From the NCBI RefSeq assembly GCF_030651995.1, contig NZ_JAUSBN010000047.1, positions 1 to 64,000 on the forward strand: a stretch of 64,000 nucleotides of DNA. Direction: 5' to 3'. Of the stretch, positions 1 through 64,000 are shown in pieces; within the stretch, counting starts at the first letter, position 1; every line of letters starts with the position of its first letter. Under the pieces are notes generated by a model that ran no database searches, was not told the DNA's origin, and saw nothing but the letters and a program-made list of their open reading frames with translations. The DNA comes from Reyranella sp. GTDB taxonomy: Bacteria > Pseudomonadota > Alphaproteobacteria > Reyranellales > Reyranellaceae. A program made the position numbers and the translations under genes.

Positions 1-286
1 CGGCCCGCCGCCCGACCTCCCGTCAGAGTGCCGGCGTGCCGTGACATCTCCTCCACCGTCACCGACCGGTTCCGCAGCAGACGTGTGAACCGCATCTCCC
101 GCGCCCGCGTTCCCCCGAGCCGGCGGATGCACGACCCGGGCTGAAGCACCAATGCCGCATGCAACAAGGCCCCCCTTTTTGCAGCCGCCGGTCGCCGAAA
201 CCGCCCAGACCGTACTCCATACCCGACATCCAATTCTCCGCCCGCTGTGCTTCGGACAGAGAATCGAACCGCCTTACTCGACGCAA
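1..286 (-). pseudogene. IS4-type transposase, N-terminal part (frame broken, runs off window)
   Basis: Read on the minus strand from a TTG at 286, the frame gives a stretch with W, E and GFGDRRLQKGG, which resembles the N-terminal DNA-binding part of IS4/Tn5-like transposases. The reading then leaves the family pattern, but resumes in the -1 frame as ALLHAALVLQ, RRLGGTRAREMRF and RNRSVTVEEM and stays open to base 1. The switch is at a run of six C on the plus strand (170-175; six G in the coding sense, preceded by five A). One extra G would restore a single frame, so this is either a one-base deletion or a programmed -1 slip, which IS elements do use. The rest of the element lies outside the window, so I cannot see terminal repeats. 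Family assignment is from remembered pattern only. Apart from this, bases 1-345 hold nothing I can name. Confidence 0.55.
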
Positions 287-345
287 CTACGATGTGTGAA
301 TGCGATAGCTGCGCGGGCGGAGAGGGCAAATCACTCGAAGCGATA

Positions 346-1143
346 CTACAGCCCGAGCACGTCCTTCATGCCGTACAGGCCGGGCTTCCTGCCCTCCAAC
401 CACTTGGCCGAGGTCACGGCGCCGGCGGCATAGGTCTCGCGGCTGAAGGAGCGGTGGTTGAGTTCGAGCCGCTCGCCGGCCGCCGCGAAGTAGACCGTGT
501 GCACGCCCACCTCCTCGCCGCCGCGCAGGGTGGCGAAGCCGATCTCGCCGGTCGGACGCGCGCCGGTATGGCCGTCGCGGCTCTTGCGCCAGACATCCTC
601 GAGCTGGACCTTGCGGCCCGCCGCCGCGGCGCGGCCGAGCGCCAGCGCGGTGCCCGAGGGCGCGTCGATCTTGTGGCGATGGTGCATCTCCAGCACCTCG
701 ATGTCGTAGCTGGGGTCGAGCATCGACGCGGTCTTCTCGACCAGCGCCAGCAGGATGTTGACCCCCAGCGCCATGTTGGCCGCCCACAGGATCGGCACCT
801 TCTTCGCCGCGTCGTGGATCAGCCTGGTCTGGACGGGATCGAGGCCGGTCGTGCCGATCACCATGGCGACGCCGTTCTCGCCGGCCACCCTGGCGTGCGC
901 CACGGTCGCTTCCGGCACGGTGAAATCGATCACGCACTGGGCGGCCCTGATGGCGGCGGCGCTGTCGTCGCCGATCAGCACGCCGTTCGGCTCGATCCCG
1001 GCGATCTCGCCCGCATCCTTGCCCAGCGCCTTGGAGCCCGGCCTCTCGCTGGCGGCGGCCAGGGTCACGCCCTCGGTCCGCGCGATCTGGCGGACCAGCA
1101 TCTGGCCCATGCGCCCCGAGGCGCCGACGACGGCGATCTTCAT
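346..1143 (-). CDS. dapB: 4-hydroxy-tetrahydrodipicolinate reductase (DapB)
   Basis: Reduces 4-hydroxy-tetrahydrodipicolinate to tetrahydrodipicolinate with NAD(P)H in the diaminopimelate/lysine pathway, in the cytoplasm. The 265-residue length is the family norm. The N-terminal Rossmann loop GASGRMG is at residues 7-13, and the catalytic/substrate signature EMHHRHKIDAPSGTA covers about residues 152-166, with the histidine pair 154/155 and Lys158. The C-terminal Arg/Gly-rich tail and the F-x-R-x-T-Y segment (SFSRETYAAGAV) also match. The ATG at 1143 places the dinucleotide-binding loop right at the N-terminus, as expected. It is divergent from the DUF3303-like gene at 1201 with 57 bases between, and no other lysine gene is visible nearby. 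Confidence 0.95.
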   Translation of the reverse strand: MKIAVVGASGRMGQMLVRQIARTEGVTLAAASERPGSKALGKDAGEIAGIEPNGVLIGDDSAAAIRAAQCVIDFTVPEATVAHARVAGENGVAMVIGTTGLDPVQTRLIHDAAKKVPILWAANMALGVNILLALVEKTASMLDPSYDIEVLEMHHRHKIDAPSGTALALGRAAAAGRKVQLEDVWRKSRDGHTGARPTGEIGFATLRGGEEVGVHTVYFAAAGERLELNHRSFSRETYAAGAVTSAKWLEGRKPGLYGMKDVLGL

Positions 1144-1200
1144 CTCGTTCCTCTTCTCGTTGGTTGGCCTAGACTAACGGACCGGAAGCGAGGGGAACAC

Positions 1201-1470
1201 ATGCTCTTCATGGTGGTCGAGAAGTTGAAGAACCAGGACGGCAAGGCCGTCTATCGCAAGCTGCAGAAGGGCCGCGGCCTGCCCGACGGACTCGAGTTCG
1301 TCGCGAGCTACGTGACGGCCGATCTCGGCCGCTGCTTCCAGCTCATGCGCACCGACGACATCACGACGTTCCAGCGCTGGATCGCCGACTGGCAGGAGGT
1401 CGTCGAGTTCGAGGTCGTGCCCGTGGTCGAAGGCAAGACGACGCGCGAGGCGCTGGAGCCACTGCTGTAG
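1201..1470 (+). CDS. small DUF3303-like protein
   Basis: An 89-residue protein beginning MLFMVVEKLKN. It resembles the DUF3303 / small ferredoxin-like alpha+beta family (patterns ERFRG..., FQLMRTDD, F..WI..W.., EVVPVVEGKTTREAL), whose members have no established reaction. The frame is open much further upstream, but those codons lie antisense over dapB; the ATG at 1201 follows an AGCGAGGGGAA ribosome-binding stretch, so I start it there. It is 29 bases ahead of the GFA-fold gene on the same strand and may be co-transcribed with it. Function is not deducible from the sequence. Confidence 0.75.
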   Translation: MLFMVVEKLKNQDGKAVYRKLQKGRGLPDGLEFVASYVTADLGRCFQLMRTDDITTFQRWIADWQEVVEFEVVPVVEGKTTREALEPLL

Positions 1471-1499
1471 ACAGGAATTCCGACGAAGGAGAGCCGACG

Positions 1500-1901
1500 A
1501 TGATTTCAGGTGGCTGCCATTGCGGCGCGATTCGCTATCAGGCAGAGGGCGACGCCCTCAACCACGCGCTATGTCACTGCACGGACTGTCGGCGACATGC
1601 CGGCGCGCCGATGGTGGGCTGGACGATGTACCCGCAGGACGCGGTCAAGGTGACCAAGGGGACCCCAAAGCTCTACGCTTCGTCGGAGCATGGAAGGCGG
1701 CATTTCTGCCCCGACTGCGGCACCGGGCTCTTCTACGACAATGCGAAGGTGTTGCCGGGGCTCATCGATATCCAGAGCGCGACCTACGACGATCCGGACG
1801 CGGTGCCGGCGCAGCTCCACATCCAGGTCGCCGAGCGGATCGGATGGATGAAGACCGCCCATGAACTGCCGGCGTTCGACCGCTATCCGCCGCAGCCGTA
1901 G
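1500..1901 (+). CDS. GFA-family (CENP-V/Mss4 fold) protein
   Basis: A 133-residue zinc-binding protein of the glutathione-dependent formaldehyde-activating (Gfa)/CENP-V family. The family cysteines are all visible: C6 and C8 (GGCHCGAIRY), C25, C27 and C30 (CHCTDCRRHAG), and C70/C73 (FCPDCGTGLFY). GFA itself condenses formaldehyde with glutathione, but most paralogues have no proven activity, so the enzymatic role is open. AAGGAGAGCCGACG precedes the ATG at 1500. It converges with the M81 peptidase gene, whose stop is only 10 bases away. Confidence 0.85.
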   Translation: MISGGCHCGAIRYQAEGDALNHALCHCTDCRRHAGAPMVGWTMYPQDAVKVTKGTPKLYASSEHGRRHFCPDCGTGLFYDNAKVLPGLIDIQSATYDDPDAVPAQLHIQVAERIGWMKTAHELPAFDRYPPQP

Positions 1902-1910
1902 GGCGCGCGG

Positions 1911-3371
1911 CTACTTCCAGGGATCCGCCACCTTCGGCCAGAACGGCGTCTTGCGCTTGGTGTAGGGCCAGCGGGTGACGTCGGGGTCGGCGGCGCCGGG
2001 GGTGGCGACGTAGAGGATCTCCTTCGCGACGCCGACGAAGCCGTTATAGAAATGCTGCGCGCTCTTCACGATGACGACGCGGTAGTCGGCGGGCTCGGCG
2101 CCGACCGCGCGGAAGGCGTCGGCGTGGAAGGTCTGGTTGCGTCGGGTGCAGATTGCGATGTCGACATGCTCCGACGACAGCAGCGCCATGTCGCCGAGCG
2201 GCGACATCACCGGCCCGTAGGGCTGGAAGACGTTGCGGGCGATCTTCTTCACGGTGACGTCGAGGTCGACCGGATCGCCGCTCACCGTGCCCGACTTGCC
2301 GCCCAGGCGCATGCGGATGCGCGCGCCCTCGCCCGCCTCCTCAGCGATCTGGAAGGCCATCGGGTCCCACATCACGCCGAACAGCGCCGGCCCGATCTCG
2401 CGTTCGACCAGCGCCTTCAGCACGAAGGTCGAATCGCCCGGCGCGCCGGAGCCGGGATTGTCAGCGCGGTCGGCCAGCACCAGCGGGCCCTGGTTGTGCG
2501 AGGCCGCGCGGTCCATCGCCTCCTCGACGGTGAGGTACCGGGTGGCATAGCGCTCGCGATTGTCCCACAGCTCCTTGCCCAGCTGCTCGGCCAGCGCTTC
2601 GGCCTTCTTCAGGTCGCCGTCGGCCACGACCAGGGTGCGGGTTCCGACATCCTCCACGTCGGCGAACGAGAATCCGTGGCTCAGCGACACCGAGAGGATG
2701 CCGTCCTTGCCCTCGAGGCTCTTCATGCGAACGACGAACTCGTTGATCGGCGGCACGGAGGTCCGGTACTGCGCGATCATGCGGCAGTCGTAGCGCGCCA
2801 TCACCGGCTTCACCTTCCCGTCGACCGTGTCGGCGATGATCGCGAACAGCTCGGCGGCGCGCTCCATCGTGTCGGTGTGGGGATATTCCTTGTAGCCGAC
2901 CAGCACGTCGGCGCTGTCGAGCATCAGGGCGCTCAGGTGGCAGTGCAGGTCGAACTCGGCGCCGATCGCCACCTTGGGTCCGACGATGGCGCGGATGCGC
3001 GACAGGAGATCGCCCTCGCAGTCGTCGTAGCCGTCGGCCACCATGGCGCCGTGCACGTTGATCAGCACCGCATCGAGCGGCAGAGCGGCCTTGATGCCAT
3101 CGAGGATCTCGTCACGGAAATCCTCGTAGACCTTGCGCACGGTCGTGCCCGAGGGCGCCGCGAAGGTCGAGAGTCCCTCGATCACCGTCCAGCCGCGCTT
3201 CTCGGTCTCCCTGCGCCAGACGTGCATGGGGGCGGTGAAGTTGGTCGGCTCGTGTTTCGTGGCGTCGCCGTGCCAGATGCCATGCTCCTGGTAGCCTCGC
3301 AGGCCGGTGGGAAAGGGAACGAACTGGTTGGTCTCGGTCCCGAGGGCCGCGATGTAGACACGCTTGGACAA
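1911..3371 (-). CDS. M81 family metallopeptidase (MlrC-like), TTG start
   Basis: Similar to MlrC-type M81 peptidases, the zinc hydrolases known from microcystin-peptide degradation; the natural substrate here is unknown. About 486 residues. Visible family features are TETNQF near the N-terminus, LINVHGAMVADG (103-114), the metal-ligand region GAEFDLHCHLS (about 137-147), LADRADNPGSGAPGDS in the middle, and a C-terminal domain ending TRWPYTKRKTPFWPK. The open frame reaches back to 3530 but overlaps the tag gene. The TTG at 3371 is preceded by AAGGAG, which is the end of tag itself (its TAA stop lies within the spacer), and gives the expected SKRVYIAALGTETN start. The pair is therefore translationally coupled. 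No signal peptide is seen. Confidence 0.85.
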   Translation of the reverse strand: MSKRVYIAALGTETNQFVPFPTGLRGYQEHGIWHGDATKHEPTNFTAPMHVWRRETEKRGWTVIEGLSTFAAPSGTTVRKVYEDFRDEILDGIKAALPLDAVLINVHGAMVADGYDDCEGDLLSRIRAIVGPKVAIGAEFDLHCHLSALMLDSADVLVGYKEYPHTDTMERAAELFAIIADTVDGKVKPVMARYDCRMIAQYRTSVPPINEFVVRMKSLEGKDGILSVSLSHGFSFADVEDVGTRTLVVADGDLKKAEALAEQLGKELWDNRERYATRYLTVEEAMDRAASHNQGPLVLADRADNPGSGAPGDSTFVLKALVEREIGPALFGVMWDPMAFQIAEEAGEGARIRMRLGGKSGTVSGDPVDLDVTVKKIARNVFQPYGPVMSPLGDMALLSSEHVDIAICTRRNQTFHADAFRAVGAEPADYRVVIVKSAQHFYNGFVGVAKEILYVATPGAADPDVTRWPYTKRKTPFWPKVADPWK

Positions 3372-3375
3372 CGAC

Positions 3376-3969
3376 TTACTCCTTGGCGCAATGGCAGCCC
3401 GCGACATGGTCGTCGACCATGCCGGAGGCCTGCATGAAGGCGTAGCAGATGGTGGAGCCGACGAACTTGAAGCCGGCTTTCTGAAGGGCTTTCGACAGGG
3501 CGTCGCTTTCTGGCGAGCGCGCCGGCACATCCTTGAGGGTCTTCGGGCGGTTATTCTTCGGCGTGCCGCCGACGAAACTCCACAGGACCTTCGAGAAGGA
3601 GCCTTCGCGCTCCTTCAGCGCGAGATAGGCCTGGGCGTTGGTCACGCTGGCTGCGATCTTGCCCTTGTGGCGGATGATGCCGGGATCGAGCAGCAGCTTC
3701 TCCAGCTTCGCAGGGCGATAGCGCGCGATCTTCTCCGGATCGAACCCGTCATAGACCTTGCGGTAATGCTCGCGCTTGCGCAGCACGGTGATCCAGGAAA
3801 GGCCGGCCTGGCAGCCTTCCAGGGTCAGAAGCTCGAACAGCGCGCGATCGTCGCGCAGCGGCCGACCCCATTCCGTGTCGTGGTATTCCTGATAGAGCGG
3901 GTCGTCCGACACCCAGCCGCATCTTGGCTTGCCGTCCGCGCCGCTCACTCTATCGTGCTTCCAAACCAT
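3376..3969 (-). CDS. tag: DNA-3-methyladenine glycosylase I
   Basis: Removes 3-methyladenine from alkylated DNA (base excision repair). 197 residues, the family size. The zinc-snap residues appear as C17 in RCGWVSDDPLYQEYHD with the nearby H30, and at the C-terminus the HVAGC pair; the aromatic/acidic pocket is in LTLEGCQAGLSWITVLRKRE. The N-terminus is about 13 residues longer than in E. coli Tag. Its stop codon sits 4 bases upstream of the TTG of the M81 peptidase gene, and its start is 16 bases from the divergent haloacid dehalogenase gene, so both promoters must lie in a very short interval or inside coding sequence. Confidence 0.95.
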   Translation of the reverse strand: MVWKHDRVSGADGKPRCGWVSDDPLYQEYHDTEWGRPLRDDRALFELLTLEGCQAGLSWITVLRKREHYRKVYDGFDPEKIARYRPAKLEKLLLDPGIIRHKGKIAASVTNAQAYLALKEREGSFSKVLWSFVGGTPKNNRPKTLKDVPARSPESDALSKALQKAGFKFVGSTICYAFMQASGMVDDHVAGCHCAKE

Positions 3970-3985
3970 GTGAGGAAGCTACCCA

Positions 3986-4705
3986 ATGTCCAAGGTCCCC
4001 GCCAACCTGAAGGTCTGCATTTTCGATGTCTTCGGCACCGTCGTCGACTGGCGCGGCAGCCTGATCGCCGACCTGCCCGCACTCGGCAGGAAATACGGGA
4101 TCGAGACCGACTGGACGAGCTTCGCCGACGACTGGCGCGGCCTCTACCAGCCGCAGATGGGACGCGTGCGCAAGGGCGAGCTGCCGTGGACCCGCATCGA
4201 CGATCTGCACAAGGAAGCCTTCGAGATGCTGCTCGCCAAGCGCGGCCTGAAGCATCCGGGCGAGGAAGGCGCGTGGGAGTTCACCCATCTCTGGCACAAG
4301 CTCCGGCCCTGGCCCGATTCGGTCGAGGGCATCGGCATGATGAAGAAGAAGTTCGTCGTGGCCACGCTCAGCAACGGCAACGTCGCGCTGCTGATCAACA
4401 TGGCCAGGAACGGCGGCATTCCCTGGGACCATTGCTTCTCGGGCGAGACCTTCCATCACTACAAGCCCGACCCCGAAGCCTATCTCGGTGTCGTCGACAG
4501 CATGTACCTCATGCCCGAGCAGGTGATGCTGGTGGCGGCGCACAACAACGACCTGGCGGCGGCGCAGAAGTGCGGCCTGTCGACCGGCTTCGTCCTGCGC
4601 CCCGGCGAGCACGGCCCGAACCAGACACGCGACCTCAAGGCCGAGGGCGAGTGGAACGCGGTGGGCACGTCGATGATTGATCTCGCGAAGAAGCTTGGGT
4701 GCTGA
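3986..4705 (+). CDS. haloacid dehalogenase, type II (HAD superfamily)
   Basis: A 239-residue HAD hydrolase of the L-2-haloacid dehalogenase (type II) group. Motif I is FDVFGTVVDW with the nucleophile Asp14; motif II is in VVATLSNGNVALL; motif III is the lysine of HYKPDPEAYLG; and the acidic/Asn end motif is MLVAAHNNDLAAAQKCGLSTGF (usually written VAAHxxDLxAA in this group). Members dehalogenate 2-haloalkanoates by inversion, though many annotated members have unproven substrates. Translation starts at 3986 after GAGGAAGCTACCCA. The gene is alone on the plus strand and converges with the amidase gene, with a palindromic repeat between. Confidence 0.88.
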   Translation: MSKVPANLKVCIFDVFGTVVDWRGSLIADLPALGRKYGIETDWTSFADDWRGLYQPQMGRVRKGELPWTRIDDLHKEAFEMLLAKRGLKHPGEEGAWEFTHLWHKLRPWPDSVEGIGMMKKKFVVATLSNGNVALLINMARNGGIPWDHCFSGETFHHYKPDPEAYLGVVDSMYLMPEQVMLVAAHNNDLAAAQKCGLSTGFVLRPGEHGPNQTRDLKAEGEWNAVGTSMIDLAKKLGC

Positions 4706-4735
4706 ACGAGAGAAGCGGTCCGTACCTCTCTTCCA

Positions 4736-4759
4736 CCTCTCCCCCTAGCGGGGGAGAGG
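4736..4759. repeat. small palindromic repeat, family A (CTCTCCCCCTAGCGGGGGAGAG type)
   Basis: A 24-base near-perfect palindrome with a CCTCTCCCCC arm, TAGC centre and complementary GGGGGAGAGG arm, in the 83-base gap between two converging genes. The same unit recurs at 57885-57908 (identical core) and several times, in variant form, at 53007-53232. It may act as a bidirectional terminator or mRNA 3' stabiliser here, which is inference from position. Confidence 0.8.
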
Positions 4760-4788
4760 AACATGACGACGGAAGGTTTCAGCTCCCG

Positions 4789-6186
4789 TCAGAGTTTCGG
4801 GCGGCGTGAGCGCCACGGCGTGGCGCGTTCGTAGGCCGCGCCGGCGGCCAGGACGCTGGCCTCGTCGAACGGGCGGCCGGCCAGCTGGAAGGCGAGCGGC
4901 AGGCCTTCGGCATCGAAGCCGCAGCACACCGCGGCGGCAGGCTGGCCGGTGACGTTGAAGGGCATGCTGAGCGACGGCTTGCCGAGGAAATGGAAGATCG
5001 GCGCCGGATCCTCGAAGACTTCCGGCGGGCCCCACTGGTTGGCCGTCATCACGAGATCGTAGCCGCGCATCGCCTCGCGCGTGTCCTGCTGCAGCTTGCG
5101 CCTGAACCGCAGCGCCGAGATGTACTGCTCGGCCGAGAGGAAGGCGCCGAGCTGAAAGCGGCGCCGTGTCGTGTAGCCGAACTTCTCGGGCCGCTCGATC
5201 ACGTCGCGGCGATGGATGGCGTGCGCCTCGGTGGTGATGATGACACGGCCGCAGATGTGATAGTCGCGGATGTCGGGGAAGATCACCTCCTCCACCGTGG
5301 CGCCGAGGTCGCGCATCACACGCACGGCCTCTTCCATCCCGGCGGCCATGTCGTCGGTGAGCTTGCCGTCGGGTCCTTCGTACCAGCTGCGCGCCAGGGC
5401 GATGCGCAGGCCCTTGATCGGGCGCCGGGCCGCCGCGCCATAGTCGACCTTGGGCGCACGGGCCGAAGCCTGGTCATTGGGATCGTGGCCGGCCAGCACG
5501 TCGAGCATCAGCGCGCAGTCCTCGGTCGTCCAGGCCATGGGTCCGGCCGTGTCGAGGCTGAACGAAAGCGGGTAGATTCCGCAGCGGCTCACCAGCCCAT
5601 AGGTCGGCTTGATGCCGGCCGTGGCGCAATAACCCGCCGGGTTGCGGATCGAGCCGCCGGTGTCGGAGCCCATCGCACCCATGCAGAGCGCCGCCGCGAT
5701 CGCCGCACCGGAGCCGCTCGAGGAGCCGCCGGGCTGGTAGGCGGTGTTCCACGGATTGCGCACGGCCGGGAAGGGCTGATCGGGCGTCATCGCGCCGTTG
5801 GCGAACTCGTGCGTGCCGAGCTTGCCCAGGATCACCGCGCCTGAATCCTTGAGGCGTCGCACCGTCTCGGCGTCGATGGCCGGTACGTAGTCGATCTTGA
5901 GATGCGAATGACCGGTCGTCTTCACGCCGGCCGTTTCGTAGATGTCCTTCAGCCCGATCGGAATGCCGTGCATCGGCCCGCGCCGCAGGCCGCCCCGCAT
6001 TTCCATGTCGGCCTGCCGCGCGGCATTCAACGCGACGTCGGCGGTGACGTTGACGTAGCTGTGGAGGCTGCCGTCGACCGCCGCGATGCGCGCCAGAAAC
6101 GCCTCGGTCAACGCCGTCGAGGTGAGGTCGCCGCGCGCCATCAGGCGACCGGCCTCGGCAATTCCGAGTGTCGTCAGATCGGTCAT
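4789..6186 (-). CDS. amidase (amidase signature family, AtzE/GatA-like)
   Basis: A 465-residue amidase-signature hydrolase. The Ser-cisSer-Lys triad is complete: Lys80 in GIPIGLKDIYETAG, cis-Ser155 in QPGGSSSGSGAA, and nucleophile Ser179 in GSDTGGSIRNPAG; the 24- and 99-residue spacings match the family. The open frame runs far upstream to 8049, but that part is antisense to the transporter gene; the ATG at 6184-6186 gives a normal N-terminus (MTDLTTLGIAEAGRLM). It lies 8 bases downstream of a 64-codon gene resembling AtzG, the small partner of the amidase AtzE in cyanuric acid/biuret degradation, so the two probably form a complex. The divergent ABC importer (6538-12035) may bring in the substrate. 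Substrate identity cannot be read from sequence. Confidence 0.9.
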   Translation of the reverse strand: MTDLTTLGIAEAGRLMARGDLTSTALTEAFLARIAAVDGSLHSYVNVTADVALNAARQADMEMRGGLRRGPMHGIPIGLKDIYETAGVKTTGHSHLKIDYVPAIDAETVRRLKDSGAVILGKLGTHEFANGAMTPDQPFPAVRNPWNTAYQPGGSSSGSGAAIAAALCMGAMGSDTGGSIRNPAGYCATAGIKPTYGLVSRCGIYPLSFSLDTAGPMAWTTEDCALMLDVLAGHDPNDQASARAPKVDYGAAARRPIKGLRIALARSWYEGPDGKLTDDMAAGMEEAVRVMRDLGATVEEVIFPDIRDYHICGRVIITTEAHAIHRRDVIERPEKFGYTTRRRFQLGAFLSAEQYISALRFRRKLQQDTREAMRGYDLVMTANQWGPPEVFEDPAPIFHFLGKPSLSMPFNVTGQPAAAVCCGFDAEGLPLAFQLAGRPFDEASVLAAGAAYERATPWRSRRPKL

Positions 6187-6194
6187 GGGAGCCT

Positions 6195-6389
6195 CTACTC
6201 GTCGGCGCGAAAGACTTGCGGCGGCTCGGCAGCCCAGGCCCAGCGCTCGGGGATGCGCTCCATCAGGCCGAGCAGGCCGACATAGCCCTTGTGCAGGTGG
6301 CCGATGTCTTCCTCGGTCAGGGTGAGACCGGTCAGCGCGGCGCGTGCCCGGAATTCCTCGAGCGTTGGCGCCCTGGTCGATGATGTCAT
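6195..6389 (-). CDS. AtzG-like small amidase partner (DUF4089-like)
   Basis: A 64-residue protein, mostly helical, with a C-terminal tail EPPQVFRADE that resembles the proline/Val-Phe-Arg tail of DUF4089/AtzG-like proteins. Such proteins are GatC-like chaperone/assembly subunits of amidases. The start at 6387-6389 has a strong GGAGG eight bases upstream; a longer open frame to 6476 lacks this. The stop is 8 bases before the amidase ATG, so the two are one operon. The family match is from motif memory; the gene position makes it much more likely. Confidence 0.7.
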   Translation of the reverse strand: MTSSTRAPTLEEFRARAALTGLTLTEEDIGHLHKGYVGLLGLMERIPERWAWAAEPPQVFRADE

Positions 6390-6406
6390 TACGTTCCTCC
6401 GCAACG

Positions 6407-6425
6407 ATCGATGCATGCAATCGAT
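6407..6425. promoter_or_regulatory. inverted repeat between amidase and transporter operons
   Basis: Two ATCGAT blocks (6407-6412 and 6420-6425) flank GCATGCA, making a 19-base near-palindrome about 34 bases upstream of the sigma-54-like element and 17 bases upstream of the small amidase-partner gene. Position suits an activator or repressor site serving both divergent operons. No regulator gene lies next to it, so the factor is unknown. Confidence 0.4.
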
Positions 6426-6458
6426 ATGCCGCCGCGAGCGTAGCGCGCCCACGTTGCG

Positions 6459-6476
6459 TTGGCTTGCCCCTTGCAT
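6459..6476 (+). promoter_or_regulatory. sigma-54 type promoter (-24/-12)
   Basis: TTGGCTTGCCCCTTGCAT carries the -24 GG (6461-6462) and -12 GC (6473-6474) exactly ten bases apart, with TTGGC and TTGCAT contexts as in the RpoN consensus. Transcription would begin near 6486, about 50 bases ahead of the binding-protein ATG. RpoN promoters often serve nitrogen-source uptake, which fits the amidase/importer pair. Confidence 0.65.
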
Positions 6477-6537
6477 GACGGAACGGGACGGCTTGCGTCG
6501 GGGTCACCGACGGGATCGCCGAACCGGGGAGTAGTGA

Positions 6538-8142
6538 ATGTTCAACCGTCTTCGTGTCGCCGCCGCCGGCCTGGCGGTCCTCGCAGCGACTGCAACGCCT
6601 GCCCTTTCGCAGGGCACTCTGCGCATCGGCATGACAGCCGCCGACATTCCTCTGACGACGGGCCAGCCCGATCAGGGGTTCGAGGGCTTCCGCTTCGCCG
6701 GCTACACCATTTATGACGCGCTTGTGAACTGGGACCTCTCGAAGGCCGACACGATCGCCGACATCCGGCCCGGCCTCGCGGTGTCCTGGGCGCCGGTCGA
6801 GGGCGAGCCGACCAAATGGATCTTCAAGCTGCGCGAGGGCGTCAAGTTCCATGACGGGTCGGACTTCGACGCCGACACCGTGATCTGGAACCTCGACAAG
6901 GTGCTGAACGACAAGTCGCCGCAGTTCGACAGCAAGCAGATGGCGCAGGTGCGCGCGCGCATCCCGACGCTCGTTGGCTACAAGAAGATCGACAGGTACA
7001 CGGTCGAGCTCACGACGCGCATCGTGAACTCGCTGTTCCCCTACGACATGTCCTACGTCTTCTATTCGAGCCCGGCCAACTGGGAGAAGCAGGGCAAGGA
7101 CTGGAACAAGGTCGCGCTCAATCCGTCGGGCACCGGCCCCTTCAAGGTCGACCGCGTCGTGCCGCGCGAGCGCATGGAACTCTCGCGCAACGCCGACTAC
7201 TGGGAAAAGGCGCGGGTGCCCAAGCTCGACAGGGTGATCCTGTTCCCGATGCCGGAGGCGGCGACCCGCACGGCGGCGCTGCTGGCGGGCCAGGTCGACT
7301 GGATCGAAGTGCCCGCGCCCGACGCCATTCCGCGCCTCAAGCAGGGCGGCATGACCATCGTCACCAACAAGTATCCGCACAACTGGGCCTATCAGCCCTC
7401 CATGGCCGAGGGCTCGCCATGGACCGATGTGCGCGTGCGCAAGGCGGCCAACCTCGCCATCGATCGCGCCGGCCTCAACAAGCTGCTGGGCGGGCTGATG
7501 ATCGAATCCAAGGGCCATGTCTATCCCGGCCATCCCTGGTTCGGCTCGCCCGCCTTCGACATCAAGTACGATCCGGCGGCCGCCAGGAAGCTGCTGGCCG
7601 AAGCGGGCTACAGCGCGACCAAGAAGCCCAAGATCAAGATCGCCATCTCGACCTCGGGCTCGGGCCAGATGCTGCCGCTGCCGATGAACGAGTACGTGCA
7701 GGAGAACCTGAATGCGGTGGGCTTCGACACCTCGTTCGAAGTCATGGAATGGAACGCGCTGGTGAACTTCTCCTTCCAGCCGGCGACGGGTGACAATGCC
7801 AAGAAGGCGGGCGTCAACGGCATCAACATCAGCCGCGCCACGGTCGATCCCTACTCGGCCTTCACGCGCCTGATGAACAGCAACTTCGTCCCGCCGGTCG
7901 GCGCCAACTGGGGCATCCTGAAGGACGACAAGCTCGATGCCATGATCAACAAGGCGCACACGAGCTACGACAAGGCCGAACAGACCAAGGCCCTGTCCGA
8001 GGTGCACGGCTACATCGTCGACCAGGCCTACTGGATCTGGATCGCGCACGACCTCAATCCGCGCGCCATGAACCCCAAGGTGAAGGGCTTCGTGCAGGCG
8101 CAGAGCTGGTTCCAGGACCTGACGCCGGTCGAAATCAAGTAG
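6538..8142 (+). CDS. ABC transporter substrate-binding protein, family 5 (peptide/nickel type)
   Basis: Periplasmic binding protein of the SBP_bac_5 family, 534 residues. A Sec signal peptide is clear (Arg near the N-terminus, AAAGLAVLAATATPALS, cleavage after ALSQ about residue 24). Family blocks follow: DALVNWDLSK, PGLAVSW, WIFKLREGVKFHDGSDFDADTVIWNLDKV, GTGPFKV, VRKAANLAIDR and the C-terminal VHGYIVDQAYWIWIAHDL. It is the first gene of a five-gene importer operon (SBP, two permeases, two ATPases), preceded by the sigma-54-like promoter and a GGGGAGT ribosome site. The ligand is unknown; the divergent amidase suggests an amide or peptide-like nitrogen compound. Confidence 0.92.
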   Translation: MFNRLRVAAAGLAVLAATATPALSQGTLRIGMTAADIPLTTGQPDQGFEGFRFAGYTIYDALVNWDLSKADTIADIRPGLAVSWAPVEGEPTKWIFKLREGVKFHDGSDFDADTVIWNLDKVLNDKSPQFDSKQMAQVRARIPTLVGYKKIDRYTVELTTRIVNSLFPYDMSYVFYSSPANWEKQGKDWNKVALNPSGTGPFKVDRVVPRERMELSRNADYWEKARVPKLDRVILFPMPEAATRTAALLAGQVDWIEVPAPDAIPRLKQGGMTIVTNKYPHNWAYQPSMAEGSPWTDVRVRKAANLAIDRAGLNKLLGGLMIESKGHVYPGHPWFGSPAFDIKYDPAAARKLLAEAGYSATKKPKIKIAISTSGSGQMLPLPMNEYVQENLNAVGFDTSFEVMEWNALVNFSFQPATGDNAKKAGVNGINISRATVDPYSAFTRLMNSNFVPPVGANWGILKDDKLDAMINKAHTSYDKAEQTKALSEVHGYIVDQAYWIWIAHDLNPRAMNPKVKGFVQAQSWFQDLTPVEIK

Positions 8143-8173
8143 CTCACAGCAACCAAACGAGAGGCGGGCCGCA

Positions 8174-9127
8174 ATGCTCCTCTATGCCCTACGCCGCCTG
8201 ATCTACCTGATACCCGTCGCGTTCGGCGTGTCGCTGCTCGTCTTCGCGCTGGTGCACCTGGCGCCGGGCGATCCGATCTCGGCGATCGTGCCGCCCGACG
8301 CGCCGAAGGAAGTCGTCGACAAGCTCAAGGAGTATTATGGCTTCGACCAGCCGCTGCCGGTTCAGTACCTGCGCTGGCTCGGCGTCACCCTGACCGGCGA
8401 TCTCGGCACCTCGATCGGCACCGGCCGGTCGGTGGCGGCTGAGGTCGGCAGCGCCTTTGGCAACACCATCATCCTGGCGATCGCCGCGACGTCGCTCGCC
8501 TTCACCCTGGCAGTCATCCTGGGCACCGCGGCCGCCTACGCCAAGTCGCGCGTCGTCGACCGGCTGGTGACGATGATCTCGCTGATCGGCGTCAGCGTGC
8601 CCCACTTCTGGCTGGCGATCGTGCTGGTCATCATCTTCGCCGTCGAACTGGGCGTGTTGCCGCCCATGGGCATCGGGCCGGAGAACTCGACCGGCTGGAC
8701 CTTCGATCGGGCCCATCTCGCCCACATGGTGCTGCCGACCATCGCGCTCTCGGTGATCCCGCTCGGCGTCGTGACCCGCACGGTGCGCTCCACCGTCAAG
8801 GAAACGCTCAGCATGGAATTCGTGACGGCGCTGCAGGCCAAGGGCATGCGCGACAGCCGCATCCTGTTCCATGTGCTGAAGAACGCCGCCCCGACCTGCC
8901 TCGCCGTCATGGGCCTGCAGGCCGGCAACCTGATCGGCGGCTCGATCCTGATCGAGACGGTGTTCGCCTGGCCGGGCACCGGCTTCCTGCTGAACAGCGC
9001 CATCTTCCGCCGCGACCTGCCGATCCTGCAGGGAACGACGCTGGTGCTGGCCGGCTTCTTCATGCTCCTCAACCTGACCGTGGACATCATCCAGACCATG
9101 GTCGATCCCCGCATCAAGCGAGGCTGA
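8174..9127 (+). CDS. ABC transporter permease, DppB/OppB type
   Basis: Inner-membrane permease of 317 residues with about six membrane segments. The first is RLIYLIPVAFGVSLLVFALVHL-like, the N-terminal DppB domain, followed by the periplasmic APGDPISAIVPPDAP segment typical of DppB. The EAA loop contacting the ATPase is EFVTALQAKGMRDSRILFHVLKNA, and the C-terminus ends DIIQTMVDPRIKRG. It starts 31 bases after the binding protein stop, with GAGAGGCGGG upstream, and is 4 bases ahead of the second permease. Confidence 0.93.
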   Translation: MLLYALRRLIYLIPVAFGVSLLVFALVHLAPGDPISAIVPPDAPKEVVDKLKEYYGFDQPLPVQYLRWLGVTLTGDLGTSIGTGRSVAAEVGSAFGNTIILAIAATSLAFTLAVILGTAAAYAKSRVVDRLVTMISLIGVSVPHFWLAIVLVIIFAVELGVLPPMGIGPENSTGWTFDRAHLAHMVLPTIALSVIPLGVVTRTVRSTVKETLSMEFVTALQAKGMRDSRILFHVLKNAAPTCLAVMGLQAGNLIGGSILIETVFAWPGTGFLLNSAIFRRDLPILQGTTLVLAGFFMLLNLTVDIIQTMVDPRIKRG

Positions 9128-9131
9128 CCCG

Positions 9132-10040
9132 ATGGCCCTGCAAAGTCCCTCCCTCGACGTCGGCGGCGCCATCCTGGTCAAGCCGACGCCCACCTCCGCC
9201 GGTCGCGGCTACTGGCAGTCGGTCGGGCGGCGCCTGCGGCGCGATCCGGTCACGCTGATCTGTGCCGCGATCCTGATCCTGCTGGTGCTGGCGTCGATCG
9301 CCGCGCCTTATCTCTATCTGGCGGATCCCTACAAGACCTCGATGCTGCGCCGCCTCTATCCGCTGGGGTCACCGAACCACTGGCTGGGCACCGACGAGCT
9401 GGGACGCGACATGTTCGCCCGCCTGATCTACGGCGGCCGGCTGTCGCTGTTCATGGGCGTGACGCCGGTTGTCTGTGCACTGCTGATCGGCGGCAGCCTG
9501 GGCATTCTCGCCGGCTTCGTCGGCGGCAAGACCAACATGGCGATCATGCGCATCATGGACGTCTTCTACGCCTTCCCGTCGGTGCTGCTCGCCATCTCCC
9601 TGTCGGGCGCGATGGGCGCCGGCACCGAGAACACGCTGCTGTCGCTCACCCTGGTGTTCATCCCGCCGATCTGCCGCGTCTCGGAGAGCGTCACCACGCA
9701 GGTGCGCGGCTTCGACTTCGTCGATGCGGCCAAGGCCAGCGGCGCCTCGGCCTTCACCATCGTGAGGGTCCATGTGCTGGGCAACGTGCTGGGCCCCATC
9801 CTGGTCTATGCGACGTCGCTGATCAGCGTCGCGATCATCCTGGCCGCGGGCCTCAGCTTCCTCGGCCTCGGCGTCAAGCCGCCGGAGCCCGAGTGGGGCC
9901 TGATGCTGAACACGCTGCGGCAGGCGATCTACGTCAATCCGGTCCTCGCAGCCCTGCCGGGCGTGATGATCTTCATCACCTCGATCTGCTTCAACCTGAT
10001 GAGCGATGGCCTGCGCGCGGCCATGGACGTGAAGGCCTGA
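9132..10040 (+). CDS. ABC transporter permease, DppC/OppC type
   Basis: Second inner-membrane permease, 302 residues, with the OppC N-terminal segment (RRLRRDPVTLICAAILILLVLAS) and the standard block LGTDELGRDMFARLIYGGRLSL. The EAA loop is DFVDAAKASGASAFTIVRVHVLGN, followed by LAAGLSFLGLGVKPPEPEWGLML, which is diagnostic for this permease class. It lies between the DppB-type permease (4-base gap) and the DppF-type ATPase (1-base gap), so it forms the heterodimeric channel of this importer. Confidence 0.93.
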   Translation: MALQSPSLDVGGAILVKPTPTSAGRGYWQSVGRRLRRDPVTLICAAILILLVLASIAAPYLYLADPYKTSMLRRLYPLGSPNHWLGTDELGRDMFARLIYGGRLSLFMGVTPVVCALLIGGSLGILAGFVGGKTNMAIMRIMDVFYAFPSVLLAISLSGAMGAGTENTLLSLTLVFIPPICRVSESVTTQVRGFDFVDAAKASGASAFTIVRVHVLGNVLGPILVYATSLISVAIILAAGLSFLGLGVKPPEPEWGLMLNTLRQAIYVNPVLAALPGVMIFITSICFNLMSDGLRAAMDVKA

Positions 10041-10041
10041 C

Positions 10042-11076
10042 ATGGACACGCTGCTTCCCATCCAGGATCGCGGCGGCCCGGCCCAGCCGCTGCTGCTGGC
10101 GACCGGCCTGCGCAAGCATTTCCCGGTCGCCGGCGGCCTGTTCGGCCGCACCACCAAGGTCGTGCGCGCGGTCGACGATCTCACCCTCTCGGTCGCCAAG
10201 GGCGAGACCCTGGGCGTCGTGGGCGAATCGGGCTGCGGCAAGTCGACGGTGGCGCGGCTGCTGATCCGCCTGCTCAAGCCGGACAAGGGCACGATGGTGC
10301 TGGATGGCGATCCGGTCGACGAGCCGCACGGCATCACGGTGAACGAGCTGCGCCGCCAGGTGCAGATGGTGTTCCAGGATTCCTACGCCTCGCTCAATCC
10401 GCGTCTCACCATCGCGGAGACCCTGGCCTTCGCGCCGCGGGCGCACGGGCTGCCGGCCGCCGAGGCGCGCGAGCGGGTGCACGATCTGCTGAGCAAGGTC
10501 GGCCTCGATCCGGCGAACTACGCCACGCGCTATCCGCACGAACTGTCGGGCGGCCAGCGCCAGAGGGTGAACATCGCGCGTGCGCTGGCGCTACGGCCGC
10601 GGCTGATCATCCTCGACGAGGCGGTGTCGGCGCTCGACAAGTCGGTCGAGGCGCAGGTGCTGAACATGCTGGTCGACCTCAAGACCGAGCTCGACCTGAC
10701 CTACGTGTTCATCAGCCACGACCTCAACGTCGTGCAGTATCTCAGCGACCGTGTTCTGGTCATGTATCTCGGCAAGATCGTCGAGCTGGGCCCGGTCGAG
10801 GCGATCTACGGTAACCCGCAGCATCCCTACACGCGGGCGCTTCTGTCGGCGCGGCCATCGATGGATCCGCGCAAGCGGACCCACGAGGCGCCGATCCAGG
10901 GCGATCCACCCAATCCGATCGATCCGCCCTCGGGCTGCCGGTTCCGCACGCGTTGCCCGTTCGCGGAAGACGTCTGCGCCCGCGTCGAGCCGCCCCTGGC
11001 GGACGCCAAATTCCAGGCCGTGGCCTGCCACATGCGCGTGGCGGGTTCGGGACATTCAAAGGCGATGGCGGCATGA
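10042..11076 (+). CDS. ABC transporter ATPase, OppF/DppF type
   Basis: Cytoplasmic ATPase of 344 residues. Walker A is GESGCGKS (61-68), the Q-loop is QMVFQDSYASLNPR, the signature is LSGGQRQRVNIARAL, Walker B is LIILDEAVSALD (the usual DEPVSALD has Ala here, which is common in this subfamily), and the switch His is in FISHDLNVVQYL. The C-terminal oligopeptide-transporter domain holds the cysteine cluster CRFRTRCPFAEDVC that may carry an Fe-S centre in OppF/DppF relatives. The last four bases overlap the next ATPase start (ATGA). Confidence 0.93.
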   Translation: MDTLLPIQDRGGPAQPLLLATGLRKHFPVAGGLFGRTTKVVRAVDDLTLSVAKGETLGVVGESGCGKSTVARLLIRLLKPDKGTMVLDGDPVDEPHGITVNELRRQVQMVFQDSYASLNPRLTIAETLAFAPRAHGLPAAEARERVHDLLSKVGLDPANYATRYPHELSGGQRQRVNIARALALRPRLIILDEAVSALDKSVEAQVLNMLVDLKTELDLTYVFISHDLNVVQYLSDRVLVMYLGKIVELGPVEAIYGNPQHPYTRALLSARPSMDPRKRTHEAPIQGDPPNPIDPPSGCRFRTRCPFAEDVCARVEPPLADAKFQAVACHMRVAGSGHSKAMAA

Positions 11077-12035
11077 CGAACATGCTTCAGGTCCGCGACC
11101 TTCACGTCACCTTCGTCACGCCCGATCGCACGGTGCATGCCGTCAACGGGGTCAGCTTCGACCTGGCGCGCGGCGAGACGCTCGGCATCCTGGGCGAGTC
11201 CGGGTCGGGCAAGAGCGTCACCCTGCGCTCGATCCTGCGGCTGCATCCCGAGCATCGCACCCGCTGGTCGGGGAGCATCAAGCTCGAGGGCGACGAGATC
11301 CTCGACATGGCCCCCAGGGCGCTGTCCGACCTGCGCGGGCAACGCGTCTCGATGATCTTCCAGGAGCCGGCGACCGCGTTCGATCCGGTCTTCACCATCG
11401 GCCAGCAGATCGCCGAGACGGTCCGCCGTCACACCGGCAAGAGCCAGACCGAGTCCATGAAGCGCGCCAAGGACCTGCTGGAGATGGTGCGGATTCCCTC
11501 GCCGGCACAGCGGCTCAAGGCCTATCCGCACGAGATGTCGGGCGGCATGCGCCAGCGCGCCATGATCGCGCTCGCGCTGTCGTGCAACCCCACCCTGCTG
11601 CTGGCCGACGAGCCGACCACGGCGCTCGACGCCACGGTGCAGATCCAGGTGCTGCTGCTGATCCGCGAGCTGCAGCGGGAGTTCAACCTCGGCGTCATCT
11701 TCGTCACCCACGATATCGGCGTGGCCGTCGAGGTCTCCGACCGGATCGGCGTCATGTATGCCGGCAAGCTGGTCGAGATGGCACCGGTCGAACGCATGGT
11801 CGACGCACCGCAGCATCCCTACAGCCGTGGCCTGCTGGCCTCGACGGTGCACGACGGCATGCGCGGCCAGCGCCTCGAATCCATTCCCGGCGCGCCGCCC
11901 GATCTCGCCGAAGTCCCCTCCGGCTGTAGCTTCGCCCCGCGCTGCAAGTTCGTCCGTCCCGACTGCACGGCCGCGGTCCCGTCGCTGCGCGACGTCGAGG
12001 CCGCGCACGCCGTGCGCTGCGTGCTGGCGGCTTAG
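11073..12035 (+). CDS. ABC transporter ATPase, OppD/DppD type
   Basis: Second ATPase of the importer, 320 residues from the ATG at 11073, which overlaps the previous stop (ATGA); the longer open frame upstream lies inside the preceding gene. Walker [10 protein letters not shown]-loop [14 protein letters not shown], signature [15 protein letters not shown], Walker [13 protein letters not shown] and switch [11 protein letters not shown] are all present. The C-terminal cysteine set is in [14 protein letters not shown]. With the OppF-type partner it makes the heterodimeric motor. The gene order SBP-B-C-F-D is slightly unusual (D before F is more common). Confidence 0.92.
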
Positions 12036-12111
12036 GGTCGCTTCACGGCCGTCCAGGGACCGGATACCCGGTGAGCACACCTGCTTCCGGGGGGGGTGCC
12101 ATCCACTTCAT

Positions 12112-12141
12112 TTGTTTCGTTTATTTCGGTTGTTTCGTTTA
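12112..12141 (+). repeat. three-unit 9-base tandem, copy 1 (family E)
   Basis: Three direct 9-base units, TTTCGTTTA, TTTCGGTTG and TTTCGTTTA, preceded by TTG. A 30-base copy with a single mismatch occurs in the same orientation at 44332-44361, 32 kb away. Both copies are in intergenic DNA and are conspicuously AT-rich. The remaining 274-base gap (12036-12309) also holds GACATTGCC/GGCAATGTC and GAGCTTCGCTC hairpins but no gene I can support. Confidence 0.75.
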
Positions 12142-12254
12142 CTCGGCGCAAGAAGGGGCTTCCATAAGCGCTCCCGGACATTGCCGGAGGCAATGTCCTG
12201 CCGCTTGACCGGCCGAGCTTCGCTCGGTCGTCCCTTCGCTTGACGTCTCTGAAT

Positions 12255-12277
12255 GTTCATATGAAAGTCATATGAAC
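12255..12277. promoter_or_regulatory. palindromic operator upstream of the DeoR regulator
   Basis: Perfect 10-base arms GTTCATATGA (12255-12264) and TCATATGAAC (12268-12277) around AAG. It is 33 bases upstream of the DeoR-family ATG, where an autoregulatory operator is expected. Each arm contains the self-palindrome TCATATGA, so the site can also be read as a direct repeat of two half-palindromes. Confidence 0.65.
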
Positions 12278-12309
12278 GAAAACAACGGCCTGCAGAGTTC
12301 ATTCGAACC

Positions 12310-13158
12310 ATGCAGATCGATCGGGACAGGAAGCGGGCTCAGGATCCGGGAATGCAGGCGGAAGAACGCGCCCGCGCCATCGTCGAACGCGTCCGGGGGG
12401 ACGGTTTCCAGGCGATAGAGGCGCTGGCCCTCCAGTTCGGCGTCACGCCGCAGACGATCCGGCGCGACGTGAACCACCTCTGCGACCGCGGCCTGCTGCG
12501 CCGGCGCCATGGCGGCGTCGAGCTGCCGCCCGAGGGCGAGAACCTCGCCTATCCCGCCCGCCAGGTCCTGAACATCGACGCCAAGCGGCGCATCGCGCAG
12601 CTGGTGGCCCGGGAGGTGCCGGACGGCGCCTCGCTGTTCTTCGGCATCGGCACGACGCCCGAGCAGTGCGCTCTGGCGCTCGCCGACCATGCCGGCCTGC
12701 GGGTCATGACCAACAATCTCAACGTCGCGCTGGCGCTGAGCCGCAGCGCCTCCTGCGAGATCACCGTCGCCGGCGGCCGGCTGCGCAACCTCGACCGCGA
12801 CGTGGTGGCGGGCGAGGCGCACGGCTTTTTCGGCCGCTTCGCCGCCGACATCGGCATCTACGGCGTCGGCGGCGTCGCCGAGGACGGCACGTTGCTCGAT
12901 TTCAGCACCGACGAGGTGACGATGCGCAGCGCGCTCGCGGCCCACTGCCGCCAGCGCTTCCTGGTGCTCGATCATTCCAAGTTCGGCCGCGGCGGCACGG
13001 TCCGTGGCGGCCACATCACCGAGGCGAGCGCCGTGTTCAGCGACCGCCCGGTGCCCGACGCCATCGGCCGGCAACTGCGCGAGGCCGGCGTCCGGCTCGT
13101 GTCATGGCCGGAGGACGGCCCGACCATCGATTCGACAAGTCAAACAAGGAGGGGTTGA
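12310..13158 (+). CDS. DeoR/GlpR-family transcriptional regulator
   Basis: A 282-residue repressor-type regulator. The N-terminal winged helix (about residues 18-70) contains the DeoR signature: IVERVRGDGFQAIEALALQFGVTPQTIRRDVNHLCDRGLLRRRHGGVE. The C-terminal sugar-phosphate sensor domain shows GIGTTPEQCALAL, TNNLNVALAL, GGRLRNLDRDVVG-like and LVLDHSKFGR. The family usually senses a phosphorylated sugar or polyol such as glycerol 3-phosphate. It stops 4 bases before the binding-protein gene, so it heads the importer/phosphodiesterase operon and probably represses it through the palindrome at 12255-12277. A glycerol-phosphate effector would fit the GpdQ-like enzyme at the end of the operon, which is inference. 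Confidence 0.9.
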   Translation: MQIDRDRKRAQDPGMQAEERARAIVERVRGDGFQAIEALALQFGVTPQTIRRDVNHLCDRGLLRRRHGGVELPPEGENLAYPARQVLNIDAKRRIAQLVAREVPDGASLFFGIGTTPEQCALALADHAGLRVMTNNLNVALALSRSASCEITVAGGRLRNLDRDVVAGEAHGFFGRFAADIGIYGVGGVAEDGTLLDFSTDEVTMRSALAAHCRQRFLVLDHSKFGRGGTVRGGHITEASAVFSDRPVPDAIGRQLREAGVRLVSWPEDGPTIDSTSQTRRG

Positions 13159-13162
13159 TCTC

Positions 13163-14173
13163 ATGCTGAAACATCTCGTGTTCGCGGCCGCGCTCGGCAT
13201 CGCCGCCGTGGCAAACATCTCGGGCGCCGCCGCCCAGCAGCGGGCCGTCTGCTACAACTGCCCGCCGGAATGGGCCGACTGGGGCTCGCAGCTCAAGGCC
13301 ATCCAGGCCAGGCTCGGCATCCAGGTGCCGCCGGACAACAAGAACTCCGGCCAGGCCATCGCCGCACTGATCGCGGAGAAGGGCAATCCGGTGGCCGACG
13401 TCACCTATCTCGGCGGCATCGCGGCCGACCCGGCCAAGGATGCCGGCGTGCTGACGCCCTACAAGCCGAAGAACTGGGAGAAGATCCCGGCCGACCTCAA
13501 GGATCCCGACGGCAACTGGTTCACCATCCACTCCGGCACGCTCGGCCTGTTCGTGAACAAGGCGGCGCTCGGCAACAAGCCCGTGCCGCAGAGCTGGGCC
13601 GACCTGCTGAAGCCCGAGTACAAGGGCATGGTCGGCTATCTCGACCCGACCTCGGCGGCCGTCGGCCAGCTCGGCGTGATGGCCATCAACCTGGCGCTCG
13701 GCGGCACCTACGACAATCTCGATCCGGCCATCAAGTTCTTCAAGGAACTGGCCAAGAACCAGCCGATCGTGCCGAAGCAGACCTCGTACGCCCGCGTGAT
13801 CTCGGGCGAGATCCCGATCCTGCTCGACTACGACTTCAACGCCTATCGCGGCCAGTACACCGACAAGGCGCCGGTGCAGTTCGTGATCCCGAAGGAAGGC
13901 ACCCTGGTGTTCCCCTACGTGATGGGGCTGGTGAACAAGGGCCCGAACCCCGACAACGGCAAGAAGGTGCTCGACTTCGTCCTGTCCGACGAGAGCCAGG
14001 CGATGTGGGGCAATGCCTATCTGCGGCCGGTCTTCGCGGACCGGCTGTCGGCTGAGGCCAAGGCCAAGTTCCTGCCCGACGCGGAATATGCCCGCGCCAA
14101 GGCGGTGGACCTGAAGAGCCTCGCCAAGGCGCAGGCCCAGATCGTCGAGCGCTACCGCAAGGAAGTGAACTGA
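13163..14173 (+). CDS. ABC transporter substrate-binding protein (iron/polyamine/AEP type)
   Basis: A 336-residue periplasmic binding protein with signal peptide MLKHLVFAAALGIAAVANISGAAAQQ. The mature protein opens with an unusual C-x2-N-C (VCYNCPPEWADWG). Blocks LGLFVNKAALGNKPVPQSWADLL, KGMVGYLDPTSA and FPYVMGLVNKGPNPDNGKKVLDF match type II binding proteins of the Fe3+/spermidine/2-aminoethylphosphonate class. The start at 13163 follows AAGGAGGGG; an open frame further upstream is inside the DeoR gene. With the permeases and ATPase downstream it makes a complete importer. The ligand is not known; the terminal phosphodiesterase suggests a phosphodiester such as glycerophosphoalcohols. Confidence 0.88.
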   Translation: MLKHLVFAAALGIAAVANISGAAAQQRAVCYNCPPEWADWGSQLKAIQARLGIQVPPDNKNSGQAIAALIAEKGNPVADVTYLGGIAADPAKDAGVLTPYKPKNWEKIPADLKDPDGNWFTIHSGTLGLFVNKAALGNKPVPQSWADLLKPEYKGMVGYLDPTSAAVGQLGVMAINLALGGTYDNLDPAIKFFKELAKNQPIVPKQTSYARVISGEIPILLDYDFNAYRGQYTDKAPVQFVIPKEGTLVFPYVMGLVNKGPNPDNGKKVLDFVLSDESQAMWGNAYLRPVFADRLSAEAKAKFLPDAEYARAKAVDLKSLAKAQAQIVERYRKEVN

Positions 14174-14236
14174 CACCAGCGAAGGATGGTCGGGGGCGGC
14201 CATAGCGCCGTCCCCACCTTTCCAATCCAACCGACC

Positions 14237-14364
14237 CCGTCGTCTCGACCGGAGCCTCGCGTAGCGAGGCGTAGCGGAGAGACCTTCTCTCGACGACTTG
14301 CCGGCTTTTAGTGGAGAGAAGGTCTCTCCACTTCGCGCCTTCGGCGCTCCGGTCGAGACGACGG
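14237..14364. repeat. long inverted repeat, family B, copy 1
   Basis: The segment begins CCGTCGTCTCGACCGGAGC and ends with its complement (GCTCCGGTCGAGACGACGG), and it holds inner complementary blocks GAGAGACCTTCTCTC and GAGAGAAGGTCTCTC. A second copy with the same ends is at 20397-20544. It sits inside the operon between binding protein and first permease, in a 218-base gap, where it could form a long hairpin in the mRNA and lower expression of the downstream permeases relative to the binding protein. Confidence 0.85.
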
Positions 14365-14391
14365 AGTGTTTCAAGTGAGGAACCACAAGGA

Positions 14392-15210
14392 ATGCGGCAC
14401 GAAACCCGCCGACTGATCCTTCTGCTGCTGCCGGCCGGCATCGTCTTCGCGGCCTTCTTCCTGCTGCCGATGGCGCGGCTGTTCTTCATCGGCGGCAGCG
14501 GCAAGACCGGCTGGGCGGCCTATGCCGCCATCCTCACCGACTCGCTCTATCTCGACAGCCTGCTGTCCACGATGGCCGTGGCGGCCGCGACGACGGCGGC
14601 GACGCTGGTGATCAGCGGCATCTCCGGCGTGTTCCTGCAGCGTCACAAGTTTCCCGGCAATGCGCTGCTCGTATCGATGCTGACCTTTCCGCTGGCGTTC
14701 CCCGGCGTGGTCATCGGCTTCATGGTGATCATGCTGGCCGGCCGCCAGGGGCTGATCGGGCAGGTCACGCAGGCCCTGACCGGCGAGAAGCTGGTCTTCG
14801 CCTATACGATCGCCGGCCTGTTCATGGGCTACGTCTACTTCTCCATCCCGCGCACCATCCTCACCGTGATGGCCGCCGCCGAGAAGCTCGATCCGAAACT
14901 CGAGGAGGCGGCGCGGTCGCTGGGCGCCTCGCCGTGGCGCGTGCTGCTGGACGTCATCATCCCGGGCCTGAAGCCCGCCTTCATCTCGGCGGGCGCGATC
15001 TGCTTCGCGACGGCGGTCGGCGCGTTCGGCACCGCCTTCACCCTGGCGGCCAAGATCAACGTGCTGCCGATGGTGATCTACACCGAGTTCACTTTGTCGG
15101 CGAACATCGCGATGGCGGCGGCGCTGAGCTTCGTGCTGGGCATCGTCACCTGGCTGGTGCTGGCGGTGGCCCGCACGGCCGCCGGTTCCAGCGTCGCGGC
15201 GGCGGGCTGA
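14392..15210 (+). CDS. ABC transporter permease (first of pair)
   Basis: Inner-membrane permease of 272 residues with about six segments; the first is LILLLLPAGIVFAAFFLLPMARLFF. The EAA motif is LEEAARSLGASPWRVLLDVIIPGLKPA, typical of the PotB/PhnU-like class. The ATG at 14392 has an AAGG stretch shortly before it; earlier in-frame codons lie in the family B repeat. The stop is one base from the second permease start. It works with the binding protein at 13163 and the ATPase at 16015. Confidence 0.9.
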   Translation: MRHETRRLILLLLPAGIVFAAFFLLPMARLFFIGGSGKTGWAAYAAILTDSLYLDSLLSTMAVAAATTAATLVISGISGVFLQRHKFPGNALLVSMLTFPLAFPGVVIGFMVIMLAGRQGLIGQVTQALTGEKLVFAYTIAGLFMGYVYFSIPRTILTVMAAAEKLDPKLEEAARSLGASPWRVLLDVIIPGLKPAFISAGAICFATAVGAFGTAFTLAAKINVLPMVIYTEFTLSANIAMAAALSFVLGIVTWLVLAVARTAAGSSVAAAG

Positions 15211-15211
15211 C

Positions 15212-16018
15212 ATGAAGCGCCGTGGCCTCTTCTACCTGCAACTCGGCTTCACCCTGCTGGTCTGCGCCTTCCTGGTCGTGCCGGTGTTCCTCTCGATCAT
15301 GGCCGGTCTCACGGTCAATTACTTCGTCGGCATCGAGAGCGGCCTCACCCTGCGCTGGGTCATGGAAGTGTGGAACGGCTATCGCGACACGATCTTCCTT
15401 TCGATCGGCCTGTCGCTGGCCTGCCTCGCCGTCACCCTGGTGATCGGCGTGCCGGCCGCCTATGTGCTGGCCAAGCGGCAGACCGCGCTGACGCGGGCGC
15501 TGGAGGAGATGCTGGTGCTGCCGGTGGCGGTGCCGGGGCTCGCCACGGCGCTGGCGCTGATCGTCACCTACGGCAGCCTGTCGGGCTTCCGCACCTCGTG
15601 GGCCTTCATCCTGGTCGGGCACGTGCTCTTCACCCTGCCGTTCATGGTGCGCAGCGTGCTGGCGGTGCTGAGCGCCATCGATCTCAAGACACTCGAAGAG
15701 GGCGCGGCGTCGCTCGGCGCCGGCTTCTGGTCGCGCTTCCGCGACATCGTTCTGCCGAACTGCCGGCAGGGCATCCTCGCCGGTTCGCTGATGGTCGTGA
15801 CCCTGTCGATGGGCGAATTCAACATGACCTGGCTGCTGCACACGCCCTTCACCAAGACTCTCCCCGTGGGCCTCGCCGACGCCTATGCCTCGCTGCGGCT
15901 GGAAGTCGGCAGCGCCTACACCCTCGTCTTCTTCCTGATGATCATGCCGCTCTTGCTGGCGCTGCAGGCCTTCGCCAAGCCACGGCCCACGAAGTTCGTG
16001 GCGGAGGATGCTGAATGA
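15212..16018 (+). CDS. ABC transporter permease (second of pair)
   Basis: A 268-residue PotC/PhnV-like permease. The N-terminal segment is LGFTLLVCAFLVVPVFLSIMAG-like; the EAA loop is LKTLEEGAASLGAGFWSRFRDIVLPN, followed by GSLMVVTLSMGEFNMTWLL. Charged C-terminus. The start is one base after the previous stop and its last four bases overlap the ATPase start (ATGA at 16015), so translation of the three genes is coupled. Confidence 0.9.
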   Translation: MKRRGLFYLQLGFTLLVCAFLVVPVFLSIMAGLTVNYFVGIESGLTLRWVMEVWNGYRDTIFLSIGLSLACLAVTLVIGVPAAYVLAKRQTALTRALEEMLVLPVAVPGLATALALIVTYGSLSGFRTSWAFILVGHVLFTLPFMVRSVLAVLSAIDLKTLEEGAASLGAGFWSRFRDIVLPNCRQGILAGSLMVVTLSMGEFNMTWLLHTPFTKTLPVGLADAYASLRLEVGSAYTLVFFLMIMPLLLALQAFAKPRPTKFVAEDAE

Positions 16019-17064
16019 CCGACGCCGGCAACAAGCCCGTCTCGATTGCCCTGACGAACTGCTCGAAGACCTTCCCCGACGGCACGAGGGCGCTGGAGCC
16101 GCTCGACCTCGCCATCCATGCCGGCGAGACCGTCGTGTTCCTCGGTCCCTCGGGCTGCGGCAAGACCACGACGCTCCGCATCATCGCCGGCCTCGAGGAG
16201 CCCGACGCCGGCGGCAAGGTGCTGTTCGACGGAACGGACGTCACACACCTGCCGATCGAGCAGCGCAATGTCGGCATGGTGTTCCAGTCCTATGCGCTGT
16301 TTCCCAACATGACCGTGGCCGGCAACATCGGCTACGGGCTGAAGATCCGGAAGGTGCCCGGCGCACAGATCAAGGCGCGCGTTTCGGAAATGCTGGCGAT
16401 GATGCAGATCACGCGGCTCGCGGATCGCCGCATCGACCAGCTCTCGGGCGGCCAGCGGCAGCGCGTGGCGCTCGCGCGCGCCATCGCGGTCCGGCCGCGG
16501 GCCCTGCTGCTCGACGAGCCGCTGACGGCGCTGGACGCCAAGCTGCGCGATACGCTGCGCCTGGAGATCGATTCGCTGCTGCGCTCGCTCGGCATCACCG
16601 CGATCTACGTGACGCACGACCAGGCCGAGGCGATGGCGCTGGGCGACCGAATCGTCGTCATGGAGCATGGCCGGGTCGCCCAGATCGGAAAGCCGCGCGA
16701 CATCTACCAGCGCCCGGCCACACGCTTCGTCGCCGAGTTCATCGGCACGATGAACCGCCTGACCGGCTCAATGAATAACGGCAGGTTCATCTGCAAGGCC
16801 GGCGGAATCGCCTGGCCCGAGGCGCCCGCCAATGCCACCGAGATCCTGTTCCGGCCCGAAGACATCCGCGTCGTCGAGGGCGACGAGACCACCGGCCTGC
16901 AAGGCAAAGTGGCGGCCGCCTTCTTCCTGGGCGACCGCACACGCCTGTTCGTGGACGTGGGTGAGGCGCAGCCGCTGGTGATCGAGAGCACGGCGCGGCG
17001 CGACTTCAGTCATGGCGACCCGGTCGGGCTCGCCATCGACCCGCGCGGCCTGCTGGTGCTGTAA
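16015..17064 (+). CDS. ABC transporter ATPase (PotA/PhnT/UgpC-like)
   Basis: ATPase of 349 residues. Walker A GPSGCGKTT, Q-loop GMVFQSYALFPNMTV, signature LSGGQRQRVALARA, Walker B ALLLDEPLTALD and the switch YVTHDQAEAMAL are intact. The C-terminal TOBE-like domain is about 110 residues (ILFRPEDIRVVEGDE..., GDRTRLFVDVG). It energises the importer of this operon. The phosphodiesterase gene follows after 10 bases, and the ATPase stop codon is part of that gene's ribosome-binding site (TAAGGAG). Confidence 0.92.
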   Translation: MTDAGNKPVSIALTNCSKTFPDGTRALEPLDLAIHAGETVVFLGPSGCGKTTTLRIIAGLEEPDAGGKVLFDGTDVTHLPIEQRNVGMVFQSYALFPNMTVAGNIGYGLKIRKVPGAQIKARVSEMLAMMQITRLADRRIDQLSGGQRQRVALARAIAVRPRALLLDEPLTALDAKLRDTLRLEIDSLLRSLGITAIYVTHDQAEAMALGDRIVVMEHGRVAQIGKPRDIYQRPATRFVAEFIGTMNRLTGSMNNGRFICKAGGIAWPEAPANATEILFRPEDIRVVEGDETTGLQGKVAAAFFLGDRTRLFVDVGEAQPLVIESTARRDFSHGDPVGLAIDPRGLLVL

Positions 17065-17074
17065 GGAGACTGCC

Positions 17075-17893
17075 ATGCTGATCGCCCAGATCACCGACAC
17101 CCATATCAAGCTGCCGGGCAAGCTCGCCTACAGGAAGGTCGACACGGCGAGCATGCTGCGGCGCTGCGTGCAGGAGCTGCTGGCGCTGAGCCCGCAGCCC
17201 GACATCGTCCTGCTGACCGGCGACCTGGTCGATCTCGGGCGACCCGAGGAATACGATCATCTGAAATCGATCCTGGCGCCGATCCAGCAGCGCATCATCG
17301 CCATCCCCGGCAACCACGACGAGCGCGAGGCGATGCGCGACGCCTTCCGCGACGGCGGCTACCTGCCGCCGGCGGGGAAGTTCCTCCAGTTCGCGATCGA
17401 CGACTATCCGCTGCGCCTCGTCGGTCTCGACACGCTGATTCCGGGGCAGGGCGGCGGCGAGCTTTGCCGCGAGCGGCTCGACTGGCTCGACCGCACGCTC
17501 AAGGACAAGCCCGACACGCCGACCCTGGTGATGATGCACCATCCGCCCTTCGTCACCGGCATCGGCCACATGGACAAGATCGGCCTGCTGGGCCGCGAGG
17601 CCTTTGCCGAGGTCGTGGCGCGCCACCGCCAGGTCGAGCTGATCCTGTGCGGCCATCTGCATCGCACGATCCACGCCCAGGTCGGCGGCCGTCCGGCGAT
17701 GACCTGCCCCAGCCCGGCCCACCAGGTCGCGCTCGACATCCATCCCGACGCCCCCAGCCGCTTTCGCATGGAGCCGCCGGGTTTCATGCTGCACTGGTGG
17801 AACGACGGCCAGCTGGTGACCCATGCCGCCGTCATCGGCGACTATGACGGCCCGTATCCGTTCTTCGACGCGGATGGCAAGTTGATCGATTGA
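17075..17893 (+). CDS. GpdQ-like metallophosphodiesterase
   Basis: A 272-residue class III cyclic-nucleotide-type phosphodiesterase with a dinuclear metal site. Ligands are at the same numbers as in Enterobacter GpdQ for most positions: D8 and H10 (QITDTH), D50 (TGDLVD), N80 and H81 (GNHDE), H156 (MMHHPPF), then H194 and H196 (CGHLH). The HPPF...MD and P-x-P...HQV region at the back also resembles GpdQ, which hydrolyses glycerophosphodiesters. No signal peptide, so cytoplasmic. The ATG at 17075 follows AAGGAG. As the last gene of the DeoR/importer operon, it probably cleaves an imported phosphodiester to an alcohol and a phosphomonoester. CpdA-like cAMP hydrolysis is the alternative, but the operon context argues against it. 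Confidence 0.85.
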   Translation: MLIAQITDTHIKLPGKLAYRKVDTASMLRRCVQELLALSPQPDIVLLTGDLVDLGRPEEYDHLKSILAPIQQRIIAIPGNHDEREAMRDAFRDGGYLPPAGKFLQFAIDDYPLRLVGLDTLIPGQGGGELCRERLDWLDRTLKDKPDTPTLVMMHHPPFVTGIGHMDKIGLLGREAFAEVVARHRQVELILCGHLHRTIHAQVGGRPAMTCPSPAHQVALDIHPDAPSRFRMEPPGFMLHWWNDGQLVTHAAVIGDYDGPYPFFDADGKLID

Positions 17894-17923
17894 GCGGCTT
17901 ACGGGGCCTTGGCCCAAACCCGG

Positions 17924-17994
17924 TGTCATCCCGAGCGCAGCGAGGGACCTTTAGGGGCGCCCACCAAAGGTCCCTCGCTGCGCTCGGGATGACA
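17924..17994. repeat. long perfect hairpin, family C, copy 1
   Basis: A 29-base arm starting TGTCATCCCGAGCGCAGCG (17924-17952) is perfectly complementary to 17966-17994, with a 13-base loop. It lies between the converging phosphodiesterase and peptide deformylase genes and could terminate both transcripts. A diverged pair of the same arms is at 55760-55858. Confidence 0.9.
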
Positions 17995-18034
17995 ATTTTG
18001 ATGGTATTTGACGCTTCGCGTCGAACGTCACCGC

Positions 18035-18610
18035 CTAGATCACGTGCTCGGGGTCTTCCTTCGGGTGGGGCTTGGGCGGCCGGCCTTCGGCCGCGTCGCG
18101 TTCCTGTTCCTTACGCGCCTTGAGGAGCTTGCGCAGGATCATGTTCCGCTTCAGCGCCGAGATGTGGTCGATGAACAGCACGCCGTCGAGATGGTCGATC
18201 TCGTGCTGGACGCAGGTCGCCAGCAGGCCGTCGCAGGTCATTTCCTGGGCCTTGCCGTCGCGGTCGAGGTAGCGAACCTTGACCGACGCCGGACGGACCA
18301 CGTCGGAATAATGGTCCGGCACCGACAGGCAGCCCTCCTCGTAGGAGACGTCCTCGTCGGAGGCTTCGACGATCTCGGGGTTGGCCATGAAGAGCGGGCC
18401 GGTCTTGGTGTCCTCGCGTTCGATGTCGAGCACGATGACGCGCTTCAGGACGCCGACCTGCGGCGCGGCGAGCCCGATGCCCGGCGCGTCGTACATGGTC
18501 TCCAGCATGTCATCCATGAGCTGGCGCACGCCGGCGTCGACCGTCTCGACGGGCAGGGACTTCTTCTTCAGGCGCGGATCGGGCGCGGTCAGGATCGGCA
18601 GGAGAGCCAT
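18035..18610 (-). CDS. def: peptide deformylase
   Basis: Removes the formyl group from the N-terminal methionine of nascent proteins; an Fe/Zn hydrolase in the cytoplasm. 191 residues. All three motifs are present: GIGLAAPQ (44-51), EGCLSVP with metal ligand Cys94, and QHEIDHLDG with His136, Glu137 and His140. The C-terminal tail is charged and proline-rich (EGRPPKPHPKEDPEHVI), slightly longer than E. coli. It is about 50 bases downstream of argB on the same strand; def is usually beside fmt, which is not here. Confidence 0.96.
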   Translation of the reverse strand: MALLPILTAPDPRLKKKSLPVETVDAGVRQLMDDMLETMYDAPGIGLAAPQVGVLKRVIVLDIEREDTKTGPLFMANPEIVEASDEDVSYEEGCLSVPDHYSDVVRPASVKVRYLDRDGKAQEMTCDGLLATCVQHEIDHLDGVLFIDHISALKRNMILRKLLKARKEQERDAAEGRPPKPHPKEDPEHVI

Positions 18611-18659
18611 CGGGCCTAAATATGCGGGAGGATGGGGCTTTTCAAGGTCACGCCCGGGA

Positions 18660-19574
18660 TCACGTACGGCGAACCATCGTGCCGACGCCGGCCTCGGTGA
18701 AGACCTCGAGCAGCAGGCAGTGCGGCACCCGGCCGTCCATGATGACGGCGGCTTCGACGCCCGAATTCACGGCATCGATGCAGTTCTCGACCTTGGGGAT
18801 CATGCCGCCGGAGATCGTGCCGTCGGCGATCAGGGCGCGCGCCTGCTCGATCGTCATCTCGGGGATCACCTTGCCGTCCTTGTCGAGGACGCCCGGCACG
18901 TCGGTCAGGAACAGCAGGCGCTTGGCCTTCATGGCGCCGGCGATGGCGCCGGCCGAGGTGTCGGCATTGATGTTGTAGGTCAGCTCGTCGTCGACGCCGA
19001 ACCCGATCGGGGCGACCACCGGGATCACGTCGGCGCGGCGCAGCTGCTCCAGCACCATGACGTTGATCTTGGCCGGCTCGCCGACCTGCTTCAGGTCGAC
19101 CTTCAGCAGCTCGCCGGTCTTGGGATCGCGCATCTGCGTGACCTTCTTGGCCAGGATCAGGTTGCCGTCCTTGCCGCAGATGCCGACGGCGATGCCGCCG
19201 CATTCATTGATGTCGGCCACGATCGCCTTGTTGATCGAACCGGCCAGGACCATCTCGACGATTTCCATCGTCTGGGCGTCGGTGACGCGCAGCCCGTTCA
19301 CGAACGTGCTCTTGATCCCGACGCGCTCCAGCATCTTGTTGATCTGCGGTCCGCCGCCATGGACCACGATCGGGTTCATGCCGACCTGCTTCATCAGCAC
19401 CACGTCGCGGGCGACCAGGTCGCCGAGCTTCGGGTCTGTCATGGCGTGACCGCCATATTTCACGACGAAGGTGGCATCGTTGTGCCGGCGCATGTAGGGC
19501 AGCGCCTTGGAGATGGTCTCCGCCATGCGGATGAGCCGCTTCTGCTCCTTGTCGGGTTGAACAGGCTCGGCCAT
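18660..19574 (-). CDS. argB: acetylglutamate kinase
   Basis: Phosphorylates N-acetylglutamate in arginine synthesis. 304 residues from the ATG at 19572-19574; an in-frame extension to 19646 runs through a repeat and lacks homologous character. Motifs: VVKYGGHAM (ATP site lysine), [29 protein letters not shown], and the C-terminal [14 protein letters not shown] with [12 protein letters not shown]. The roughly 25-residue N-terminal extension with a helix before VVKYGG is the form seen in arginine-inhibited, hexameric enzymes, so feedback control by arginine is likely. In many alphaproteobacteria argB directly follows engB; here a 2OG-oxygenase gene and repeats lie between. Confidence 0.95.
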
Positions 19575-19600
19575 GTCACAGCATCCCCAGTTGAACGAAA

Positions 19601-19623
19601 GCCCTCTCCGGGTCGGGAGAGGG
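19601..19623. repeat. short hairpin related to family A
   Basis: GCCCTCTCC and its complement GGAGAGGGC surround a short GGTC-type loop just upstream of argB. The CCTCTCC/GGAGAGG core is shared with the family A repeats. It marks one edge of the inserted 2OG-oxygenase gene. Confidence 0.55.
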
Positions 19624-19703
19624 CCAAGCGAATTGCCGAGCCGCATAATATATCAGGCGGGCGACGGATAGAAGAACCGGCCGTGCCGCGTCAGGATGTC
19701 CGC

Positions 19704-20390
19704 ATGGCAGCTTCCCACCTTCCCGACAGCGAAACCCTCGCCGATCGCGGCTTCACCGTGGTCCGCAATCTGATCGACCCAGAAGAATGCCGTGCGCTGG
19801 CCGCGCTGTGGCCCGAGCAGGCGCGGTTTCGTAAGCATATCGTCATGCAGCGCCATGGCTACGGGCAGGGCGAGTACCAGTATTTCGCCTACGATCTGCC
19901 CCCGCCCGTCGAGCGGTTGCGCCAGGCGCTCTATCCCGAACTGGCGAAAGTGGCCAACGAGTGGAACGAACGGCTGGGGCGGCCCAGGCGATTCCCGCCC
20001 GACCTGAAGGACTGGCTGCGCGAATGCCACGAGGCCGGCCAGACCCGGCCGACGCCGCTCCTGCTGCGCTATGGGCCGGGCGACTACAACTGTCTGCACC
20101 GCGACCTCTACGGCGAGATGGTCTTCCCGCTTCAGGTCGTCGTGCTGCTGAGCGCCCCCGGCCGCGACTTCACCGGCGGCGAGTTAATGCTGGTCGAGCA
20201 ACGCGCACGCATGCAGTCACGCGGCGAAGTCGTGCCGCTGGAACAGGGCGATGCCGCGATCTTTGCCGTGAACGAGCGGCCGGCGAAGGGCGTCCGCGGC
20301 TGGCACCGCACCGCCCTGCGCCACGGCGTTTCGAGCCTGCGCACCGGCGAACGCTTCACCCTGGGCCTGATCTTCCACGACGCGGCTTAG
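19704..20390 (+). CDS. 2OG-Fe(II) oxygenase (prolyl-4-hydroxylase-like)
   Basis: A 228-residue iron/2-oxoglutarate dioxygenase. The metal triad is visible as H132 and D134 (NCLHRDLYGEMVFP) and H207 (ALRHGVSSL), with the 2-oxoglutarate-binding Arg in RTGERFTLGLIFHD about ten residues later. The N-terminal block LADRGFTVVRNLIDPEECRAL is typical of bacterial members. The protein to be hydroxylated is unknown. The start at 19704 is the only ATG near the first conserved block; upstream open frame is antisense to argB. The gene is opposite in direction to engB and argB and has a repeat on each side (19601 and 20397), so it looks inserted in an otherwise conserved cluster. Confidence 0.87.
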   Translation: MAASHLPDSETLADRGFTVVRNLIDPEECRALAALWPEQARFRKHIVMQRHGYGQGEYQYFAYDLPPPVERLRQALYPELAKVANEWNERLGRPRRFPPDLKDWLRECHEAGQTRPTPLLLRYGPGDYNCLHRDLYGEMVFPLQVVVLLSAPGRDFTGGELMLVEQRARMQSRGEVVPLEQGDAAIFAVNERPAKGVRGWHRTALRHGVSSLRTGERFTLGLIFHDAA

Positions 20391-20396
20391 GTTTTT

Positions 20397-20544
20397 CCGT
20401 CGTCTCAGGGCGGGGGTTACCCCGCCCGAACCGGAGCGCGCAGCGCGAAGTGGAGAGACCTTGTCTCCGCCAAATGCCGTCAAATTGCGGAGAGAAGGTC
20501 TCTCCACTACGCCTCGCTGGCGCGAGGCTCCGGTCGAGACGACG
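20397..20544. repeat. long inverted repeat, family B, copy 2
   Basis: Starts CCGTCGTCTC and ends CCGGTCGAGACGACGG, with inner blocks GTGGAGAGACCTTGTCTCC and GGAGAGAAGGTCTCTCCAC that pair with one another. It matches the copy at 14237-14364 in ends and inner arms. It separates the converging oxygenase and engB genes and may end both transcripts. Confidence 0.85.
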
Positions 20545-20550
20545 GAGACC

Positions 20551-21213
20551 CTAGACCTGTGCGACGGCCACGATGTCCGCGCGGAGTTCGGGAATGCCGA
20601 AGCCGGTCTCGCTGCTGGTTGGCAGGACCTCGGGATGGGCGGCGCCGTGCTTGCGGGCTATGGCCTCCGCAGCCTTGACGGCGCGCGGCAGGTCGGCGGC
20701 ACGCAAGTAGTCGGTCTTGGTGAGGAGAAGCTGGTAGGAAACGGCGGCGCTGTCGAGGTTGCGCATCGTTTCGCGGTCGCTCTCCTTCACGCCGTGACGG
20801 CCGTCGATCAGCACGAAGATGCGCATCAGGGTCGGACGGCCGCGCAGATAGGCCGAGGCGAGGTCCTGCCACGTTTCCTTCATCGAGCGCGAGACCTTGG
20901 CGAAGCCGTAGCCCGGCAGGTCGACCAGCATCAGCCGGTCGGCCAGGTTGAAGAAATTGACCTGCCGCGTGTGGCCGGGATTGGCCGAGACGCGCGCCAG
21001 GGTGCGCCGGCCGGTGAGGGCGTTCACCAGGCTCGACTTGCCGACGTTGGAGCGTCCGGCGAAGGCCACTTCCGGCAGCGAAATGCCCGGCAGCGACTCG
21101 ATCGACGCGGCGCCCGAGACGAAGTCGCAGGGGCCCGCGAACAGCTTGCGCGCGGCCTCGATCTCGGCGGCCGAGTGCCCCTTCTCGATCTCGTCGGGTG
21201 ACTTGTCCGGCAT
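20551..21213 (-). CDS. engB: ribosome biogenesis GTPase YihA/YsxC (EngB)
   Basis: Essential GTPase for 50S subunit maturation. 220 residues. G1 is AFAGRSNVGKSSLVNAL, G2 is NPGHTRQVNFF, G3 is LVDLPGYGFAKVS, G4 is LLTKTD, and the C-terminal SSETGFGIPELRADI matches the G5 region. The ATG at 21211-21213 overlaps the yidC stop by one base, so it is translationally coupled to yidC. It is the last gene of the rpmH operon in this strain. Confidence 0.95.
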   Translation of the reverse strand: MPDKSPDEIEKGHSAAEIEAARKLFAGPCDFVSGAASIESLPGISLPEVAFAGRSNVGKSSLVNALTGRRTLARVSANPGHTRQVNFFNLADRLMLVDLPGYGFAKVSRSMKETWQDLASAYLRGRPTLMRIFVLIDGRHGVKESDRETMRNLDSAAVSYQLLLTKTDYLRAADLPRAVKAAEAIARKHGAAHPEVLPTSSETGFGIPELRADIVAVAQV

Positions 21214-23033
21214 CAGTTCTTCTTACCGGAGCCCTTGCCGCCCTTCTTGTTGTCGGGGGTGGCAGGCGCCGGCGCGGGTGTGGTGACAACGGCCTTGTTG
21301 CCGATCGGTGTGCCGTGGCGGCGCATGATCATGTACTGCTGCGCGATCGACAGCGTGTTGCTCCACGCCCAGTAGATCACCAGGCCGGCGGCGAAGGGCG
21401 CCAGCATGAAGGTGAACAGGATCGGCAGGAACTGGAACACGCGCGCCTGCACCGGATCGGTCGGCTGCGGGTTCAGCTTCTGCTGCAGGTACATCGTGAC
21501 GCCCATGATGATGGGCCAGATGCCTATGTTGAAGAAGTGCAGGAACGACGGAACGTCCCACGGAAACACGCCGAAGCCGGTCAGGATCGTGAGCGGATCG
21601 GGCGCGGACAGGTCCTTGATCCAGCCGTAGAATGGCTGATGGCGCATCTCGATGGTGGTGTAGAGCACCTTGTAGAGCGCGAAGAACACAGGGATCTGCA
21701 CCAGGATGGGCAGGCAGCCCGCCGCGGGGTTCACCTTTTCGCGGCGATAGAGCTGCATCAGCTCCTGGTTCATGCGCTGGCGGTCCTCGCCATAACGCTC
21801 CTTGAGCTTCTCCATCTCGGGCTGAAGCCGCTTCATCTTGCTCATCGCCGCGTAGGACTTGTTGGCGAGCGGGAAGAACACCAGCTTGACGATGACGGTC
21901 AGCGTCAGGATCGCCAGCCCGAAATTGCCGAGATGGACGTAAAGCCACTCGAGCAACCAGAAGAGCGGTCGGGTGAAGAACCAGAACCAGCCCCAATCGA
22001 TCGTCAGGTCGAACTTCTCGATGCCGTATTTGTCTTCGTAGTCGGAGATCACGCGCACCAGCTTGGCGCCGGCGAACAGGCGGGCGTCGGTCGTCGTCGT
22101 CGCGCCGGGTGCAACGGCCACGCCACCGCCGACATAGTCGACCTGATACTTCACGTCGGTGCCGGCGCCGGTCTGCCTGATCGAAACGTCGACCTTGGAC
22201 TTCTGATCGGGCACCAGCACGGACATCCAGTACTTGTCGGTGATGCCGACCCAGCCGCCTGTCGTCGCGATCTTCTGCTGCTTGTTGCCCTTGAAGTCGG
22301 AGTAGCTGAATTCCTTGAGCGTGCCGTCGAAGACGCCGTAGGGACCCTCGTGGAGGATGTACATACCCTCATAGACCGGCTCGCCGTAGCGGACGATGAG
22401 GCTCCACGGGAAAAGGGTCACCGGCTTGTCGGTCTTGTTCTCGACGCTCTGCTTCACGTCGAACATGAAGAACTCGTCGATCGAAACCGTGAGGCCGAAC
22501 ACCAACCCTTCGCCATTGTCCCAGGTCAGCCTGACAGGCTTGCCGGGCGCCACCGTCGGCGAGTCCGAGGTCCACACCGTTTCGGGGCCGGGGACCTTGA
22601 TGGCGGCATCGGACGAGGACCAGCCGAACTCGGCGTAATAGGGATGCGCGCTGCCGACCGGCGACAGGACGGGCACCGGCGGACTCTTGGGATCGATGGT
22701 CTCGCGATACTTGACGAGCTGCACGTCGTCGATGCGCGCGCCCTTGAGCGAGATCGAGCCCGTGAGTTCGGCGGTATTGAAGGTGACACGCGGCGTGAGC
22801 GCCACGGCCTCGCTGCGACCAACCACCCGCTGCTGCGTCGGCGCGGCGCCCGGACCGGGTTGCGTGCCGGGAGCGCCCGGCTGTCCGGTCGGCGCGGCGG
22901 GGGCGCCGGACTGCGTCGTCGCCTGCTGCTGGGTCGTATTGGTCGCCTGTTTGGACGGCGGGAATGCCACCTGCCAGCCCACGATGATCAGCACCGAGAG
23001 GACGATGGCGACGATGAAGTTCTTCTGATCCAT
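21213..23033 (-). CDS. yidC: membrane protein insertase YidC
   Basis: Inserts proteins into the inner membrane, alone or with SecYEG. 606 residues. An N-terminal membrane anchor (NFIVAIVLSVLIIVGWQVAF) is followed by a Gln/Pro-rich linker and the large periplasmic domain. The Oxa1-type core has segments around residues 350-560, with the coiled cytoplasmic loop MSKMKRLQPEMEKLKERYGEDRQRMNQELMQLY-like and the conserved GCLPILVQIPVFFALYKVLY. The tail is Lys/Gly-rich (NKKGGKGSGKKN), as in ribosome-binding YidC forms. It lies between yidD and engB. Confidence 0.97.
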   Translation of the reverse strand: MDQKNFIVAIVLSVLIIVGWQVAFPPSKQATNTTQQQATTQSGAPAAPTGQPGAPGTQPGPGAAPTQQRVVGRSEAVALTPRVTFNTAELTGSISLKGARIDDVQLVKYRETIDPKSPPVPVLSPVGSAHPYYAEFGWSSSDAAIKVPGPETVWTSDSPTVAPGKPVRLTWDNGEGLVFGLTVSIDEFFMFDVKQSVENKTDKPVTLFPWSLIVRYGEPVYEGMYILHEGPYGVFDGTLKEFSYSDFKGNKQQKIATTGGWVGITDKYWMSVLVPDQKSKVDVSIRQTGAGTDVKYQVDYVGGGVAVAPGATTTTDARLFAGAKLVRVISDYEDKYGIEKFDLTIDWGWFWFFTRPLFWLLEWLYVHLGNFGLAILTLTVIVKLVFFPLANKSYAAMSKMKRLQPEMEKLKERYGEDRQRMNQELMQLYRREKVNPAAGCLPILVQIPVFFALYKVLYTTIEMRHQPFYGWIKDLSAPDPLTILTGFGVFPWDVPSFLHFFNIGIWPIIMGVTMYLQQKLNPQPTDPVQARVFQFLPILFTFMLAPFAAGLVIYWAWSNTLSIAQQYMIMRRHGTPIGNKAVVTTPAPAPATPDNKKGGKGSGKKN

Positions 23034-23057
23034 TGGTCGGCGATCTTTCGTGGCGCG

Positions 23058-23324
23058 TCAGGAGCGCCGGGCAGGGTGACAGGAAAGCGGCGCGCGCGCG
23101 TGGGCGCCGGACGGCGGAACGGGATCGTAGCCGCCGGCGCCCCAGGGGCCGCAGCGGCACAGTCGACGGGCAGCAAGCCAGCTTCCCCGCGCCGCGCCAT
23201 GCTTCGACAGGGCGTCGACCGCGTAAGCCGAGCACGAGGGCTCGTAGCGGCAGGCTCCGACGAAGAAGTAGGCGAGCGTGAGCTGGTAGAAGCGAATCGC
23301 GCCGCGCAGGACCTTGGACATCAT
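23058..23324 (-). CDS. yidD: membrane protein insertion efficiency factor YidD
   Basis: An 88-residue accessory protein of YidC-dependent insertion. The family pattern is complete: LRGAIRFYQLTLAYFFVGACRYEPSCSAYAVDAL, KHGAARGSWLAARRLCRCGPWGAGGYDPVPP, with four cysteines. I chose the ATG pair at 23319-23324 because it fits the usual N-terminus; an in-frame ATG at 23375 would add 17 residues and sit directly after the rnpA stop. Gene order rnpA-yidD-yidC is the conserved one. Confidence 0.93.
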   Translation of the reverse strand: MMSKVLRGAIRFYQLTLAYFFVGACRYEPSCSAYAVDALSKHGAARGSWLAARRLCRCGPWGAGGYDPVPPSGAHARAPLSCHPARRS

Positions 23325-23376
23325 GCGGCCCGGAAACTGGCGATTTAAGCGCTCCGGCGCAAGCTGCCAATGCACG

Positions 23377-23748
23377 TCATGGCGTCGCTATGGGGGTCGC
23401 AAGCGCCTTGAGGCGCCGAAGGGCCTCCTGCAACTCGCCCCGCATCGCGAGGAAATCGCGGCCGAGGGCGCCCTGGCGGCCGACCAGCACATAGTCATGA
23501 TCGGCCCTGGCCGATTGCGGAATGACCTGGCGGGCGATCTCGCGCAGACGGCGGCGGACCCGGTTGCGCACGACGGCATTGCCGACCTTGCGGCTGACGG
23601 TGAAGCCGACCCGGATGGCGGGCCCGGCGAGATCGGCTGGAACGGGAGCCGTCTGCAGCACGAAGCCGGGCATGGCGCATCGCCGCCCGGCCTGGACGCG
23701 CAGGAAGTCGCTACGATTCGGCAGACGCCCGAGGCGCGCCGCAGCCAA
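23377..23748 (-). CDS. rnpA: ribonuclease P protein component, TTG start
   Basis: Protein subunit of RNase P, which trims the 5' leader of tRNA precursors. About 123 residues. The N-terminal L-x2-R-x-DF block is LGRLPNRSDFLRVQ, and the RNA-binding RNR box is RVGFTVSRKVGNAVVRNRVRRRLREIAR. No ATG or GTG precedes the conserved start; the only fit is the TTG at 23746-23748, 5 bases after the rpmH stop and with no clear Shine-Dalgarno sequence, which points to coupling with rpmH translation. An in-frame ATG further in would cut the conserved N-terminus, and the longer open frame reads antisense through rpmH. Confidence 0.9.
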   Translation of the reverse strand: MAAARLGRLPNRSDFLRVQAGRRCAMPGFVLQTAPVPADLAGPAIRVGFTVSRKVGNAVVRNRVRRRLREIARQVIPQSARADHDYVLVGRQGALGRDFLAMRGELQEALRRLKALATPIATP

Positions 23749-23753
23749 TAGGA

Positions 23754-23888
23754 CTAGGCCGACAGACGCTTGCGGCCAGACCGGCGGCGGTTCGCGATGA
23801 CCTTGCGGCCACCGACGGTCGCCATACGGGACCGGAAGCCGTGCCGACGGGCGCGGACCAGCTTGCTCGGCTGATAGGTGCGTTTCAT
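23754..23888 (-). CDS. rpmH: ribosomal protein bL34
   Basis: Large-subunit protein L34, 44 residues, with the invariant start [20 protein letters not shown] and [17 protein letters not shown] end. AAGGAG lies 7 bases before the ATG. It is the first gene of the rpmH-rnpA-yidD-yidC-engB operon. Confidence 0.98.
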
Positions 23889-23955
23889 GACGCAACTCCT
23901 TAAAACACAACAAAGCCCCTGCGCGGTGCACAAGGGGCGAATTCCGTGGGCGAGG

Positions 23956-23984
23956 GTAATAAGCGTGTGACCCTTCAGAGTCAA
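23956..23984 (-). promoter_or_regulatory. sigma-70 promoter of the rpmH operon
   Basis: On the minus strand TTGACT (23979-23984) and TATTAC (23956-23961) are exactly 17 bases apart. The start would be near 23949, giving a leader of about 60 bases that contains a GCCCCT/AGGGGC stem (about 23912-23936) before the AAGGAG of rpmH. Confidence 0.75.
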
Positions 23985-24002
23985 CGAGGGCTAGGATGCC
24001 TG

Positions 24003-24650
24003 ATGGCCCTCATTCTTCATGGCTACCGCTACAGCGTCTATGTACGCATCGTCCGCCTGGTGCTGGCGGAGAAGGGGCTGGCCTACGAGCAGGTCGAAGT
24101 GAACCCGTTCGCGGCCGATGTCCCGGCCGACTATCTCGCGCTCCATCCGTTCGGCCGGGTGCCGACCCTCGTTCACGACGGCTTCGCCCTCTACGAAACG
24201 GGCGCCATCACCCGATACGTCGATCGCGCCTTTCCCGGTCCGGCCCTCCAGCCCGCCGACCCGAAGCGGCTCGCCCGCATGGATCAGATCGTGGGTGTGG
24301 TCGACGCCTACGCCTACTGGCCGCTGGTACGGCAGGTCTTCGTTCACGATGTCGTTCGGCCCCACATGGGCGCGGCGGGCGATGCCGCGGAGCTGGAGAA
24401 GGGTCTCGAGTCTGCCGCCAGGGTGCTCGACGCGCTGGAGGCCCTGGCGGCGGCGGAGACATGGTTGACGGGCTCCGACATCTCGCTTGCCGACTGTCAT
24501 CTGGGAGCGATGGTCGCCTACTTCGCGCAGTCCCCGCGCGGGGCGGAGCTGCTGGCCGCACGCCCCCGGCTCGCCGCCTGGTGGCAACGACTGGGGGCGC
24601 GTCCGAGCTTCGCCGCGACGGAGCCTGGTCTTCCGGCCCCGGCCCGATAG
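24003..24650 (+). CDS. glutathione S-transferase family protein
   Basis: A 215-residue GST. The thioredoxin-like N-terminal half runs MALILHGYRYSVYVRIVRLVLAEKGL, with the cis-proline block GRVPTLVHDGFALYETGAITRYVD (Glu-Thr/Ser contact glutathione in this place). The helical C-terminal half holds the folding motif SLADCHLGAMVAYF. The ATG at 24003 starts just before the first beta strand; an earlier in-frame start at 23946 falls in the rpmH promoter region and is unlikely. Divergent from rpmH. Substrate unknown. Confidence 0.88.
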   Translation: MALILHGYRYSVYVRIVRLVLAEKGLAYEQVEVNPFAADVPADYLALHPFGRVPTLVHDGFALYETGAITRYVDRAFPGPALQPADPKRLARMDQIVGVVDAYAYWPLVRQVFVHDVVRPHMGAAGDAAELEKGLESAARVLDALEALAAAETWLTGSDISLADCHLGAMVAYFAQSPRGAELLAARPRLAAWWQRLGARPSFAATEPGLPAPAR

Positions 24651-24729
24651 TCACTCAGGCGTGACAGCATGTGCTTTGTGGATCGTCGCCACAGGGTCAA
24701 TATCGCGGTGGGGCGAGACGAAGGGCCAG

Positions 24730-25437
24730 ATGAACACATCGACACTGCGCCGGCTGCTGCCAGTGGCAATCCTTCTGGCGGGACTGGCGATCTTCCTGCT
24801 GCTCGGGCTCGAGCGCTATATCTCGTTCGAGATGCTGGCCCGTCACAAGGCCACGCTGACGGCCTGGGTTGCCGAGCATCGTCTGCTCGCCGGCCTGACC
24901 TTCGTGCTGGCCTATGCCTTCATGGTCGCCTTTTCCCTGCCCGTCGCCGTGGTGGCGACGCCGGTGGGGGGCTTCCTGTTCGGCACCTGGACCGGCGCCT
25001 GCCTGTCGGTGGTCGCCGCCACCCTGGGATCGATCGCCGTGTTCCTGGCCGCGCGCTACGCCTTTCGCGACCTCTTCCGGGCCCGTGCCGGCGCGACGCT
25101 GGCGCGTCTCGAGGAGGGGTTCCGGCACAACGATTTCAGCTACCTCCTCTTTCTGAGACTCGTGCCGGTCTTTCCCTTCTGGCTGATCAACATCGTCCCG
25201 GCGCTCCTCGGCATGCAGCTCAAGCGCTACGCGCTGGCGACGTTGCTGGGCATCGTGCCGGCGTCGATCGTCTATGCGAGCGTCGGGGCGGGCCTCGGGG
25301 CGGTGCTGAAGCGCGGCGAGCAGCCCAATCTCGGCATCATCTTCGAATGGCACATCCTGCTGCCTCTGCTCGGGCTGGCCGCGCTAGCGCTTCTGCCGGT
25401 CGTCATCGCCCGCCTGCGCCGGCAGCCCCCGGCGTGA
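24730..25437 (+). CDS. TVP38/TMEM64 (DedA-like) membrane protein
   Basis: A 235-residue polytopic membrane protein of the SNARE-associated/VTT (TVP38) family, now viewed as lipid-scramblase-like. After an N-terminal segment (LLPVAILLAGLAIFLLLGL), the VTT core contains FSLPVAVVATPVGGFLFGTWTGACLSVVAATLGSIAVFLAARYAFRD-like glycine-rich re-entrant sequence, and FLRLVPVFPFWLINIVPALLG, the characteristic R-x-V-P-x-x-P block. The ATG at 24730 precedes the first segment. It ends one base before the flavoprotein gene; in several bacteria these two are fused, so they likely act together. Confidence 0.87.
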   Translation: MNTSTLRRLLPVAILLAGLAIFLLLGLERYISFEMLARHKATLTAWVAEHRLLAGLTFVLAYAFMVAFSLPVAVVATPVGGFLFGTWTGACLSVVAATLGSIAVFLAARYAFRDLFRARAGATLARLEEGFRHNDFSYLLFLRLVPVFPFWLINIVPALLGMQLKRYALATLLGIVPASIVYASVGAGLGAVLKRGEQPNLGIIFEWHILLPLLGLAALALLPVVIARLRRQPPA

Positions 25438-25438
25438 A

Positions 25439-26860
25439 ATGAGCCTGCTCACCCCCGACGTCTGCGTCGTCGGCGGCGGCTCCGCCGGGCTGGTGGTCGC
25501 GGCCGGCGCCGCGCAGCTCGGTCTCGACGTCGTGCTGATCGAGCGCGCGTTGATGGGCGGCGACTGCCTCAACTTCGGCTGCGTGCCCTCGAAGGCGCTG
25601 ATCGCCGCCGCCCGCCTGGCCCAGGCGCAACGCAGCGGCGCGGCCTTCGGCATCGCGCCGGTAGAGCCCACGGTCGATTTCGGCAAGGTGATGGATCACG
25701 TCGCCGGCGTGATCGCCGCCATCGCGCCCAACGACTCGGTCGAGCGGTTCGAAAAGCTCGGCGTGCGCGTCCTGCAGGAGGAGGCGCGCTTCACCGGCCG
25801 CACCGAATTGCAGGCCGGGCTCCACCGCATCCGCAGCAAGCGCATCGTGCTCGCGACCGGTTCCCGCCCCACCCTGCCACCCGTGCCGGGCCTCGACGCG
25901 GTGCCGCACTTCACCAACGAGACGATCTTCGCCAATCGCACGCTGCCGTCGCACCTCGTCGTATTGGGAGGCGGCCCGATCGGGCTCGAGATGGCGCAGG
26001 CCTTCCGTCGCCTCGGCGCGCGCGTGACCGTGCTGGAAGCGGCAACCTGCCTGGCCAAGGACGATCCCGAACTCGCCGCGATCGTCGTCGCGCGCCTGCG
26101 CCGCGAAGGCGTGGAGCTGCGCGAGAAGACGAGGGTCAAAGGCATCGAGCGCACCTCGGGCGGGATCGCGGCCGTGCTCGAGGAGGGCGGTCGCGTCGAG
26201 GGCTCGCACCTTCTGGTGGCGACCGGTCGCGCGCCGACGACCGACGGCCTGGATCTCGCAAAGGCCGGTATTGCCCACGACAGGCGCGGCATCACGGTCG
26301 ACGATTCGCTGCGCACCTCCAACCGCAACGTCTGGGCGATCGGCGACTGCAACGGCCGCTATGCCTTCACCCACATGGCGGGCCACGAGGCCTCGCTGTT
26401 CATCCGCGGCGCCCTGTTCCGCGCCCCGGCGAAGCTCGATCCCGGCATCGTGCCCTGGGCGACCTATACCGATCCCGAGTTGGCGCAGGTCGGCCTCAAC
26501 GAGCGCGACGCGCGGGCGAAGCACGGCGACGGCGTCAAGGTGCTGCGCTGGACCTTCGCCGAGAACGATCGCGCCCAGACCGAGCGCGAAACCGACGGGC
26601 TGTTGAAGGTGGTGACCGACGGACGCGGCCACGTGTTGGGGGCGGGCATCGCGGGGCCGCAGGCCGGCGAGTTGATCCAGAGCTGGTGCCTGGCCCTGTC
26701 CGGCCGCCTGAAGATCTCGACCCTGGCGAGCTTCGTGCCGCCCTATCCGACGCTCGGCGAGACCGCCAAGCGGGCCGCCGGGAGCTACTACACCGAAGCC
26801 CTGTTCGGCGCCCGCACGCGGCTTCTCGTGCGGTTTCTCGCGCGATTGCCGGTCTGGTAG
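25439..26860 (+). CDS. FAD-dependent pyridine nucleotide-disulfide oxidoreductase (MerA/Lpd-like)
   Basis: A 473-residue class I disulfide reductase. FAD loop VVGGGSAG (10-17), redox pair C43/C48 in GGDCLNFGCVPSK, NAD(P) loop VLGGGPIGLEMA, and second FAD block VWAIGDCNG are present. The C-terminal dimerisation domain follows from about residue 340. In true lipoamide, glutathione or RclA-type enzymes this ends with a His-Pro-Thr-x-x-Glu base; here it reads PPYPTLGE, so the His is replaced by Tyr and the partner chemistry must differ. The start is one base after the TVP38 gene stop. Annotation as dihydrolipoamide dehydrogenase would be wrong: there is no dehydrogenase complex nearby. Confidence 0.88.
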   Translation: MSLLTPDVCVVGGGSAGLVVAAGAAQLGLDVVLIERALMGGDCLNFGCVPSKALIAAARLAQAQRSGAAFGIAPVEPTVDFGKVMDHVAGVIAAIAPNDSVERFEKLGVRVLQEEARFTGRTELQAGLHRIRSKRIVLATGSRPTLPPVPGLDAVPHFTNETIFANRTLPSHLVVLGGGPIGLEMAQAFRRLGARVTVLEAATCLAKDDPELAAIVVARLRREGVELREKTRVKGIERTSGGIAAVLEEGGRVEGSHLLVATGRAPTTDGLDLAKAGIAHDRRGITVDDSLRTSNRNVWAIGDCNGRYAFTHMAGHEASLFIRGALFRAPAKLDPGIVPWATYTDPELAQVGLNERDARAKHGDGVKVLRWTFAENDRAQTERETDGLLKVVTDGRGHVLGAGIAGPQAGELIQSWCLALSGRLKISTLASFVPPYPTLGETAKRAAGSYYTEALFGARTRLLVRFLARLPVW

Positions 26861-26869
26861 AAGCATTCG

Positions 26870-28300
26870 ATGAGCGCCGACGTCACCCTGCCGGCAGACA
26901 CTGCCCGTCCCGCACGCCGGCGGACCGCGACCTTCGGACTGTCGTGGCGCATTCTGGGCCTCGTGATCGTCGCGGTGATGACGGCCGAGGTCGCGATTTT
27001 CCTGCCCTCGATCGCGCGTTTCCGGCTGGTCTATCTCGAGCAGCTGATCGAGAGCGGCACCCTGGCGGCGCTCGCCCTCGACGCCACGCCCGACAACATG
27101 GTGACGGAGCAGGTGAAGGGCTCGCTGCTGGCGCACGCCCGCGTCGAGGCGGTCGTGCTGGTCGAGCCGAACAAGCCCAAGCGTGCGCTGATGAACATCG
27201 AGCCGCGGCCCGAGATGCAGGGCTTCAACCTGAAGGATCGCGGCGCGCTCGGCCTGATCTGGGACGCGCTGGAGGCAATGGTTCGCGATGGCTCGCATTA
27301 CATCCGGGTGGGTGGCGAATCGATGCGGATGCCCGGCGCCATGGTCTGGATCGTCGTCGATGAAATGCCGATGCGCGCCGCCATGTACGGTTACACGAGC
27401 CGCATCCTCCTCCTGTCGATCATCATCGCGCTGTTCACCGCCGCCCTGCTCTATCTTGCGCTGCGCTGGCTGGTCATCCGGCCGCTGCAGGACCTCTCCC
27501 GGGCCATGACCGACTTTCGCCGCGCGCCGGAAGAGGCCGGCACCGACCGCGCACCGGTGCGGCGCAACGACGAGATCGGCGTGGTCGACCGCGAGTTCCA
27601 GATCCTGCAGCGCGAGCTGCGCACCTCGCTGCGCCAGAAGTCGCGCCTTGCCGAGGTCGGTGCCGCGACCAACAAGATCAACCACGACCTGCGCAACATG
27701 CTCGCGACGGCGCGCCTGCTGTCAGATCGCCTGGCGCGCAGCGACGACGAGCGCACGCGCGCGCTGGCGCCGACCATCCTCAGCACGATCGACCGCGCCG
27801 CACGCCTGGCCAGCGACGCCATCGAATATGTCCGGGACAAGCCCTCGCCCCGGCTGGCCGACGTCGATCTTGCCGACCTCGTCGACGAGGTCGGAATCGC
27901 GCTGCAGGAGCAGGGCGAGGAGAAGGATCCCAACCTCGTGCGCAGCTGGGTCAACGAGATCGGCACCGGCGGCATGGCGCGCTGCGACCGCGACCTGCTC
28001 TACCGGGTGTTCGTCAATCTCGGGCGCAATGCCTTCGAGGCCGGCGCGACGAGCGTCACCCTACGCACCCGGCGCAGCGGCAGCTTCCTCCTGGTCGAAA
28101 TTGCCGACAATGGGCCCGGCGTGCCCGCCGTGGTGGCCAGGCAGCTCTTCCGGCCCTTCACCACCGGTGGCCGGCAGGGCGGCACGGGTCTCGGCCTCGC
28201 GATCGCCCGCGACCTGGTGCGCCTGCATGGCGGCGACCTCACCCTGATCGAATCGAACGCGCAGGGCACGCTCTTCGGCTTCACCCTGCCGAGCGCCTAG
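26870..28300 (+). CDS. orphan sensor histidine kinase
   Basis: A 476-residue membrane kinase. Two membrane segments (about 24-46 and 178-200) enclose a periplasmic domain of about 130 residues. HAMP follows (RPLQDLSRAMTDFRRAP...), then a dimerisation helix with phospho-acceptor H272 in TNKINHDLRNMLATARLL. The ATPase has N box NLGRNAFEAG, G1 DNGPGVP, and G2 GGTGLGLAIA. The H-box has HDLRN rather than the common HELRT. No response regulator is next to it. It begins 9 bases after the flavoprotein gene, so it may sense something linked to the TVP38/reductase pair. Confidence 0.9.
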   Translation: MSADVTLPADTARPARRRTATFGLSWRILGLVIVAVMTAEVAIFLPSIARFRLVYLEQLIESGTLAALALDATPDNMVTEQVKGSLLAHARVEAVVLVEPNKPKRALMNIEPRPEMQGFNLKDRGALGLIWDALEAMVRDGSHYIRVGGESMRMPGAMVWIVVDEMPMRAAMYGYTSRILLLSIIIALFTAALLYLALRWLVIRPLQDLSRAMTDFRRAPEEAGTDRAPVRRNDEIGVVDREFQILQRELRTSLRQKSRLAEVGAATNKINHDLRNMLATARLLSDRLARSDDERTRALAPTILSTIDRAARLASDAIEYVRDKPSPRLADVDLADLVDEVGIALQEQGEEKDPNLVRSWVNEIGTGGMARCDRDLLYRVFVNLGRNAFEAGATSVTLRTRRSGSFLLVEIADNGPGVPAVVARQLFRPFTTGGRQGGTGLGLAIARDLVRLHGGDLTLIESNAQGTLFGFTLPSA

Positions 28301-28301
28301 A

Positions 28302-29051
28302 TCACCCCTCGCTCTTCAGCCGCGCAAGGAAGGCGCGGACGCGGTCGACGTTGCCCCCGAGATCGGCCTCGCCGTTGCGGCTCTTCGAGCGGATGTCGAT
28401 CCGGCTGCCGGTCCCCTGGGGACGAACGCGGACGACGACGTCGTCGCGAAAGCCGAACCACGGGCTGGTCACGACGGCTTCCAGGCGACCGTCCGCCGGG
28501 ACCCGCGCCACGATCTCCCAGCCCAGTGCCGTGGCCACGCGCTCGACGCGCTTGAAGGCCTCGACCGGCGGCACGGCCAGCAGGACGGGCTCGATGTCGG
28601 GGAAGGCGGCGCGCTGGAGGGAGGCGTTCTCCTTCGGATAGGCCGGCGGATTGGGGGCCCCCCGACGCAACTGGGCCGTCGCCACGAGCGGCGGCGGCGT
28701 GGCCATGTCGGTCGTGATGTCGCTGATGGCCGGGCGCTGCTGCGCATGCAGGAACCAGTGCAGCGGCACCCACGCGCCGGCCCCGCCGATCACGATGGCG
28801 AGGAAGGCGGCAACACTGCCGCGGCGCCGGTCCCCCGGCCGGGCGGGAAGGATGGTGGCGAGCCCCAGCGCGACGCCGGCCACCGTCAGATAGAATCCGT
28901 AGCGGAAGACCGCGATCGCAGCCTCGATGTCGAGGCCGAGAAAGCGGTGCAGAGGCCCGGAAACGGCTACGATCAGCGACCCGACGGTCGCTAGGATGAA
29001 GGCGATACGCGCCAGTCGATGACTGATCGGATTGGTCGGCCTAACGAACAT
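28302..29051 (-). CDS. DUF1499 membrane protein
   Basis: A 249-residue protein with three membrane segments in the first 105 residues (IAFILATVGSLIVAVSG, YGFYLTVAGVALGLATIL, VAAFLAIVIGGAGAWVPL) and a soluble C-terminal DUF1499 domain: NPPAYPKENASLQRAAFPDIEPVLL, VERVATALGWEIV, GRLEAVVTSPWFGFRDDVVVRVRPQGTGSRIDIRS. The family has no known activity. It converges with the kinase gene and is divergent from the EamA exporter. Confidence 0.85.
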   Translation of the reverse strand: MFVRPTNPISHRLARIAFILATVGSLIVAVSGPLHRFLGLDIEAAIAVFRYGFYLTVAGVALGLATILPARPGDRRRGSVAAFLAIVIGGAGAWVPLHWFLHAQQRPAISDITTDMATPPPLVATAQLRRGAPNPPAYPKENASLQRAAFPDIEPVLLAVPPVEAFKRVERVATALGWEIVARVPADGRLEAVVTSPWFGFRDDVVVRVRPQGTGSRIDIRSKSRNGEADLGGNVDRVRAFLARLKSEG

Positions 29052-29139
29052 TCAGGCTCCGCTGCAACGATATCGTAACCGTGAATCGGCGTCCGCGCAT
29101 CTGCTCGACAATCCCCGTCCCGTTCTCTATGCGGCCACG

Positions 29140-30021
29140 ATGACGACAGCCGACACCGTCCGCCGCCGGGCCATGGCGGCCGGCCTGATCTCGATCTGCC
29201 TGTGGAGTTCGCTCGCCCTCCTTTCGGTGTCCGCCGGACCGATCCCGCCCTTCCAGATGGTGGCGATGACGTTCGCGGTCGGCGCCGCCATCGGCATCGT
29301 CCGAGCCCGGGCCAACGGAGTCGGCTGGGCCGGCCTCGTGGGCTGGCCGGCGCCCGTCTGGCTGCTCGGGATCGGCGGCCTGTTCGGCTACCACGCCCTC
29401 TACTTCGCCGCCCTGCAGCTCGCGCCGCCGGCCGAAGCCAACCTGATCAACTACCTGTGGCCGCTCCTCATCGTGCTGCTCTCGGCGCCGCTGGCCGGCG
29501 AGCGGCTGCACTGGCCGCATCTCGCGGGCGCCGCGCTGGGTTTCTCGGGCGTCGCCCTGCTGGCTTTCGGCCGCGGACTGAGCTTCGCCGACAGCCATGC
29601 GCTGGGCTACCTGCTGGCCCTGGGCTGCGCCTTCGCCTGGTCGATCTACTCGGTCCTGTCGCGCCGCTTCGGGGAAACACCGACCGACGCCATCGCCGCC
29701 TTCTGCGCCGCATCGGCCCTGCTCTCGCTCGCCTGCCATCTCGTTTTCGAGCGCACCGTCTGGCCCGCCAGCGGCACGGCCTGGCTCGCGGTGCTGGCGC
29801 TGGGCCTCGGGCCCGCCGGATCGGCGTTCTATTTCTGGGACCATGCGGTGAAGCGCGGGGATATCCGCGCCCTGGGCGCGATTTCCTATGCGACGCCCAT
29901 CCTCTCGACCGCGATCCTGGTTGCCTTCGGACTTGCCGAACCGACCGGCACGCTGATCGCCGCCGCACTGCTCGTCACGATCGGCGCCGTGCTGGCCTCG
30001 CGCGAGCTGTGGAAACGCTAA
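29140..30021 (+). CDS. EamA/DMT-family exporter
   Basis: A 293-residue inner-membrane transporter with about ten membrane segments in two EamA repeats. The first half has FGYHALYFAALQLAPPAEANLINYLWPLLIVLLSAPLAGERL, and the second repeats the pattern with YFWDHAVKRGDIRALGAISYATPILSTAIL. Members often export amino acids or metabolites. The ATG at 29140 is chosen because the open frame upstream (to 29032) lies in the divergent promoter region. Its stop overlaps the converging cupin gene by 4 bases. Confidence 0.87.
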   Translation: MTTADTVRRRAMAAGLISICLWSSLALLSVSAGPIPPFQMVAMTFAVGAAIGIVRARANGVGWAGLVGWPAPVWLLGIGGLFGYHALYFAALQLAPPAEANLINYLWPLLIVLLSAPLAGERLHWPHLAGAALGFSGVALLAFGRGLSFADSHALGYLLALGCAFAWSIYSVLSRRFGETPTDAIAAFCAASALLSLACHLVFERTVWPASGTAWLAVLALGLGPAGSAFYFWDHAVKRGDIRALGAISYATPILSTAILVAFGLAEPTGTLIAAALLVTIGAVLASRELWKR

Positions 30022-30443
30022 ACGCCCGGCTGCCAGCCGGGCGGAGCGAGTTCGAAGCCCGCGAAATCGAACGCCGGTGCGACCGTACAGCCGACCAGGG
30101 TCCAGTTGCCGAGCGACCGCGCCGCCTGCCAGACACCGCGCGGCACGACGATCTGCGGTGTCTCGCCCAGACCGAAGTCGCGGCCGAGACGCAGGTGGCG
30201 CACCGTGCGCCCCTCGTCGCTCATCGAAAGCTCGAGCGGCGCGCCGTCATAGTGATGCCAGACCTCGTCGGCATCGACCCTGTGCCAGTGCGAACGCTCG
30301 CCGGCCTTCAGCAGGAAGAAGATCGCGGTGCTGGCGCCGCGCCCGCCGGTTCCGGCGGCGGCACGGAACATCTCGCGGTAGTGGCCGCCCTCGGGATGCG
30401 GCTGCAGGCCGAGGCGGGCGATGATCTGGTCGGCGGTCATCAT
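30018..30443 (-). CDS. cupin protein (DUF985 type)
   Basis: A 141-residue RmlC-like cupin of the DUF985 group. Recognised by the start IIARLGLQPHPEGGHYREMFR, the block ERSHWHRVDADEVWHHYDGAPLEL with its metal-type His/Glu set, and PRGVWQAARSLGNWTLVGCTVAPAFDFAGFEL. No proven function. It is 4 bases downstream of the GST at 30448-31068 in the same direction, so it is the last gene of that short unit. Confidence 0.87.
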   Translation of the reverse strand: MMTADQIIARLGLQPHPEGGHYREMFRAAAGTGGRGASTAIFFLLKAGERSHWHRVDADEVWHHYDGAPLELSMSDEGRTVRHLRLGRDFGLGETPQIVVPRGVWQAARSLGNWTLVGCTVAPAFDFAGFELAPPGWQPGV

Positions 30444-30447
30444 GACG

Positions 30448-31068
30448 TCAGGCCGGCGGCGGAACCGTGGCCTTCATCGACGGCATCTTGGCGAAGGCGG
30501 CGAACCACTTGGCGAGCTTCGGCCGCTTCGCGCGCCAGTCATGATGCCCGAAGCGGAAGTCGAGATAGCCCAGCGCGCAGGCGATCGAGACGGTGCCGAT
30601 CGTGGGCTTGCCCTTGAGCGCCTTGGATTCGGCCTCGAGCTGGTCGAGCACGCCGTCGATCTTCTTCATCTGGCCCTTCGACCAGTCGGGCCAGCGCTTC
30701 TCCTCCGGCCGCAGGAAGCCCTCGTAGCGGGCAAGCAGTGCGGCATCGAGCAGGCCGTCGGCCATGGCCTGCTGGCGCAGCGCCATCCAGCGCTCGCGTC
30801 CCTTGCGCGGGAACAGCTTGCGGCCCTTGTGCTGGCTGTCGAGATACTCGCAGATCACGGGCGAGTCGAAGAGGTCCATGTTCTTCGTGGACAAGGCCGG
30901 GATCTTGCCGATCGGATTGTGCTTGTCGACATCGGCATTGGGCGCGACCGGCGTCAGAGCCACGTTCACCATGTCCATCTTCTTGTCGAGGCCGGTCTCG
31001 ATCGCCAGCACCCTGACCTTGCGGGCATAGGGCGACGCCGGCGAGTAATAGAGCTTCATCTTGGCCAT
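30448..31068 (-). CDS. glutathione S-transferase family protein
   Basis: A 206-residue GST. N-terminal half: MKLYYSPASPYARKVRVLAIETGL with Ser/Tyr candidates for the thiolate, NPIGKIPAL cis-proline, and FDSPVICEYLD. C-terminal helical half: GTVSIACALGYLDFRFG, the N-capping region. The ATG at 31066-31068 has AGGAG 9 bases upstream; the open frame upstream is out of phase with the dehydrogenase gene and is a shadow. It sits 26 bases after the Ldh-type dehydrogenase. Confidence 0.9.
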   Translation of the reverse strand: MAKMKLYYSPASPYARKVRVLAIETGLDKKMDMVNVALTPVAPNADVDKHNPIGKIPALSTKNMDLFDSPVICEYLDSQHKGRKLFPRKGRERWMALRQQAMADGLLDAALLARYEGFLRPEEKRWPDWSKGQMKKIDGVLDQLEAESKALKGKPTIGTVSIACALGYLDFRFGHHDWRAKRPKLAKWFAAFAKMPSMKATVPPPA

Positions 31069-31094
31069 GGTCGGTCTCCTGTCATCCGGTCGCG

Positions 31095-32198
31095 TCAGGC
31101 GCCGGCCATCTGCGGGATATCGGTATCGTTCAAACGCACCTTGCGGGCCGTGTCCACGAGCTGCTGCCAGGTGGTCGTGTCGATCGGCACACCGTTCTTC
31201 TCGCGATCGATCCGGCGCGCCCGCTCGGGCTCTCCCGGCATCAGCACTTCGTCGACGCCGGGCTGCGGCTTCGCCGACTTCACCCAGTCGATGAAGGTGT
31301 CGACTTCGTCCTCGAAGAAGGCGGTGCCGCCCATCGAGTCGGGATCGATGATGATCGACAGCATGTTGTTGATGATGTCGGTGCCGTCCTTCTTGATCGT
31401 GCGGGGACTGTGCGTGCGCCCACCGGTCAGCGCCCCGGCCAGCAGGTCGCAGATCACGGCCAGGCCGCCGCCCTTGTGCAGGCCGAACGGCAGGATGGCG
31501 CCGTAAGGGGCATTGTACATCACGCCGGGTTCGGTCGTGGCGTTGCCGGCGGCATCGATCAGGAGGCCTTCCTCCATCTGGATCTGCTTGTTGTTGGCGA
31601 CCCGAACCTTGCCCATCGCCACCTGGCTGGTCGCGAAGTCGAGCACGATCGGCTCCTGCCCCTTGCGCGGAATGGCCGTGCAGTAGGGATTGGTCGTGAA
31701 GCGCGCCTCGGCGCCGCCGAACGGCGCCACCAGCGACTTGTGGCCGTGCACGTTCACCCAGTGCGTGCTCACCAGGCCGGCGCGCGCGCACTGCTCGCCC
31801 CAGTGACCGATCCGGCCGATATGGTGGGAGTTCTTCAGGCCGACGACGCAGACGCCGTGCTTCCTCGCCCGCTCGATGCCGATGTCCATCGCCTCCTTGG
31901 CGATGACCTGACCGTACCCGGCGCCACCGTCGACCACGATCACCGCGCCGTTGTCGCGGTCGATCGTGGCGTGGTGGTTGCGCCGGCAGGCGCCGTTCAT
32001 CGTGTTCTGGATATAGGAGGGCATCATGCCGACGCCGTGGCTGTCGTGGCCGAACAGGTTGGCGAGCACGAGATGATCGGCGACGAGCTTCGCCTCTTCG
32101 GCGGAACTGCCGTCGGCCCGGCAAATGGCCATGGTGAAGCCGTGCAGGCGGTCGGGCTCGATGCGGATTTCGCCCACGGATCCTTGCCCTTCGGCCAT
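31095..32198 (-). CDS. Ldh-family oxidoreductase (malate/L-sulfolactate type)
   Basis: A 367-residue NAD(P)-dependent dehydrogenase of the Ldh_2 family, which acts on malate, ureidoglycolate, sulfolactate or related 2-hydroxy acids. Family blocks: ANLFGHDSHGVGMMPSY with the catalytic His, VVDGGAGYGQVIAKEAMD, VGLKNSHHIGRIGHWGEQCARAG, APFGGAEARFTTNPYC and the LPFGLHKGGGLAVICDLLAGALTGG end. The ATG at 32196-32198 is preceded by GGGAGACGAGAG. The substrate cannot be told from sequence. It is the first gene of a unit with the GST and cupin. Confidence 0.9.
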   Translation of the reverse strand: MAEGQGSVGEIRIEPDRLHGFTMAICRADGSSAEEAKLVADHLVLANLFGHDSHGVGMMPSYIQNTMNGACRRNHHATIDRDNGAVIVVDGGAGYGQVIAKEAMDIGIERARKHGVCVVGLKNSHHIGRIGHWGEQCARAGLVSTHWVNVHGHKSLVAPFGGAEARFTTNPYCTAIPRKGQEPIVLDFATSQVAMGKVRVANNKQIQMEEGLLIDAAGNATTEPGVMYNAPYGAILPFGLHKGGGLAVICDLLAGALTGGRTHSPRTIKKDGTDIINNMLSIIIDPDSMGGTAFFEDEVDTFIDWVKSAKPQPGVDEVLMPGEPERARRIDREKNGVPIDTTTWQQLVDTARKVRLNDTDIPQMAGA

Positions 32199-32382
32199 CT
32201 CTCGTCTCCCCTTCACGTTTCGGGCGGCAAGGTTCCGCGTCGTCACGACGCTGTCAACGCCGAAGCAGCGCCCTGATTTCGCCCTTCTGCGCAGCCAGAC
32301 CGTCTGCGACGTGGCTTGCTCCGGGCCACCCGTGGTAGTGACCTTGCATAGCCCTCCGTCGTCTCCGGGAATCGCGCACCGA

Positions 32383-34827
32383 ATGCGGTCTCTAGCTCGC
32401 CTCGCATGGATCGTGCTGCTGTTCGCAAGCGTCGCGGCTTCCGCCCAGAGCGTGCCGCCGCCGCAGCGGCCGTTCAGCCAGCTCGTCGAACTCTGGGGTC
32501 GCCAGCTCGACCGCATCGCCTCCCGCACCGAGCAGGCCGACCTGCTGCCGGTCGAGATCGACGGTTTGCGCGAGCAGGCGACCGACGTGCGTACCGCCGC
32601 GATGGCCGCCGCCGCCTTCGCCCGCAACGACCTGGCCGACACGAAGAAGCTGCTGGCGCCGCTCGAACTGAAGCCCGGCACAGACGCGCCGCCCGAGAGC
32701 GATGCCGTGAAGGCGGACCGCGAAAGACTGACCGAACAGGCCACGGTCGCCGAGAGCCGGGTCAAGCAATGCGAGGTGGTGATCGCCCGTGCCGACCAGC
32801 TGCTGGAGCGCCTGACCAAGCTGCGCGGCGAACTGGTGCTGCGGACCCTGCTCCGCCGCGATCCCTCTCCGCTCTCGCCCGGCGTGTGGCACAAGATCGG
32901 CCCGCAGTTCATGGCATCGGTGAAGACATTGTCCGGCGCCATGGCGAAGTGGAGCCACGAGGGCTTCCTCACCCTGAGCTCCGGCAGCCCCGAGCTGGTG
33001 CCGCTCGGCCTGTGGGCCGCGCTCACGATCATTCTATGGTGGATCGGGCGTGCGCTGCGCCGCCGTTTCGGCCGGGGCGGCACTCACATCGACGCACGGC
33101 GCGACCAGACCATCATCAGCGCCATCGACGGGCTCGGCCTCGTGCTCGTCCCCATCCTGGCGGTGTGGCTGATCGGCAAGCTGCTGCTGGCGGGCAATCC
33201 GCCGGCGCCGATCGACGCGCTGATCCCCGATGCCGTGGGGCGCCTCATATTGCTGCTGCTGGTGTTCGGCATGACCGCCGCAGCCCTGTCGCCGGCGCGT
33301 CCCGAATGGCGCGCCCTGCCGTTCAGCGACGACAGCGCCCTCTACCTGTCCCGGGCGCTCCGGCGACTTTACTCGATCAGCCTGCCGCTCGAATTCGTCT
33401 ACCTCGCGCTCAGCCGCGGCGACGGTCGCGATGCAGTCGCCTCGGTCGGCGCCGTCGTGCTGACGGCCGTCGTGGCCATGCTCAGCCTGCCGACCCTGTC
33501 GAACCGCGCCTGGCATGCCGTCCGTCCCGAGGGTTCCGACCTGCCGCCGATGATCGGCGGGACCTGGTGGGCGGTCACCCGTCTGCTGCTGATCATCACC
33601 GTCCTGTCCTCGATCGTCTTCTCGCTGATCGGCTATGCGACCCTGGGGGCGCACCTGCATACCGCGATTTCGACGACCTGCCTGTTGATCGCAATCGCCT
33701 TCCTGGTTCACAAGCTGGTGGCCGATCTCCTGGACGCCGCGGCCGCCCCGGGCTCACCCTCGGGCACCTTCGTGAGGCGTGCGTTCGGCCTCGCACCGGA
33801 CAGCACGCTGCGCGGCCAGTACCTGGTACTGCTGCTGTTCGACGCCGCCCTGGTCCTGCTGCTGGGGATCGCCATTCCGGCGGCCTGGAACGTCGACACG
33901 GATGCGATGATCGACGGGCTGGGCCAGCTCATGCGCGGCGTGAAGGTGGGTGGCGTCACCATCTCGCTCGGCAATGTCGGCATGGCGATCGTGGCGTTCT
34001 TCGTCTGCATGCTGCTGGCCCGCCTGGTGCGCAGCGTCGTGCGAGACCGCGTGCTGCCGACCGTGGAAGCGCCGTTGCCGCTGCGCCAGTCGATCGATGC
34101 CGGCCTCAACTATGCCGGCGTGATGATCGCCATCCTGGTGGGCATCGCCGCACTGGGCGTCGACTTCACCAACCTGGCCATCGTGCTGGGCGCCCTGTCG
34201 GTGGGCATCGGCCTCGGACTCCAGAACATCGCCAACAACGTGATTTCCGGCGTCATCCTGCTGGTCGAACGGCCGATCAAGGCGGGCGACTGGGTGACGG
34301 TAAGCGGTCACGAGGGCTTCGTGCGGCGCATCAACATCCGGGCCACCGAGATCGAGACGTTCCAGCGCACGCACGTCATCGTGCCCAACAGCCTGTTCCT
34401 GCAGAATCCGGTCGTTAACCGCACCTATTCCGACACGTCGAGCCGGATCGAGATCACGCTGACCGTGCCGGTCGCCTCCGACGTCGACGCCATGGAGGCG
34501 ATCCTGCGCGAGGCGGCGCTGGCGCATGCGCGCGTGCTGCGCATCCCGGCGCCGATCGTGCGCTTCGCCAAGGTCGGGTCCGACGGCCTCCAGTTCGAGT
34601 TGTTCGTGTTCGTCGCGCGGCTCGAGGACCGGCTGATCGTGACCAACGACCTCAACCGCGCGATCCTGGCCAGGCTGATCGGGGAGAAGATCATCAATCC
34701 CGGCGCAGTGCCCGAAATCAGACTGCGCGGCCTCGACAAGGTGAACTTCTCGCTGCACTCCGACCCTTCGCCGGAGATGAAGGAAAACGCCATCGACAGG
34801 CCGGGTGATGGCCCCGCGGCGTCGTAG
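32383..34827 (+). CDS. large MscS-type mechanosensitive channel
   Basis: An 814-residue inner-membrane channel. Signal peptide MRSLARLAWIVLLFASVAASA, a periplasmic helical region up to about residue 190 (QLVELWGRQLDRIASRTEQADLL...), then many membrane segments. The MscS core starts near residue 560: pore helix region VDFTNLAIVLGALSVGIGLGLQNIANNVISGVILLVERPIKAGDWV, then the beta domain INIRATEIETFQRTHVIVPNSLFLQNPVVNRTYSD. Releases solutes under hypo-osmotic tension. The ATG at 32383 gives the signal peptide. The last 20 bases overlap the alpha/beta hydrolase start. Confidence 0.92.
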   Translation: MRSLARLAWIVLLFASVAASAQSVPPPQRPFSQLVELWGRQLDRIASRTEQADLLPVEIDGLREQATDVRTAAMAAAAFARNDLADTKKLLAPLELKPGTDAPPESDAVKADRERLTEQATVAESRVKQCEVVIARADQLLERLTKLRGELVLRTLLRRDPSPLSPGVWHKIGPQFMASVKTLSGAMAKWSHEGFLTLSSGSPELVPLGLWAALTIILWWIGRALRRRFGRGGTHIDARRDQTIISAIDGLGLVLVPILAVWLIGKLLLAGNPPAPIDALIPDAVGRLILLLLVFGMTAAALSPARPEWRALPFSDDSALYLSRALRRLYSISLPLEFVYLALSRGDGRDAVASVGAVVLTAVVAMLSLPTLSNRAWHAVRPEGSDLPPMIGGTWWAVTRLLLIITVLSSIVFSLIGYATLGAHLHTAISTTCLLIAIAFLVHKLVADLLDAAAAPGSPSGTFVRRAFGLAPDSTLRGQYLVLLLFDAALVLLLGIAIPAAWNVDTDAMIDGLGQLMRGVKVGGVTISLGNVGMAIVAFFVCMLLARLVRSVVRDRVLPTVEAPLPLRQSIDAGLNYAGVMIAILVGIAALGVDFTNLAIVLGALSVGIGLGLQNIANNVISGVILLVERPIKAGDWVTVSGHEGFVRRINIRATEIETFQRTHVIVPNSLFLQNPVVNRTYSDTSSRIEITLTVPVASDVDAMEAILREAALAHARVLRIPAPIVRFAKVGSDGLQFELFVFVARLEDRLIVTNDLNRAILARLIGEKIINPGAVPEIRLRGLDKVNFSLHSDPSPEMKENAIDRPGDGPAAS

Positions 34828-35866
34828 GGACGAGGCGCCGCCCCGGCGCTGGCCCCTCTATGCGCTGTTCGGGGCGGCGGCGTTCGCGGGCGTGGCGATG
34901 TGGGCCTACGCGCCGTCGCTGCCGCCCGAGACATTGATCGCGCGGTACACGAATGACCGCTCGCGCTTCGTCGATGTCGGCGGCGTCAACGCCCATGTCC
35001 GCGAGCAGGGCAATCCCGACGGCGTGCCCATCGTGCTGATTCACGGCTCGAGCGGCTCGCTGCACGTGTGGGAAGGCTGGGCGCGCGAGCTGGGCAAGGA
35101 GGCCCGCGTCATTTCCGTCGACCTGCCCGGCCATGGGCTGACCGGCGTCTGGCCGCGCGACGAATACACGGTCGAGGCCTATGCCGACTTCATCGAAGTG
35201 CTGATCGACACCCTGCATCTCGACAAGGTCGTCGTGGCCGGTCATTCGCTGGGCGCCGCCGTCGCCTGGACCTTCGCGGCGACGCGGCCCGACCGTGTCA
35301 TTCAGCTCGTGCTGGTCGACGCCGCGGGCTATCCGCGAGGAGGCGGCGAGGCACCGCTGCCGACCCGGCTCGCGCGCACGCCGTTCGTCGGAGACCTCGG
35401 AATCTACTTCAAGCCGGAGGGGCTGGTCCGCCGGTCGCTCACGGAAGCCTATGCCGATCCCGCGCTGGTGACGCCCGAGCGGGTCAGGCGCCATGCCGAT
35501 CTGCAGCGCTTTCCCGGCAACCGCGAAGCGACCCTGCAGCGCGCCCGCACGCAGGAGCCGCTCGATCCCACGCCGCTCAGGCGCATGGACGTGCCGACCC
35601 TGATCATCTGGGGGGCCAAGGACCGCTGGGTGCCGGTCGCCGATGCCTTCCGCTTCCAGGAGGACATCAAGGGCGCCAGGCTCGAGATCTTCGAAAATCT
35701 CGGCCACAACCCGATGGAGGAGGCCCCGCGCGCGACCGCCGCCGTCGTCGCGGCCTTCCTGGCCAACGCCCCGCTGCCGCCGCAGACGAGCGCCCCGGTG
35801 GAGCCCGATGCCGATGCGACCGTCGAGGAGACGGTCCAGCCCGCCGTCGTGCCGGAGAAGGATTAG
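34808..35866 (+). CDS. alpha/beta hydrolase, membrane-anchored
   Basis: A 352-residue hydrolase with an N-terminal anchor (WPLYALFGAAAFAGVAMWAYA). Oxyanion HGSSGS, nucleophile elbow AGHSLGAA, the acid in IIWGAKDRWVP and the final His in ENLGHNPMEEAP make a full triad. A 35-residue acidic/proline tail (PPQTSAPVEPDADATVEE...) follows the fold. A GTG lies directly before the ATG, so the start may be 34805. It overlaps the MscS gene by 20 bases and is thus likely co-expressed. Substrate unknown. Confidence 0.88.
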   Translation: MAPRRRRDEAPPRRWPLYALFGAAAFAGVAMWAYAPSLPPETLIARYTNDRSRFVDVGGVNAHVREQGNPDGVPIVLIHGSSGSLHVWEGWARELGKEARVISVDLPGHGLTGVWPRDEYTVEAYADFIEVLIDTLHLDKVVVAGHSLGAAVAWTFAATRPDRVIQLVLVDAAGYPRGGGEAPLPTRLARTPFVGDLGIYFKPEGLVRRSLTEAYADPALVTPERVRRHADLQRFPGNREATLQRARTQEPLDPTPLRRMDVPTLIIWGAKDRWVPVADAFRFQEDIKGARLEIFENLGHNPMEEAPRATAAVVAAFLANAPLPPQTSAPVEPDADATVEETVQPAVVPEKD

Positions 35867-35889
35867 CGCGAGTCACCCCAAGAAGAGGA

Positions 35890-36007
35890 CCTCACCCTGA
35901 GGAGCGCTCCGCAGGAGCGCGTCTCGAAGGGTGGGCACGAGCACCCCGCCTGATCCCCGCCCTTCGAGACGGCGCTTCGCGCCTCCTCAGGGTGAGGTTT
36001 TTTCTGT
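35890..36007 (+). repeat. long inverted repeat, family D, copy 1, with T-run
   Basis: Arms ACCTCACCCTGAGGAGCG and its complement near 35983-36000 enclose a second pair (CGTCTCGAAGG/CCTTCGAGACG). The right arm is followed by a run of six T, so on the plus strand it would act as an intrinsic terminator after the alpha/beta hydrolase. The second copy is 44125-44235. Confidence 0.85.
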
Positions 36008-36023
36008 TTCGAGCCGGAATCAT

Positions 36024-36560
36024 CTAACCGCTCTTCAGCAGCGCCATCACCTGGTCGAAGGCGCGGTCGGCGATCTCGTCGATCTCGGCCGGGGTGCGGT
36101 TCTGGATCGGATGGGGCACGTAGACGACCGCCGGCTCGAAGCCCAGCGCATCGCTCTGCGCGGTGACGCCGTCGACGAATTCGGTGGTCACGATGTTGAC
36201 GCCGGGGAGGCCGCGGCCGTCGAGACTATGAAGGTCGTGCAGACTGCACGATGTGCAGGAGCCTCAATCGCTTAAGGCGATCACCGCGAGCTGCGCCTCG
36301 GCCGCGATGGTCTGCAGCACAGCAGCCGGCGCCACCTTGGTGTTGGTGGGCTTGCGATAGCGCTTGGTCGCCACGCCGGCCGACTTGAAGTGCCCCTCGA
36401 GACGGTCGAGGAACTCGGCGCCGCGCGACTTGCCGATGTCCATCAGCGCCACGACCTTGCCGTCGAGCGAGGGCGGCGGCGCGAGGCGGGCGCGGCGGGT
36501 CGGCGAGGTCTCGGCCGTGGGATCGCGCAGCTTGGTCGAAGGGTTCATGGCCTGGTTCAT
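36024..36560 (-). CDS. UGSC-family selenoprotein, in-frame UGA (Sec) at codon 99
   Basis: Read from the ATG at 36558-36560, the frame gives 98 residues ending VIALSD, then TGA at 36264-36266, then without shift GSCTSCSLHDL and 72 more residues (VNIVTTEFVDG, AVVYVPHPIQNRTPAEIDEIADRAF) to a TAG at 36024-36026: 178 residues with Sec99. The UGA is followed by Gly-Ser-Cys, the signature of UGSC-family (seleno)proteins, in which the first position is Sec or Cys. Codon use and the family-like C-terminus continue normally after the UGA, so a plain stop is unlikely. A hairpin at the SECIS position follows (36235-36251). A U-x-x-C pair suggests a redox role. The start has AAGGA about 11 bases upstream and lies 14 bases after the stop of the thioredoxin-fused gene. 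Function unknown. No selA, selB, selC or selD is in the window, so the host must supply them. Confidence 0.85.
36235..36251 (-). promoter_or_regulatory. bacterial SECIS-like stem-loop in the selenoprotein mRNA
   Basis: Bases 13-29 after the UGA form TCGTGCA, loop GTC, TGCACGA: a perfect 7-base-pair stem. The loop G and U are bases 20 and 21 after the UGA, the same places as the SelB-contacted loop G and U in the E. coli fdhF element as I recall it, and the following CTGCAC is also shared. The bulged U of fdhF is not evident. Confidence 0.7.
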
Positions 36561-36574
36561 GGGGTCAGCGTCCT

Positions 36575-38017
36575 TCAGCGAATCTCGTGGGTGACGGCCT
36601 GGCATTCCTCGCGCACGCGCTGTCCGGGCCAGCCGCCGATGATGGCGGAGAATAGACCGGCCGGGCCGCCGGCGCGAACGATCAGCAACCCGTCAGGCGG
36701 AAACTTGTCGACGATCTTGTCGGCCATCGAGGCCGGCAGCCCTTCCGGCACGCCCTGCGCACCGTGGATCAGGTCGCGGCCGGGTCGCTTGAGGGCCTGA
36801 TAGAGCTCGTCCTCGATGCGCCGGCGGTTCCAGCCACCCTCCTTGAAGATCCTGTAATGCTCGGGCGAGAGCACCAGCACGGCGTTGCCTGAGTCGCAGA
36901 GCTTGGGATGGCCGACGCCGAACAGGCCCATCGCCAGCGAGCGCGCCAGCTCCTCCGGCGTGCGGGATTTCTGGTCGATGAAGCCGTGCACGCCCTCGGC
37001 ATGGAACAGCGTGACCGCGCTCTTGCCGGCAGCGATGCCGCGCCGCTGCGCCAGCGGCTCCCAGTCGGGATCGGATTCGTCCTCGGCGAAGCAGAAGGTG
37101 TACTTGCCGGGATTCCCCAGGGTGGCGCGATCCATGCCGCCGGGCTGGCCGCCGCCCACGTTGCGCACGATGAGCTGCAGGGCACGCCCGATCGTGGCAT
37201 TCGCGCGATTGCCCTGGCCCAGCGCATTGATGCCGGAGTTCATGCCGACGGCCTTCGCCGCCGGTCCGTTGATGATGACCAGCGGGCCTGAGAAATGCGT
37301 CGTGCAGAGCAGCCCATGCAGCACGAACAGCGGATCGAGTGCCGCCTCCAGCACGCCCAGCACGACCGGCATGTATTCCGGCTTGCAGCCCGCCATCACG
37401 GCGTTGATGGCGACCTTCTCGACGGTGCAGGGCGCGAGGTTGGGCGGGATCAAGCCGACGATTTCGCCGGGCTTGCGGTCGGTGCCGCCCAGCATGCGCA
37501 GGATGCGCTCGTCGGTCGGCGGCACGACGGGCAGGCCGTCGCTCCAGCCGCGCTCGAAGCAGGCCTCGATCGGATCGTCCCATTCGCCCACCGGAATCGC
37601 GCGCGACGCGAGGCCGGGATCGCCGTAGCGCGCGATCAGCGCCTCCTGCACGCCGGGCTCGACGCTGCGCGAGCCGCAACCGGGCTGCCAGGCGGGCAGG
37701 CCTTCGCCCGCGGCCGCCTGGCCGGCGAGGCGGGTCCATTCGGCACGATCCCAGCCCACGGTGCGCCCGACCTCGCGACCGCCTTCGTAGCGGATCAGGG
37801 TCGGCACGGCTTCGATGTTGAGATGGAACGAGCGTTCGAGTTGCTGGTCGTCGAGCACGCGGCCAACGCCGGCGGGAAAGGCCGGATCGTCCTGGGTGAT
37901 GACGGTGAGCGGGCCCGCTTTGTCGAGGCTCTGCATCACCGGCTCGACCAGCACGCAGGTATGGCACTCGTGCTTGGCAACGATCACCAGCCCGTCCGCG
38001 GGAAGTACCTCAATCAT
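36575..38017 (-). CDS. thioredoxin-like domain fused to a UGSC-operon conserved domain
   Basis: A 480-residue protein. Residues 1-95 look like a thioredoxin fold with redox pair C18/C21 (VAKHECHTCVLVEP), cis-Pro in NIEAVPTLIRYEGG, and GWDRAEW. Residues from about 150 form a second, unrecognised domain with WSDGLPVVPPTDERILRML, LIPPNLAPCTVEKVAINAVMAGC, THFSGPLVIINGPAAKAVGMNSG, and a C-terminal LLIVRAGGPAGLFSAIIGGW. I do not know its activity. It overlaps the MetX-like gene by 8 bases and is 14 bases ahead of the selenoprotein gene, so it is a probable redox partner or reductant of that protein. No signal peptide, so cytoplasmic. Confidence 0.75.
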   Translation of the reverse strand: MIEVLPADGLVIVAKHECHTCVLVEPVMQSLDKAGPLTVITQDDPAFPAGVGRVLDDQQLERSFHLNIEAVPTLIRYEGGREVGRTVGWDRAEWTRLAGQAAAGEGLPAWQPGCGSRSVEPGVQEALIARYGDPGLASRAIPVGEWDDPIEACFERGWSDGLPVVPPTDERILRMLGGTDRKPGEIVGLIPPNLAPCTVEKVAINAVMAGCKPEYMPVVLGVLEAALDPLFVLHGLLCTTHFSGPLVIINGPAAKAVGMNSGINALGQGNRANATIGRALQLIVRNVGGGQPGGMDRATLGNPGKYTFCFAEDESDPDWEPLAQRRGIAAGKSAVTLFHAEGVHGFIDQKSRTPEELARSLAMGLFGVGHPKLCDSGNAVLVLSPEHYRIFKEGGWNRRRIEDELYQALKRPGRDLIHGAQGVPEGLPASMADKIVDKFPPDGLLIVRAGGPAGLFSAIIGGWPGQRVREECQAVTHEIR

Positions 38018-38978
38018 TCAGCAGAGCCTCCACCTGGGCATCGATGAACGCGGCATCCTCGGGATTGTCGCGCGGGTTGCCGGCGCGATGACCCCAGACC
38101 GACGGGATCTCCACCAGCTTTCCGTACTTCAGATACGGCAACTCCGCGCGGTTGTCGTCAGTCTGGAAATAGAGATCGGTGGCCGACGGCATCAGCAGCA
38201 CCTTGGCCTTGATGCCGGCCAGCGCCATCTGCAGATCGCCGCGATAGAGATCGTTGGCCGAGATGTCGCCATGCTGCCAGGTCCAGAGCTGGGCCAGCAG
38301 GTCGCGCATGTCTCGCCGCAGGAAGTTGGCTTCCCACGAGCGCACGAGGAAATCCTCGAGGCTGGTGAAGCCCAGCCCGCGCCACATCTCGCGGCGATAG
38401 AAGGTCTGGCTGAGCGCCCAGCCGGCATAGATGCGGCCCATGGCGCGCAAGCCCTGCTGCGGCGTCGCCGCCGCCTGCAGGGTGGTGCGGATGCCTTCCA
38501 GGAAGACGAAGTTGTGCGGCGCGGTCTTCGCCGAACCGCAGTTGACCACGATGCGCTCGACCGACTCGCCGAACAGCGCGCCCCAGTGATAGGCCTGCTG
38601 CGCCCCCATCGACCAGCCGTAGACCAGCTTCAGCCGGTCGATGCCGAACAGCTCGACCAGCATCTGCCGCTGCAGCATGACGTTGTCGTAGGTCGTGACC
38701 TCGGGAAAATCCGGCGTGTTGGACGGCGACGAGGACAGGCCGTTCGTCAGCATGTTGGGAATGACGATGAAGTAGCGGCTGGGATCGAGGCAGCGCCGCA
38801 CGTCGACCAGCCACTCGATGTCGGTGTGATGGGCGCCGTAGCTGGTGGGATAAAGGATGACGTTGTCGCGCTTGGGCGACAGCGTGCCGTAGGTCTTCCA
38901 CACGATGCGGGCCTGCTTCAGGGTGCCGCCGCGCTGCAGCCGGACGTGATCCGCCGACCAGATGCCTTCCTTCGTCAT
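38010..38978 (-). CDS. MetX-like alpha/beta hydrolase
   Basis: A 322-residue alpha/beta-hydrolase fold protein of the homoserine O-acetyltransferase-like group: RIVWKTYGTLSPKRDNVILYPTSYGA, LVDVRRCLDPSRYFIVIPNMLTNG, and nucleophile elbow VYGWSMGAQQAYHW with Ser at the centre; Asp in LMPSATDLYF; His in VWGHRAGNP. The usual GHS of acyltransferases is GWS here, so true methionine-pathway activity is doubtful. Second-last-but-two gene of the selenoprotein operon, 10 bases after the desaturase gene, overlapping the thioredoxin-fused gene. Confidence 0.82.
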   Translation of the reverse strand: MTKEGIWSADHVRLQRGGTLKQARIVWKTYGTLSPKRDNVILYPTSYGAHHTDIEWLVDVRRCLDPSRYFIVIPNMLTNGLSSSPSNTPDFPEVTTYDNVMLQRQMLVELFGIDRLKLVYGWSMGAQQAYHWGALFGESVERIVVNCGSAKTAPHNFVFLEGIRTTLQAAATPQQGLRAMGRIYAGWALSQTFYRREMWRGLGFTSLEDFLVRSWEANFLRRDMRDLLAQLWTWQHGDISANDLYRGDLQMALAGIKAKVLLMPSATDLYFQTDDNRAELPYLKYGKLVEIPSVWGHRAGNPRDNPEDAAFIDAQVEALLND

Positions 38979-38988
38979 GTCTGCCCCC

Positions 38989-39912
38989 TCAGCCGAAGCT
39001 GCGGATGATCTCGCCGTGCGTCTGAGTATAGCTCTTCGCGATGTATTTCAGGTGCGGCCGCAGGTGCCGGTGCGCCTCGGGCAGATGATGGAACGGGATG
39101 TTGGGCAGCAGGTGATGCTCGGCGTGGTACGGCAGGTTCCACATCAGGAAGCGCACGATCGGATTGGACAAGGTCGTGCGCGTGTTGGCAAAGCCGTCGT
39201 CGCTATTGGGGCACAGCGTATGCTCGGTCAGGAGATAGAGCCGCAGCAACGGCAGGCCGACCAGCAGCGGAAAGAACCAGACCCAGAGCACGACATCCGT
39301 CTTGAGCAGGATCGAGCCCACGATCAGTACCGCATAAAGCGCGAGCAGCCAGCGGCCCCAGCGCCGCACCTCGGGCCACGCCGAGTCGTGGATGTAGGTC
39401 ACGTCGCCCTTGAAGCCGAAGGGGAACAGGAAGATGTCGCGCACGCGGATCATCAGGAACGGGATGGCGCTCACGCGGAAGAGATAGCTGCGCCACCCGG
39501 TCGGCGTGACCGAGGTGATGAGCTCGGGATCGCGGTCGGGATCCTGCGTGTAGCGGTGATGGGCGAGATGATAGTGCCGGTAGAAGCCGGCATTGTTCAG
39601 GATCGCCGCGCCCGAGAAGAAGGCCAGCAGGTCGGCCATCCAGCGCGTCTTGAACGAGCCGTAATGCACCGACTCGTGCATGGCGCCGAACAGCGAATTC
39701 ACGAAGATGCCCTGCAGCAGCAGCGCCGGCAGCACCCACCAGGTGCCGCGCGTCTCGAGCACCAGCCAGCCACCGAGGATCAGCAGCACGAGATGGGCGC
39801 CGGTCTGGATCAGGCCCTTGGTATCGTCGCGGGCATAGAGGCGCTTCAGCACCTCCGCCGGCACCACCCGCATCTGGCGGGCGCGCTGGCCGGTTACGGT
39901 ATAGGTGCCCAT
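38989..39912 (-). CDS. membrane fatty acid desaturase
   Basis: A 307-residue integral membrane di-iron desaturase/hydroxylase. All three histidine boxes are seen: HESVHYG (GAMHESVHYG), HLAHHRYTQD, and HAEHHLLP (LPYHAEHHLLPN). Four membrane segments lie between. The ATG at 39910-39912 gives MGTYTVTGQR; the longer open frame reads into the upstream flavoprotein gene out of phase. It overlaps that gene by 19 bases. Its place in the selenoprotein operon is unexplained; it may act on a lipid or a small aldehyde/alkane. Confidence 0.88.
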   Translation of the reverse strand: MGTYTVTGQRARQMRVVPAEVLKRLYARDDTKGLIQTGAHLVLLILGGWLVLETRGTWWVLPALLLQGIFVNSLFGAMHESVHYGSFKTRWMADLLAFFSGAAILNNAGFYRHYHLAHHRYTQDPDRDPELITSVTPTGWRSYLFRVSAIPFLMIRVRDIFLFPFGFKGDVTYIHDSAWPEVRRWGRWLLALYAVLIVGSILLKTDVVLWVWFFPLLVGLPLLRLYLLTEHTLCPNSDDGFANTRTTLSNPIVRFLMWNLPYHAEHHLLPNIPFHHLPEAHRHLRPHLKYIAKSYTQTHGEIIRSFG

Positions 39913-40568
39913 AGACCTTCCTTGTAGGCGTGTTCGGTGACCGCCTCGCGCTTCTTCTTCTCGTCCTCGCTCAAGCCGATCTGGTCGCCGACCATGCGCG
40001 CGATCGACGGGAAGGCGCCCTTGGGCTGGACATAGTCCGGCGACCACAGGCGCGAGCGCAGCAGCGCCTTGGCGCAGTGCAGGTAGGCCTGGCGGACCGA
40101 AACGACGATGGCGCATTTCGGCGCCTTGCCCTGCACCGCCATCGAGGCGAGCAGCGCCGGATCGACCGAGAGGCGCGCGGTGCCCGCCAGCCGCACCGTC
40201 TCGTTGACGCCGGGCAGCAGGAAGATCAGCGCGACCTCGGGGTTCTCCAGCAGATTGCGCAGCGTATCGAGCCGGTTGTTGCCCGGCCGGTCGGCCAGCG
40301 CGATCGTCTTCTCGTCGAGCACCTTGAACGAGCCCGGTGGATCGCCGCGCGGGGTCACGTCCTGCTTGCCCGACGCGTCGGCGGTCGAGATCAGGCAGAT
40401 CGGCGAGCGCGCAATAAAGCGGCCCATATGCTCATCGATGCGGCCGATGTCCTTGACCGCCGCCGTCACGCTGACCGGCGCGTAGGAGGCGACCAGCGCC
40501 CGAGCGCCCGCCTCGTCGAGCAGCGCCGGTTCCTTGGGAGCCGCCGAAAAGGGCAGAGAATCGGGCAT
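39894..40568 (-). CDS. PPOX-type FMN flavoprotein (MSMEG_1061-like)
   Basis: A 224-residue pyridoxamine-phosphate-oxidase-like split-barrel protein. FRSPICLISTADASGKQDVTPRGDPPGSFKVLD and LALADRPGNNRLDTLRNLLENPEVALIFLLPGVNETVRLAGTARL are typical for this subfamily. The start at 40568 has GGAGGT 9 bases upstream. It is the first gene of the five-gene operon leading to the selenoprotein. Members bind FMN or F420; the reaction is unproven. Confidence 0.87.
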   Translation of the reverse strand: MPDSLPFSAAPKEPALLDEAGARALVASYAPVSVTAAVKDIGRIDEHMGRFIARSPICLISTADASGKQDVTPRGDPPGSFKVLDEKTIALADRPGNNRLDTLRNLLENPEVALIFLLPGVNETVRLAGTARLSVDPALLASMAVQGKAPKCAIVVSVRQAYLHCAKALLRSRLWSPDYVQPKGAFPSIARMVGDQIGLSEDEKKKREAVTEHAYKEGLWAPIP

Positions 40569-40718
40569 TTCCTAGACCTCCGGAATTTGCACGGCAGAGT
40601 ATCAGGCACCCCCCTCCGGTGAAACCATCCATCGCGAGGAGTCGTTGGTCTTCCAGACAGAGCAAAAGGAAGACCAGATGGGCAATTGCGATCCGACGGA
40701 ACGGCGGCAGCGCCTGGA

Positions 40719-40754
40719 CAAAAAAGAGCCCGACCGCGAGATCCGCGGTCGGGC
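40719..40754 (-). terminator. intrinsic terminator downstream of oxyR
   Basis: On the minus strand an 11-base-pair GC-rich stem (GCCCGACCGCG, 40744-40754 with 40728-40738, loop of 5) is followed by TC and six T. It lies 90 bases beyond the oxyR stop. The rest of the 275-base gap (40569-40843) has a possible 36-codon plus-strand frame overlapping this stem, which I do not count as a gene. Confidence 0.85.
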
Positions 40755-40843
40755 GCACAGGCCTTTAATCTCTGCATTTTGGAAGTAGCATAACCGCCTG
40801 TGGGACTTGGCGAATCATTCCTGCAGACCTGACCTGCACTTCT

Positions 40844-41737
40844 TCATGACTGAGCGAGCTCGGCCTTCAGCGCGCCGCCGAGCGCGCGGAAGGTTTCGGC
40901 GCGTGCCGAGGAGCGCCGCCAGACGAGACCGATGCGGCGATTGGGGACGGCGCCGGCCAGCGGCCGCACCGTCACGTCCAGCCCGCGCAGGATGCCGGCG
41001 TCGAGCGCCATCTGCGGCATCAGGGTGACGCCCAGCCCGTTGGCCACCATCTGCGCTAGCGTGTGCAGGCTGGTGCCGTTGAAGCCGGCATTGCGCCGCG
41101 CGCCTTCCAGCTCGCAGGCCGCCAACGCGTGGTCGCGCAGGCAGTGGCCGTCCTCCAGCAGCAGCAGGTTCTCGTCGGCGAGGCTGGCCGCCGGCACGTG
41201 GCCCGCGGGATAGACGATCGAGAACCGGTCCTCGCCGAGATCCATCACCTCGAGGTCGCCCAGCGCATAGGGCAGCGCCAGCAGCACGGCGTCGAGCTCG
41301 CCCGAGTCCAGCCGCTCCAGCAGCCGCGCGGTCTGGTCCTCGCGCAGATAGAGCTGCAGCTTGGGGAAGCTCTCGCGCAGGCGCGGCATCGCGCGCGGCA
41401 GCAGGAACGGGCTGATGGTCGGGATGACGCCGAGATGCAGCCGGCCCGACAGCGGATCGCGCGCCGCCTGGCCCGCGTCCATCAGATCCTCGGCGCCCTT
41501 CAGCAGGCCGCGCGCGCGCTCGGCCACGTTCCGCCCCAGCGCCGTCGGCACCACCGAGCGCTTGGTCCGCTCCAGCAAGGGCGCCCCCAGAAGCTCTTCC
41601 AGTTCCTGGATGCTGGCGCTCAGGGTCGACTGGCTGACGTTGCAGGCCGCCGCCGCCTGCCCGAAGTGGCAGCGATCGACCACCGCCACGAGGTAGCGGA
41701 GCTGTCGCAGTGTCGGGATGGGTTTCATCAAGGGCAT
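40844..41737 (-). CDS. oxyR: hydrogen peroxide-responsive regulator OxyR
   Basis: A 297-residue LysR-family regulator. N-terminal helix-turn-helix: LRQLRYLVAVVDRCHFGQAAAACNVSQSTLSASIQELEELLG. The redox cysteines fall at C199 and C208 (DGHCLRDHALAAC), exactly the numbers of E. coli OxyR, so peroxide sensing by disulfide formation is well supported. It is divergent from ahpC-ahpF, its usual target, with a dyad at 41739-41757 between them. An intrinsic terminator follows at 40719-40754. Confidence 0.96.
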   Translation of the reverse strand: MPLMKPIPTLRQLRYLVAVVDRCHFGQAAAACNVSQSTLSASIQELEELLGAPLLERTKRSVVPTALGRNVAERARGLLKGAEDLMDAGQAARDPLSGRLHLGVIPTISPFLLPRAMPRLRESFPKLQLYLREDQTARLLERLDSGELDAVLLALPYALGDLEVMDLGEDRFSIVYPAGHVPAASLADENLLLLEDGHCLRDHALAACELEGARRNAGFNGTSLHTLAQMVANGLGVTLMPQMALDAGILRGLDVTVRPLAGAVPNRRIGLVWRRSSARAETFRALGGALKAELAQS

Positions 41738-41738
41738 G

Positions 41739-41757
41739 TAATCGCTTCTAGCGATTA
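41739..41757. promoter_or_regulatory. LysR/OxyR-type operator between oxyR and ahpC
   Basis: TAATCGC and GCGATTA arms around TTCTA form a 19-base dyad that contains the T-N11-A pattern of LysR regulators. It begins 2 bases upstream of the oxyR start and about 84 bases upstream of ahpC, suiting autoregulation and ahpC activation. Confidence 0.65.
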
Positions 41758-41840
41758 TTCAATTCGGTATTTTGCGTTTCAACCGATCTTAGAATGCCCC
41801 TAAGTAACGGTTGCCAAGAGTTAACCAAGGAGTTTCAAGC

Positions 41841-42410
41841 GTGTCCCTCATCAACACCGAGATCAAGCCGTTCAAGGCCACCGCCTTCCAGAAGGGCAAG
41901 TTCATCGACGTCACGGATGCCGACCTGAAGGGCAAGGGAAAGTGGTCGGTCGTGTTCTTCTACCCGGCCGACTTCACCTTCGTGTGCCCGACCGAGCTCG
42001 AGGATCTGGCGACGAACTACGCCGAGTTCAAGAAGCTGGGCGTCGAGATCTACAGCGTCTCGACCGACACGCACTTCAGCCACAAGGCGTGGCACGACAC
42101 GTCGGAAGCCATCAAGAAGATCGAGTACGTCATGGTCGGTGACCCGACCGGCACGATCACCCGCAACTTCGGCGTGATGATCGAGGAAGCGGGCCTGGCC
42201 GACCGCGGCACCTTCGTGGTCGACCCGGACGGCAAGATCCAGATCGTCGAGATCACCGCCGGCGGCATCGGCCGCGACGCCTCGGAGCTGCTGCGCAAGG
42301 TCAAGGCGGCCCAGTACGTCGCCTCGCATCCGGGCGAAGTCTGCCCGGCCGCCTGGAAGGAAGGCGAGAAGACCCTCGCCCCCAGCCTCGACCTGGTCGG
42401 CAAGATCTAA
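41841..42410 (+). CDS. ahpC: alkyl hydroperoxide reductase AhpC (peroxiredoxin), GTG start
   Basis: A 189-residue typical 2-Cys peroxiredoxin that reduces peroxides and is itself reduced by AhpF. Peroxidatic C49 in [15 protein letters not shown] and resolving C168 in [11 protein letters not shown]. The start is a GTG at 41841 after AAGGAG 8 bases upstream; an in-frame ATG at 41811 is in the promoter/leader. The ahpF gene follows after 70 bases. Control by the divergent OxyR is likely. Confidence 0.95.
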
Positions 42411-42418
42411 CCAAGGGC

Positions 42419-42444
42419 GGAGGGGCCTCATCGGGGGTCCCTCC
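42419..42444 (+). other. stem-loop between ahpC and ahpF
   Basis: GGAGGGGCC (42419-42427) pairs with GGTCCCTCC (42436-42444) with one G-U pair and an 8-base loop. There is no T-run, so it is more likely a 3' stabiliser for the ahpC message or a partial attenuator that keeps AhpF below AhpC. Confidence 0.5.
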
Positions 42445-42480
42445 ACTCCGCTTCGCTACATTTCAGTAGGAGTACCTTCC

Positions 42481-44082
42481 ATGTTGGACGCCAACCTCAA
42501 GACGCAGTTGAAGGGCTATCTCGAGCGCCTGACCTTGCCGGTCGAGCTGGTGGCGTCGCTCGACGGCAGCCCCAAGTCGGCCGAGCTGAAGGAGCTGCTG
42601 CAGGAGATCGCGAGCCTCTCGGACAAGGTGACCTTCGCCGAGGCCGACGAGGACAGGCGCAAGCCCTCCTTCGCCATCGTGCGGCCCGGCACCGACATCT
42701 CGGTCCGCTTCGCCGGCATCCCGATGGGCCATGAATTCACCTCGCTGGTGCTGGCGCTGCTGCAGGTCGGCGGCCACCCGAGCAAGGAAGCGCAGGACAC
42801 GATCGAGCGCGTGAAGAACCTCGACGGCGACTACACGTTCGAGACCTATTTCTCGCTCTCGTGCCAGAACTGCCCCGACGTGGTGCAGGCGCTGAACCTG
42901 ATGAGCGTGCTGAACCCGCGCATCCGCCACACCGCGATCGACGGCGCCCTGTTCCAGGACGAGGTCGAGAAGCGCGGCGTGATGGCCGTGCCCTCGATCT
43001 TCCTGAACAGCCTGCCGTTCGGCCAGGGCCGCATGAGCCTGGAGCAGATCCTGGCCAGGCTCGACACCGGTGGAGCGGAACGCGCCGCCGAGGAGATCGC
43101 CGCGAAGAAGCCCTACGACGTGCTGGTGGTCGGCGGCGGCCCCGCCGGTGCCGCTGCAGCCATCTACGCGGCGCGCAAGGGCATCCGCACCGGCATCGCC
43201 GCCGAGCGCTTCGGCGGCCAGGTGCTGGACACGATGGGCATCGAGAACTTCATCTCGGTCTCCCACACCGAGGGCCCGAAGATGGCCGCGGAGCTGGCCG
43301 CGCACGTGAAGGACTACGAGGTCGACGTGATGGACCTGCAGACCGCCACCAAGCTGGTGCCGGCGACGCAGCCGGGCGGCCTGGCCACGGTCGAGCTGCA
43401 GAACGGCGCGACCCTGAAGGCCAAGACCATCGTGCTCTCGCCCGGCGCGCGCTGGCGGCAGATGAACGTCCCCGGCGAGGCCGAGTATCGCAACAAGGGC
43501 GTGGCCTACTGCCCGCACTGCGACGGCCCGCTGTTCAAGGGCAAGCGGGTGGCGGTGATCGGCGGCGGCAATTCCGGCGTCGAGGCGGCGATCGACCTCG
43601 CGGGCCTGGTGAGCCACGTCACGCTGATCGAGTTCGACAGCCAGCTGCGGGCCGACGCGGTGCTGCAGGCCAAGCTCAAGTCGCTGCCCAACGCCACGGT
43701 GATCGTCTCGGCGCAGTCGACCGAGGTGCACGGCGACGGCGCCCGGGTGACCGGCCTCGCCTACAAGGACCGCACCACCGGCGAGCAAAAGACGATCGAG
43801 CTCGAGGGCATCTTCGTGCAAATCGGCCTGGTGCCCAACACCGAGTGGCTGAAGGGCGCGATCGAGCTCAGCCCGCGCGGCGAGATCGAGATCGACGCCC
43901 GCGGCCAGACCTCGATCCCCGGCATCTTCGCCGCCGGCGACGCGACGACCGTGCCCTACAAGCAGATCGTCATCGCCATGGGTGAGGGCGCCAAGGCCGC
44001 GCTGTCGGCCTTCGACCACCTGATCCGCAGTGCGCCGGTCGAGGTGCAAGAGCCGGCCTCAGAAGGCCGGGAGGCGGCTTAG
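42481..44082 (+). CDS. ahpF: alkyl hydroperoxide reductase subunit F
   Basis: A 533-residue FAD/NADH disulfide reductase that recycles AhpC. The N-terminal double thioredoxin domain has the C-x-x-C in [15 protein letters not shown]; the FAD domain begins [24 protein letters not shown]; the catalytic pair is CPHCDGP; the NADH loop is [18 protein letters not shown]; and the end is [35 protein letters not shown] short C-terminal tail after the fold ([14 protein letters not shown]) is extra. Forms one operon with ahpC. Confidence 0.96.
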
Positions 44083-44124
44083 GATCTTTCCGGGCGAGAT
44101 CGAATCGCCCGGGTCCGAGCACAG

Positions 44125-44235
44125 ACCTCATCCTGAGGAGCGGTCCGCAGGACCGCGTCTCGAAGGATGGGAACGAGCACCGCGTGTGTTGCCCATCCTT
44201 CGAGACGGCCACTCCGTGGCCTCCTCAGGATGAGG
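44125..44235. repeat. long inverted repeat, family D, copy 2
   Basis: Arms ACCTCATCCTGAGGAGCGG and its complement near 44216-44235, with an inner CGTCTCGAAGGATGGG/CCCATCCTTCGAGACG pair. Same design as 35890-36007. It lies in the 311-base gap 44083-44393 between ahpF and a converging gene. The remainder of the gap holds a TGCGACTGAGTCGCA dyad and the family E tandem at 44332; I see no gene. Confidence 0.85.
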
Positions 44236-44331
44236 GGGGTAGGTCGCTCCACTTCGCTTCGCTGTGGTCGGAACGACGGAAATAGACAAACTGCGACTGA
44301 GTCGCACGCAGGGGTGCGACATTCCCTGCAG

Positions 44332-44361
44332 TTGTTTCGTTTATTTCGGTTATTTCGTTTA
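44332..44361 (+). repeat. three-unit 9-base tandem, copy 2 (family E)
   Basis: Same as 12112-12141 except for one base (second unit TTTCGGTTA instead of TTTCGGTTG), same orientation. AT-rich in a GC-rich region. Frames through it encode Asn/Arg/Lys repeats on the minus strand, but no gene. Confidence 0.75.
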
Positions 44362-44393
44362 CGCGCCCTTGCCGACACCCGCCGCGCGCCGCC

Positions 44394-44792
44394 TCACCCC
44401 GGCATCTTGTCGATGAACCCGACCACCGACGCCAGCCGGCCGTCCGGCGCCAGGGTGCAGAAATCGACACCCTCGACGACCGAGGGCCCGTCGACCGGAC
44501 CCAGCGACCAGGTGAAGCGCAGATAGAGCCCCCCCGAACTGCCAGGGGGGCCGCCATGGGCGTCGACCTTCGAGGTGCGCTTGAGCACGAAGCCCGGGAA
44601 CTTCGCCTGCACGCCCGCCAGCATGGCGTCGATCCCGGCAGGCCCGTCGCTCGCCATCACCGGATCGCGGTAGATCCCCGTCTCGGTCCAGGCCGCCGCA
44701 AGGCCGGCGCGGCGGCGCGCGGGATCGGTCTCGTTCCAGGTGGCGACGTAGGCCTCGACGACGGCGTCCGGCGTGGCGGTGGGATGGGACAT
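44394..44792 (-). CDS. SnoaL/NTF2-like protein
   Basis: A 132-residue NTF2-fold protein: DAVVEAYVATWNETDPARRRAGLAAAWTETGIYRDPVM, GIDAMLAGVQAKFPGF, LRFTWSLGP and FIDKMPG at the end. Members are cone-shaped small-molecule binding proteins or enzymes such as polyketide cyclases; activity here is open. The ATG at 44790-44792 has GGAGG 7 bases upstream, so the longer frame to 44897 is not used. It is about 100 bases downstream of hsdR. Confidence 0.82.
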   Translation of the reverse strand: MSHPTATPDAVVEAYVATWNETDPARRRAGLAAAWTETGIYRDPVMASDGPAGIDAMLAGVQAKFPGFVLKRTSKVDAHGGPPGSSGGLYLRFTWSLGPVDGPSVVEGVDFCTLAPDGRLASVVGFIDKMPG

Positions 44793-44893
44793 GGCTTCCT
44801 CCTGCGGATGGTTGATCCACGCGGGAGATAGACCAGCCCAGGCGAGGCGGCGATTGTCTGGGAGGTAATGAGGGCGCGGCTTCCTCTCAGTAC

Positions 44894-47881
44894 TCAATAG
44901 TACTGACGGATATAGCCGTAGGCCTTGTCGAAAAGATCCTGATCGGTGTGGAGTTGGAATCGGCGGAGCGACCTGCGCAATGCCTGCTTCACTTCTCGCT
45001 CGCCTTGGGAACTATCCTGCCAGCCGTCGAAGCGAACCTGCTTCACGATTCCATCGATATCGGCGACGATGCGCTCGACGATGACATGAGTGTGTGTGCT
45101 CTTCGTTTCGTTGAAGAGTTCCGTCAGAGCGCTGATGGCTTGGTTCTGCTCTTCCGCCGGATCAACCTGTTGCTCAGCCTCCAGAGTATCCTTGGCAACT
45201 TCCAGAATTGCCTTCAGAAACTCCAGGCTGTTGAGCAATCCCTGCTCGTGCTTCTCCCTGATCTTCTCCAGGCGCTCACCTAGTTCCTTGAACTTAGGAA
45301 CTTCGGCATGCTTGCGAAGCCGAGCAATGAGCTTGATCTCGACTTCGCGGGCCTTCTTGCCAGGATTCGCATCGGTGAGGATGGCATCGAGTACATCGGC
45401 ATCGAGGACCAGGGCCTCGATATCGTCGCGCACGGCTTCGACGTGGACGTTCTCGTTGATCAGTTCAATGGTCTTGGCGCCGAGACGATGCCAGAGCAGC
45501 TTGCCGTTGCCGCTGACCGGCTTCACCGATTCGTACACCTGCGTCAGCCATTTGTAGTCGGTCGCGTAAGCCGCCAGCCCGGGATCGGGCGACAGGGCCT
45601 CCCAGACGGTGCCGATCACGCCGTATTCGGCGGCGAACCTGTCGCGGGCCGCATTGTCGGGCAGGCATTGCTGGGCGGCCAGCAGCCCTTCATAGCCGCC
45701 GACGCTGCGATCCACGCCGGGAAAGAATGCCAGGCACTTCTGCATCTGCACGGGCAGCGCCTGGCGCAACTGGTCGATGTTGCTCACCACCTGCTGTACG
45801 GCCTTCTCGTCGAAATCGAGCGCCTGCGCCACGTCGTCGAAGATGCCGATGTAATCCACGATAAGGCCGTGCGTCTTGCTCTGGCCATAGGTGCGGTTCA
45901 CGCGGCAGATCGCCTGGAGGAGGTTGTGATCCTTCATCGGCTTATCGAGATACATCGCCTGCAGGATCGGCGCGTCGAAGCCGGTCAGCAGCTTGCTGGT
46001 GACGATCACGAATTTCAGCGGGTCTGCCGGATCGCGAAAACGGTCGAGTAGCTTCTCCTCGGCGTCCTTGTCGCGGAGATGGACGCTCCAGGCCGGCGGG
46101 TCCTTCGGGCCGGCGCTCATGACGATGGCGCTGGCCTCGGGTCCGATGATTTCGTCCATCACCGCCTTGTAGAGCACGCAGCATTCGCGGTCGAAGACCA
46201 CCACCTGCGCCTTGAAGCCGTTGGGCTCCACCTTGGTCTGGAAGTGCTGGACGATATGCTGGACCACCGCCCGCACGCGGTCCGGGTTCTTGACCAGCAC
46301 GGCCATCTTGGCGGCGCGTTTGGCAAGATCGTCGCGATCCTGCTCGCTGAGAGCGCCGGTGATCTGCTTGTAGGCCTCGTCGATGGCCGCCTGGTCGATC
46401 TTCAACTTCACCGTCGGCGCTTCGAAATGCAGCGGCAGCGTTGCCTTGTCGCGAATGCTGTCCTGGAAGGAGTAGCGGCTCATGTAGCCGGCGCTGTCCT
46501 CGTCGGCACCGAAGGCCCAGAAGGTGTTGCGGTCGGCCCGGTTGATCGGCGTCCCGGTCAGGCCGAAGAGGAAGGCATTGGGCAAAGCCTCGCGCATCTT
46601 GCGGCCGAGGTCGCCCTCCTGGGTGCGATGCGCCTCGTCGACCATGACGATGATGTTCTTGCGGTCGTTGAGCACGCCGCCGGCTTCGCCGAACTTGTGA
46701 ATGGTGGTGATCAGCACCTTGCGCACGTCCTGGCCGAGAAGCGTCTGCAACTCCCTGCGCTCGCTCACCCCCACCATGTTGGGCACGTCGGCGGCGTTGA
46801 AGGTGGCGGTGATCTGGGTGTCGAGGTCGATGCGGTCGACCACGATGATGACCGTGGGATTGCCGAGCCGCGGATGCAGTCGCAGCTTCTGGGCGGCGAA
46901 AACCATCAGCAGGCTCTTGCCGCTGCCCTGGAAATGCCAGATCAGGCCCTTCTTGGGGTAGCCCGCCACCACGCGGGCGACGATCTTGTTGGTCGTCTCG
47001 AACTGCTGGTAGCGGCAGATCACCTTGATGCGGCGGTGCTTGGTGTCGGTGGCGAAGAGGGTGAAGTTCTGCAGGATGTCGAGCACGACGCCGGGCCTCA
47101 TCAGGCTCTCGACGGTGGCGCGCACATGGCGCAGCTCGCCCTCGTCCTGATGATCCTCGTCGCGCCACGGCCCCCACATGTCGATGGGCATGCGGATACT
47201 GCCATAGCGCAGCGCCCGGCCTTCGGTGGCGAAGGAGAAGACGTTGGGCACGAACATGGCCGGGATTTCGGTCTCGTAGATCGCGTTGATCTGATAGGCA
47301 CCGTCGAACCACGTCACCGCGCTGCGCGTCGGCGTCTTGGCCTCGCCGATCACCAGCGGCAGGCCGTTGACCAGAAAGACCACGTCGAAGCGCTTGACGA
47401 CGCTGCCGGTCTGATAGATCCATTGATTGGTCACGGTCAGACGGTTCTTGTCCGGCTGGGTGAAATCGATCAGCCGCACTGTCACATGTTGTCCGTTCGG
47501 GCCAAACGGCATGGTCTTCTCGCCGCGCAGCCAGGCCACGAAATTCTCGTTGGCCCGCACCAGCCCGTCGCCCTGAACCGAGAGCAGGATGGCGCGCAGG
47601 GCGTAGATCACCTCGTCCGCCCGGTTCGGCTGCTCGGCGATCTCGGGGTTGAGCGCGATCAGCGCCTCCCGCAGCCACGCCTCCACCATCACTTCGCCTG
47701 CTTGGCGCGGCAGCGCCGTCGCCGCGGCATAGGTCCAGTGCGACGGCTTGAACTCTTCGCCCAACGAACCGCCCCACCCCGCCGGCGGCTCGCGCAGCTC
47801 AGAACGGCCCGCGCCCCTGCCGAGGCTGGTCGCCGTGTCGAGGATCATCTGCTCGACAGTGTTGGATTCGGTAAAGCTCAT
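44894..47881 (-). CDS. hsdR: type I restriction enzyme R subunit
   Basis: Motor/nuclease subunit, 995 residues from the ATG at 47881. N-terminal nuclease: FDVVFLVNGLPLVIGEAKTP, the PD-(E)xK motif. Helicase: Walker A HFQGSGKSLLM, VVDRIDLDTQ, DEAH box MVDEAHRTQEGDLG, FGLTGTPI, and motif VI-like QAICRVNRTYGQSK. The ATG overlaps the hsdS stop (ATGA), and an upstream TTG at 47887 is a possible alternative. HsdR needs HsdM2S to cut DNA; in this window hsdM is only a stub, so the enzyme may be inactive or depend on a methylase elsewhere. The gene itself shows no break. Confidence 0.93.
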   Translation of the reverse strand: MSFTESNTVEQMILDTATSLGRGAGRSELREPPAGWGGSLGEEFKPSHWTYAAATALPRQAGEVMVEAWLREALIALNPEIAEQPNRADEVIYALRAILLSVQGDGLVRANENFVAWLRGEKTMPFGPNGQHVTVRLIDFTQPDKNRLTVTNQWIYQTGSVVKRFDVVFLVNGLPLVIGEAKTPTRSAVTWFDGAYQINAIYETEIPAMFVPNVFSFATEGRALRYGSIRMPIDMWGPWRDEDHQDEGELRHVRATVESLMRPGVVLDILQNFTLFATDTKHRRIKVICRYQQFETTNKIVARVVAGYPKKGLIWHFQGSGKSLLMVFAAQKLRLHPRLGNPTVIIVVDRIDLDTQITATFNAADVPNMVGVSERRELQTLLGQDVRKVLITTIHKFGEAGGVLNDRKNIIVMVDEAHRTQEGDLGRKMREALPNAFLFGLTGTPINRADRNTFWAFGADEDSAGYMSRYSFQDSIRDKATLPLHFEAPTVKLKIDQAAIDEAYKQITGALSEQDRDDLAKRAAKMAVLVKNPDRVRAVVQHIVQHFQTKVEPNGFKAQVVVFDRECCVLYKAVMDEIIGPEASAIVMSAGPKDPPAWSVHLRDKDAEEKLLDRFRDPADPLKFVIVTSKLLTGFDAPILQAMYLDKPMKDHNLLQAICRVNRTYGQSKTHGLIVDYIGIFDDVAQALDFDEKAVQQVVSNIDQLRQALPVQMQKCLAFFPGVDRSVGGYEGLLAAQQCLPDNAARDRFAAEYGVIGTVWEALSPDPGLAAYATDYKWLTQVYESVKPVSGNGKLLWHRLGAKTIELINENVHVEAVRDDIEALVLDADVLDAILTDANPGKKAREVEIKLIARLRKHAEVPKFKELGERLEKIREKHEQGLLNSLEFLKAILEVAKDTLEAEQQVDPAEEQNQAISALTELFNETKSTHTHVIVERIVADIDGIVKQVRFDGWQDSSQGEREVKQALRRSLRRFQLHTDQDLFDKAYGYIRQYY

Positions 47882-49125
47882 GTCCAAACGGCAATCAGTT
47901 GGTTGAGTAGCATGCGGGAATTGGCAACCTGCCCTTCAATCCTTTGTCTCGCCTGCTCAATTCGACGGAGTTTGGCAACAATCTGTTCCTGCTCGGTGAC
48001 GGCAGGCACGGGGATGGGCATCTTCTTAAAATGGACAGCTGTCACATGAGCGATAGCAGTCTGCGACGCATGCGACGCGAAAAAGCCAGAGTATAGTAGA
48101 AACCGGAAGTAAGCTTGAGCGAACTCTGGAACCAACGATGTGCTGCATCGAAACCGCAGGAGCGTCTTCTGAAAACAGCATCCGGCGATCTCGCCGCGAA
48201 AAATAGCGCTCCTGCCGAGATACTCCCTCGTTTGTCCTTCATTCAGCAATATGTCGCCTGGCTGAAGTTGAAACTTTGCCAGCTCATTCTCTGGGAAGTG
48301 CATCTGAAGAACGTCGGTCGTATCAATCCAGCTGTCGCGGACGTTTTGGACTCTCAAATAAGGTCGCATATTTGAGCCGGTGTCATACTTCGGGTGTTTC
48401 TGCTGTCCAAGCTGCACGTCGCCTTCATCTTCGACCCGACTCAGCCTCCAATCTGATCTGACTCGACCGAACTGAGACTTTTGAGCCCCCTCGCCCTGAA
48501 ACTTGAAGAGTGAATCCAAGAAACGCCGGAAGAAAATGGAAAATGCCTCAGATGTCTCGACTTGCCGTGCTATTGCTTCATCCGCCGTCCAGAGGATTTG
48601 TGCGATGTGCCGCTGCTGGTCGAGCGGCGGGAGAACGAATGTCTCAAGCTTGAGCGTTGTCCAGTTGATGGTAGGCGAGAGCGAGCCGACGGAAATCTCG
48701 ACCGCGCGATTCATGAAGAGGTCGCCCATCATTAGGAACGGTAGGAACTCCGGCAGCACCTTGTCGGGCTTCGCTCGCACGACCATGGCGTGAGCGGAGC
48801 AGATGCCGTCGAACTCCGCCACCGCCAGTTTTCGCTGGTAGGCGCGGCGGCGGCCAAAGATGATGTCACCCTTTCGGAAGCGCAGCTTGGTGCCGGTAAC
48901 ATCGCTGCCCTTGCCCCAGCGCCGGATGTGGAGGCATTGCGAGTCCAGATGCTCCAAACCGACATAGATCTCGCGCTGCGCGTCCTTGGGCTCCGCACGA
49001 TCACCAATGCTCTCGGCGAAATCGCCGAAAGCCATGCGGAGCCATCCGGTGCGATCAAACAGCGGCAGCCCGGCCCACTGAGGATTGGTTACGACAGACG
49101 ATACGGGCGCTGGATTAGCCGTCAT
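47878..49125 (-). CDS. hsdS: type I restriction enzyme S (specificity) subunit
   Basis: Target-recognition subunit, 415 residues, with two recognition domains and two helical spacers. First spacer LETFVLPPLDQQRHIAQILWTADEAIARQ and the second IPVPAVTEQEQIVAKLRRIEQARQRIEG are the usual conserved ends of each half. Recognition domains run about 25-170 and 215-370, and the second has lower GC than the surroundings, as is normal for exchanged S-domains. Stop overlaps hsdR start; start overlaps the AbiEii stop by 4 bases. The recognised DNA sequence cannot be predicted here. Confidence 0.92.
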   Translation of the reverse strand: MTANPAPVSSVVTNPQWAGLPLFDRTGWLRMAFGDFAESIGDRAEPKDAQREIYVGLEHLDSQCLHIRRWGKGSDVTGTKLRFRKGDIIFGRRRAYQRKLAVAEFDGICSAHAMVVRAKPDKVLPEFLPFLMMGDLFMNRAVEISVGSLSPTINWTTLKLETFVLPPLDQQRHIAQILWTADEAIARQVETSEAFSIFFRRFLDSLFKFQGEGAQKSQFGRVRSDWRLSRVEDEGDVQLGQQKHPKYDTGSNMRPYLRVQNVRDSWIDTTDVLQMHFPENELAKFQLQPGDILLNEGQTREYLGRSAIFRGEIAGCCFQKTLLRFRCSTSLVPEFAQAYFRFLLYSGFFASHASQTAIAHVTAVHFKKMPIPVPAVTEQEQIVAKLRRIEQARQRIEGQVANSRMLLNQLIAVWT

Positions 49126-50147
49126 ACCGTACCGTTGAAGGTTTTCTCGAATGCCGTCACCGCGGTCATCATATCCTCGAAGGTTGGTGTATCGCCGAAG
49201 AACATCGGCCCGAGCATTTGGCGATAGTCTTCACGCCAGTCGGCAAGCTGGTCCGCCGGTGGAGAGAGGCGAAAAGTGCCGGGCCTGTGAGTGTCGTAGT
49301 CGACCCAAGTATAACGGAAGAAGAGTTCGCGATGCTCGGCGACGCGCTGGAAGAGAGCGGTGTCAGCGAGGGCGCGGTCGCCGACACCAGCCCGCAGAAG
49401 ACACCAGAGGTCGTAGTAGTGGCGGGCCATTCGGAGCTTTCGCGGCTTGTCAGCAGGACGAAAAGTCTCCTCGTGGAGCAGGCAGGCTTTTTCCCAGAAG
49501 GTTCGCTCGGCGGCAAGGACGCGAACATTGAAGGCGGCATCGCGATCGAGCGCGGGAAACTGCTCGATGACGTAGGGCTGGATCGATTTTCCCTCGCCCG
49601 GCCAGTCGTCGGAGCGAGCGCCGAGTTCGATCTTCACGACGGGGCGCACGTAGCCAGCGGTACCAGCGGCGAAGACGGACGGATAGTGGAACAGCAGGCA
49701 CTGGCCGTCGGGCATTTCGGAATCGACTTCCAGTGTCCAGCCGGGGCCGCCGAGGGCCTCGGTGATACGGGCGGCCAGTGCCGGCTGCAGCCTACCCTGC
49801 ACCCACGCTCGGCAGGCATCCATGAGCTTTTCCAGCCGCGCCTTGCGCTGGTTGCTGCTCGGCGCCCTGTCCGGTGCGGCGTCACCGGCAAAGCTCAACA
49901 CATCTTTGTCGACGACAAGGTCGATGTCCTCGGAAAAGCGTTGGATGAATTTCCATGCCTTGGAGAGCGAAGTGCCGCCCTTGAAGGTCAGGTGGTTGCC
50001 AATGTCGGGCAGGGTGAAGAGTTCGCGCAGCGTCCAGCAGACCCAAAAGTCCTTCTCCACGCTGACGGCCTGCAGTCCCATGGTCTCATCGACCTGCTGG
50101 AAGGCAAGCTGGCGTCGTGGCGCGGGAAGCGCGAGGAAGGCGTTCAC
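49122..50147 (-). CDS. AbiEii-type nucleotidyltransferase toxin
   Basis: A 341-residue nucleotidyltransferase of the AbiEii/MenT group. Motif I is TFKGGTSLSKAWKFIQRFSEDIDLVVDKD (G-G-T-S-L-S-K and the metal Asp pair D-x-D in EDIDL). The later block AERTFWEKACLLHEE is also typical. Such toxins add nucleotides to tRNA or another target and cause abortive infection. It overlaps both neighbours by 4 bases (hsdS and the AbiEi-like gene), so a toxin-antitoxin pair is built into the restriction operon between hsdM and hsdS. Confidence 0.88.
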   Translation of the reverse strand: MNAFLALPAPRRQLAFQQVDETMGLQAVSVEKDFWVCWTLRELFTLPDIGNHLTFKGGTSLSKAWKFIQRFSEDIDLVVDKDVLSFAGDAAPDRAPSSNQRKARLEKLMDACRAWVQGRLQPALAARITEALGGPGWTLEVDSEMPDGQCLLFHYPSVFAAGTAGYVRPVVKIELGARSDDWPGEGKSIQPYVIEQFPALDRDAAFNVRVLAAERTFWEKACLLHEETFRPADKPRKLRMARHYYDLWCLLRAGVGDRALADTALFQRVAEHRELFFRYTWVDYDTHRPGTFRLSPPADQLADWREDYRQMLGPMFFGDTPTFEDMMTAVTAFEKTFNGTV

Positions 50148-50767
50148 GGTCGGCCGGCCGGAGTGGTGAGAGGGCCGAGGAGCTCGGCAATCCAGGCCGG
50201 CGCATAGCGCAGGTCCTTGCGGATGGCCGGCCGGTCTGCCTCGGCGATATGGTGGGAGAGCGTGGTGAGGACACGGTCGTCGACCCGCTCCTGCCCGAGG
50301 TAGCGCAAGGCCTGGATAAGGGTGCCGCTTTTGCGCCCGGCTGTGGCCATGTTGCGTGGGGTGGTATGCTGCAGAAGGATCTCCCGCTTACCGATCTTCA
50401 CCTTGCGCGACGGACCGTCGGTCAGAAAGACGATGCGCGAGGGCACCTGGTCCGAGAGACCCAGCACGTTGGCGGCATAAGCGCCCGAGGGCTGAAGCCG
50501 GATGGCGTCGCGCACGACCAGCGCCCGGGCGATGGCATCGGCGGAAGGTGCCACGGTACCTAGCACCGGGTCATGCGCCGGGCAGTCATAGAGCCCGCGG
50601 GCGAGTTGGCGGATGCGGCCTTGGGCCTTCAAGCGCTTGAGCGCCGAGGCGACGGCGTTGCGGCTGCCGAGATCCGCCAGATGCGCTGGCGTGAACACCC
50701 AGCCCCCCTTGTGGCCGCTGATACGGCTGAGGACCTGTGTTTCCGTGGATCTGGGGTGTCTGGCCAT
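50144..50767 (-). CDS. AbiEi-type antitoxin (DUF6088 family)
   Basis: A 207-residue protein with an N-terminal winged helix: GWVFTPAHLADLGSRNAVASALKRLKAQGRIRQLARGLYDCP, then an antitoxin/DUF6088 body LQPSGAYAANVLGLSDQVPSRIVFLTDG and RKVKIGKREILLQHTTPRNMATAGRKSGTLIQALRYLG. AbiEi-like proteins neutralise the AbiEii toxin and repress their own operon through inverted repeats; a perfect one is immediately upstream (50773-50808). The stop overlaps the toxin start by 4 bases. Confidence 0.85.
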   Translation of the reverse strand: MARHPRSTETQVLSRISGHKGGWVFTPAHLADLGSRNAVASALKRLKAQGRIRQLARGLYDCPAHDPVLGTVAPSADAIARALVVRDAIRLQPSGAYAANVLGLSDQVPSRIVFLTDGPSRKVKIGKREILLQHTTPRNMATAGRKSGTLIQALRYLGQERVDDRVLTTLSHHIAEADRPAIRKDLRYAPAWIAELLGPLTTPAGRP

Positions 50768-50772
50768 GGATT

Positions 50773-50808
50773 ATTTGACACAAATAATGATTATTTTTTG
50801 TGTCAAAT
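50773..50808. promoter_or_regulatory. AbiEi operator candidate (perfect inverted repeat)
   Basis: ATTTGACACAAA (50773-50784) and its exact complement TTTGTGTCAAAT (50797-50808) are separated by 12 AT-rich bases. The element lies 5 bases upstream of the AbiEi ATG and touches the stop codon of the hsdM stub. Position and geometry fit a negative-autoregulation site. Confidence 0.75.
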
Positions 50809-51168
50809 CAACCACTCTTTTGGCGTCCGAGAAGGCCTGCGAGAGACTGCCGGACGGCGGCGGAACTCTCCAGCCAGGCCGAGAGGGCTTCGGGCAGCGC
50901 CGTCAGGGCGGATCGATCCGCTTCCTTCCACTCGGCCTCGGTTTCCCCGCCAACATAGAGCGGGATGCTGAGATTGCCTTCCTTCGCGCGGATGTCGCCG
51001 ATCGGTACGACGCGGGCGAAGCCGGGCTCGTCCTTGAAATCGCGATAGGCACGAACGACGCGCTGGAAATGCCCGTCGGTGAGAAAGCTCTGCGCCCGTT
51101 CGCGGGTGACTTCGTTCAACGCGTTGATGAAGAGGATTTTCCCGCGCCGGGCCCTGGGCTTCTGCGTA
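50808..51168 (-). pseudogene. hsdM remnant (C-terminal end only)
   Basis: The minus strand reads RARRGKILFINALNEVTRERAQSFLTDGH, VVRAYRDFKDEPGFARVVPIGDIRAKEGNLSIPLYVGG and on to a stop at 50808. This is the C-terminal segment of type I DNA methylases (HsdM). A full HsdM has about 500 residues and the catalytic NPPF and AdoMet motifs; all are missing. In-frame homology begins near 51168, just after a TAG, and 68 bases further is the ccmI stop. So the 5' three-quarters of hsdM were lost at this junction. A 103-codon frame with start TTG at 51119 could still be translated, but it would not be a methylase. Confidence 0.8.
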
Positions 51169-51235
51169 ACCTACCCGAAGTCGCATGACCGTATGCTGCC
51201 TATCGGCTAACGCCTATCCTGACATCTGAGCGGAT

Positions 51236-52543
51236 TCAGCGTGATGCTGCCTTGATCCTCTCCTCCAGCATCCCCCGGATCGGCGCATCCGCCGGGAGCA
51301 GGGCCAGCAGCGTCTTCCAGCGCTGCAGTGCCGCCGGCTTATTGCCCGCGGCCTCGGCGGCGACGCCCAGATAGAACAGGGCCAGCGCGTTGCGCGGCTC
51401 GGCCTTCTCCAGCCGCTCCAGCACGGCCACGGCCTGGGCCGAAGGCACGGCGCCGGGCGCGACCTGGCGCACATGCGCCTCGGCCCAGTCGGCCAGGATG
51501 CGCGCGTCGACGGGGGCCAGCGTGTCGGCGCGGCCGTAGGCGTCGGCGGCGTTGGCGTTCTCGCCCAGCACCTTCCAGGCATTGGCCAGGCGCAGCCAGC
51601 CGGCGCGGTCCTGCGGCGCGTCGGCGAGGCGCGCGGCCAGCCCCTCGACCATGGAGCGGATCGCCTGCTGGCGCTGCTCCGGCGCGAGCTGGGCCATCGC
51701 CTCCTGCTGCTCGCGGCTGGGCGTCGGCATGGTGGATTGCGGCGCCTGGGTGGATGGGGCGGATGGCGGCAGCTCGATGCCGGCGGCCTTGGCCACCCGC
51801 GCGATCTCGGCGCGCAGCATCGGCAGCCAGGGTGCGTCGGGCGGGCTGGCGGCCTCGAGGTCGCGCCAGCGGGCGATCGCGGCCTTCGACTCGCCGCTCT
51901 GCGCCTCGTGCAGGCCAAGATAGTAGAGGATGCGCGCATCGTCGGGCCGCGTCCTGAGCGCCCGCTGCAGCGCCTCGAGCGCCGGTTGCGTGACCGTGCC
52001 GCCGGCCTCCAGGGTCAGGCCTTCGCCCAGGGCGGCCAGCGCGTCGGCGTCGTTGGGGTCCTGCGCCAGGCGGGCGCGCGCCTCGGCCAGCAGGCCGGCG
52101 ACGTCGAGCTGGCGCGACGGGGCGGGGTGTTCGCTGCCCCTGTCGGCAAAGGGCGCGGCGGGCAGGCCGGGGCGGCCGGTCTGCAGGTAGAGGCCGAGCG
52201 CCAGCAGCGGCACGAACAGCGAGAGCGCCGGCGGCAGCCACTTCTGCACCGCGTCGGAGGGGGTCGAGGCTTTGGCGCTGCCCGTGGCGCTGCCCTTGGT
52301 GGTGGTTGTGGCGGCGTCGCCGGCGGCCAGCATGCGGCGCTCGATCTCGGTGCGGGCGGCGGCGGCCTCGGCGGGCTTGAGCGTCCCGGCGGCCCGCTCG
52401 CGCTCCAGCTCGGCCAGCTGGTCGCGGTAGATCGCCAGTTCGCCCGAGAGCCGGTCGCGCGCCGGCAGGCGCATCCGCAGGAGCGGCCAGAGCAGGGCGG
52501 CAACGGTCGCGGTGGTGAGCAGCGCCAGCAGGAATTCGAGCAT
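51236..52543 (-). CDS. ccmI: cytochrome c biogenesis protein CcmI
   Basis: Apocytochrome c chaperone, 435 residues. Two N-terminal membrane segments (LEFLLALLTTATVAALLWPLL; LPPALSLFVPLLALGLYL) enclose a cytoplasmic leucine-zipper-like loop LSGELAIYRDQLAELERERAAGTLKPAEAAAARTEIERRML, the CcmI hallmark. The periplasmic part has TPR repeats (DALAALGEGLTLEAGG..., ALQRALRTRPDDARILYYLGLHEAQSGE...). It is the last gene of the ccm operon, 6 bases after ccmH. Confidence 0.92.
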   Translation of the reverse strand: MLEFLLALLTTATVAALLWPLLRMRLPARDRLSGELAIYRDQLAELERERAAGTLKPAEAAAARTEIERRMLAAGDAATTTTKGSATGSAKASTPSDAVQKWLPPALSLFVPLLALGLYLQTGRPGLPAAPFADRGSEHPAPSRQLDVAGLLAEARARLAQDPNDADALAALGEGLTLEAGGTVTQPALEALQRALRTRPDDARILYYLGLHEAQSGESKAAIARWRDLEAASPPDAPWLPMLRAEIARVAKAAGIELPPSAPSTQAPQSTMPTPSREQQEAMAQLAPEQRQQAIRSMVEGLAARLADAPQDRAGWLRLANAWKVLGENANAADAYGRADTLAPVDARILADWAEAHVRQVAPGAVPSAQAVAVLERLEKAEPRNALALFYLGVAAEAAGNKPAALQRWKTLLALLPADAPIRGMLEERIKAASR

Positions 52544-52549
52544 GGCCGG

Positions 52550-52996
52550 TCAGCCCTTCAGGAGCGCGTCGAGGCGGCGGCGCTCCTCCTCGTCGAGCGG
52601 CTTGGGTGCTGCGATCGGTGTGTTTCGGTGGCGGCGCGCGGCCATGAGGAGCGCGGCGCCGGCCACGAGCAGCAGCAGCGGCGCGCCCAGCCAGAGGATC
52701 AGCGTGCCGGCCTTGAAGGGCGGCTTCAGCAGCACGTAGTCGCCGTAGCGCGCGACCATGTAGGCGAAGACGTCGCCGTTGCTGTCGCCGGCCGTCAGCC
52801 GCTCGCGCACCGCCCGGCGCATGTCGCGCGCCACCTCGGCCGAGGAATCGTCGATCGCCTGGTTCTGGCAGACGACGCAGCGCAACGCCCGCCCGATCTC
52901 CCGCGCGCGGGTCTCGAGCGCCGGGTCGGGCAGGACTTCGGACGGCTCGACGGCGAGGGCGGGGAACGCGAACAGCAGCGCGAGGAGGCAGAGCAT
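52550..52996 (-). CDS. ccmH: cytochrome c biogenesis protein CcmH
   Basis: Thioredox component that reduces apocytochrome c heme-site thiols. 148 residues: signal peptide MLCLLALLFAFPALA, redox motif LRCVVCQNQAIDDSSAEVARDMR, then NGDVFAYMVARYGDYVLLKPPF and a C-terminal membrane anchor LILWLGAPLLLLVAGAALLMA. The ATG at 52994-52996 is chosen because the preceding bases hold GAGGAGG, though this is unusually close; a TTG two codons upstream is an alternative. It is separated from ccmG by 254 bases of repeats. Confidence 0.92.
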   Translation of the reverse strand: MLCLLALLFAFPALAVEPSEVLPDPALETRAREIGRALRCVVCQNQAIDDSSAEVARDMRRAVRERLTAGDSNGDVFAYMVARYGDYVLLKPPFKAGTLILWLGAPLLLLVAGAALLMAARRHRNTPIAAPKPLDEEERRRLDALLKG

Positions 52997-53006
52997 CCTC
53001 CTCAAA

Positions 53007-53232
53007 CTCCTCTCCCCCGCTAGGGGGAGAGGCTGGGTGAGGGGGCGACGTACGCTTGACCACCTCACCCTCCCATCGCTCACGCGATGGGCCCCACCCT
53101 CTCCCCCGCTGCGCGGCGGAGAGGGAGTTTGAGCAGCCGCCCTCAAACTCCTCTCCCCCGCTAGGGGGAGAGGCTGGGTGAGGGGGCGGCGCACCCCCTC
53201 ACCTAACCTCTCCCCCAAGGGGGAGAGGAACA
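53007..53232. repeat. cluster of family A palindromes inside the ccm operon
   Basis: At least four related palindromes lie in the ccmG-ccmH gap: 53007-53032 and 53149-53173 (both TCTCCCCCGCTAGGGGGAGA, followed by the same GGCTGGGTGAGGGGG), a variant with CTCTCCCCCGCTGCGCGGCGGAGAG (read with a loop), and 53211-53228 (CTCTCCCCCAAGGGGGAGAG). A CATCGCTCACGCGATG dyad is also present. They do not have the even spacing of a CRISPR. Confidence 0.85.
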
Positions 53233-53250
53233 TGAAAAGACGGGCGCCGA

Positions 53251-53790
53251 TCACTTCACCGCCCCTTTCAGGAACGGCAGGATCGTCTCGTTCAGATCGC
53301 GCTCGGTGATGGGCCCGCGATAATGACGCCGCACGATGCCGGTGCCGTCGATCAGGTAGGTCTCGGGCACGCCGCTCAACCCCCAGTCGAGGCCGGTCTT
53401 GCCGTCGAGGTCGAAGCCCGCGAGCTTGAACGGATCGCCCAGCCGCTTCAGCCAGGGCAGCGCGTCGTCGCGCTTGTTCTTCCAGGCGATGCCCACGATC
53501 GTCGCGCCCTCGCGTTCGCGCAGCCGCGTGAACAGCGGATGCTCGGCCAGGCAGGGCGTGCACCAGCTCGCGAAGAAATTCACGATCACCGGTTTGCCGG
53601 TGCGCAGATCCGCGTCGGTGAGCGGCGCCTCGCCCGGGCGCAGCGCCGGCAGGTCGAGCTTCGGCGCCGGGCGGCCCACCATCACCGAGCCGATCGAGGC
53701 AGGGTCGCGGCCGCTGGTCAGCGACCAGGCGAAGAAGCCCGCCATCAGCGCGAGCGTCAGCAGCGGCAGGATGAAGAGCAGGCGGCGCAT
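53251..53790 (-). CDS. ccmG: thiol:disulfide interchange protein CcmG (DsbE)
   Basis: Membrane-anchored periplasmic thioredoxin, 179 residues. N-terminal anchor LLFILPLLTLALMAGFFAWSL, active site NFFASWCTPCLAEHP, Trp/Cys context as in DsbE, cis-Pro in WGLSGVPETYLIDGTG, and the final block HYRGPITERDLNETILPFL. It keeps CcmH/apocytochrome thiols reduced. It follows ccmF with no gap (53790/53791). Confidence 0.95.
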   Translation of the reverse strand: MRRLLFILPLLTLALMAGFFAWSLTSGRDPASIGSVMVGRPAPKLDLPALRPGEAPLTDADLRTGKPVIVNFFASWCTPCLAEHPLFTRLREREGATIVGIAWKNKRDDALPWLKRLGDPFKLAGFDLDGKTGLDWGLSGVPETYLIDGTGIVRRHYRGPITERDLNETILPFLKGAVK

Positions 53791-55740
53791 CTATTCGGCC
53801 GGCTGCAACGATGACGGACGTCGCGAGGGCGCGCCGATGCGCAGCCGCCGGTCCGACAGCGAGACGAAGCCGCCCAGCGCGCACAGCGCCGCGCCCAGCC
53901 AGATCCACGGCGCCAGCGGGTTGAGATAGAGGCGGATCACCCAGCCCTGCTTCGGATCGCCCTCGCCCAGGGTGGCGTAGAAGTCGCGCAGCAGGTTGGT
54001 CTGGATCGCCGTCTCGGCCACCTGTCGACGCTGCACGGTGAACAGCCGGCGCTCGGGCTGCAGCACCGTGTAGGGCTTGCCGCCGACGCTGACGTTGAGG
54101 GTCGCGCGCTCGGCGATGTAGTTGGGGCCGCGCACCTCCTCGATGCGATCGAGCACCACGGAATAGCCCGCGAAGGCGATGCGGTCGCCGGGCTTCATGG
54201 TCTGCATCACCTCGGTGCTCCACGAGGAGGTCGCGACCGAGCCCAGCACGACGAGGCCCAGCGACGCGTGGCTGATCACCATGCCCAGGGTCGAGCGCGG
54301 GATGGTTCGGAGCGTGCCACTGCGGAACCGGTCGGTCAGGGATGCGAGGCTGCCCAGAATCAGCCAGACGCCGAAGCCGAAGGCCAGCGCCGCCAAGGTC
54401 GAGCGGCTGTCGATCATGGTCATGGCGAACAGCGCCGCCGCCAGCGACACGACCAGCGCGAGCCGCAGGCGCATCAGCGCCGGTCCCAGTTCGGCGCGCT
54501 TCCAGCCGAGGAACGGGCCGACGCAGAGCGCGGCGAACAGCGGCGCGCAGAGCGGCACGAAGGTGGCGTTGAAGAAGGGCGGGCCGACCGAGACCTTGTT
54601 GCCGGTCAGCAGGTCGAGGAACAGCGGATAGAGCGTGCCCAGCAGCACCGTGACCGCCAGCGTGCACAGGAGCAGGTTGTTCAGGATCAGCGCGCCCTCG
54701 CGGCTGACCGGCTGGAACAGGCCGCCGCCCTGCAGCTGCGGCGCGCGCCAGGCGTAGAGCGCGAGGCCGCCGCCGGTGACGAACAGCAGGAAGGCCAGGA
54801 TGAACATGCCGCGCGACGGATCCTGCGCGAAGGCATGGACCGAGGTGAGCACGCCCGAGCGCACCAGGAATGTGCCGAGCAGCGACAGCGAGAAGGCGAG
54901 CAGGGCCAGCAGCACCGTCCAGCTCTTCAACGCGTCGCGCTTCTCCACCACGATGGCGGAGTGCAGCAGCGCGGTGCCGACGAGCCACGGCATCAGCGAG
55001 GCGTTCTCGACAGGATCCCAGAACCAGAACCCGCCCCAGCCCAGGATGTAATAGGCCCACCACGAGCCCAGCGCGATGCCGAGCGTCAGGAAGCACCAGG
55101 CGGCCAGCGCCCACGGCCGCACCCAGCGCGCCCAGGCGGCATCGACCCGGCCTTCGAGCAGGGCGGCGACCGCGAAGGCGTAGGTCACCGAGTAGCCGAC
55201 ATAGCCGAGGTAGAGCAGCGGCGGATGGAAGGCGAGGCCGGGATCCTGCAGCAGCGGGTTGAGCCCGTTGCCGTCGGGCGGCGCGGGATAGACGCGCGCG
55301 AACGGGTTGGAGGTGAAGAGCAGGAAGGCCAGGAAGCCGACGCCGATCAGCGCCTGGATCGCCAGCACGCGGCTGCGCAACGTGTCGGGCAGGTTGGCGC
55401 CGAAGACCGCGACCGCCGCGCCGAACAGCGCGAGGATCAGCGCCCACAGCAGCATCGAGCCCTCGTGGTTCCCCCACACGCCGCTGATCTTGTAGAGCAT
55501 CGGCTTGGCCGAATGCGAATTGTCGACGACGTTGAGGACCGAGAAGTCCGACGTGACATAGGCCTGCGTCAGCGCGCCGAACGAGACCAGCACGAGGAAG
55601 GCTTGCGTGAGGGCGGCGGTGCGGCCGAGGGCCATGAGGCGCAGATCGCCTCTGCTCGCGCCAATGAGCGGCAGCGTGCCCTGCACCAGCGCGACCGCGA
55701 GCGCCAGGATCAACGCGAAATGGCCGAGTTCGGGTATCAC
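53791..55740 (-). CDS. ccmF: heme lyase subunit CcmF
   Basis: Large membrane protein of cytochrome c heme ligation, 649 residues and about 15 membrane segments. The heme-handling motif is WGGFWFWDPVENASLMPWLVGTALLHSA, and conserved periplasmic histidines occur at NSHSAKPMLYKISGVWGNHEGSMLLW, and the back end is MISHASLGLVVLGSVATSSWSTE. It joins CcmH and CcmG. A family C repeat pair separates it from ccmE upstream. Confidence 0.96.
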   Translation of the reverse strand: MIPELGHFALILALAVALVQGTLPLIGASRGDLRLMALGRTAALTQAFLVLVSFGALTQAYVTSDFSVLNVVDNSHSAKPMLYKISGVWGNHEGSMLLWALILALFGAAVAVFGANLPDTLRSRVLAIQALIGVGFLAFLLFTSNPFARVYPAPPDGNGLNPLLQDPGLAFHPPLLYLGYVGYSVTYAFAVAALLEGRVDAAWARWVRPWALAAWCFLTLGIALGSWWAYYILGWGGFWFWDPVENASLMPWLVGTALLHSAIVVEKRDALKSWTVLLALLAFSLSLLGTFLVRSGVLTSVHAFAQDPSRGMFILAFLLFVTGGGLALYAWRAPQLQGGGLFQPVSREGALILNNLLLCTLAVTVLLGTLYPLFLDLLTGNKVSVGPPFFNATFVPLCAPLFAALCVGPFLGWKRAELGPALMRLRLALVVSLAAALFAMTMIDSRSTLAALAFGFGVWLILGSLASLTDRFRSGTLRTIPRSTLGMVISHASLGLVVLGSVATSSWSTEVMQTMKPGDRIAFAGYSVVLDRIEEVRGPNYIAERATLNVSVGGKPYTVLQPERRLFTVQRRQVAETAIQTNLLRDFYATLGEGDPKQGWVIRLYLNPLAPWIWLGAALCALGGFVSLSDRRLRIGAPSRRPSSLQPAE

Positions 55741-55759
55741 GACGCCTCCAACGGAAGCG

Positions 55760-55858
55760 AAAGGTCCCTCGCTACGCGCGGGATGACAGCAATTTTTGAA
55801 TTAAAGCACTGCGCCAACCACAACAAAATTGTCATACCGAACGAAGTGAGGGACCTTT
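55760..55858. repeat. diverged inverted repeat, family C, copy 2
   Basis: AAAGGTCCCTCGCTACGCGC to GGATGACA (55760-55788) and its imperfect complement TGTCAT...GAGGGACCTTT (55830-55858) face each other over a 41-base AT-rich loop. The arms match those of 17924-17994. It occupies the 157-base gap between ccmE and ccmF. Confidence 0.85.
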
Positions 55859-55897
55859 GCGTCACAGGCGCCAGCCCTGCGTCACAGACGACGGGGC

Positions 55898-56332
55898 TCA
55901 CTTCTTGTCCTTCCACTGGCCGCTTTCCTTCAAAGCCTTCGCGACCTCCGGAGGCATATAGTTCTCGTCATGCTTCGCCAGGATCTCGCGCGCCGCGAAC
56001 ACGCCGTCCGGGCCGAGCGAGCCCTCGGCGATCACGCCCTGCCCCTCGCGGAACAGGTCCGGCAGGATGCCGCGATAGACGACCTTCAGCGTCTTGTTGG
56101 TATCGGTGATGGTGAAGCGCACGATCTGCCCCTCCTTCTGGACGCTGCCCTCCTCGACCAGGCCGCCCAGCCGGAAACGGCGCTCGGGGCCGAGGCTCTT
56201 CTCGGCGACCTGGGTCGGCGAATAGAAGAAGACGAGGTTGTCGTTCAGCGCCGTGAGCACGAGCGCGGCGGCGACGCCGAGCGTCGTCAGCGATCCCAGC
56301 AGCAACCAGAGGCGGCGGCGTTTCGGGGTCAT
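55898..56332 (-). CDS. ccmE: heme chaperone CcmE
   Basis: Periplasmic heme chaperone, 144 residues. One N-terminal anchor ([22 protein letters not shown]), an OB-fold body ([31 protein letters not shown]), and the heme-binding histidine H121 in [13 protein letters not shown] with Tyr125. The ATG at 56330-56332 overlaps the ccmD stop by 4 bases. Confidence 0.96.
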
Positions 56333-56469
56333 CGGCGCTTCTCCAGTCCGCGCGCCGCCAGGTCGCGCCGCACCTTGCGGCGCGCGCCGAGCGAGGCGAT
56401 CACCAGCCCGCCCAGGATGAAGGCGGAGACCAGCCAGGAGGCGAGGATATAGGCCGCGTGGCTGCTCAT
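56329..56469 (-). CDS. ccmD: heme exporter accessory protein CcmD
   Basis: A 46-residue single-span membrane protein: [22 protein letters not shown], then a basic cytoplasmic end ([17 protein letters not shown]). CcmD helps release holo-CcmE from CcmABC. Overlaps ccmC by 4 bases upstream and ccmE by 4 bases downstream. Confidence 0.9.
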
Positions 56470-57185
56470 GAAGCGGCCTCGGCATTCTCGAGCCGGCGGC
56501 GGTCGATCTCGGTCTCGGTGCGCAACAGCACCAGCCAGACGAACAGGAACAGCAGCGAGACCGCCATCCAGAGCAGCGGCACCAGGATCGAATTGTGGAT
56601 CGCCGGCGCATCGAGCCGCGTGATCGAGGCGGGCTGGTGCAAGGTGTTCCACCAGTCGACCGAGAACTTGATGATCGGCAGGTTGATCACGCCGATCAGC
56701 GCCAGGATCGCGGCCGCGCGATCGCCGCGCTCGGGCGAATCGTAGGCGCGGCTCAAGGCGATGTGGCCGAGATAGAGGAAGAACAGCAGCAGCATCGAGG
56801 TGAGCCGCGCGTCCCACACCCAGTAGGTGCCCCACATCGGCCGGCCCCACAGCGAGCCGGTCAGAAGGCACACCGCCGCGAAGCTGGCGCCGACGGGTGC
56901 GGCGGCGCGCGCCATCAGCGCCGCCAGCGGATGGCGCCACACCAGCAGCGAGGCGCCGAGCACGGCCAGCATGGCGTAGCCGCCCATCGACAGCCAGGCG
57001 GACGGCACGTGCACGAACATGATCCGCACCGTGTTGCCCTGCTGGTAGTCCTGCGGCGCCACGAAGAAGGCCATGTAGACGCCGACCGCCAGCATCAGCA
57101 CCGTGGCAAAGCCGAGGCCCGGCAGCACGCGCTGGCTGAAGCGGCGGAACCGCGCAGGATTGGCGAGAAAATGCAGGTCGGCCAT
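56466..57185 (-). CDS. ccmC: heme transporter subunit CcmC
   Basis: Heme-handling membrane protein, 239 residues, six segments. The WWD motif is [23 protein letters not shown], with flanking conserved histidines in MFVHVPSAW and [11 protein letters not shown]. It loads heme on CcmE. The start ATG at 57183-57185 gives [10 protein letters not shown]; an ATG three codons upstream is also possible. It lies 14 bases downstream of ccmB. Confidence 0.95.
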
Positions 57186-57199
57186 CGGCCCCATCCTCC

Positions 57200-57865
57200 C
57201 TATTCGCCGGCTTGCCGCAAGGCTGCGGCAATCGCCCAAGGCGTCGTGGCCAGGGCGACCAATGCAAGAGCGGCGAGGATCGCGACATGTGTCACGATGC
57301 CGTCACCCGCCGCCAGCGTCTCGATCGCGCCGGCGCCGAAGATCAGGGTCGGCACGCAGAGCGGCAGCGCGAGCAGCGCCAGCAGCGCGCCGGATTTGCG
57401 CGCCCCCAGCGTGAGGGCCGCCGCGAGCCCGCCGATCAACGACAAAGTGGGCGTGCCCACCAGCAGGGTGGCGCCCAGCGCCAGCAGGCTCTGCCCGTCG
57501 AGGCCGAAGGCGACGCCCAGCACGGGCGCCAGCAGGCTGAGCGGCAGGCCGGTCACGATCCAGTGAGCGAGGCATTTGGCCAGCGCCGCCAGCTCGAGCG
57601 GCCACGGCGCCAGCAGCAGCAGGTCGAGCGTGCCGTCCTCGTAGTCGGCGGCAAACAGCCGCTCCAGCGACAGAAGTGCTGCAAACAACGCGGCGCACCA
57701 CAGGACGCCCGCCGCGATGCGCGCCAGCACATTGGTCTCCGGGCCGATGCCCAGCGGGAACAGCACCGTCGCCACGACGAAGAAGGCCAGCACGACACCG
57801 ACATCGCCCGGCCGCCGCAGCACCAGGCGCAGGTCGCGCATGAGGAGCGTCGTGAAGCCGCTCAT
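57200..57865 (-). CDS. ccmB: heme exporter protein CcmB
   Basis: Permease partner of CcmA, 221 residues with six segments; start TTLLMRDLRLVLRRPGDVGVVLAFFVVATVLFPLGIGPE and the block LLALPLCVPTLIFGAGAIE match the family. Its first four bases overlap the ccmA stop (ATGA), coupling the two. Confidence 0.94.
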   Translation of the reverse strand: MSGFTTLLMRDLRLVLRRPGDVGVVLAFFVVATVLFPLGIGPETNVLARIAAGVLWCAALFAALLSLERLFAADYEDGTLDLLLLAPWPLELAALAKCLAHWIVTGLPLSLLAPVLGVAFGLDGQSLLALGATLLVGTPTLSLIGGLAAALTLGARKSGALLALLALPLCVPTLIFGAGAIETLAAGDGIVTHVAILAALALVALATTPWAIAAALRQAGE

Positions 57866-58536
57866 GCGACGTCACCATCATGTTCCTCTCCCCCTAGCGG
57901 GGGAGAGGTGCTTGAAAGGGTTGGGCCGAGTTCGAGCGAGCGTCCCTCGATGCCCAGCTCCGCGTGGGTCGCGGCGATGGCCAGTCCGCCCGCCGCGAGA
58001 TGGGCCTGCAGGGCCGTCCGGAAGGCTGCCTGCGCCGGTGCATCGAGCGCGTTCAGCGGCTCGTCGAGCAGCCAGAGCGGCGCCTGGGACAGCACCACCC
58101 GGGCCAGCGCCGTGCGGCGACGCTGCCCCGCCGAAAGAGTGCGCACCTCCCGTGCGGCCAGTCCGGTGAGATCGAGGGCCACCAGGGCGCCGTCCAGCCG
58201 GTCGCCGGCCTCGCCGCCCCGCAGCCGCTCGGCCACAGCCAAGTTCTCGATCACCGTGAGGTCGCCCTTCAGCCCCTCGAGATGGCCGAGCCAGGCCAGC
58301 CGGCCGCGCCAGGTCTCGGGATCCTCGGCGACGTCGACGCCCTGCCAGGCGACCGTCCCGGCCTCCGGCGGCGTCAGTCCGGCGAGCGCCCGCAGCAGGC
58401 TGGTCTTGCCGCTGCCGTTGCGGCCCGTCAGCGCCAGCAGCTCGCCCGCGCCCAGCCCGAAGGACAGGCGGTCGAACACCGGCCGGCCGCCGCGGCGGCA
58501 GGACAGGCCGGTCACTTCGAGAAGCGGAGGCACCAT
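57862..58536 (-). CDS. ccmA: cytochrome c biogenesis ATPase CcmA
   Basis: ATPase that frees holo-CcmE, 224 residues. Walker A TGRNGSGKTSLL, signature LSAGQRRRTALARVV, Walker B LWLLDEPLNALD. The ATG at 58534-58536 begins MVPPLLEVTG; the open frame upstream to 58599 reads through the region before the terminator and is unlikely. The last about 16 residues (SSTSPPLGGEEHDGDVA) come from a family A repeat (57885-57908) lying inside the coding sequence, so the C-terminus is not the family's own. First gene of the ccm operon in this strain. Confidence 0.94.
   Translation of the reverse strand: MVPPLLEVTGLSCRRGGRPVFDRLSFGLGAGELLALTGRNGSGKTSLLRALAGLTPPEAGTVAWQGVDVAEDPETWRGRLAWLGHLEGLKGDLTVIENLAVAERLRGGEAGDRLDGALVALDLTGLAAREVRTLSAGQRRRTALARVVLSQAPLWLLDEPLNALDAPAQAAFRTALQAHLAAGGLAIAATHAELGIEGRSLELGPTLSSTSPPLGGEEHDGDVA
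57885..57908. repeat. family A palindrome inside the 3' end of ccmA
   Basis: CCTCTCCCCCTAGCGGGGGAGAGG, the same core as at 4736-4759, is read through in frame as part of ccmA, just before the ccmB overlap. Confidence 0.85.
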
Positions 58537-58580
58537 GGGCGCCCTCGTAGCATGTGGGCAGGGGGCATGCCGCCCGCGGG

Positions 58581-58623
58581 CAAAGAAAAAGGCCGTCATC
58601 TCGGGGGAGGTGAGATGACGGCC
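58581..58623 (-). terminator. intrinsic terminator at the end of the ABC operon
   Basis: On the minus strand GGCCGTCATCTC pairs with GAGATGACGGCC (12 base pairs, 9-base loop) and is followed by TTTTTCTTT. It closes the importer operon that ends at 58955 and insulates ccmA. Confidence 0.85.
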
Positions 58624-58732
58624 TGAGCGCCTCCGAGGAGGCTAGAACGTGGCTTTGGGGGGACCACGTTCGGGGGAGATACCCAACCTAGATGGAAGCC
58701 CGGCGTGGCTGTCGCTAGACCCAAATGGGGCA

Positions 58733-58776
58733 AAATCGGGGTATTTGAGCCGCTTGCGGCTCAAATACCCCGATTT
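58733..58776. other. 21-base-pair perfect hairpin in a 418-base gap
   Basis: AAATCGGGGTATTTGAGCCGC (58733-58753) is exactly complementary to 58756-58776, with only TT between. The surrounding gene-free stretch 58537-58954 also holds the terminator at 58581-58623, an ACGTGG/CCACGT dyad (58648-58671) and, across the permease stop, CGCCTAAGCGC/GCGCTTAGGCG (58937-58961). I see no protein gene there; a small structured RNA cannot be excluded. Confidence 0.8.
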
Positions 58777-58954
58777 GGCGAGCGGCAGGGCCTGCAGGCG
58801 CGCAGCGACGAAGGCCCGAGAGCTCGCTCGGTGCAGAATAGATATGGATTTCGAAGGTTTGAGGGTGTTTCACCACCCTCATCCGTTCTGAACCGTGCGG
58901 GCTCCCGGGCCTGATTACAGGCCCTGCCGCCCGCCACGCCTAAGCGCGCAGCGC

Positions 58955-60130
58955 TTAGGCGTAGGGATCCGCCGCATCTCTCATACCGTCGCCCATGAAC
59001 TGGTACGCCAGGATCACGAGAATCACCGGCACCACCGGCAGCATCAGCCACCAGTTCACCGCCACGACGTTGATGTCCGTCGCCTCGTTCAGCAGGACGC
59101 CCCACGAGGTGATCGGCGGCCGCAGGCCGAGGCCGAGGAACGACAGCGCCGTCTCGGCCAGGATCATCGATGGGATCGACAGGGTGGCCGAGGCGATCAG
59201 GTGGCTCATGAAGCCGGGCAGCAGGTGCCGGCCGATGATGCGGGCGGGCTTGGCGCCCATCATCTGGGCCGCCGCCGCGTAATCCTCCTCGCGCAGCGAC
59301 AGGAGCTTGGAGCGGACGGCGCGTCCGAGGCCCGGCCAGTCGAGCAGCGCCAGGATGATGGTGATGCCGAAATAGACCAGCAGCGGCGACCAGGTCACAG
59401 GCAGGGCCGCCGACAGAGCGAGCCACAGCGGCAGGTGCGGGAAGCTCTTGATGATCTCGGTCAGCCGCTGGACGACGCTGTCGATCCAGCCGCCGTAATA
59501 GCCCGCCAACCCGCCCAGGATCAGGGCGAGCGCGAAGGACAGCGCGATGCCGATGATGCCGATGGTGAGCGAGATGCGGGCCGCGTAGACGATGCGACTG
59601 AACATGTCCCTTCCCAATCGGTCGGTACCGAGCAGGAACAGGGTCCCGTCCTCCGGGGGGCAGACGAAGTGGAAGCGGCCCTCGATCAGGCCCCAGAATT
59701 CGTAGCTCTCGCCCAGGCAGAAGAAGCGCAGCTTCTGCGGCTTGGTCGTGTCGGGCGAGTAGATGCGCTGCAGGGTGGCCGGATCGCGCTCCATCTTGAG
59801 GCCGTAGACGAACGGCCCGAGGAAGGAGCCCTCGTGGAAGAGATGGACCGACTGCGGGGCGGCGAAGATGTAGCGCGAGTGCCGCGTATGCAGGTCGTAG
59901 GGCGCGATGAACTCGCTGATGAGCGTCGAGAAGTACATCAGCAGCAGGAAGACCATGGAAATGACGGCCGGCTTGTGGCGGCGGAAGCGCCACCACATGA
60001 GCTTCCACTGGCCCGCCATGTAGTAGCGTTCCTGCTCGGCGGTCAGCTTGTCGGCGACGTAGGGGTCCCACGGCTCCTGCGAGACGAAGTGGGGCGTGCG
60101 GCGCGGAGGATTGGGTGTCGTGTCGGTCAT
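58955..60130 (-). CDS. ABC transporter permease, OppC-like with long N-terminus
   Basis: A 391-residue DppC/OppC-type permease. About 60 cytoplasmic residues precede the first span (RRHKPAVISMVFLLLMYFSTL), and a large periplasmic insertion (about 80-190, SRYIFAAPQSVHLF...) comes before the canonical LLGTDRLGRDMFSRIVYAARISL. EAA loop: EEDYAAAAQMMGAKPARIIGRHLLPG; end SILAETALSFLGLGLRPPITSWG. The long form is typical of a subgroup that pairs with double-ATPase proteins. Last gene of its operon, 7 bases after the DppB-type partner. Confidence 0.9.
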   Translation of the reverse strand: MTDTTPNPPRRTPHFVSQEPWDPYVADKLTAEQERYYMAGQWKLMWWRFRRHKPAVISMVFLLLMYFSTLISEFIAPYDLHTRHSRYIFAAPQSVHLFHEGSFLGPFVYGLKMERDPATLQRIYSPDTTKPQKLRFFCLGESYEFWGLIEGRFHFVCPPEDGTLFLLGTDRLGRDMFSRIVYAARISLTIGIIGIALSFALALILGGLAGYYGGWIDSVVQRLTEIIKSFPHLPLWLALSAALPVTWSPLLVYFGITIILALLDWPGLGRAVRSKLLSLREEDYAAAAQMMGAKPARIIGRHLLPGFMSHLIASATLSIPSMILAETALSFLGLGLRPPITSWGVLLNEATDINVVAVNWWLMLPVVPVILVILAYQFMGDGMRDAADPYA

Positions 60131-60137
60131 GGCACCC

Positions 60138-61136
60138 TCACTTTTCCGAACTTGCGCCGAAGCGGATGCGCGGATCGAGCGCGGCGAGCGCCAGGTCCGA
60201 GATCAGCATGCCGACGACGGTAAGCGCCGCCACGAACAGCAGGAAGGTGGCGGCCAGGTTGACGTCCTGGGTCTTGAGCGCGCTCAGCAGCATGGGACCC
60301 GTGGTCGGCAGCGACAGGACCACCGAGACGATGACCGACCCGGAGATGACGTCGGGCAGCAGGCCGCCGATGTCGGCGACGAACGGGTTGATGGCGTGCC
60401 GCAGGGGATACTTCACCAGCAGCCTCATCGGCGGCAGGCCCTTGGCCCGGCCGGTGACGACGTACTGCTTCTGCAGCTCGTCGAGCAGGTTGGCGCGCAG
60501 CCGGCGGATCATGCCGGCGGTTCCCGACATGCCGATCACGACGACCGGAATGATGAGATGCTGCATCACCGACACGGCCTTGCCCCAGCTCAGCGGCTGG
60601 TCGATGTATTCGGGGTCCATGAGGCCGCCGATCGACAGGCCGAAATAGACCTTGCCGACATAGAGCAGCACCAGCGCCAGCAGGAAGTTCGGGATCGACA
60701 GGCCGATGAAGCCGATGAACGAGGCAACGTAGTCGCCCAGTTTGTACTGATGCGTCGCGGCGTAGACGCCGATGACGAACGACACGACCCAGATGAAGAT
60801 GATCGTGCAGGTCTCCATGATGATGGTGAGCATCATCCGTTCGCCGATCAGGTCCGAGACCGGCACCGTGTCCTGGCACGACAGCCCGAAGTCCCAGCGG
60901 AAGATGCCGGCGACCCATTCCAGGTAACGCTGCCAGAGCGGGTGATTGAGGCCGTAGAGTTCGCGCAGCTCGTCGGCGCGCTGGTGGGCGTCGGGATCGC
61001 CGCGCGCCAGCAGCTCCTCGATCTGCGAGGTGACGCAGTCGCCGGGCGGCAGGTCGATGATGAAGTAGACGAGCGCGCTGATCACGAACAGCGTCGGGAT
61101 CATCAGCAGGATGCGGCGGACAATGAAGTGCAGCAT
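60138..61136 (-). CDS. ABC transporter permease, OppB-like
   Basis: A 332-residue DppB/OppB permease: start MLHFIVRRILLMIPTLFVISALVYFIIDLPPGD, where APGDP has become LPPGD. A longer than usual periplasmic helical part follows (EELLARGDPDAHQRADELRELYGLN). EAA loop: LQKQYVVTGRAKGLPPMRLLVKYPLRHA; end ALAALDPRIRFG. One base after the ATPase stop. Confidence 0.9.
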   Translation of the reverse strand: MLHFIVRRILLMIPTLFVISALVYFIIDLPPGDCVTSQIEELLARGDPDAHQRADELRELYGLNHPLWQRYLEWVAGIFRWDFGLSCQDTVPVSDLIGERMMLTIIMETCTIIFIWVVSFVIGVYAATHQYKLGDYVASFIGFIGLSIPNFLLALVLLYVGKVYFGLSIGGLMDPEYIDQPLSWGKAVSVMQHLIIPVVVIGMSGTAGMIRRLRANLLDELQKQYVVTGRAKGLPPMRLLVKYPLRHAINPFVADIGGLLPDVISGSVIVSVVLSLPTTGPMLLSALKTQDVNLAATFLLFVAALTVVGMLISDLALAALDPRIRFGASSEK

Positions 61137-61137
61137 A

Positions 61138-63090
61138 TCAGACCACCTCTCGTCCGGCGGATTGCGAGACGCGCACGAAATGACCGGGTTCGGCCTCGGT
61201 CCAGAGAAGCGGCGTCTGGCCGTCGTCGCGGAATGGCTCGGGCCAGACCGAGGGATCGGACGCCTTGCCCTCCATCAGCGCCCCGAGATCGAGGCGGGCG
61301 TCGGGATCGGGCATCGGCACCGCCGACAGAAGGGCCTTGGTATAGGGATGCATGGGGTTGCGGAACAGCTCGCCGGCCGGCGCCAGTTCGACCAGGCGGC
61401 CGGCGCACATCACGGCGATACGGTCGGCGATGTAGTCGACCACCGCGAGATTGTGGCTGATGAAGAGGTAGGTGAGGCCGAGCTGCTTCTGCAGGTCCTT
61501 GAGCAGGTTCAGGATCTGCGCCTGGATCGACACGTCGAGCGCCGAGACCGGCTCGTCGCAGATCACCATGTCGGGCCTAAGCGCGAGCGCGCGCGCGATG
61601 CCGATTCGCTGACGCTGGCCGCCTGAGAACGAATGCGGATAGCGGCTCAGGTGCCGGCGGTCGAGACCGACCATCTCCATCAACTCGGCCACCATCTCGC
61701 GTCGATAGGCGTCGTCGCCGATCTTATGGATGACCAGCGGCTCGACCAGGATGTCGAACACCGTCATGCGCGGATTGAGCGAGCCGAACGGGTCCTGGAA
61801 GATGAACTGCAGCTTGGTGCGGAAACGGTTGAGCTCTGTGCCTTCGAGGCTGAACACGTCGATCTTGCGGCCCCAGTCGTCGAAGATCACGCGGCCGCCC
61901 TGACCGGCGTCGGCCGAGACGCCGCGCATCAGCATCTTGCTGAGCGTGGTCTTGCCGCACCCCGATTCACCGACCAGACCGAGGCACTCGCCGCGCAGCA
62001 CGTCGAAGCTCACGTCGTTGACGGCGCGGATGGAGCGCGTCGTTCCGCGGCCCATCAGCTGTTCCATCAGCGTATCGGCCTTGCGGATGGTGAACGTCTT
62101 GGTGACGTGACGCACCTTGAGCACCGGCGCGTCGGGATTGAACGTCTCGGTGGGGGCGGAGACCGGCTTCTCCTTCAACAGATGGCCGGTCGTGCCCTTG
62201 ATCTCGCGGATCGGCTGCAGCCGCTCGCCAGGCTCCATGTCGAAGCGCGGTACCGCATGCAGCAGCGCCTTGAGGTAGGGATGCTGCGGATCGCGGAAGA
62301 TGTCGCGCAGGTCGCCCGATTCGACGACCTTGCCGCGATACATCACGACCACGTCGTCGGCGACGTTGGCGACCACGCCGAGATCGTGGGTGATCATCAG
62401 CAGCGCCATTCCCAATTCGGACTGCAGATCCTTCATCAGGCGCAGGATCTGGGCCTGGATGGTGACGTCGAGCGCGGTCGTCGGCTCGTCGGCGATCAGC
62501 AACGCCGGCCGGCAGACCAGGGCCATGGCGATCATGGCGCGCTGGCGCAGCCCGCCGGACAATTCGAAGGGATAAGTCCTGAGCGCCCGCTTGGGATCGG
62601 GAAAGCCCACCATGCGCAGCATGTCCATCGTGAGCCCGTCGATCTCGGCGCGGCTGAGCTTGCGCCCGGCCTCGCCGCCCAGAGGACTGCCGGGTTGCCC
62701 GCCGTGCAGCTCGACGGCCTCGCCGATCTGGTCGCCCACCGTGTGGAGGGCCGACAGCGAGGTCATCGGTTCCTGGAAGATGATCGAGATCTGGCCACCG
62801 CGGATGCGCCGCATGGCCGGACCAGCGCGATCGATGCGGGCGATGTCGACGACGCCCTGGTTGACGCGCGGGTCCTGGAACAGGATGGAACCGGAGGCGA
62901 TGGTCGCGGTGCGCGGCAGCAGACCCATGATCGCCTGGCTGCAGACCGACTTGCCCGACCCCGACTCGCCCACCAGCGCCACCGTGCCGCCGGGCGGGAT
63001 CGAGAACGACACCTTGTCGACGGCGCGCAGCACGCCTTCGTGCACCCCGAATTCGACGGTCAGGTCCTCGACGCGCAGCAGATCCTTCAT
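61138..63090 (-). CDS. double ABC ATPase (OppD-OppF fusion)
   Basis: A 650-residue protein with two complete ATPase halves. First: GESGSGKS (about 41-48), [39 protein letters not shown]. Second: GESGCGKTT (about 375), [39 protein letters not shown]. Each OppD/F C-terminal region follows its half. It powers the two permeases downstream. It overlaps the small membrane protein gene upstream by 4 bases. No binding-protein gene is within the window part of this operon, so the ligand is unknown. Confidence 0.92.
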
Positions 63091-63590
63091 AATTCTTCCC
63101 GACCCACCACCACGATGCCCATCGATCTCAGGTTCGCCCGCGTCGCATCGCTGAGCGGCGCACCTGTCGCCTCGGCCGCCCGCGCCGCCCGCTCCACGAT
63201 ATCGTGAAAGCCTTCCAGCGTGGAATCGACCTTTATCAATCTGCCGCCTGTCGAGCCGACGCTAAGCTGCATCCATCCGTCCGATCGATCGCGCTTGGTC
63301 GAGAAATAGCTGAGTTTCAGCCGGTCGAGACGATTCCACTCCACCAGAGTTCCGACGGGCCCGTCGGCGCAGAGCGTATCCGGCCCCAGGACGAAGCGCG
63401 TGCGATGGCGCAGGGCCGTGCGAACCAGAAACAGCGCAAAGAGCGCGAAACCCACCAGCAGGAATGCCGCCAGCCAGCGGTTGACGTCGAGCAGCAGGAG
63501 CGGCGCGCCGCACAATGCCACGCCCGCCGCGGCGCGCAGATAGTCCGCCACCAGCGTCTGCTGCGGATAGCGCAAATCTGCGGAAGTCAC
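63087..63590 (-). CDS. small membrane protein with PH-like domain
   Basis: A 167-residue protein with two adjacent membrane segments (AAAGVALCGAPLLLLDV and WLAAFLLVGFALFALFLV) and a soluble tail FVLGPDTLCADGPVGTLVEWNRLDRLKLSYFSTKRDRSDGWMQL that looks like a bacterial PH-type fold. I do not recognise the family with certainty. It overlaps the deacetylase-like gene and the ATPase gene by 4 bases each, so it belongs to the operon. Confidence 0.65.
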   Translation of the reverse strand: MTSADLRYPQQTLVADYLRAAAGVALCGAPLLLLDVNRWLAAFLLVGFALFALFLVRTALRHRTRFVLGPDTLCADGPVGTLVEWNRLDRLKLSYFSTKRDRSDGWMQLSVGSTGGRLIKVDSTLEGFHDIVERAARAAEATGAPLSDATRANLRSMGIVVVGREEL

Positions 63591-64000
63591 CCGCGCCCTC
63601 CCCGACGTCCGGCTTCAGGAGCAAACAGCTCGCGCGCGCTGCGCACACGGATGTTCTCCAGCTTTGTCATTCTTTCCCACAAGGACCTTAGGAAATCCCA
63701 TGCCCCGGCGTCCATCGCAAGATGATGACTGAGGATGCCGATCGGCTCGCCGTCGCCGCCGCGTGCACGTGCGAGCGCGGTCACGAGGGCGGCAAGCACC
63801 GTCTCTTCACCCGCGAAGGTGCGACCGCCCTTCCAGTCGATCAGGTCGACATGAGTATTGACCTGCAGCAGGCCGCGAACCGGATGGAGACGCGGGCGCG
63901 GCCCGAACGTCGAAAGGCCGCGATAGCCGATCTCCGGCAGGGTCGGCACCAGCACCGGCGCAATACGGTTCCATGGCGGTACCATGACAGCGAGCGCCCG
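63587..64000 (-). CDS. polysaccharide-deacetylase-like protein, C-terminal part (runs off window)
   Basis: The frame is open to the right edge and ends at 63587. Visible: RALAVMVPPWNRIAPVLVPTLPEIGYRGLSTFGPR, VNTHVDLIDWKGGRTFAGEE and GILSHHLAMDAGAWDFLRSL. These resemble the PPWNR...H-D and SHH blocks of NodB-like polysaccharide deacetylases of a cytosolic type. The metal-binding N-terminus is outside. It overlaps the next gene by 4 bases. Confidence 0.65.
   Translation of the reverse strand, partial: RALAVMVPPWNRIAPVLVPTLPEIGYRGLSTFGPRPRLHPVRGLLQVNTHVDLIDWKGGRTFAGEETVLAALVTALARARGGDGEPIGILSHHLAMDAGAWDFLRSLWERMTKLENIRVRSARELFAPEAGRRGGRG

Follow-up and report, generated by a model that had tools for sequence, protein, structure and literature searches.

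Does the in-frame UGA of a minus-strand gene in Reyranella sp. end a truncated protein, or is it read as selenocysteine (Sec), and what might the resulting protein do? The window analysed here is the whole 64,000-nucleotide stretch (contig NZ_JAUSBN010000047.1, positions 1 to 64,000) of a 5.5-Mb genome in 92 contigs. From its frame and profile matches, we annotate the minus-strand gene at 36024-36560 as a putative UGSC-family selenoprotein of 178 residues with Sec99 and a TAG stop. The annotation of its in-frame TGA (U99; 36264-36266, minus strand) as Sec draws on the corresponding codons of relatives, and on the distribution of selA.

A reading frame that continues past UGA

The minus-strand frame 36560-36024 begins with ATG at 36560, runs for 98 codons to the TGA at 36266-36264, and continues for 79 codons to a TAG at 36026-36024. 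The residues flanking the TGA are SD-U-GSCTSC, and read-through would yield a product of 178 residues with Sec at position 99. A plain ORF listing gives instead a 113-codon ORF at 36264-36605, closed by the TGA. Re-reading of the minus strand thus bore out the frame and motif described in an earlier, sequence-only reading of this DNA, along with its statement that standard gene calling reports a truncated frame of 113 codons. The same reading held that family-like sequence continues beyond the UGA, and this too is what we find, in a profile match that extends to residue 176, in codon-like conservation and in invariant residues after the TGA.

The open frame itself proves little, because comparable open stretches are common by chance in this GC-rich DNA. 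Seventy-nine codons after the TGA stay open in 17.8% of 20,000 base shuffles, and of the window's 193 frames that have at least 90 codons and end in TGA, 58 run open for at least 79 codons further; such lengths being common in this GC-rich window, we discarded the open frame as evidence for Sec. The signals that exceed chance are the family match across the TGA, the codon-position pattern on both sides of it, and the conserved hairpin described below. The Pfam UGSC profile (PF24696) matches residues 11-176, and thus spans the TGA, with E 1.4e-33 and 116.9 bits against a curated cut-off of 25, the TGA being scored as Cys. The NCBIfam model NF041046, 'UGSC family (seleno)protein', matches at 118.3 bits (E 2.7e-34), slightly under its cut-off of 125, which is also missed by both other UGSC genes of the genome (114.9 and 121.1) and by one further relative (L085; 122.5). 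The genome carries three UGSC genes in all, with one TGA in each, and a separate search of 398 genomes from the phylum detected PF24696 in five, counting the present one.

Conservation at the level of codons and of residues points in the same direction. Differences between the window gene and 25 close-clade relatives number 224, 159 and 516 at codon positions 1, 2 and 3 before the TGA, and 121, 118 and 367 after it. In a 50-row protein alignment (A2), invariant positions lie on both sides of the TGA, and comprise Lys44, Lys70, Asp98, Sec99, Gly100, Ser101, Cys102, Ser104, Ser106, His108, Asp109, Phe128, His150, and Pro151; the motif D-U-G-S-C, followed by HD, is invariant in all 50 rows. Exceptions to the motif occur outside this alignment, namely UGAC in L078, UGGC in L087, and G-U replacing D-U in L077 and L081. 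An Rfam scan of the window gave no match at gathering score, a single-protein UGSC query found no relative among viral contigs, and PDB sequence searches gave no meaningful match for the UGSC protein and none at E up to 1 for a profile of the fusion proteins described below (A3).

Selenocysteine and cysteine at the same position

Relatives were collected by keeping the best 80 of 243, among which the nearest belong to Reyranella and related Alphaproteobacteria (closest, 96% identity). The 89 locus entries examined (L021-L109) include the window itself (L023), a single place entered twice (L106/L109), and an entry that is part of another (L107, within L068); redundant entries stay in the raw counts, and counts of 'distinct' rows drop identical sequences. 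At the position of residue 99, the 86 motif-matched sites carry TGA (61), TGC (21) or TGT (4), two of these sites being one gene counted twice (L068/L107). Five sites were read by eye, of which four are TGA, at loci missed by the motif search, and one is Cys (L106). As one of the two peptide patterns used in the scan had Cys at the Sec position, the ratio of Sec to Cys is not a frequency. The same TGA recurs in independent assemblies of other Reyranella, and of more distant bacteria.

The divergent relative at L106/L109 (G277 contig 6) has Cys at the Sec position within H-C-G-S-C, with RD following; a TGA comes 29 residues further on, and the first half of the gene lies in another frame. It looks like either a broken copy or an error of assembly, and was left out of the codon and hairpin counts. 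As L106 carries its TGA elsewhere, an in-frame TGA in the UGSC family is not always Sec.

The two codon classes also differ in the genomes that hold them. Among 25 genomes with a TGA gene, 24 have a selA that scores over its cut-off, compared with seven of the 24 genomes with a Cys gene (Fisher P 8e-7), in a test that covered 50 of the 80 loci, comprising all 24 Cys loci and 26 of the 56 TGA loci (25 genomes). The one TGA-gene genome without selA over the cut-off is a metagenome-assembled genome (MAG; L080). In a tree of 50 rows, the 16 Cys genes fall on one side of a single branch (support 94/94) and the Sec genes opposite, in a topology rooted by midpoint only and accompanied by long-branch warnings. 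The simplest reading would be one switch from Sec to Cys, a direction that we infer, followed by loss of the hairpin and by a move into bacteria that lack selA, Bacteroidota among them. The pair of clades, Sec with the hairpin and Cys lacking it, constitutes a clean natural experiment on the loss of a Sec codon.

A hairpin that accompanies the UGA

A predicted bacterial SECIS apical hairpin lies at 36235-36251 on the minus strand, with a 7-bp stem and the loop GUC (36244-36242), 19 nt past the UGA. Of 47 distinct TGA rows, 46 form all seven pairs of this hairpin, with a loop of the form GUN; none of 23 distinct Cys rows does. Every one of the 61 TGA genes has AGT as the serine codon that contributes to the loop, as against none of the 25 Cys genes, which use other Ser codons there; elsewhere in the TGA genes, AGT makes up 7.5% of 530 Ser codons. 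In a hairpin alignment of 47 rows (A4), picked by hand from the 61 TGA genes and 44 of them distinct, 99.7% of cells pair, and a compensatory change from C-G to G-C is seen in 14 of the 44 distinct rows. This flip replaces a Cys of the protein by Trp, so that the RNA pair survives a change of residue. A covariance model of the hairpin, searched against the 5.5-Mb genome by scoring 150 of 5858 first-look candidates, recovers the three UGSC genes at E 3e-13 or better, the next candidate being at 0.06.

The geometry also agrees with what has been published. The limits for bacterial SECIS elements given in PMC13188914 include a loop of 3-9 nt, a stem of 4-16 bp, and a G in the first two loop positions, as well as a distance of 16-37 nt between UGA and loop and a minimum free energy of at most -7.5 kcal/mol (PMC13188914); with its 3-nt loop GUC, 7 bp, 19-nt distance and -8.8 to -11.4 kcal/mol, the hairpin falls inside all of these. 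In the SECIS of E. coli fdhF (formate dehydrogenase H), GUCUGCAC is found 20-27 nt after the UGA, exactly as in the UGSC gene, although the stem pairing, the remaining hairpin, and the protein family differ. With z-scores of -1.2 across 45 nt and -2.9 across the 27-nt core, the folding energy does not stand out, and the Cys relatives fold too; we set it aside as weak evidence, and the case for the hairpin is consequently one of geometry and conservation rather than energy.

Selenocysteine machinery in the genome

The genes for Sec insertion are present in the same genome. On contig 34, tRNA-Sec (anticodon UCA; 71.5 bits), selB (465 bits), and selA (565 bits) lie side by side, and SelD is encoded on contig 80 (L018) as an Ndh-SelD fusion with an Ndh-like flavoprotein. 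Fusion of SelD to an Ndh-like protein has been described earlier, in marine bacteria (PMC2398784).

The genome also contains a PrdB-like gene (contig 77, 50403-50930 and downstream; L130) with a TGA at the UxxC position (L130:1492-1494, minus strand), in the context VPV-U-PACTR. Downstream of this TGA is a 7-bp hairpin with the loop GTG, and the gene probably encodes a fourth selenoprotein. Formate dehydrogenase was considered as a further selenoprotein and rejected, the matches listed being without an in-frame stop.

How the UGA is read

Sec is almost certainly inserted at this UGA, as residue 99. The reading is supported because the Sec machinery is present, relatives carry TGA or Cys at the same position, and both the hairpin and selA track the TGA. 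SelB would bind the hairpin, and Sec would thereby be put in at residue 99. The sequence-only reading had inferred Sec from the motif and cited a stem-loop in its favour, and both points have gained from the present comparison: the inference from the machinery, the codons of relatives, hairpin conservation, and the distribution of selA; the stem-loop in being a 7-bp hairpin that is conserved with TGA, lost with Cys, and marked by a compensatory pair. The two checks that it had proposed also turned out in its favour. Where a genome without the Sec genes would have spoken against Sec, selA, selB, tRNA-Sec, and selD are all found, and where relatives might have shown an unrelated residue followed by stop codons, alignment finds TGA or Cys at position 99 with conserved sequence beyond.

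If the UGA were a true stop, the product would be a truncated protein of 98 residues, and the remainder a decayed relic or the outcome of a sequencing error. Plain ORF listing does close the frame at the TGA, 79 open codons are common by chance in the DNA of the window, and the divergent relative L106 looks broken. However, the identity of the TGA across independent assemblies from Reyranella and beyond is at odds with such an error or relic, as are the persistence of codon-like conservation past the TGA, and the invariance of Cys102, His108-Asp109, Phe128, and His150-Pro151 in the 50 rows; we regard a stop at this codon as extremely improbable. The UGA might alternatively be decoded as Cys or Trp by a near-cognate tRNA, without selenium, and the existence of presumably functional relatives with Cys codons is compatible with this. 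Such decoding has very little probability in our estimation, given that the hairpin and the AGT codon follow UGA and are missing with Cys codons, that selA likewise follows UGA, and that tRNA-Sec, SelA, SelB, and SelD all occur in this genome. Insertion of Sec is therefore the reading that we carry forward: the Sec machinery is present in this genome, and across the sequences compared the SECIS hairpin is kept with UGA and absent with Cys.

The UGSC family in the literature

The window gene is a member of the UGSC family, and the family itself is already known; the sequence-only reading was too strong in calling the selenoprotein 'undetected', given that the family is in print and that curated Pfam and NCBIfam models exist. 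By 2008 at the latest, UGSC-containing proteins had been described as a major selenoprotein family in aquatic metagenomes, where they rank among the most abundant (PMC2398784). In the GOS set of that study, 255 Sec UGSC sequences stand against 21 Cys homologs, and the family was most used in non-marine samples (PMC2398784). The window protein shares with this family (PF24696, NF041046; 'UGSC-containing protein' in PMC2398784) the motif, the size, a whole-length match across the UGA, and the occurrence of Sec and Cys forms, and nothing sets it apart beyond an NF041046 score slightly under the cut-off. The 2008 account assigned UGSC a likely thioredoxin-like fold, and already noted its fusion to an unknown domain, 'Unknown_1' (PMC2398784); our guess would be that this domain is the partner described below. 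UGSC appears in later papers, among PMC9312934, PMC9402790, PMC5330540, and PMC5029168, and a UAG-decoding UGSC variant in Geodermatophilaceae is described in one of these four. A 2026 review places UGSC among families with largely uncharacterised function, and we found no function for it in the open-access literature. The present analysis adds a constant partner gene, natural fusions, a flavodoxin-like model, and a proposal for what the family does.

A constant partner gene

Directly upstream of the UGSC gene in the window lies a minus-strand gene for a 480-aa protein (36575-38017), hereafter the partner. Its N-terminal part has a thioredoxin-like look (CHTC) and is followed by a domain of ~380 amino acids with no credible Pfam match in profile searches. 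The partner adjoins UGSC in 88 of 89 locus entries, the exception, L082, being a locus in which the match starts 56 bases short of the end of the contig; of the partners in L041 and L055, the contig carries just the end. Across 86 UGSC genes, the partner lies upstream in 68 and downstream in four, is fused C-terminally in 13, and is missing in one. Adding L078 and L087, both overlooked by the motif search, to the 13 motif-matched fusions gives 15 fusion genes in 12 loci. Among the partner residues conserved in 97% or more of filled rows are Asp160, Cys211, Asn286, Asp296, Cys309, and Glu312.

The N-terminal part of the partner (37721-38017, minus strand) is possibly thioredoxin-like, with a conserved C-x-x-C and weak matches, the best being to thioredoxin (E 0.011) and to a glutaredoxin-like family (E 0.047); a PDB sequence search likewise gave weak thioredoxin matches to this part of the 480-aa protein. 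Similarity to its counterpart in the window identifies the thioredoxin-like part in 52 loci, 50 of which have C-x-x-C; in two relatives (L049 and L061) this part gave no profile match at E 1e-5.

Neighbouring genes were counted as well, in counts that are lower bounds because some loci span about 1.5 kb per side. L022 and L096 have a thioredoxin-reductase-like gene immediately upstream of UGSC, and at least eight more loci, in two subgroups, have one in their flanks; that of L062 passes NCBI's thioredoxin-reductase cut-off. Small-acid genes, which in some clades hint at the kind of substrate, include BKACE, directly upstream of the partner in five Bacteroidota loci, DctA in at least five loci, and TctC-type binding proteins in at least 18. 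In the window, the partner overlaps by 8 nt a MetX-like alpha/beta hydrolase (PRK07581; 38010-38978, minus strand), a neighbour in 24 of 26 close-clade loci. Beyond it, possibly in the same operon, is a fatty-acid-desaturase-family protein (38989-40116, minus strand), a neighbour in 22 of 26. The desaturase-family frame overlaps a PPOX-type flavoprotein frame (39894-40568) by 223 bases, and its start is thus probably downstream of 40116.

Fold and a proposed two-part enzyme

The overall explanation that we favour, with high confidence, is a UGSC-family selenoprotein that forms a two-part enzyme with its partner; that the two proteins make up one enzyme is, taken separately, a likely proposition. 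An AlphaFold2 model of the UGSC protein (pLDDT 91.3) is a strictly alternating (beta-alpha)5 structure of flavodoxin-like form, in which Sec99 is modelled between strand 91-97 and helix 100-115, at the N-terminus of the helix. The best Foldseek rows include flavodoxins and the FMN reductase SsuE, and the PDB matches shown are mostly flavodoxin- or Rossmann-like. The top solved matches are tied (Z ~11-12) and comprise a designed protein, 8s7v_H, BdcA, and TIR domains, none of which we accepted as UGSC relatives on such tied scores. A model of the fusion protein has a mean pLDDT of 86.9, with PDB matches that mostly cover the UGSC half. The predicted fold is thus flavodoxin-like, and the model does not support a thioredoxin-like one.

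In the mechanism that we propose, UGSC would be the catalytic selenol subunit of a two-part enzyme completed by the neighbouring partner protein. The Sec99 selenol would attack a substrate held by the partner, a Se-S bond would then form with Cys102 of the UGSC motif as a possible resolving residue, and the thioredoxin-like part fused to the partner would re-reduce it, with thioredoxin reductase behind. For such thioredoxin-fed reductive chemistry, suggested by the domains and the neighbours, we see the chances as evenly balanced, our estimate having been slightly lowered because the thioredoxin assignment rests on weak matches. The partner, the fusions, the thioredoxin-like part, and the nearby thioredoxin-reductase-like genes make the function of an abundant family testable.

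Two other accounts of the protein bear on this proposal. UGSC might be a thiol-oxidoreductase or thioredoxin-like family in its own right, as the UxxC motif would allow and as it has been counted in print (PMC2398784); yet the strictly alternating model with its flavodoxin and SsuE matches, and a partner that adjoins in nearly every entry and is fused in 12 loci, render this improbable. Alternatively, UGSC and its partner could be distant cousins of PrdB (D-proline reductase) and GrdB (glycine reductase; PF07355, TIGR04483), using dithiols to cleave a C-N (or C-X) bond of a small organic acid reductively. Both share Sec in UxxC, and a weak, in-register profile similarity exists, in that a local profile alignment sets Sec99 on the Sec or Cys of PrdB-like proteins over 60 columns (P 0.027), with a score of 22.5 against at most 18.9 in 30 control alignments (ORF clusters of the same loci, many of them shadow frames); the presence of small-acid metabolism genes (BKACE, DctA, TctC-type) near some loci would also fit. 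However, the UGSC protein gives no match to PF07355 at E up to 5 (HMMER filters on), the hhalign probability is 1.8%, and the global alignment has P 0.61. Neighbours vary between clades, moreover, that of Reyranella having the MetX-like hydrolase and the desaturase-family protein. PrdB and GrdB systems have a pyruvoyl pro-protein partner (PrdA/GrdE), and the UGSC partner is without credible Pfam match. We treat the profile similarity as a weak lead, not as membership, and kinship with PrdB/GrdB as unlikely. No PrdB/GrdB or thioredoxin entry is among the structure matches listed for the UGSC model, an absence that rules nothing out; queried with the genome's own PrdB-like protein, phmmer found no PDB chain.

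Returning to the two-part selenoenzyme, its most specific form is offered tentatively, as a speculation that we would not yet favour. UGSC and partner may constitute a thioredoxin-fed enzyme of environmental bacteria, a remote and rearranged counterpart of the Prd/Grd systems acting on a small organic acid, of which one lineage would have swapped Sec for Cys once, lost the SECIS, and come to reside mostly in bacteria (17 of 24 tested) without selA over the cut-off, including Bacteroidota.

Further observations on the loci

The subgroup of L022, L096, L102, and L108 may have its partner genes in tandem, since the first partner downstream of UGSC is overlapped or followed there by another partner-like frame. 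Two betaproteobacterial MAGs (L094 and L097) carry three and two UGSC-partner fusion genes, respectively, within ~10 kb, together with TctC-type solute-binding proteins. In the window, paired inverted repeats (CCTCACCCTGAGGAG and a one-base variant) occupy 35889-35998, just past the UGSC stop and between converging genes; a second such pair lies ~8 kb off, at 44126-44235, and the arrangement looks like an interspersed intergenic repeat.
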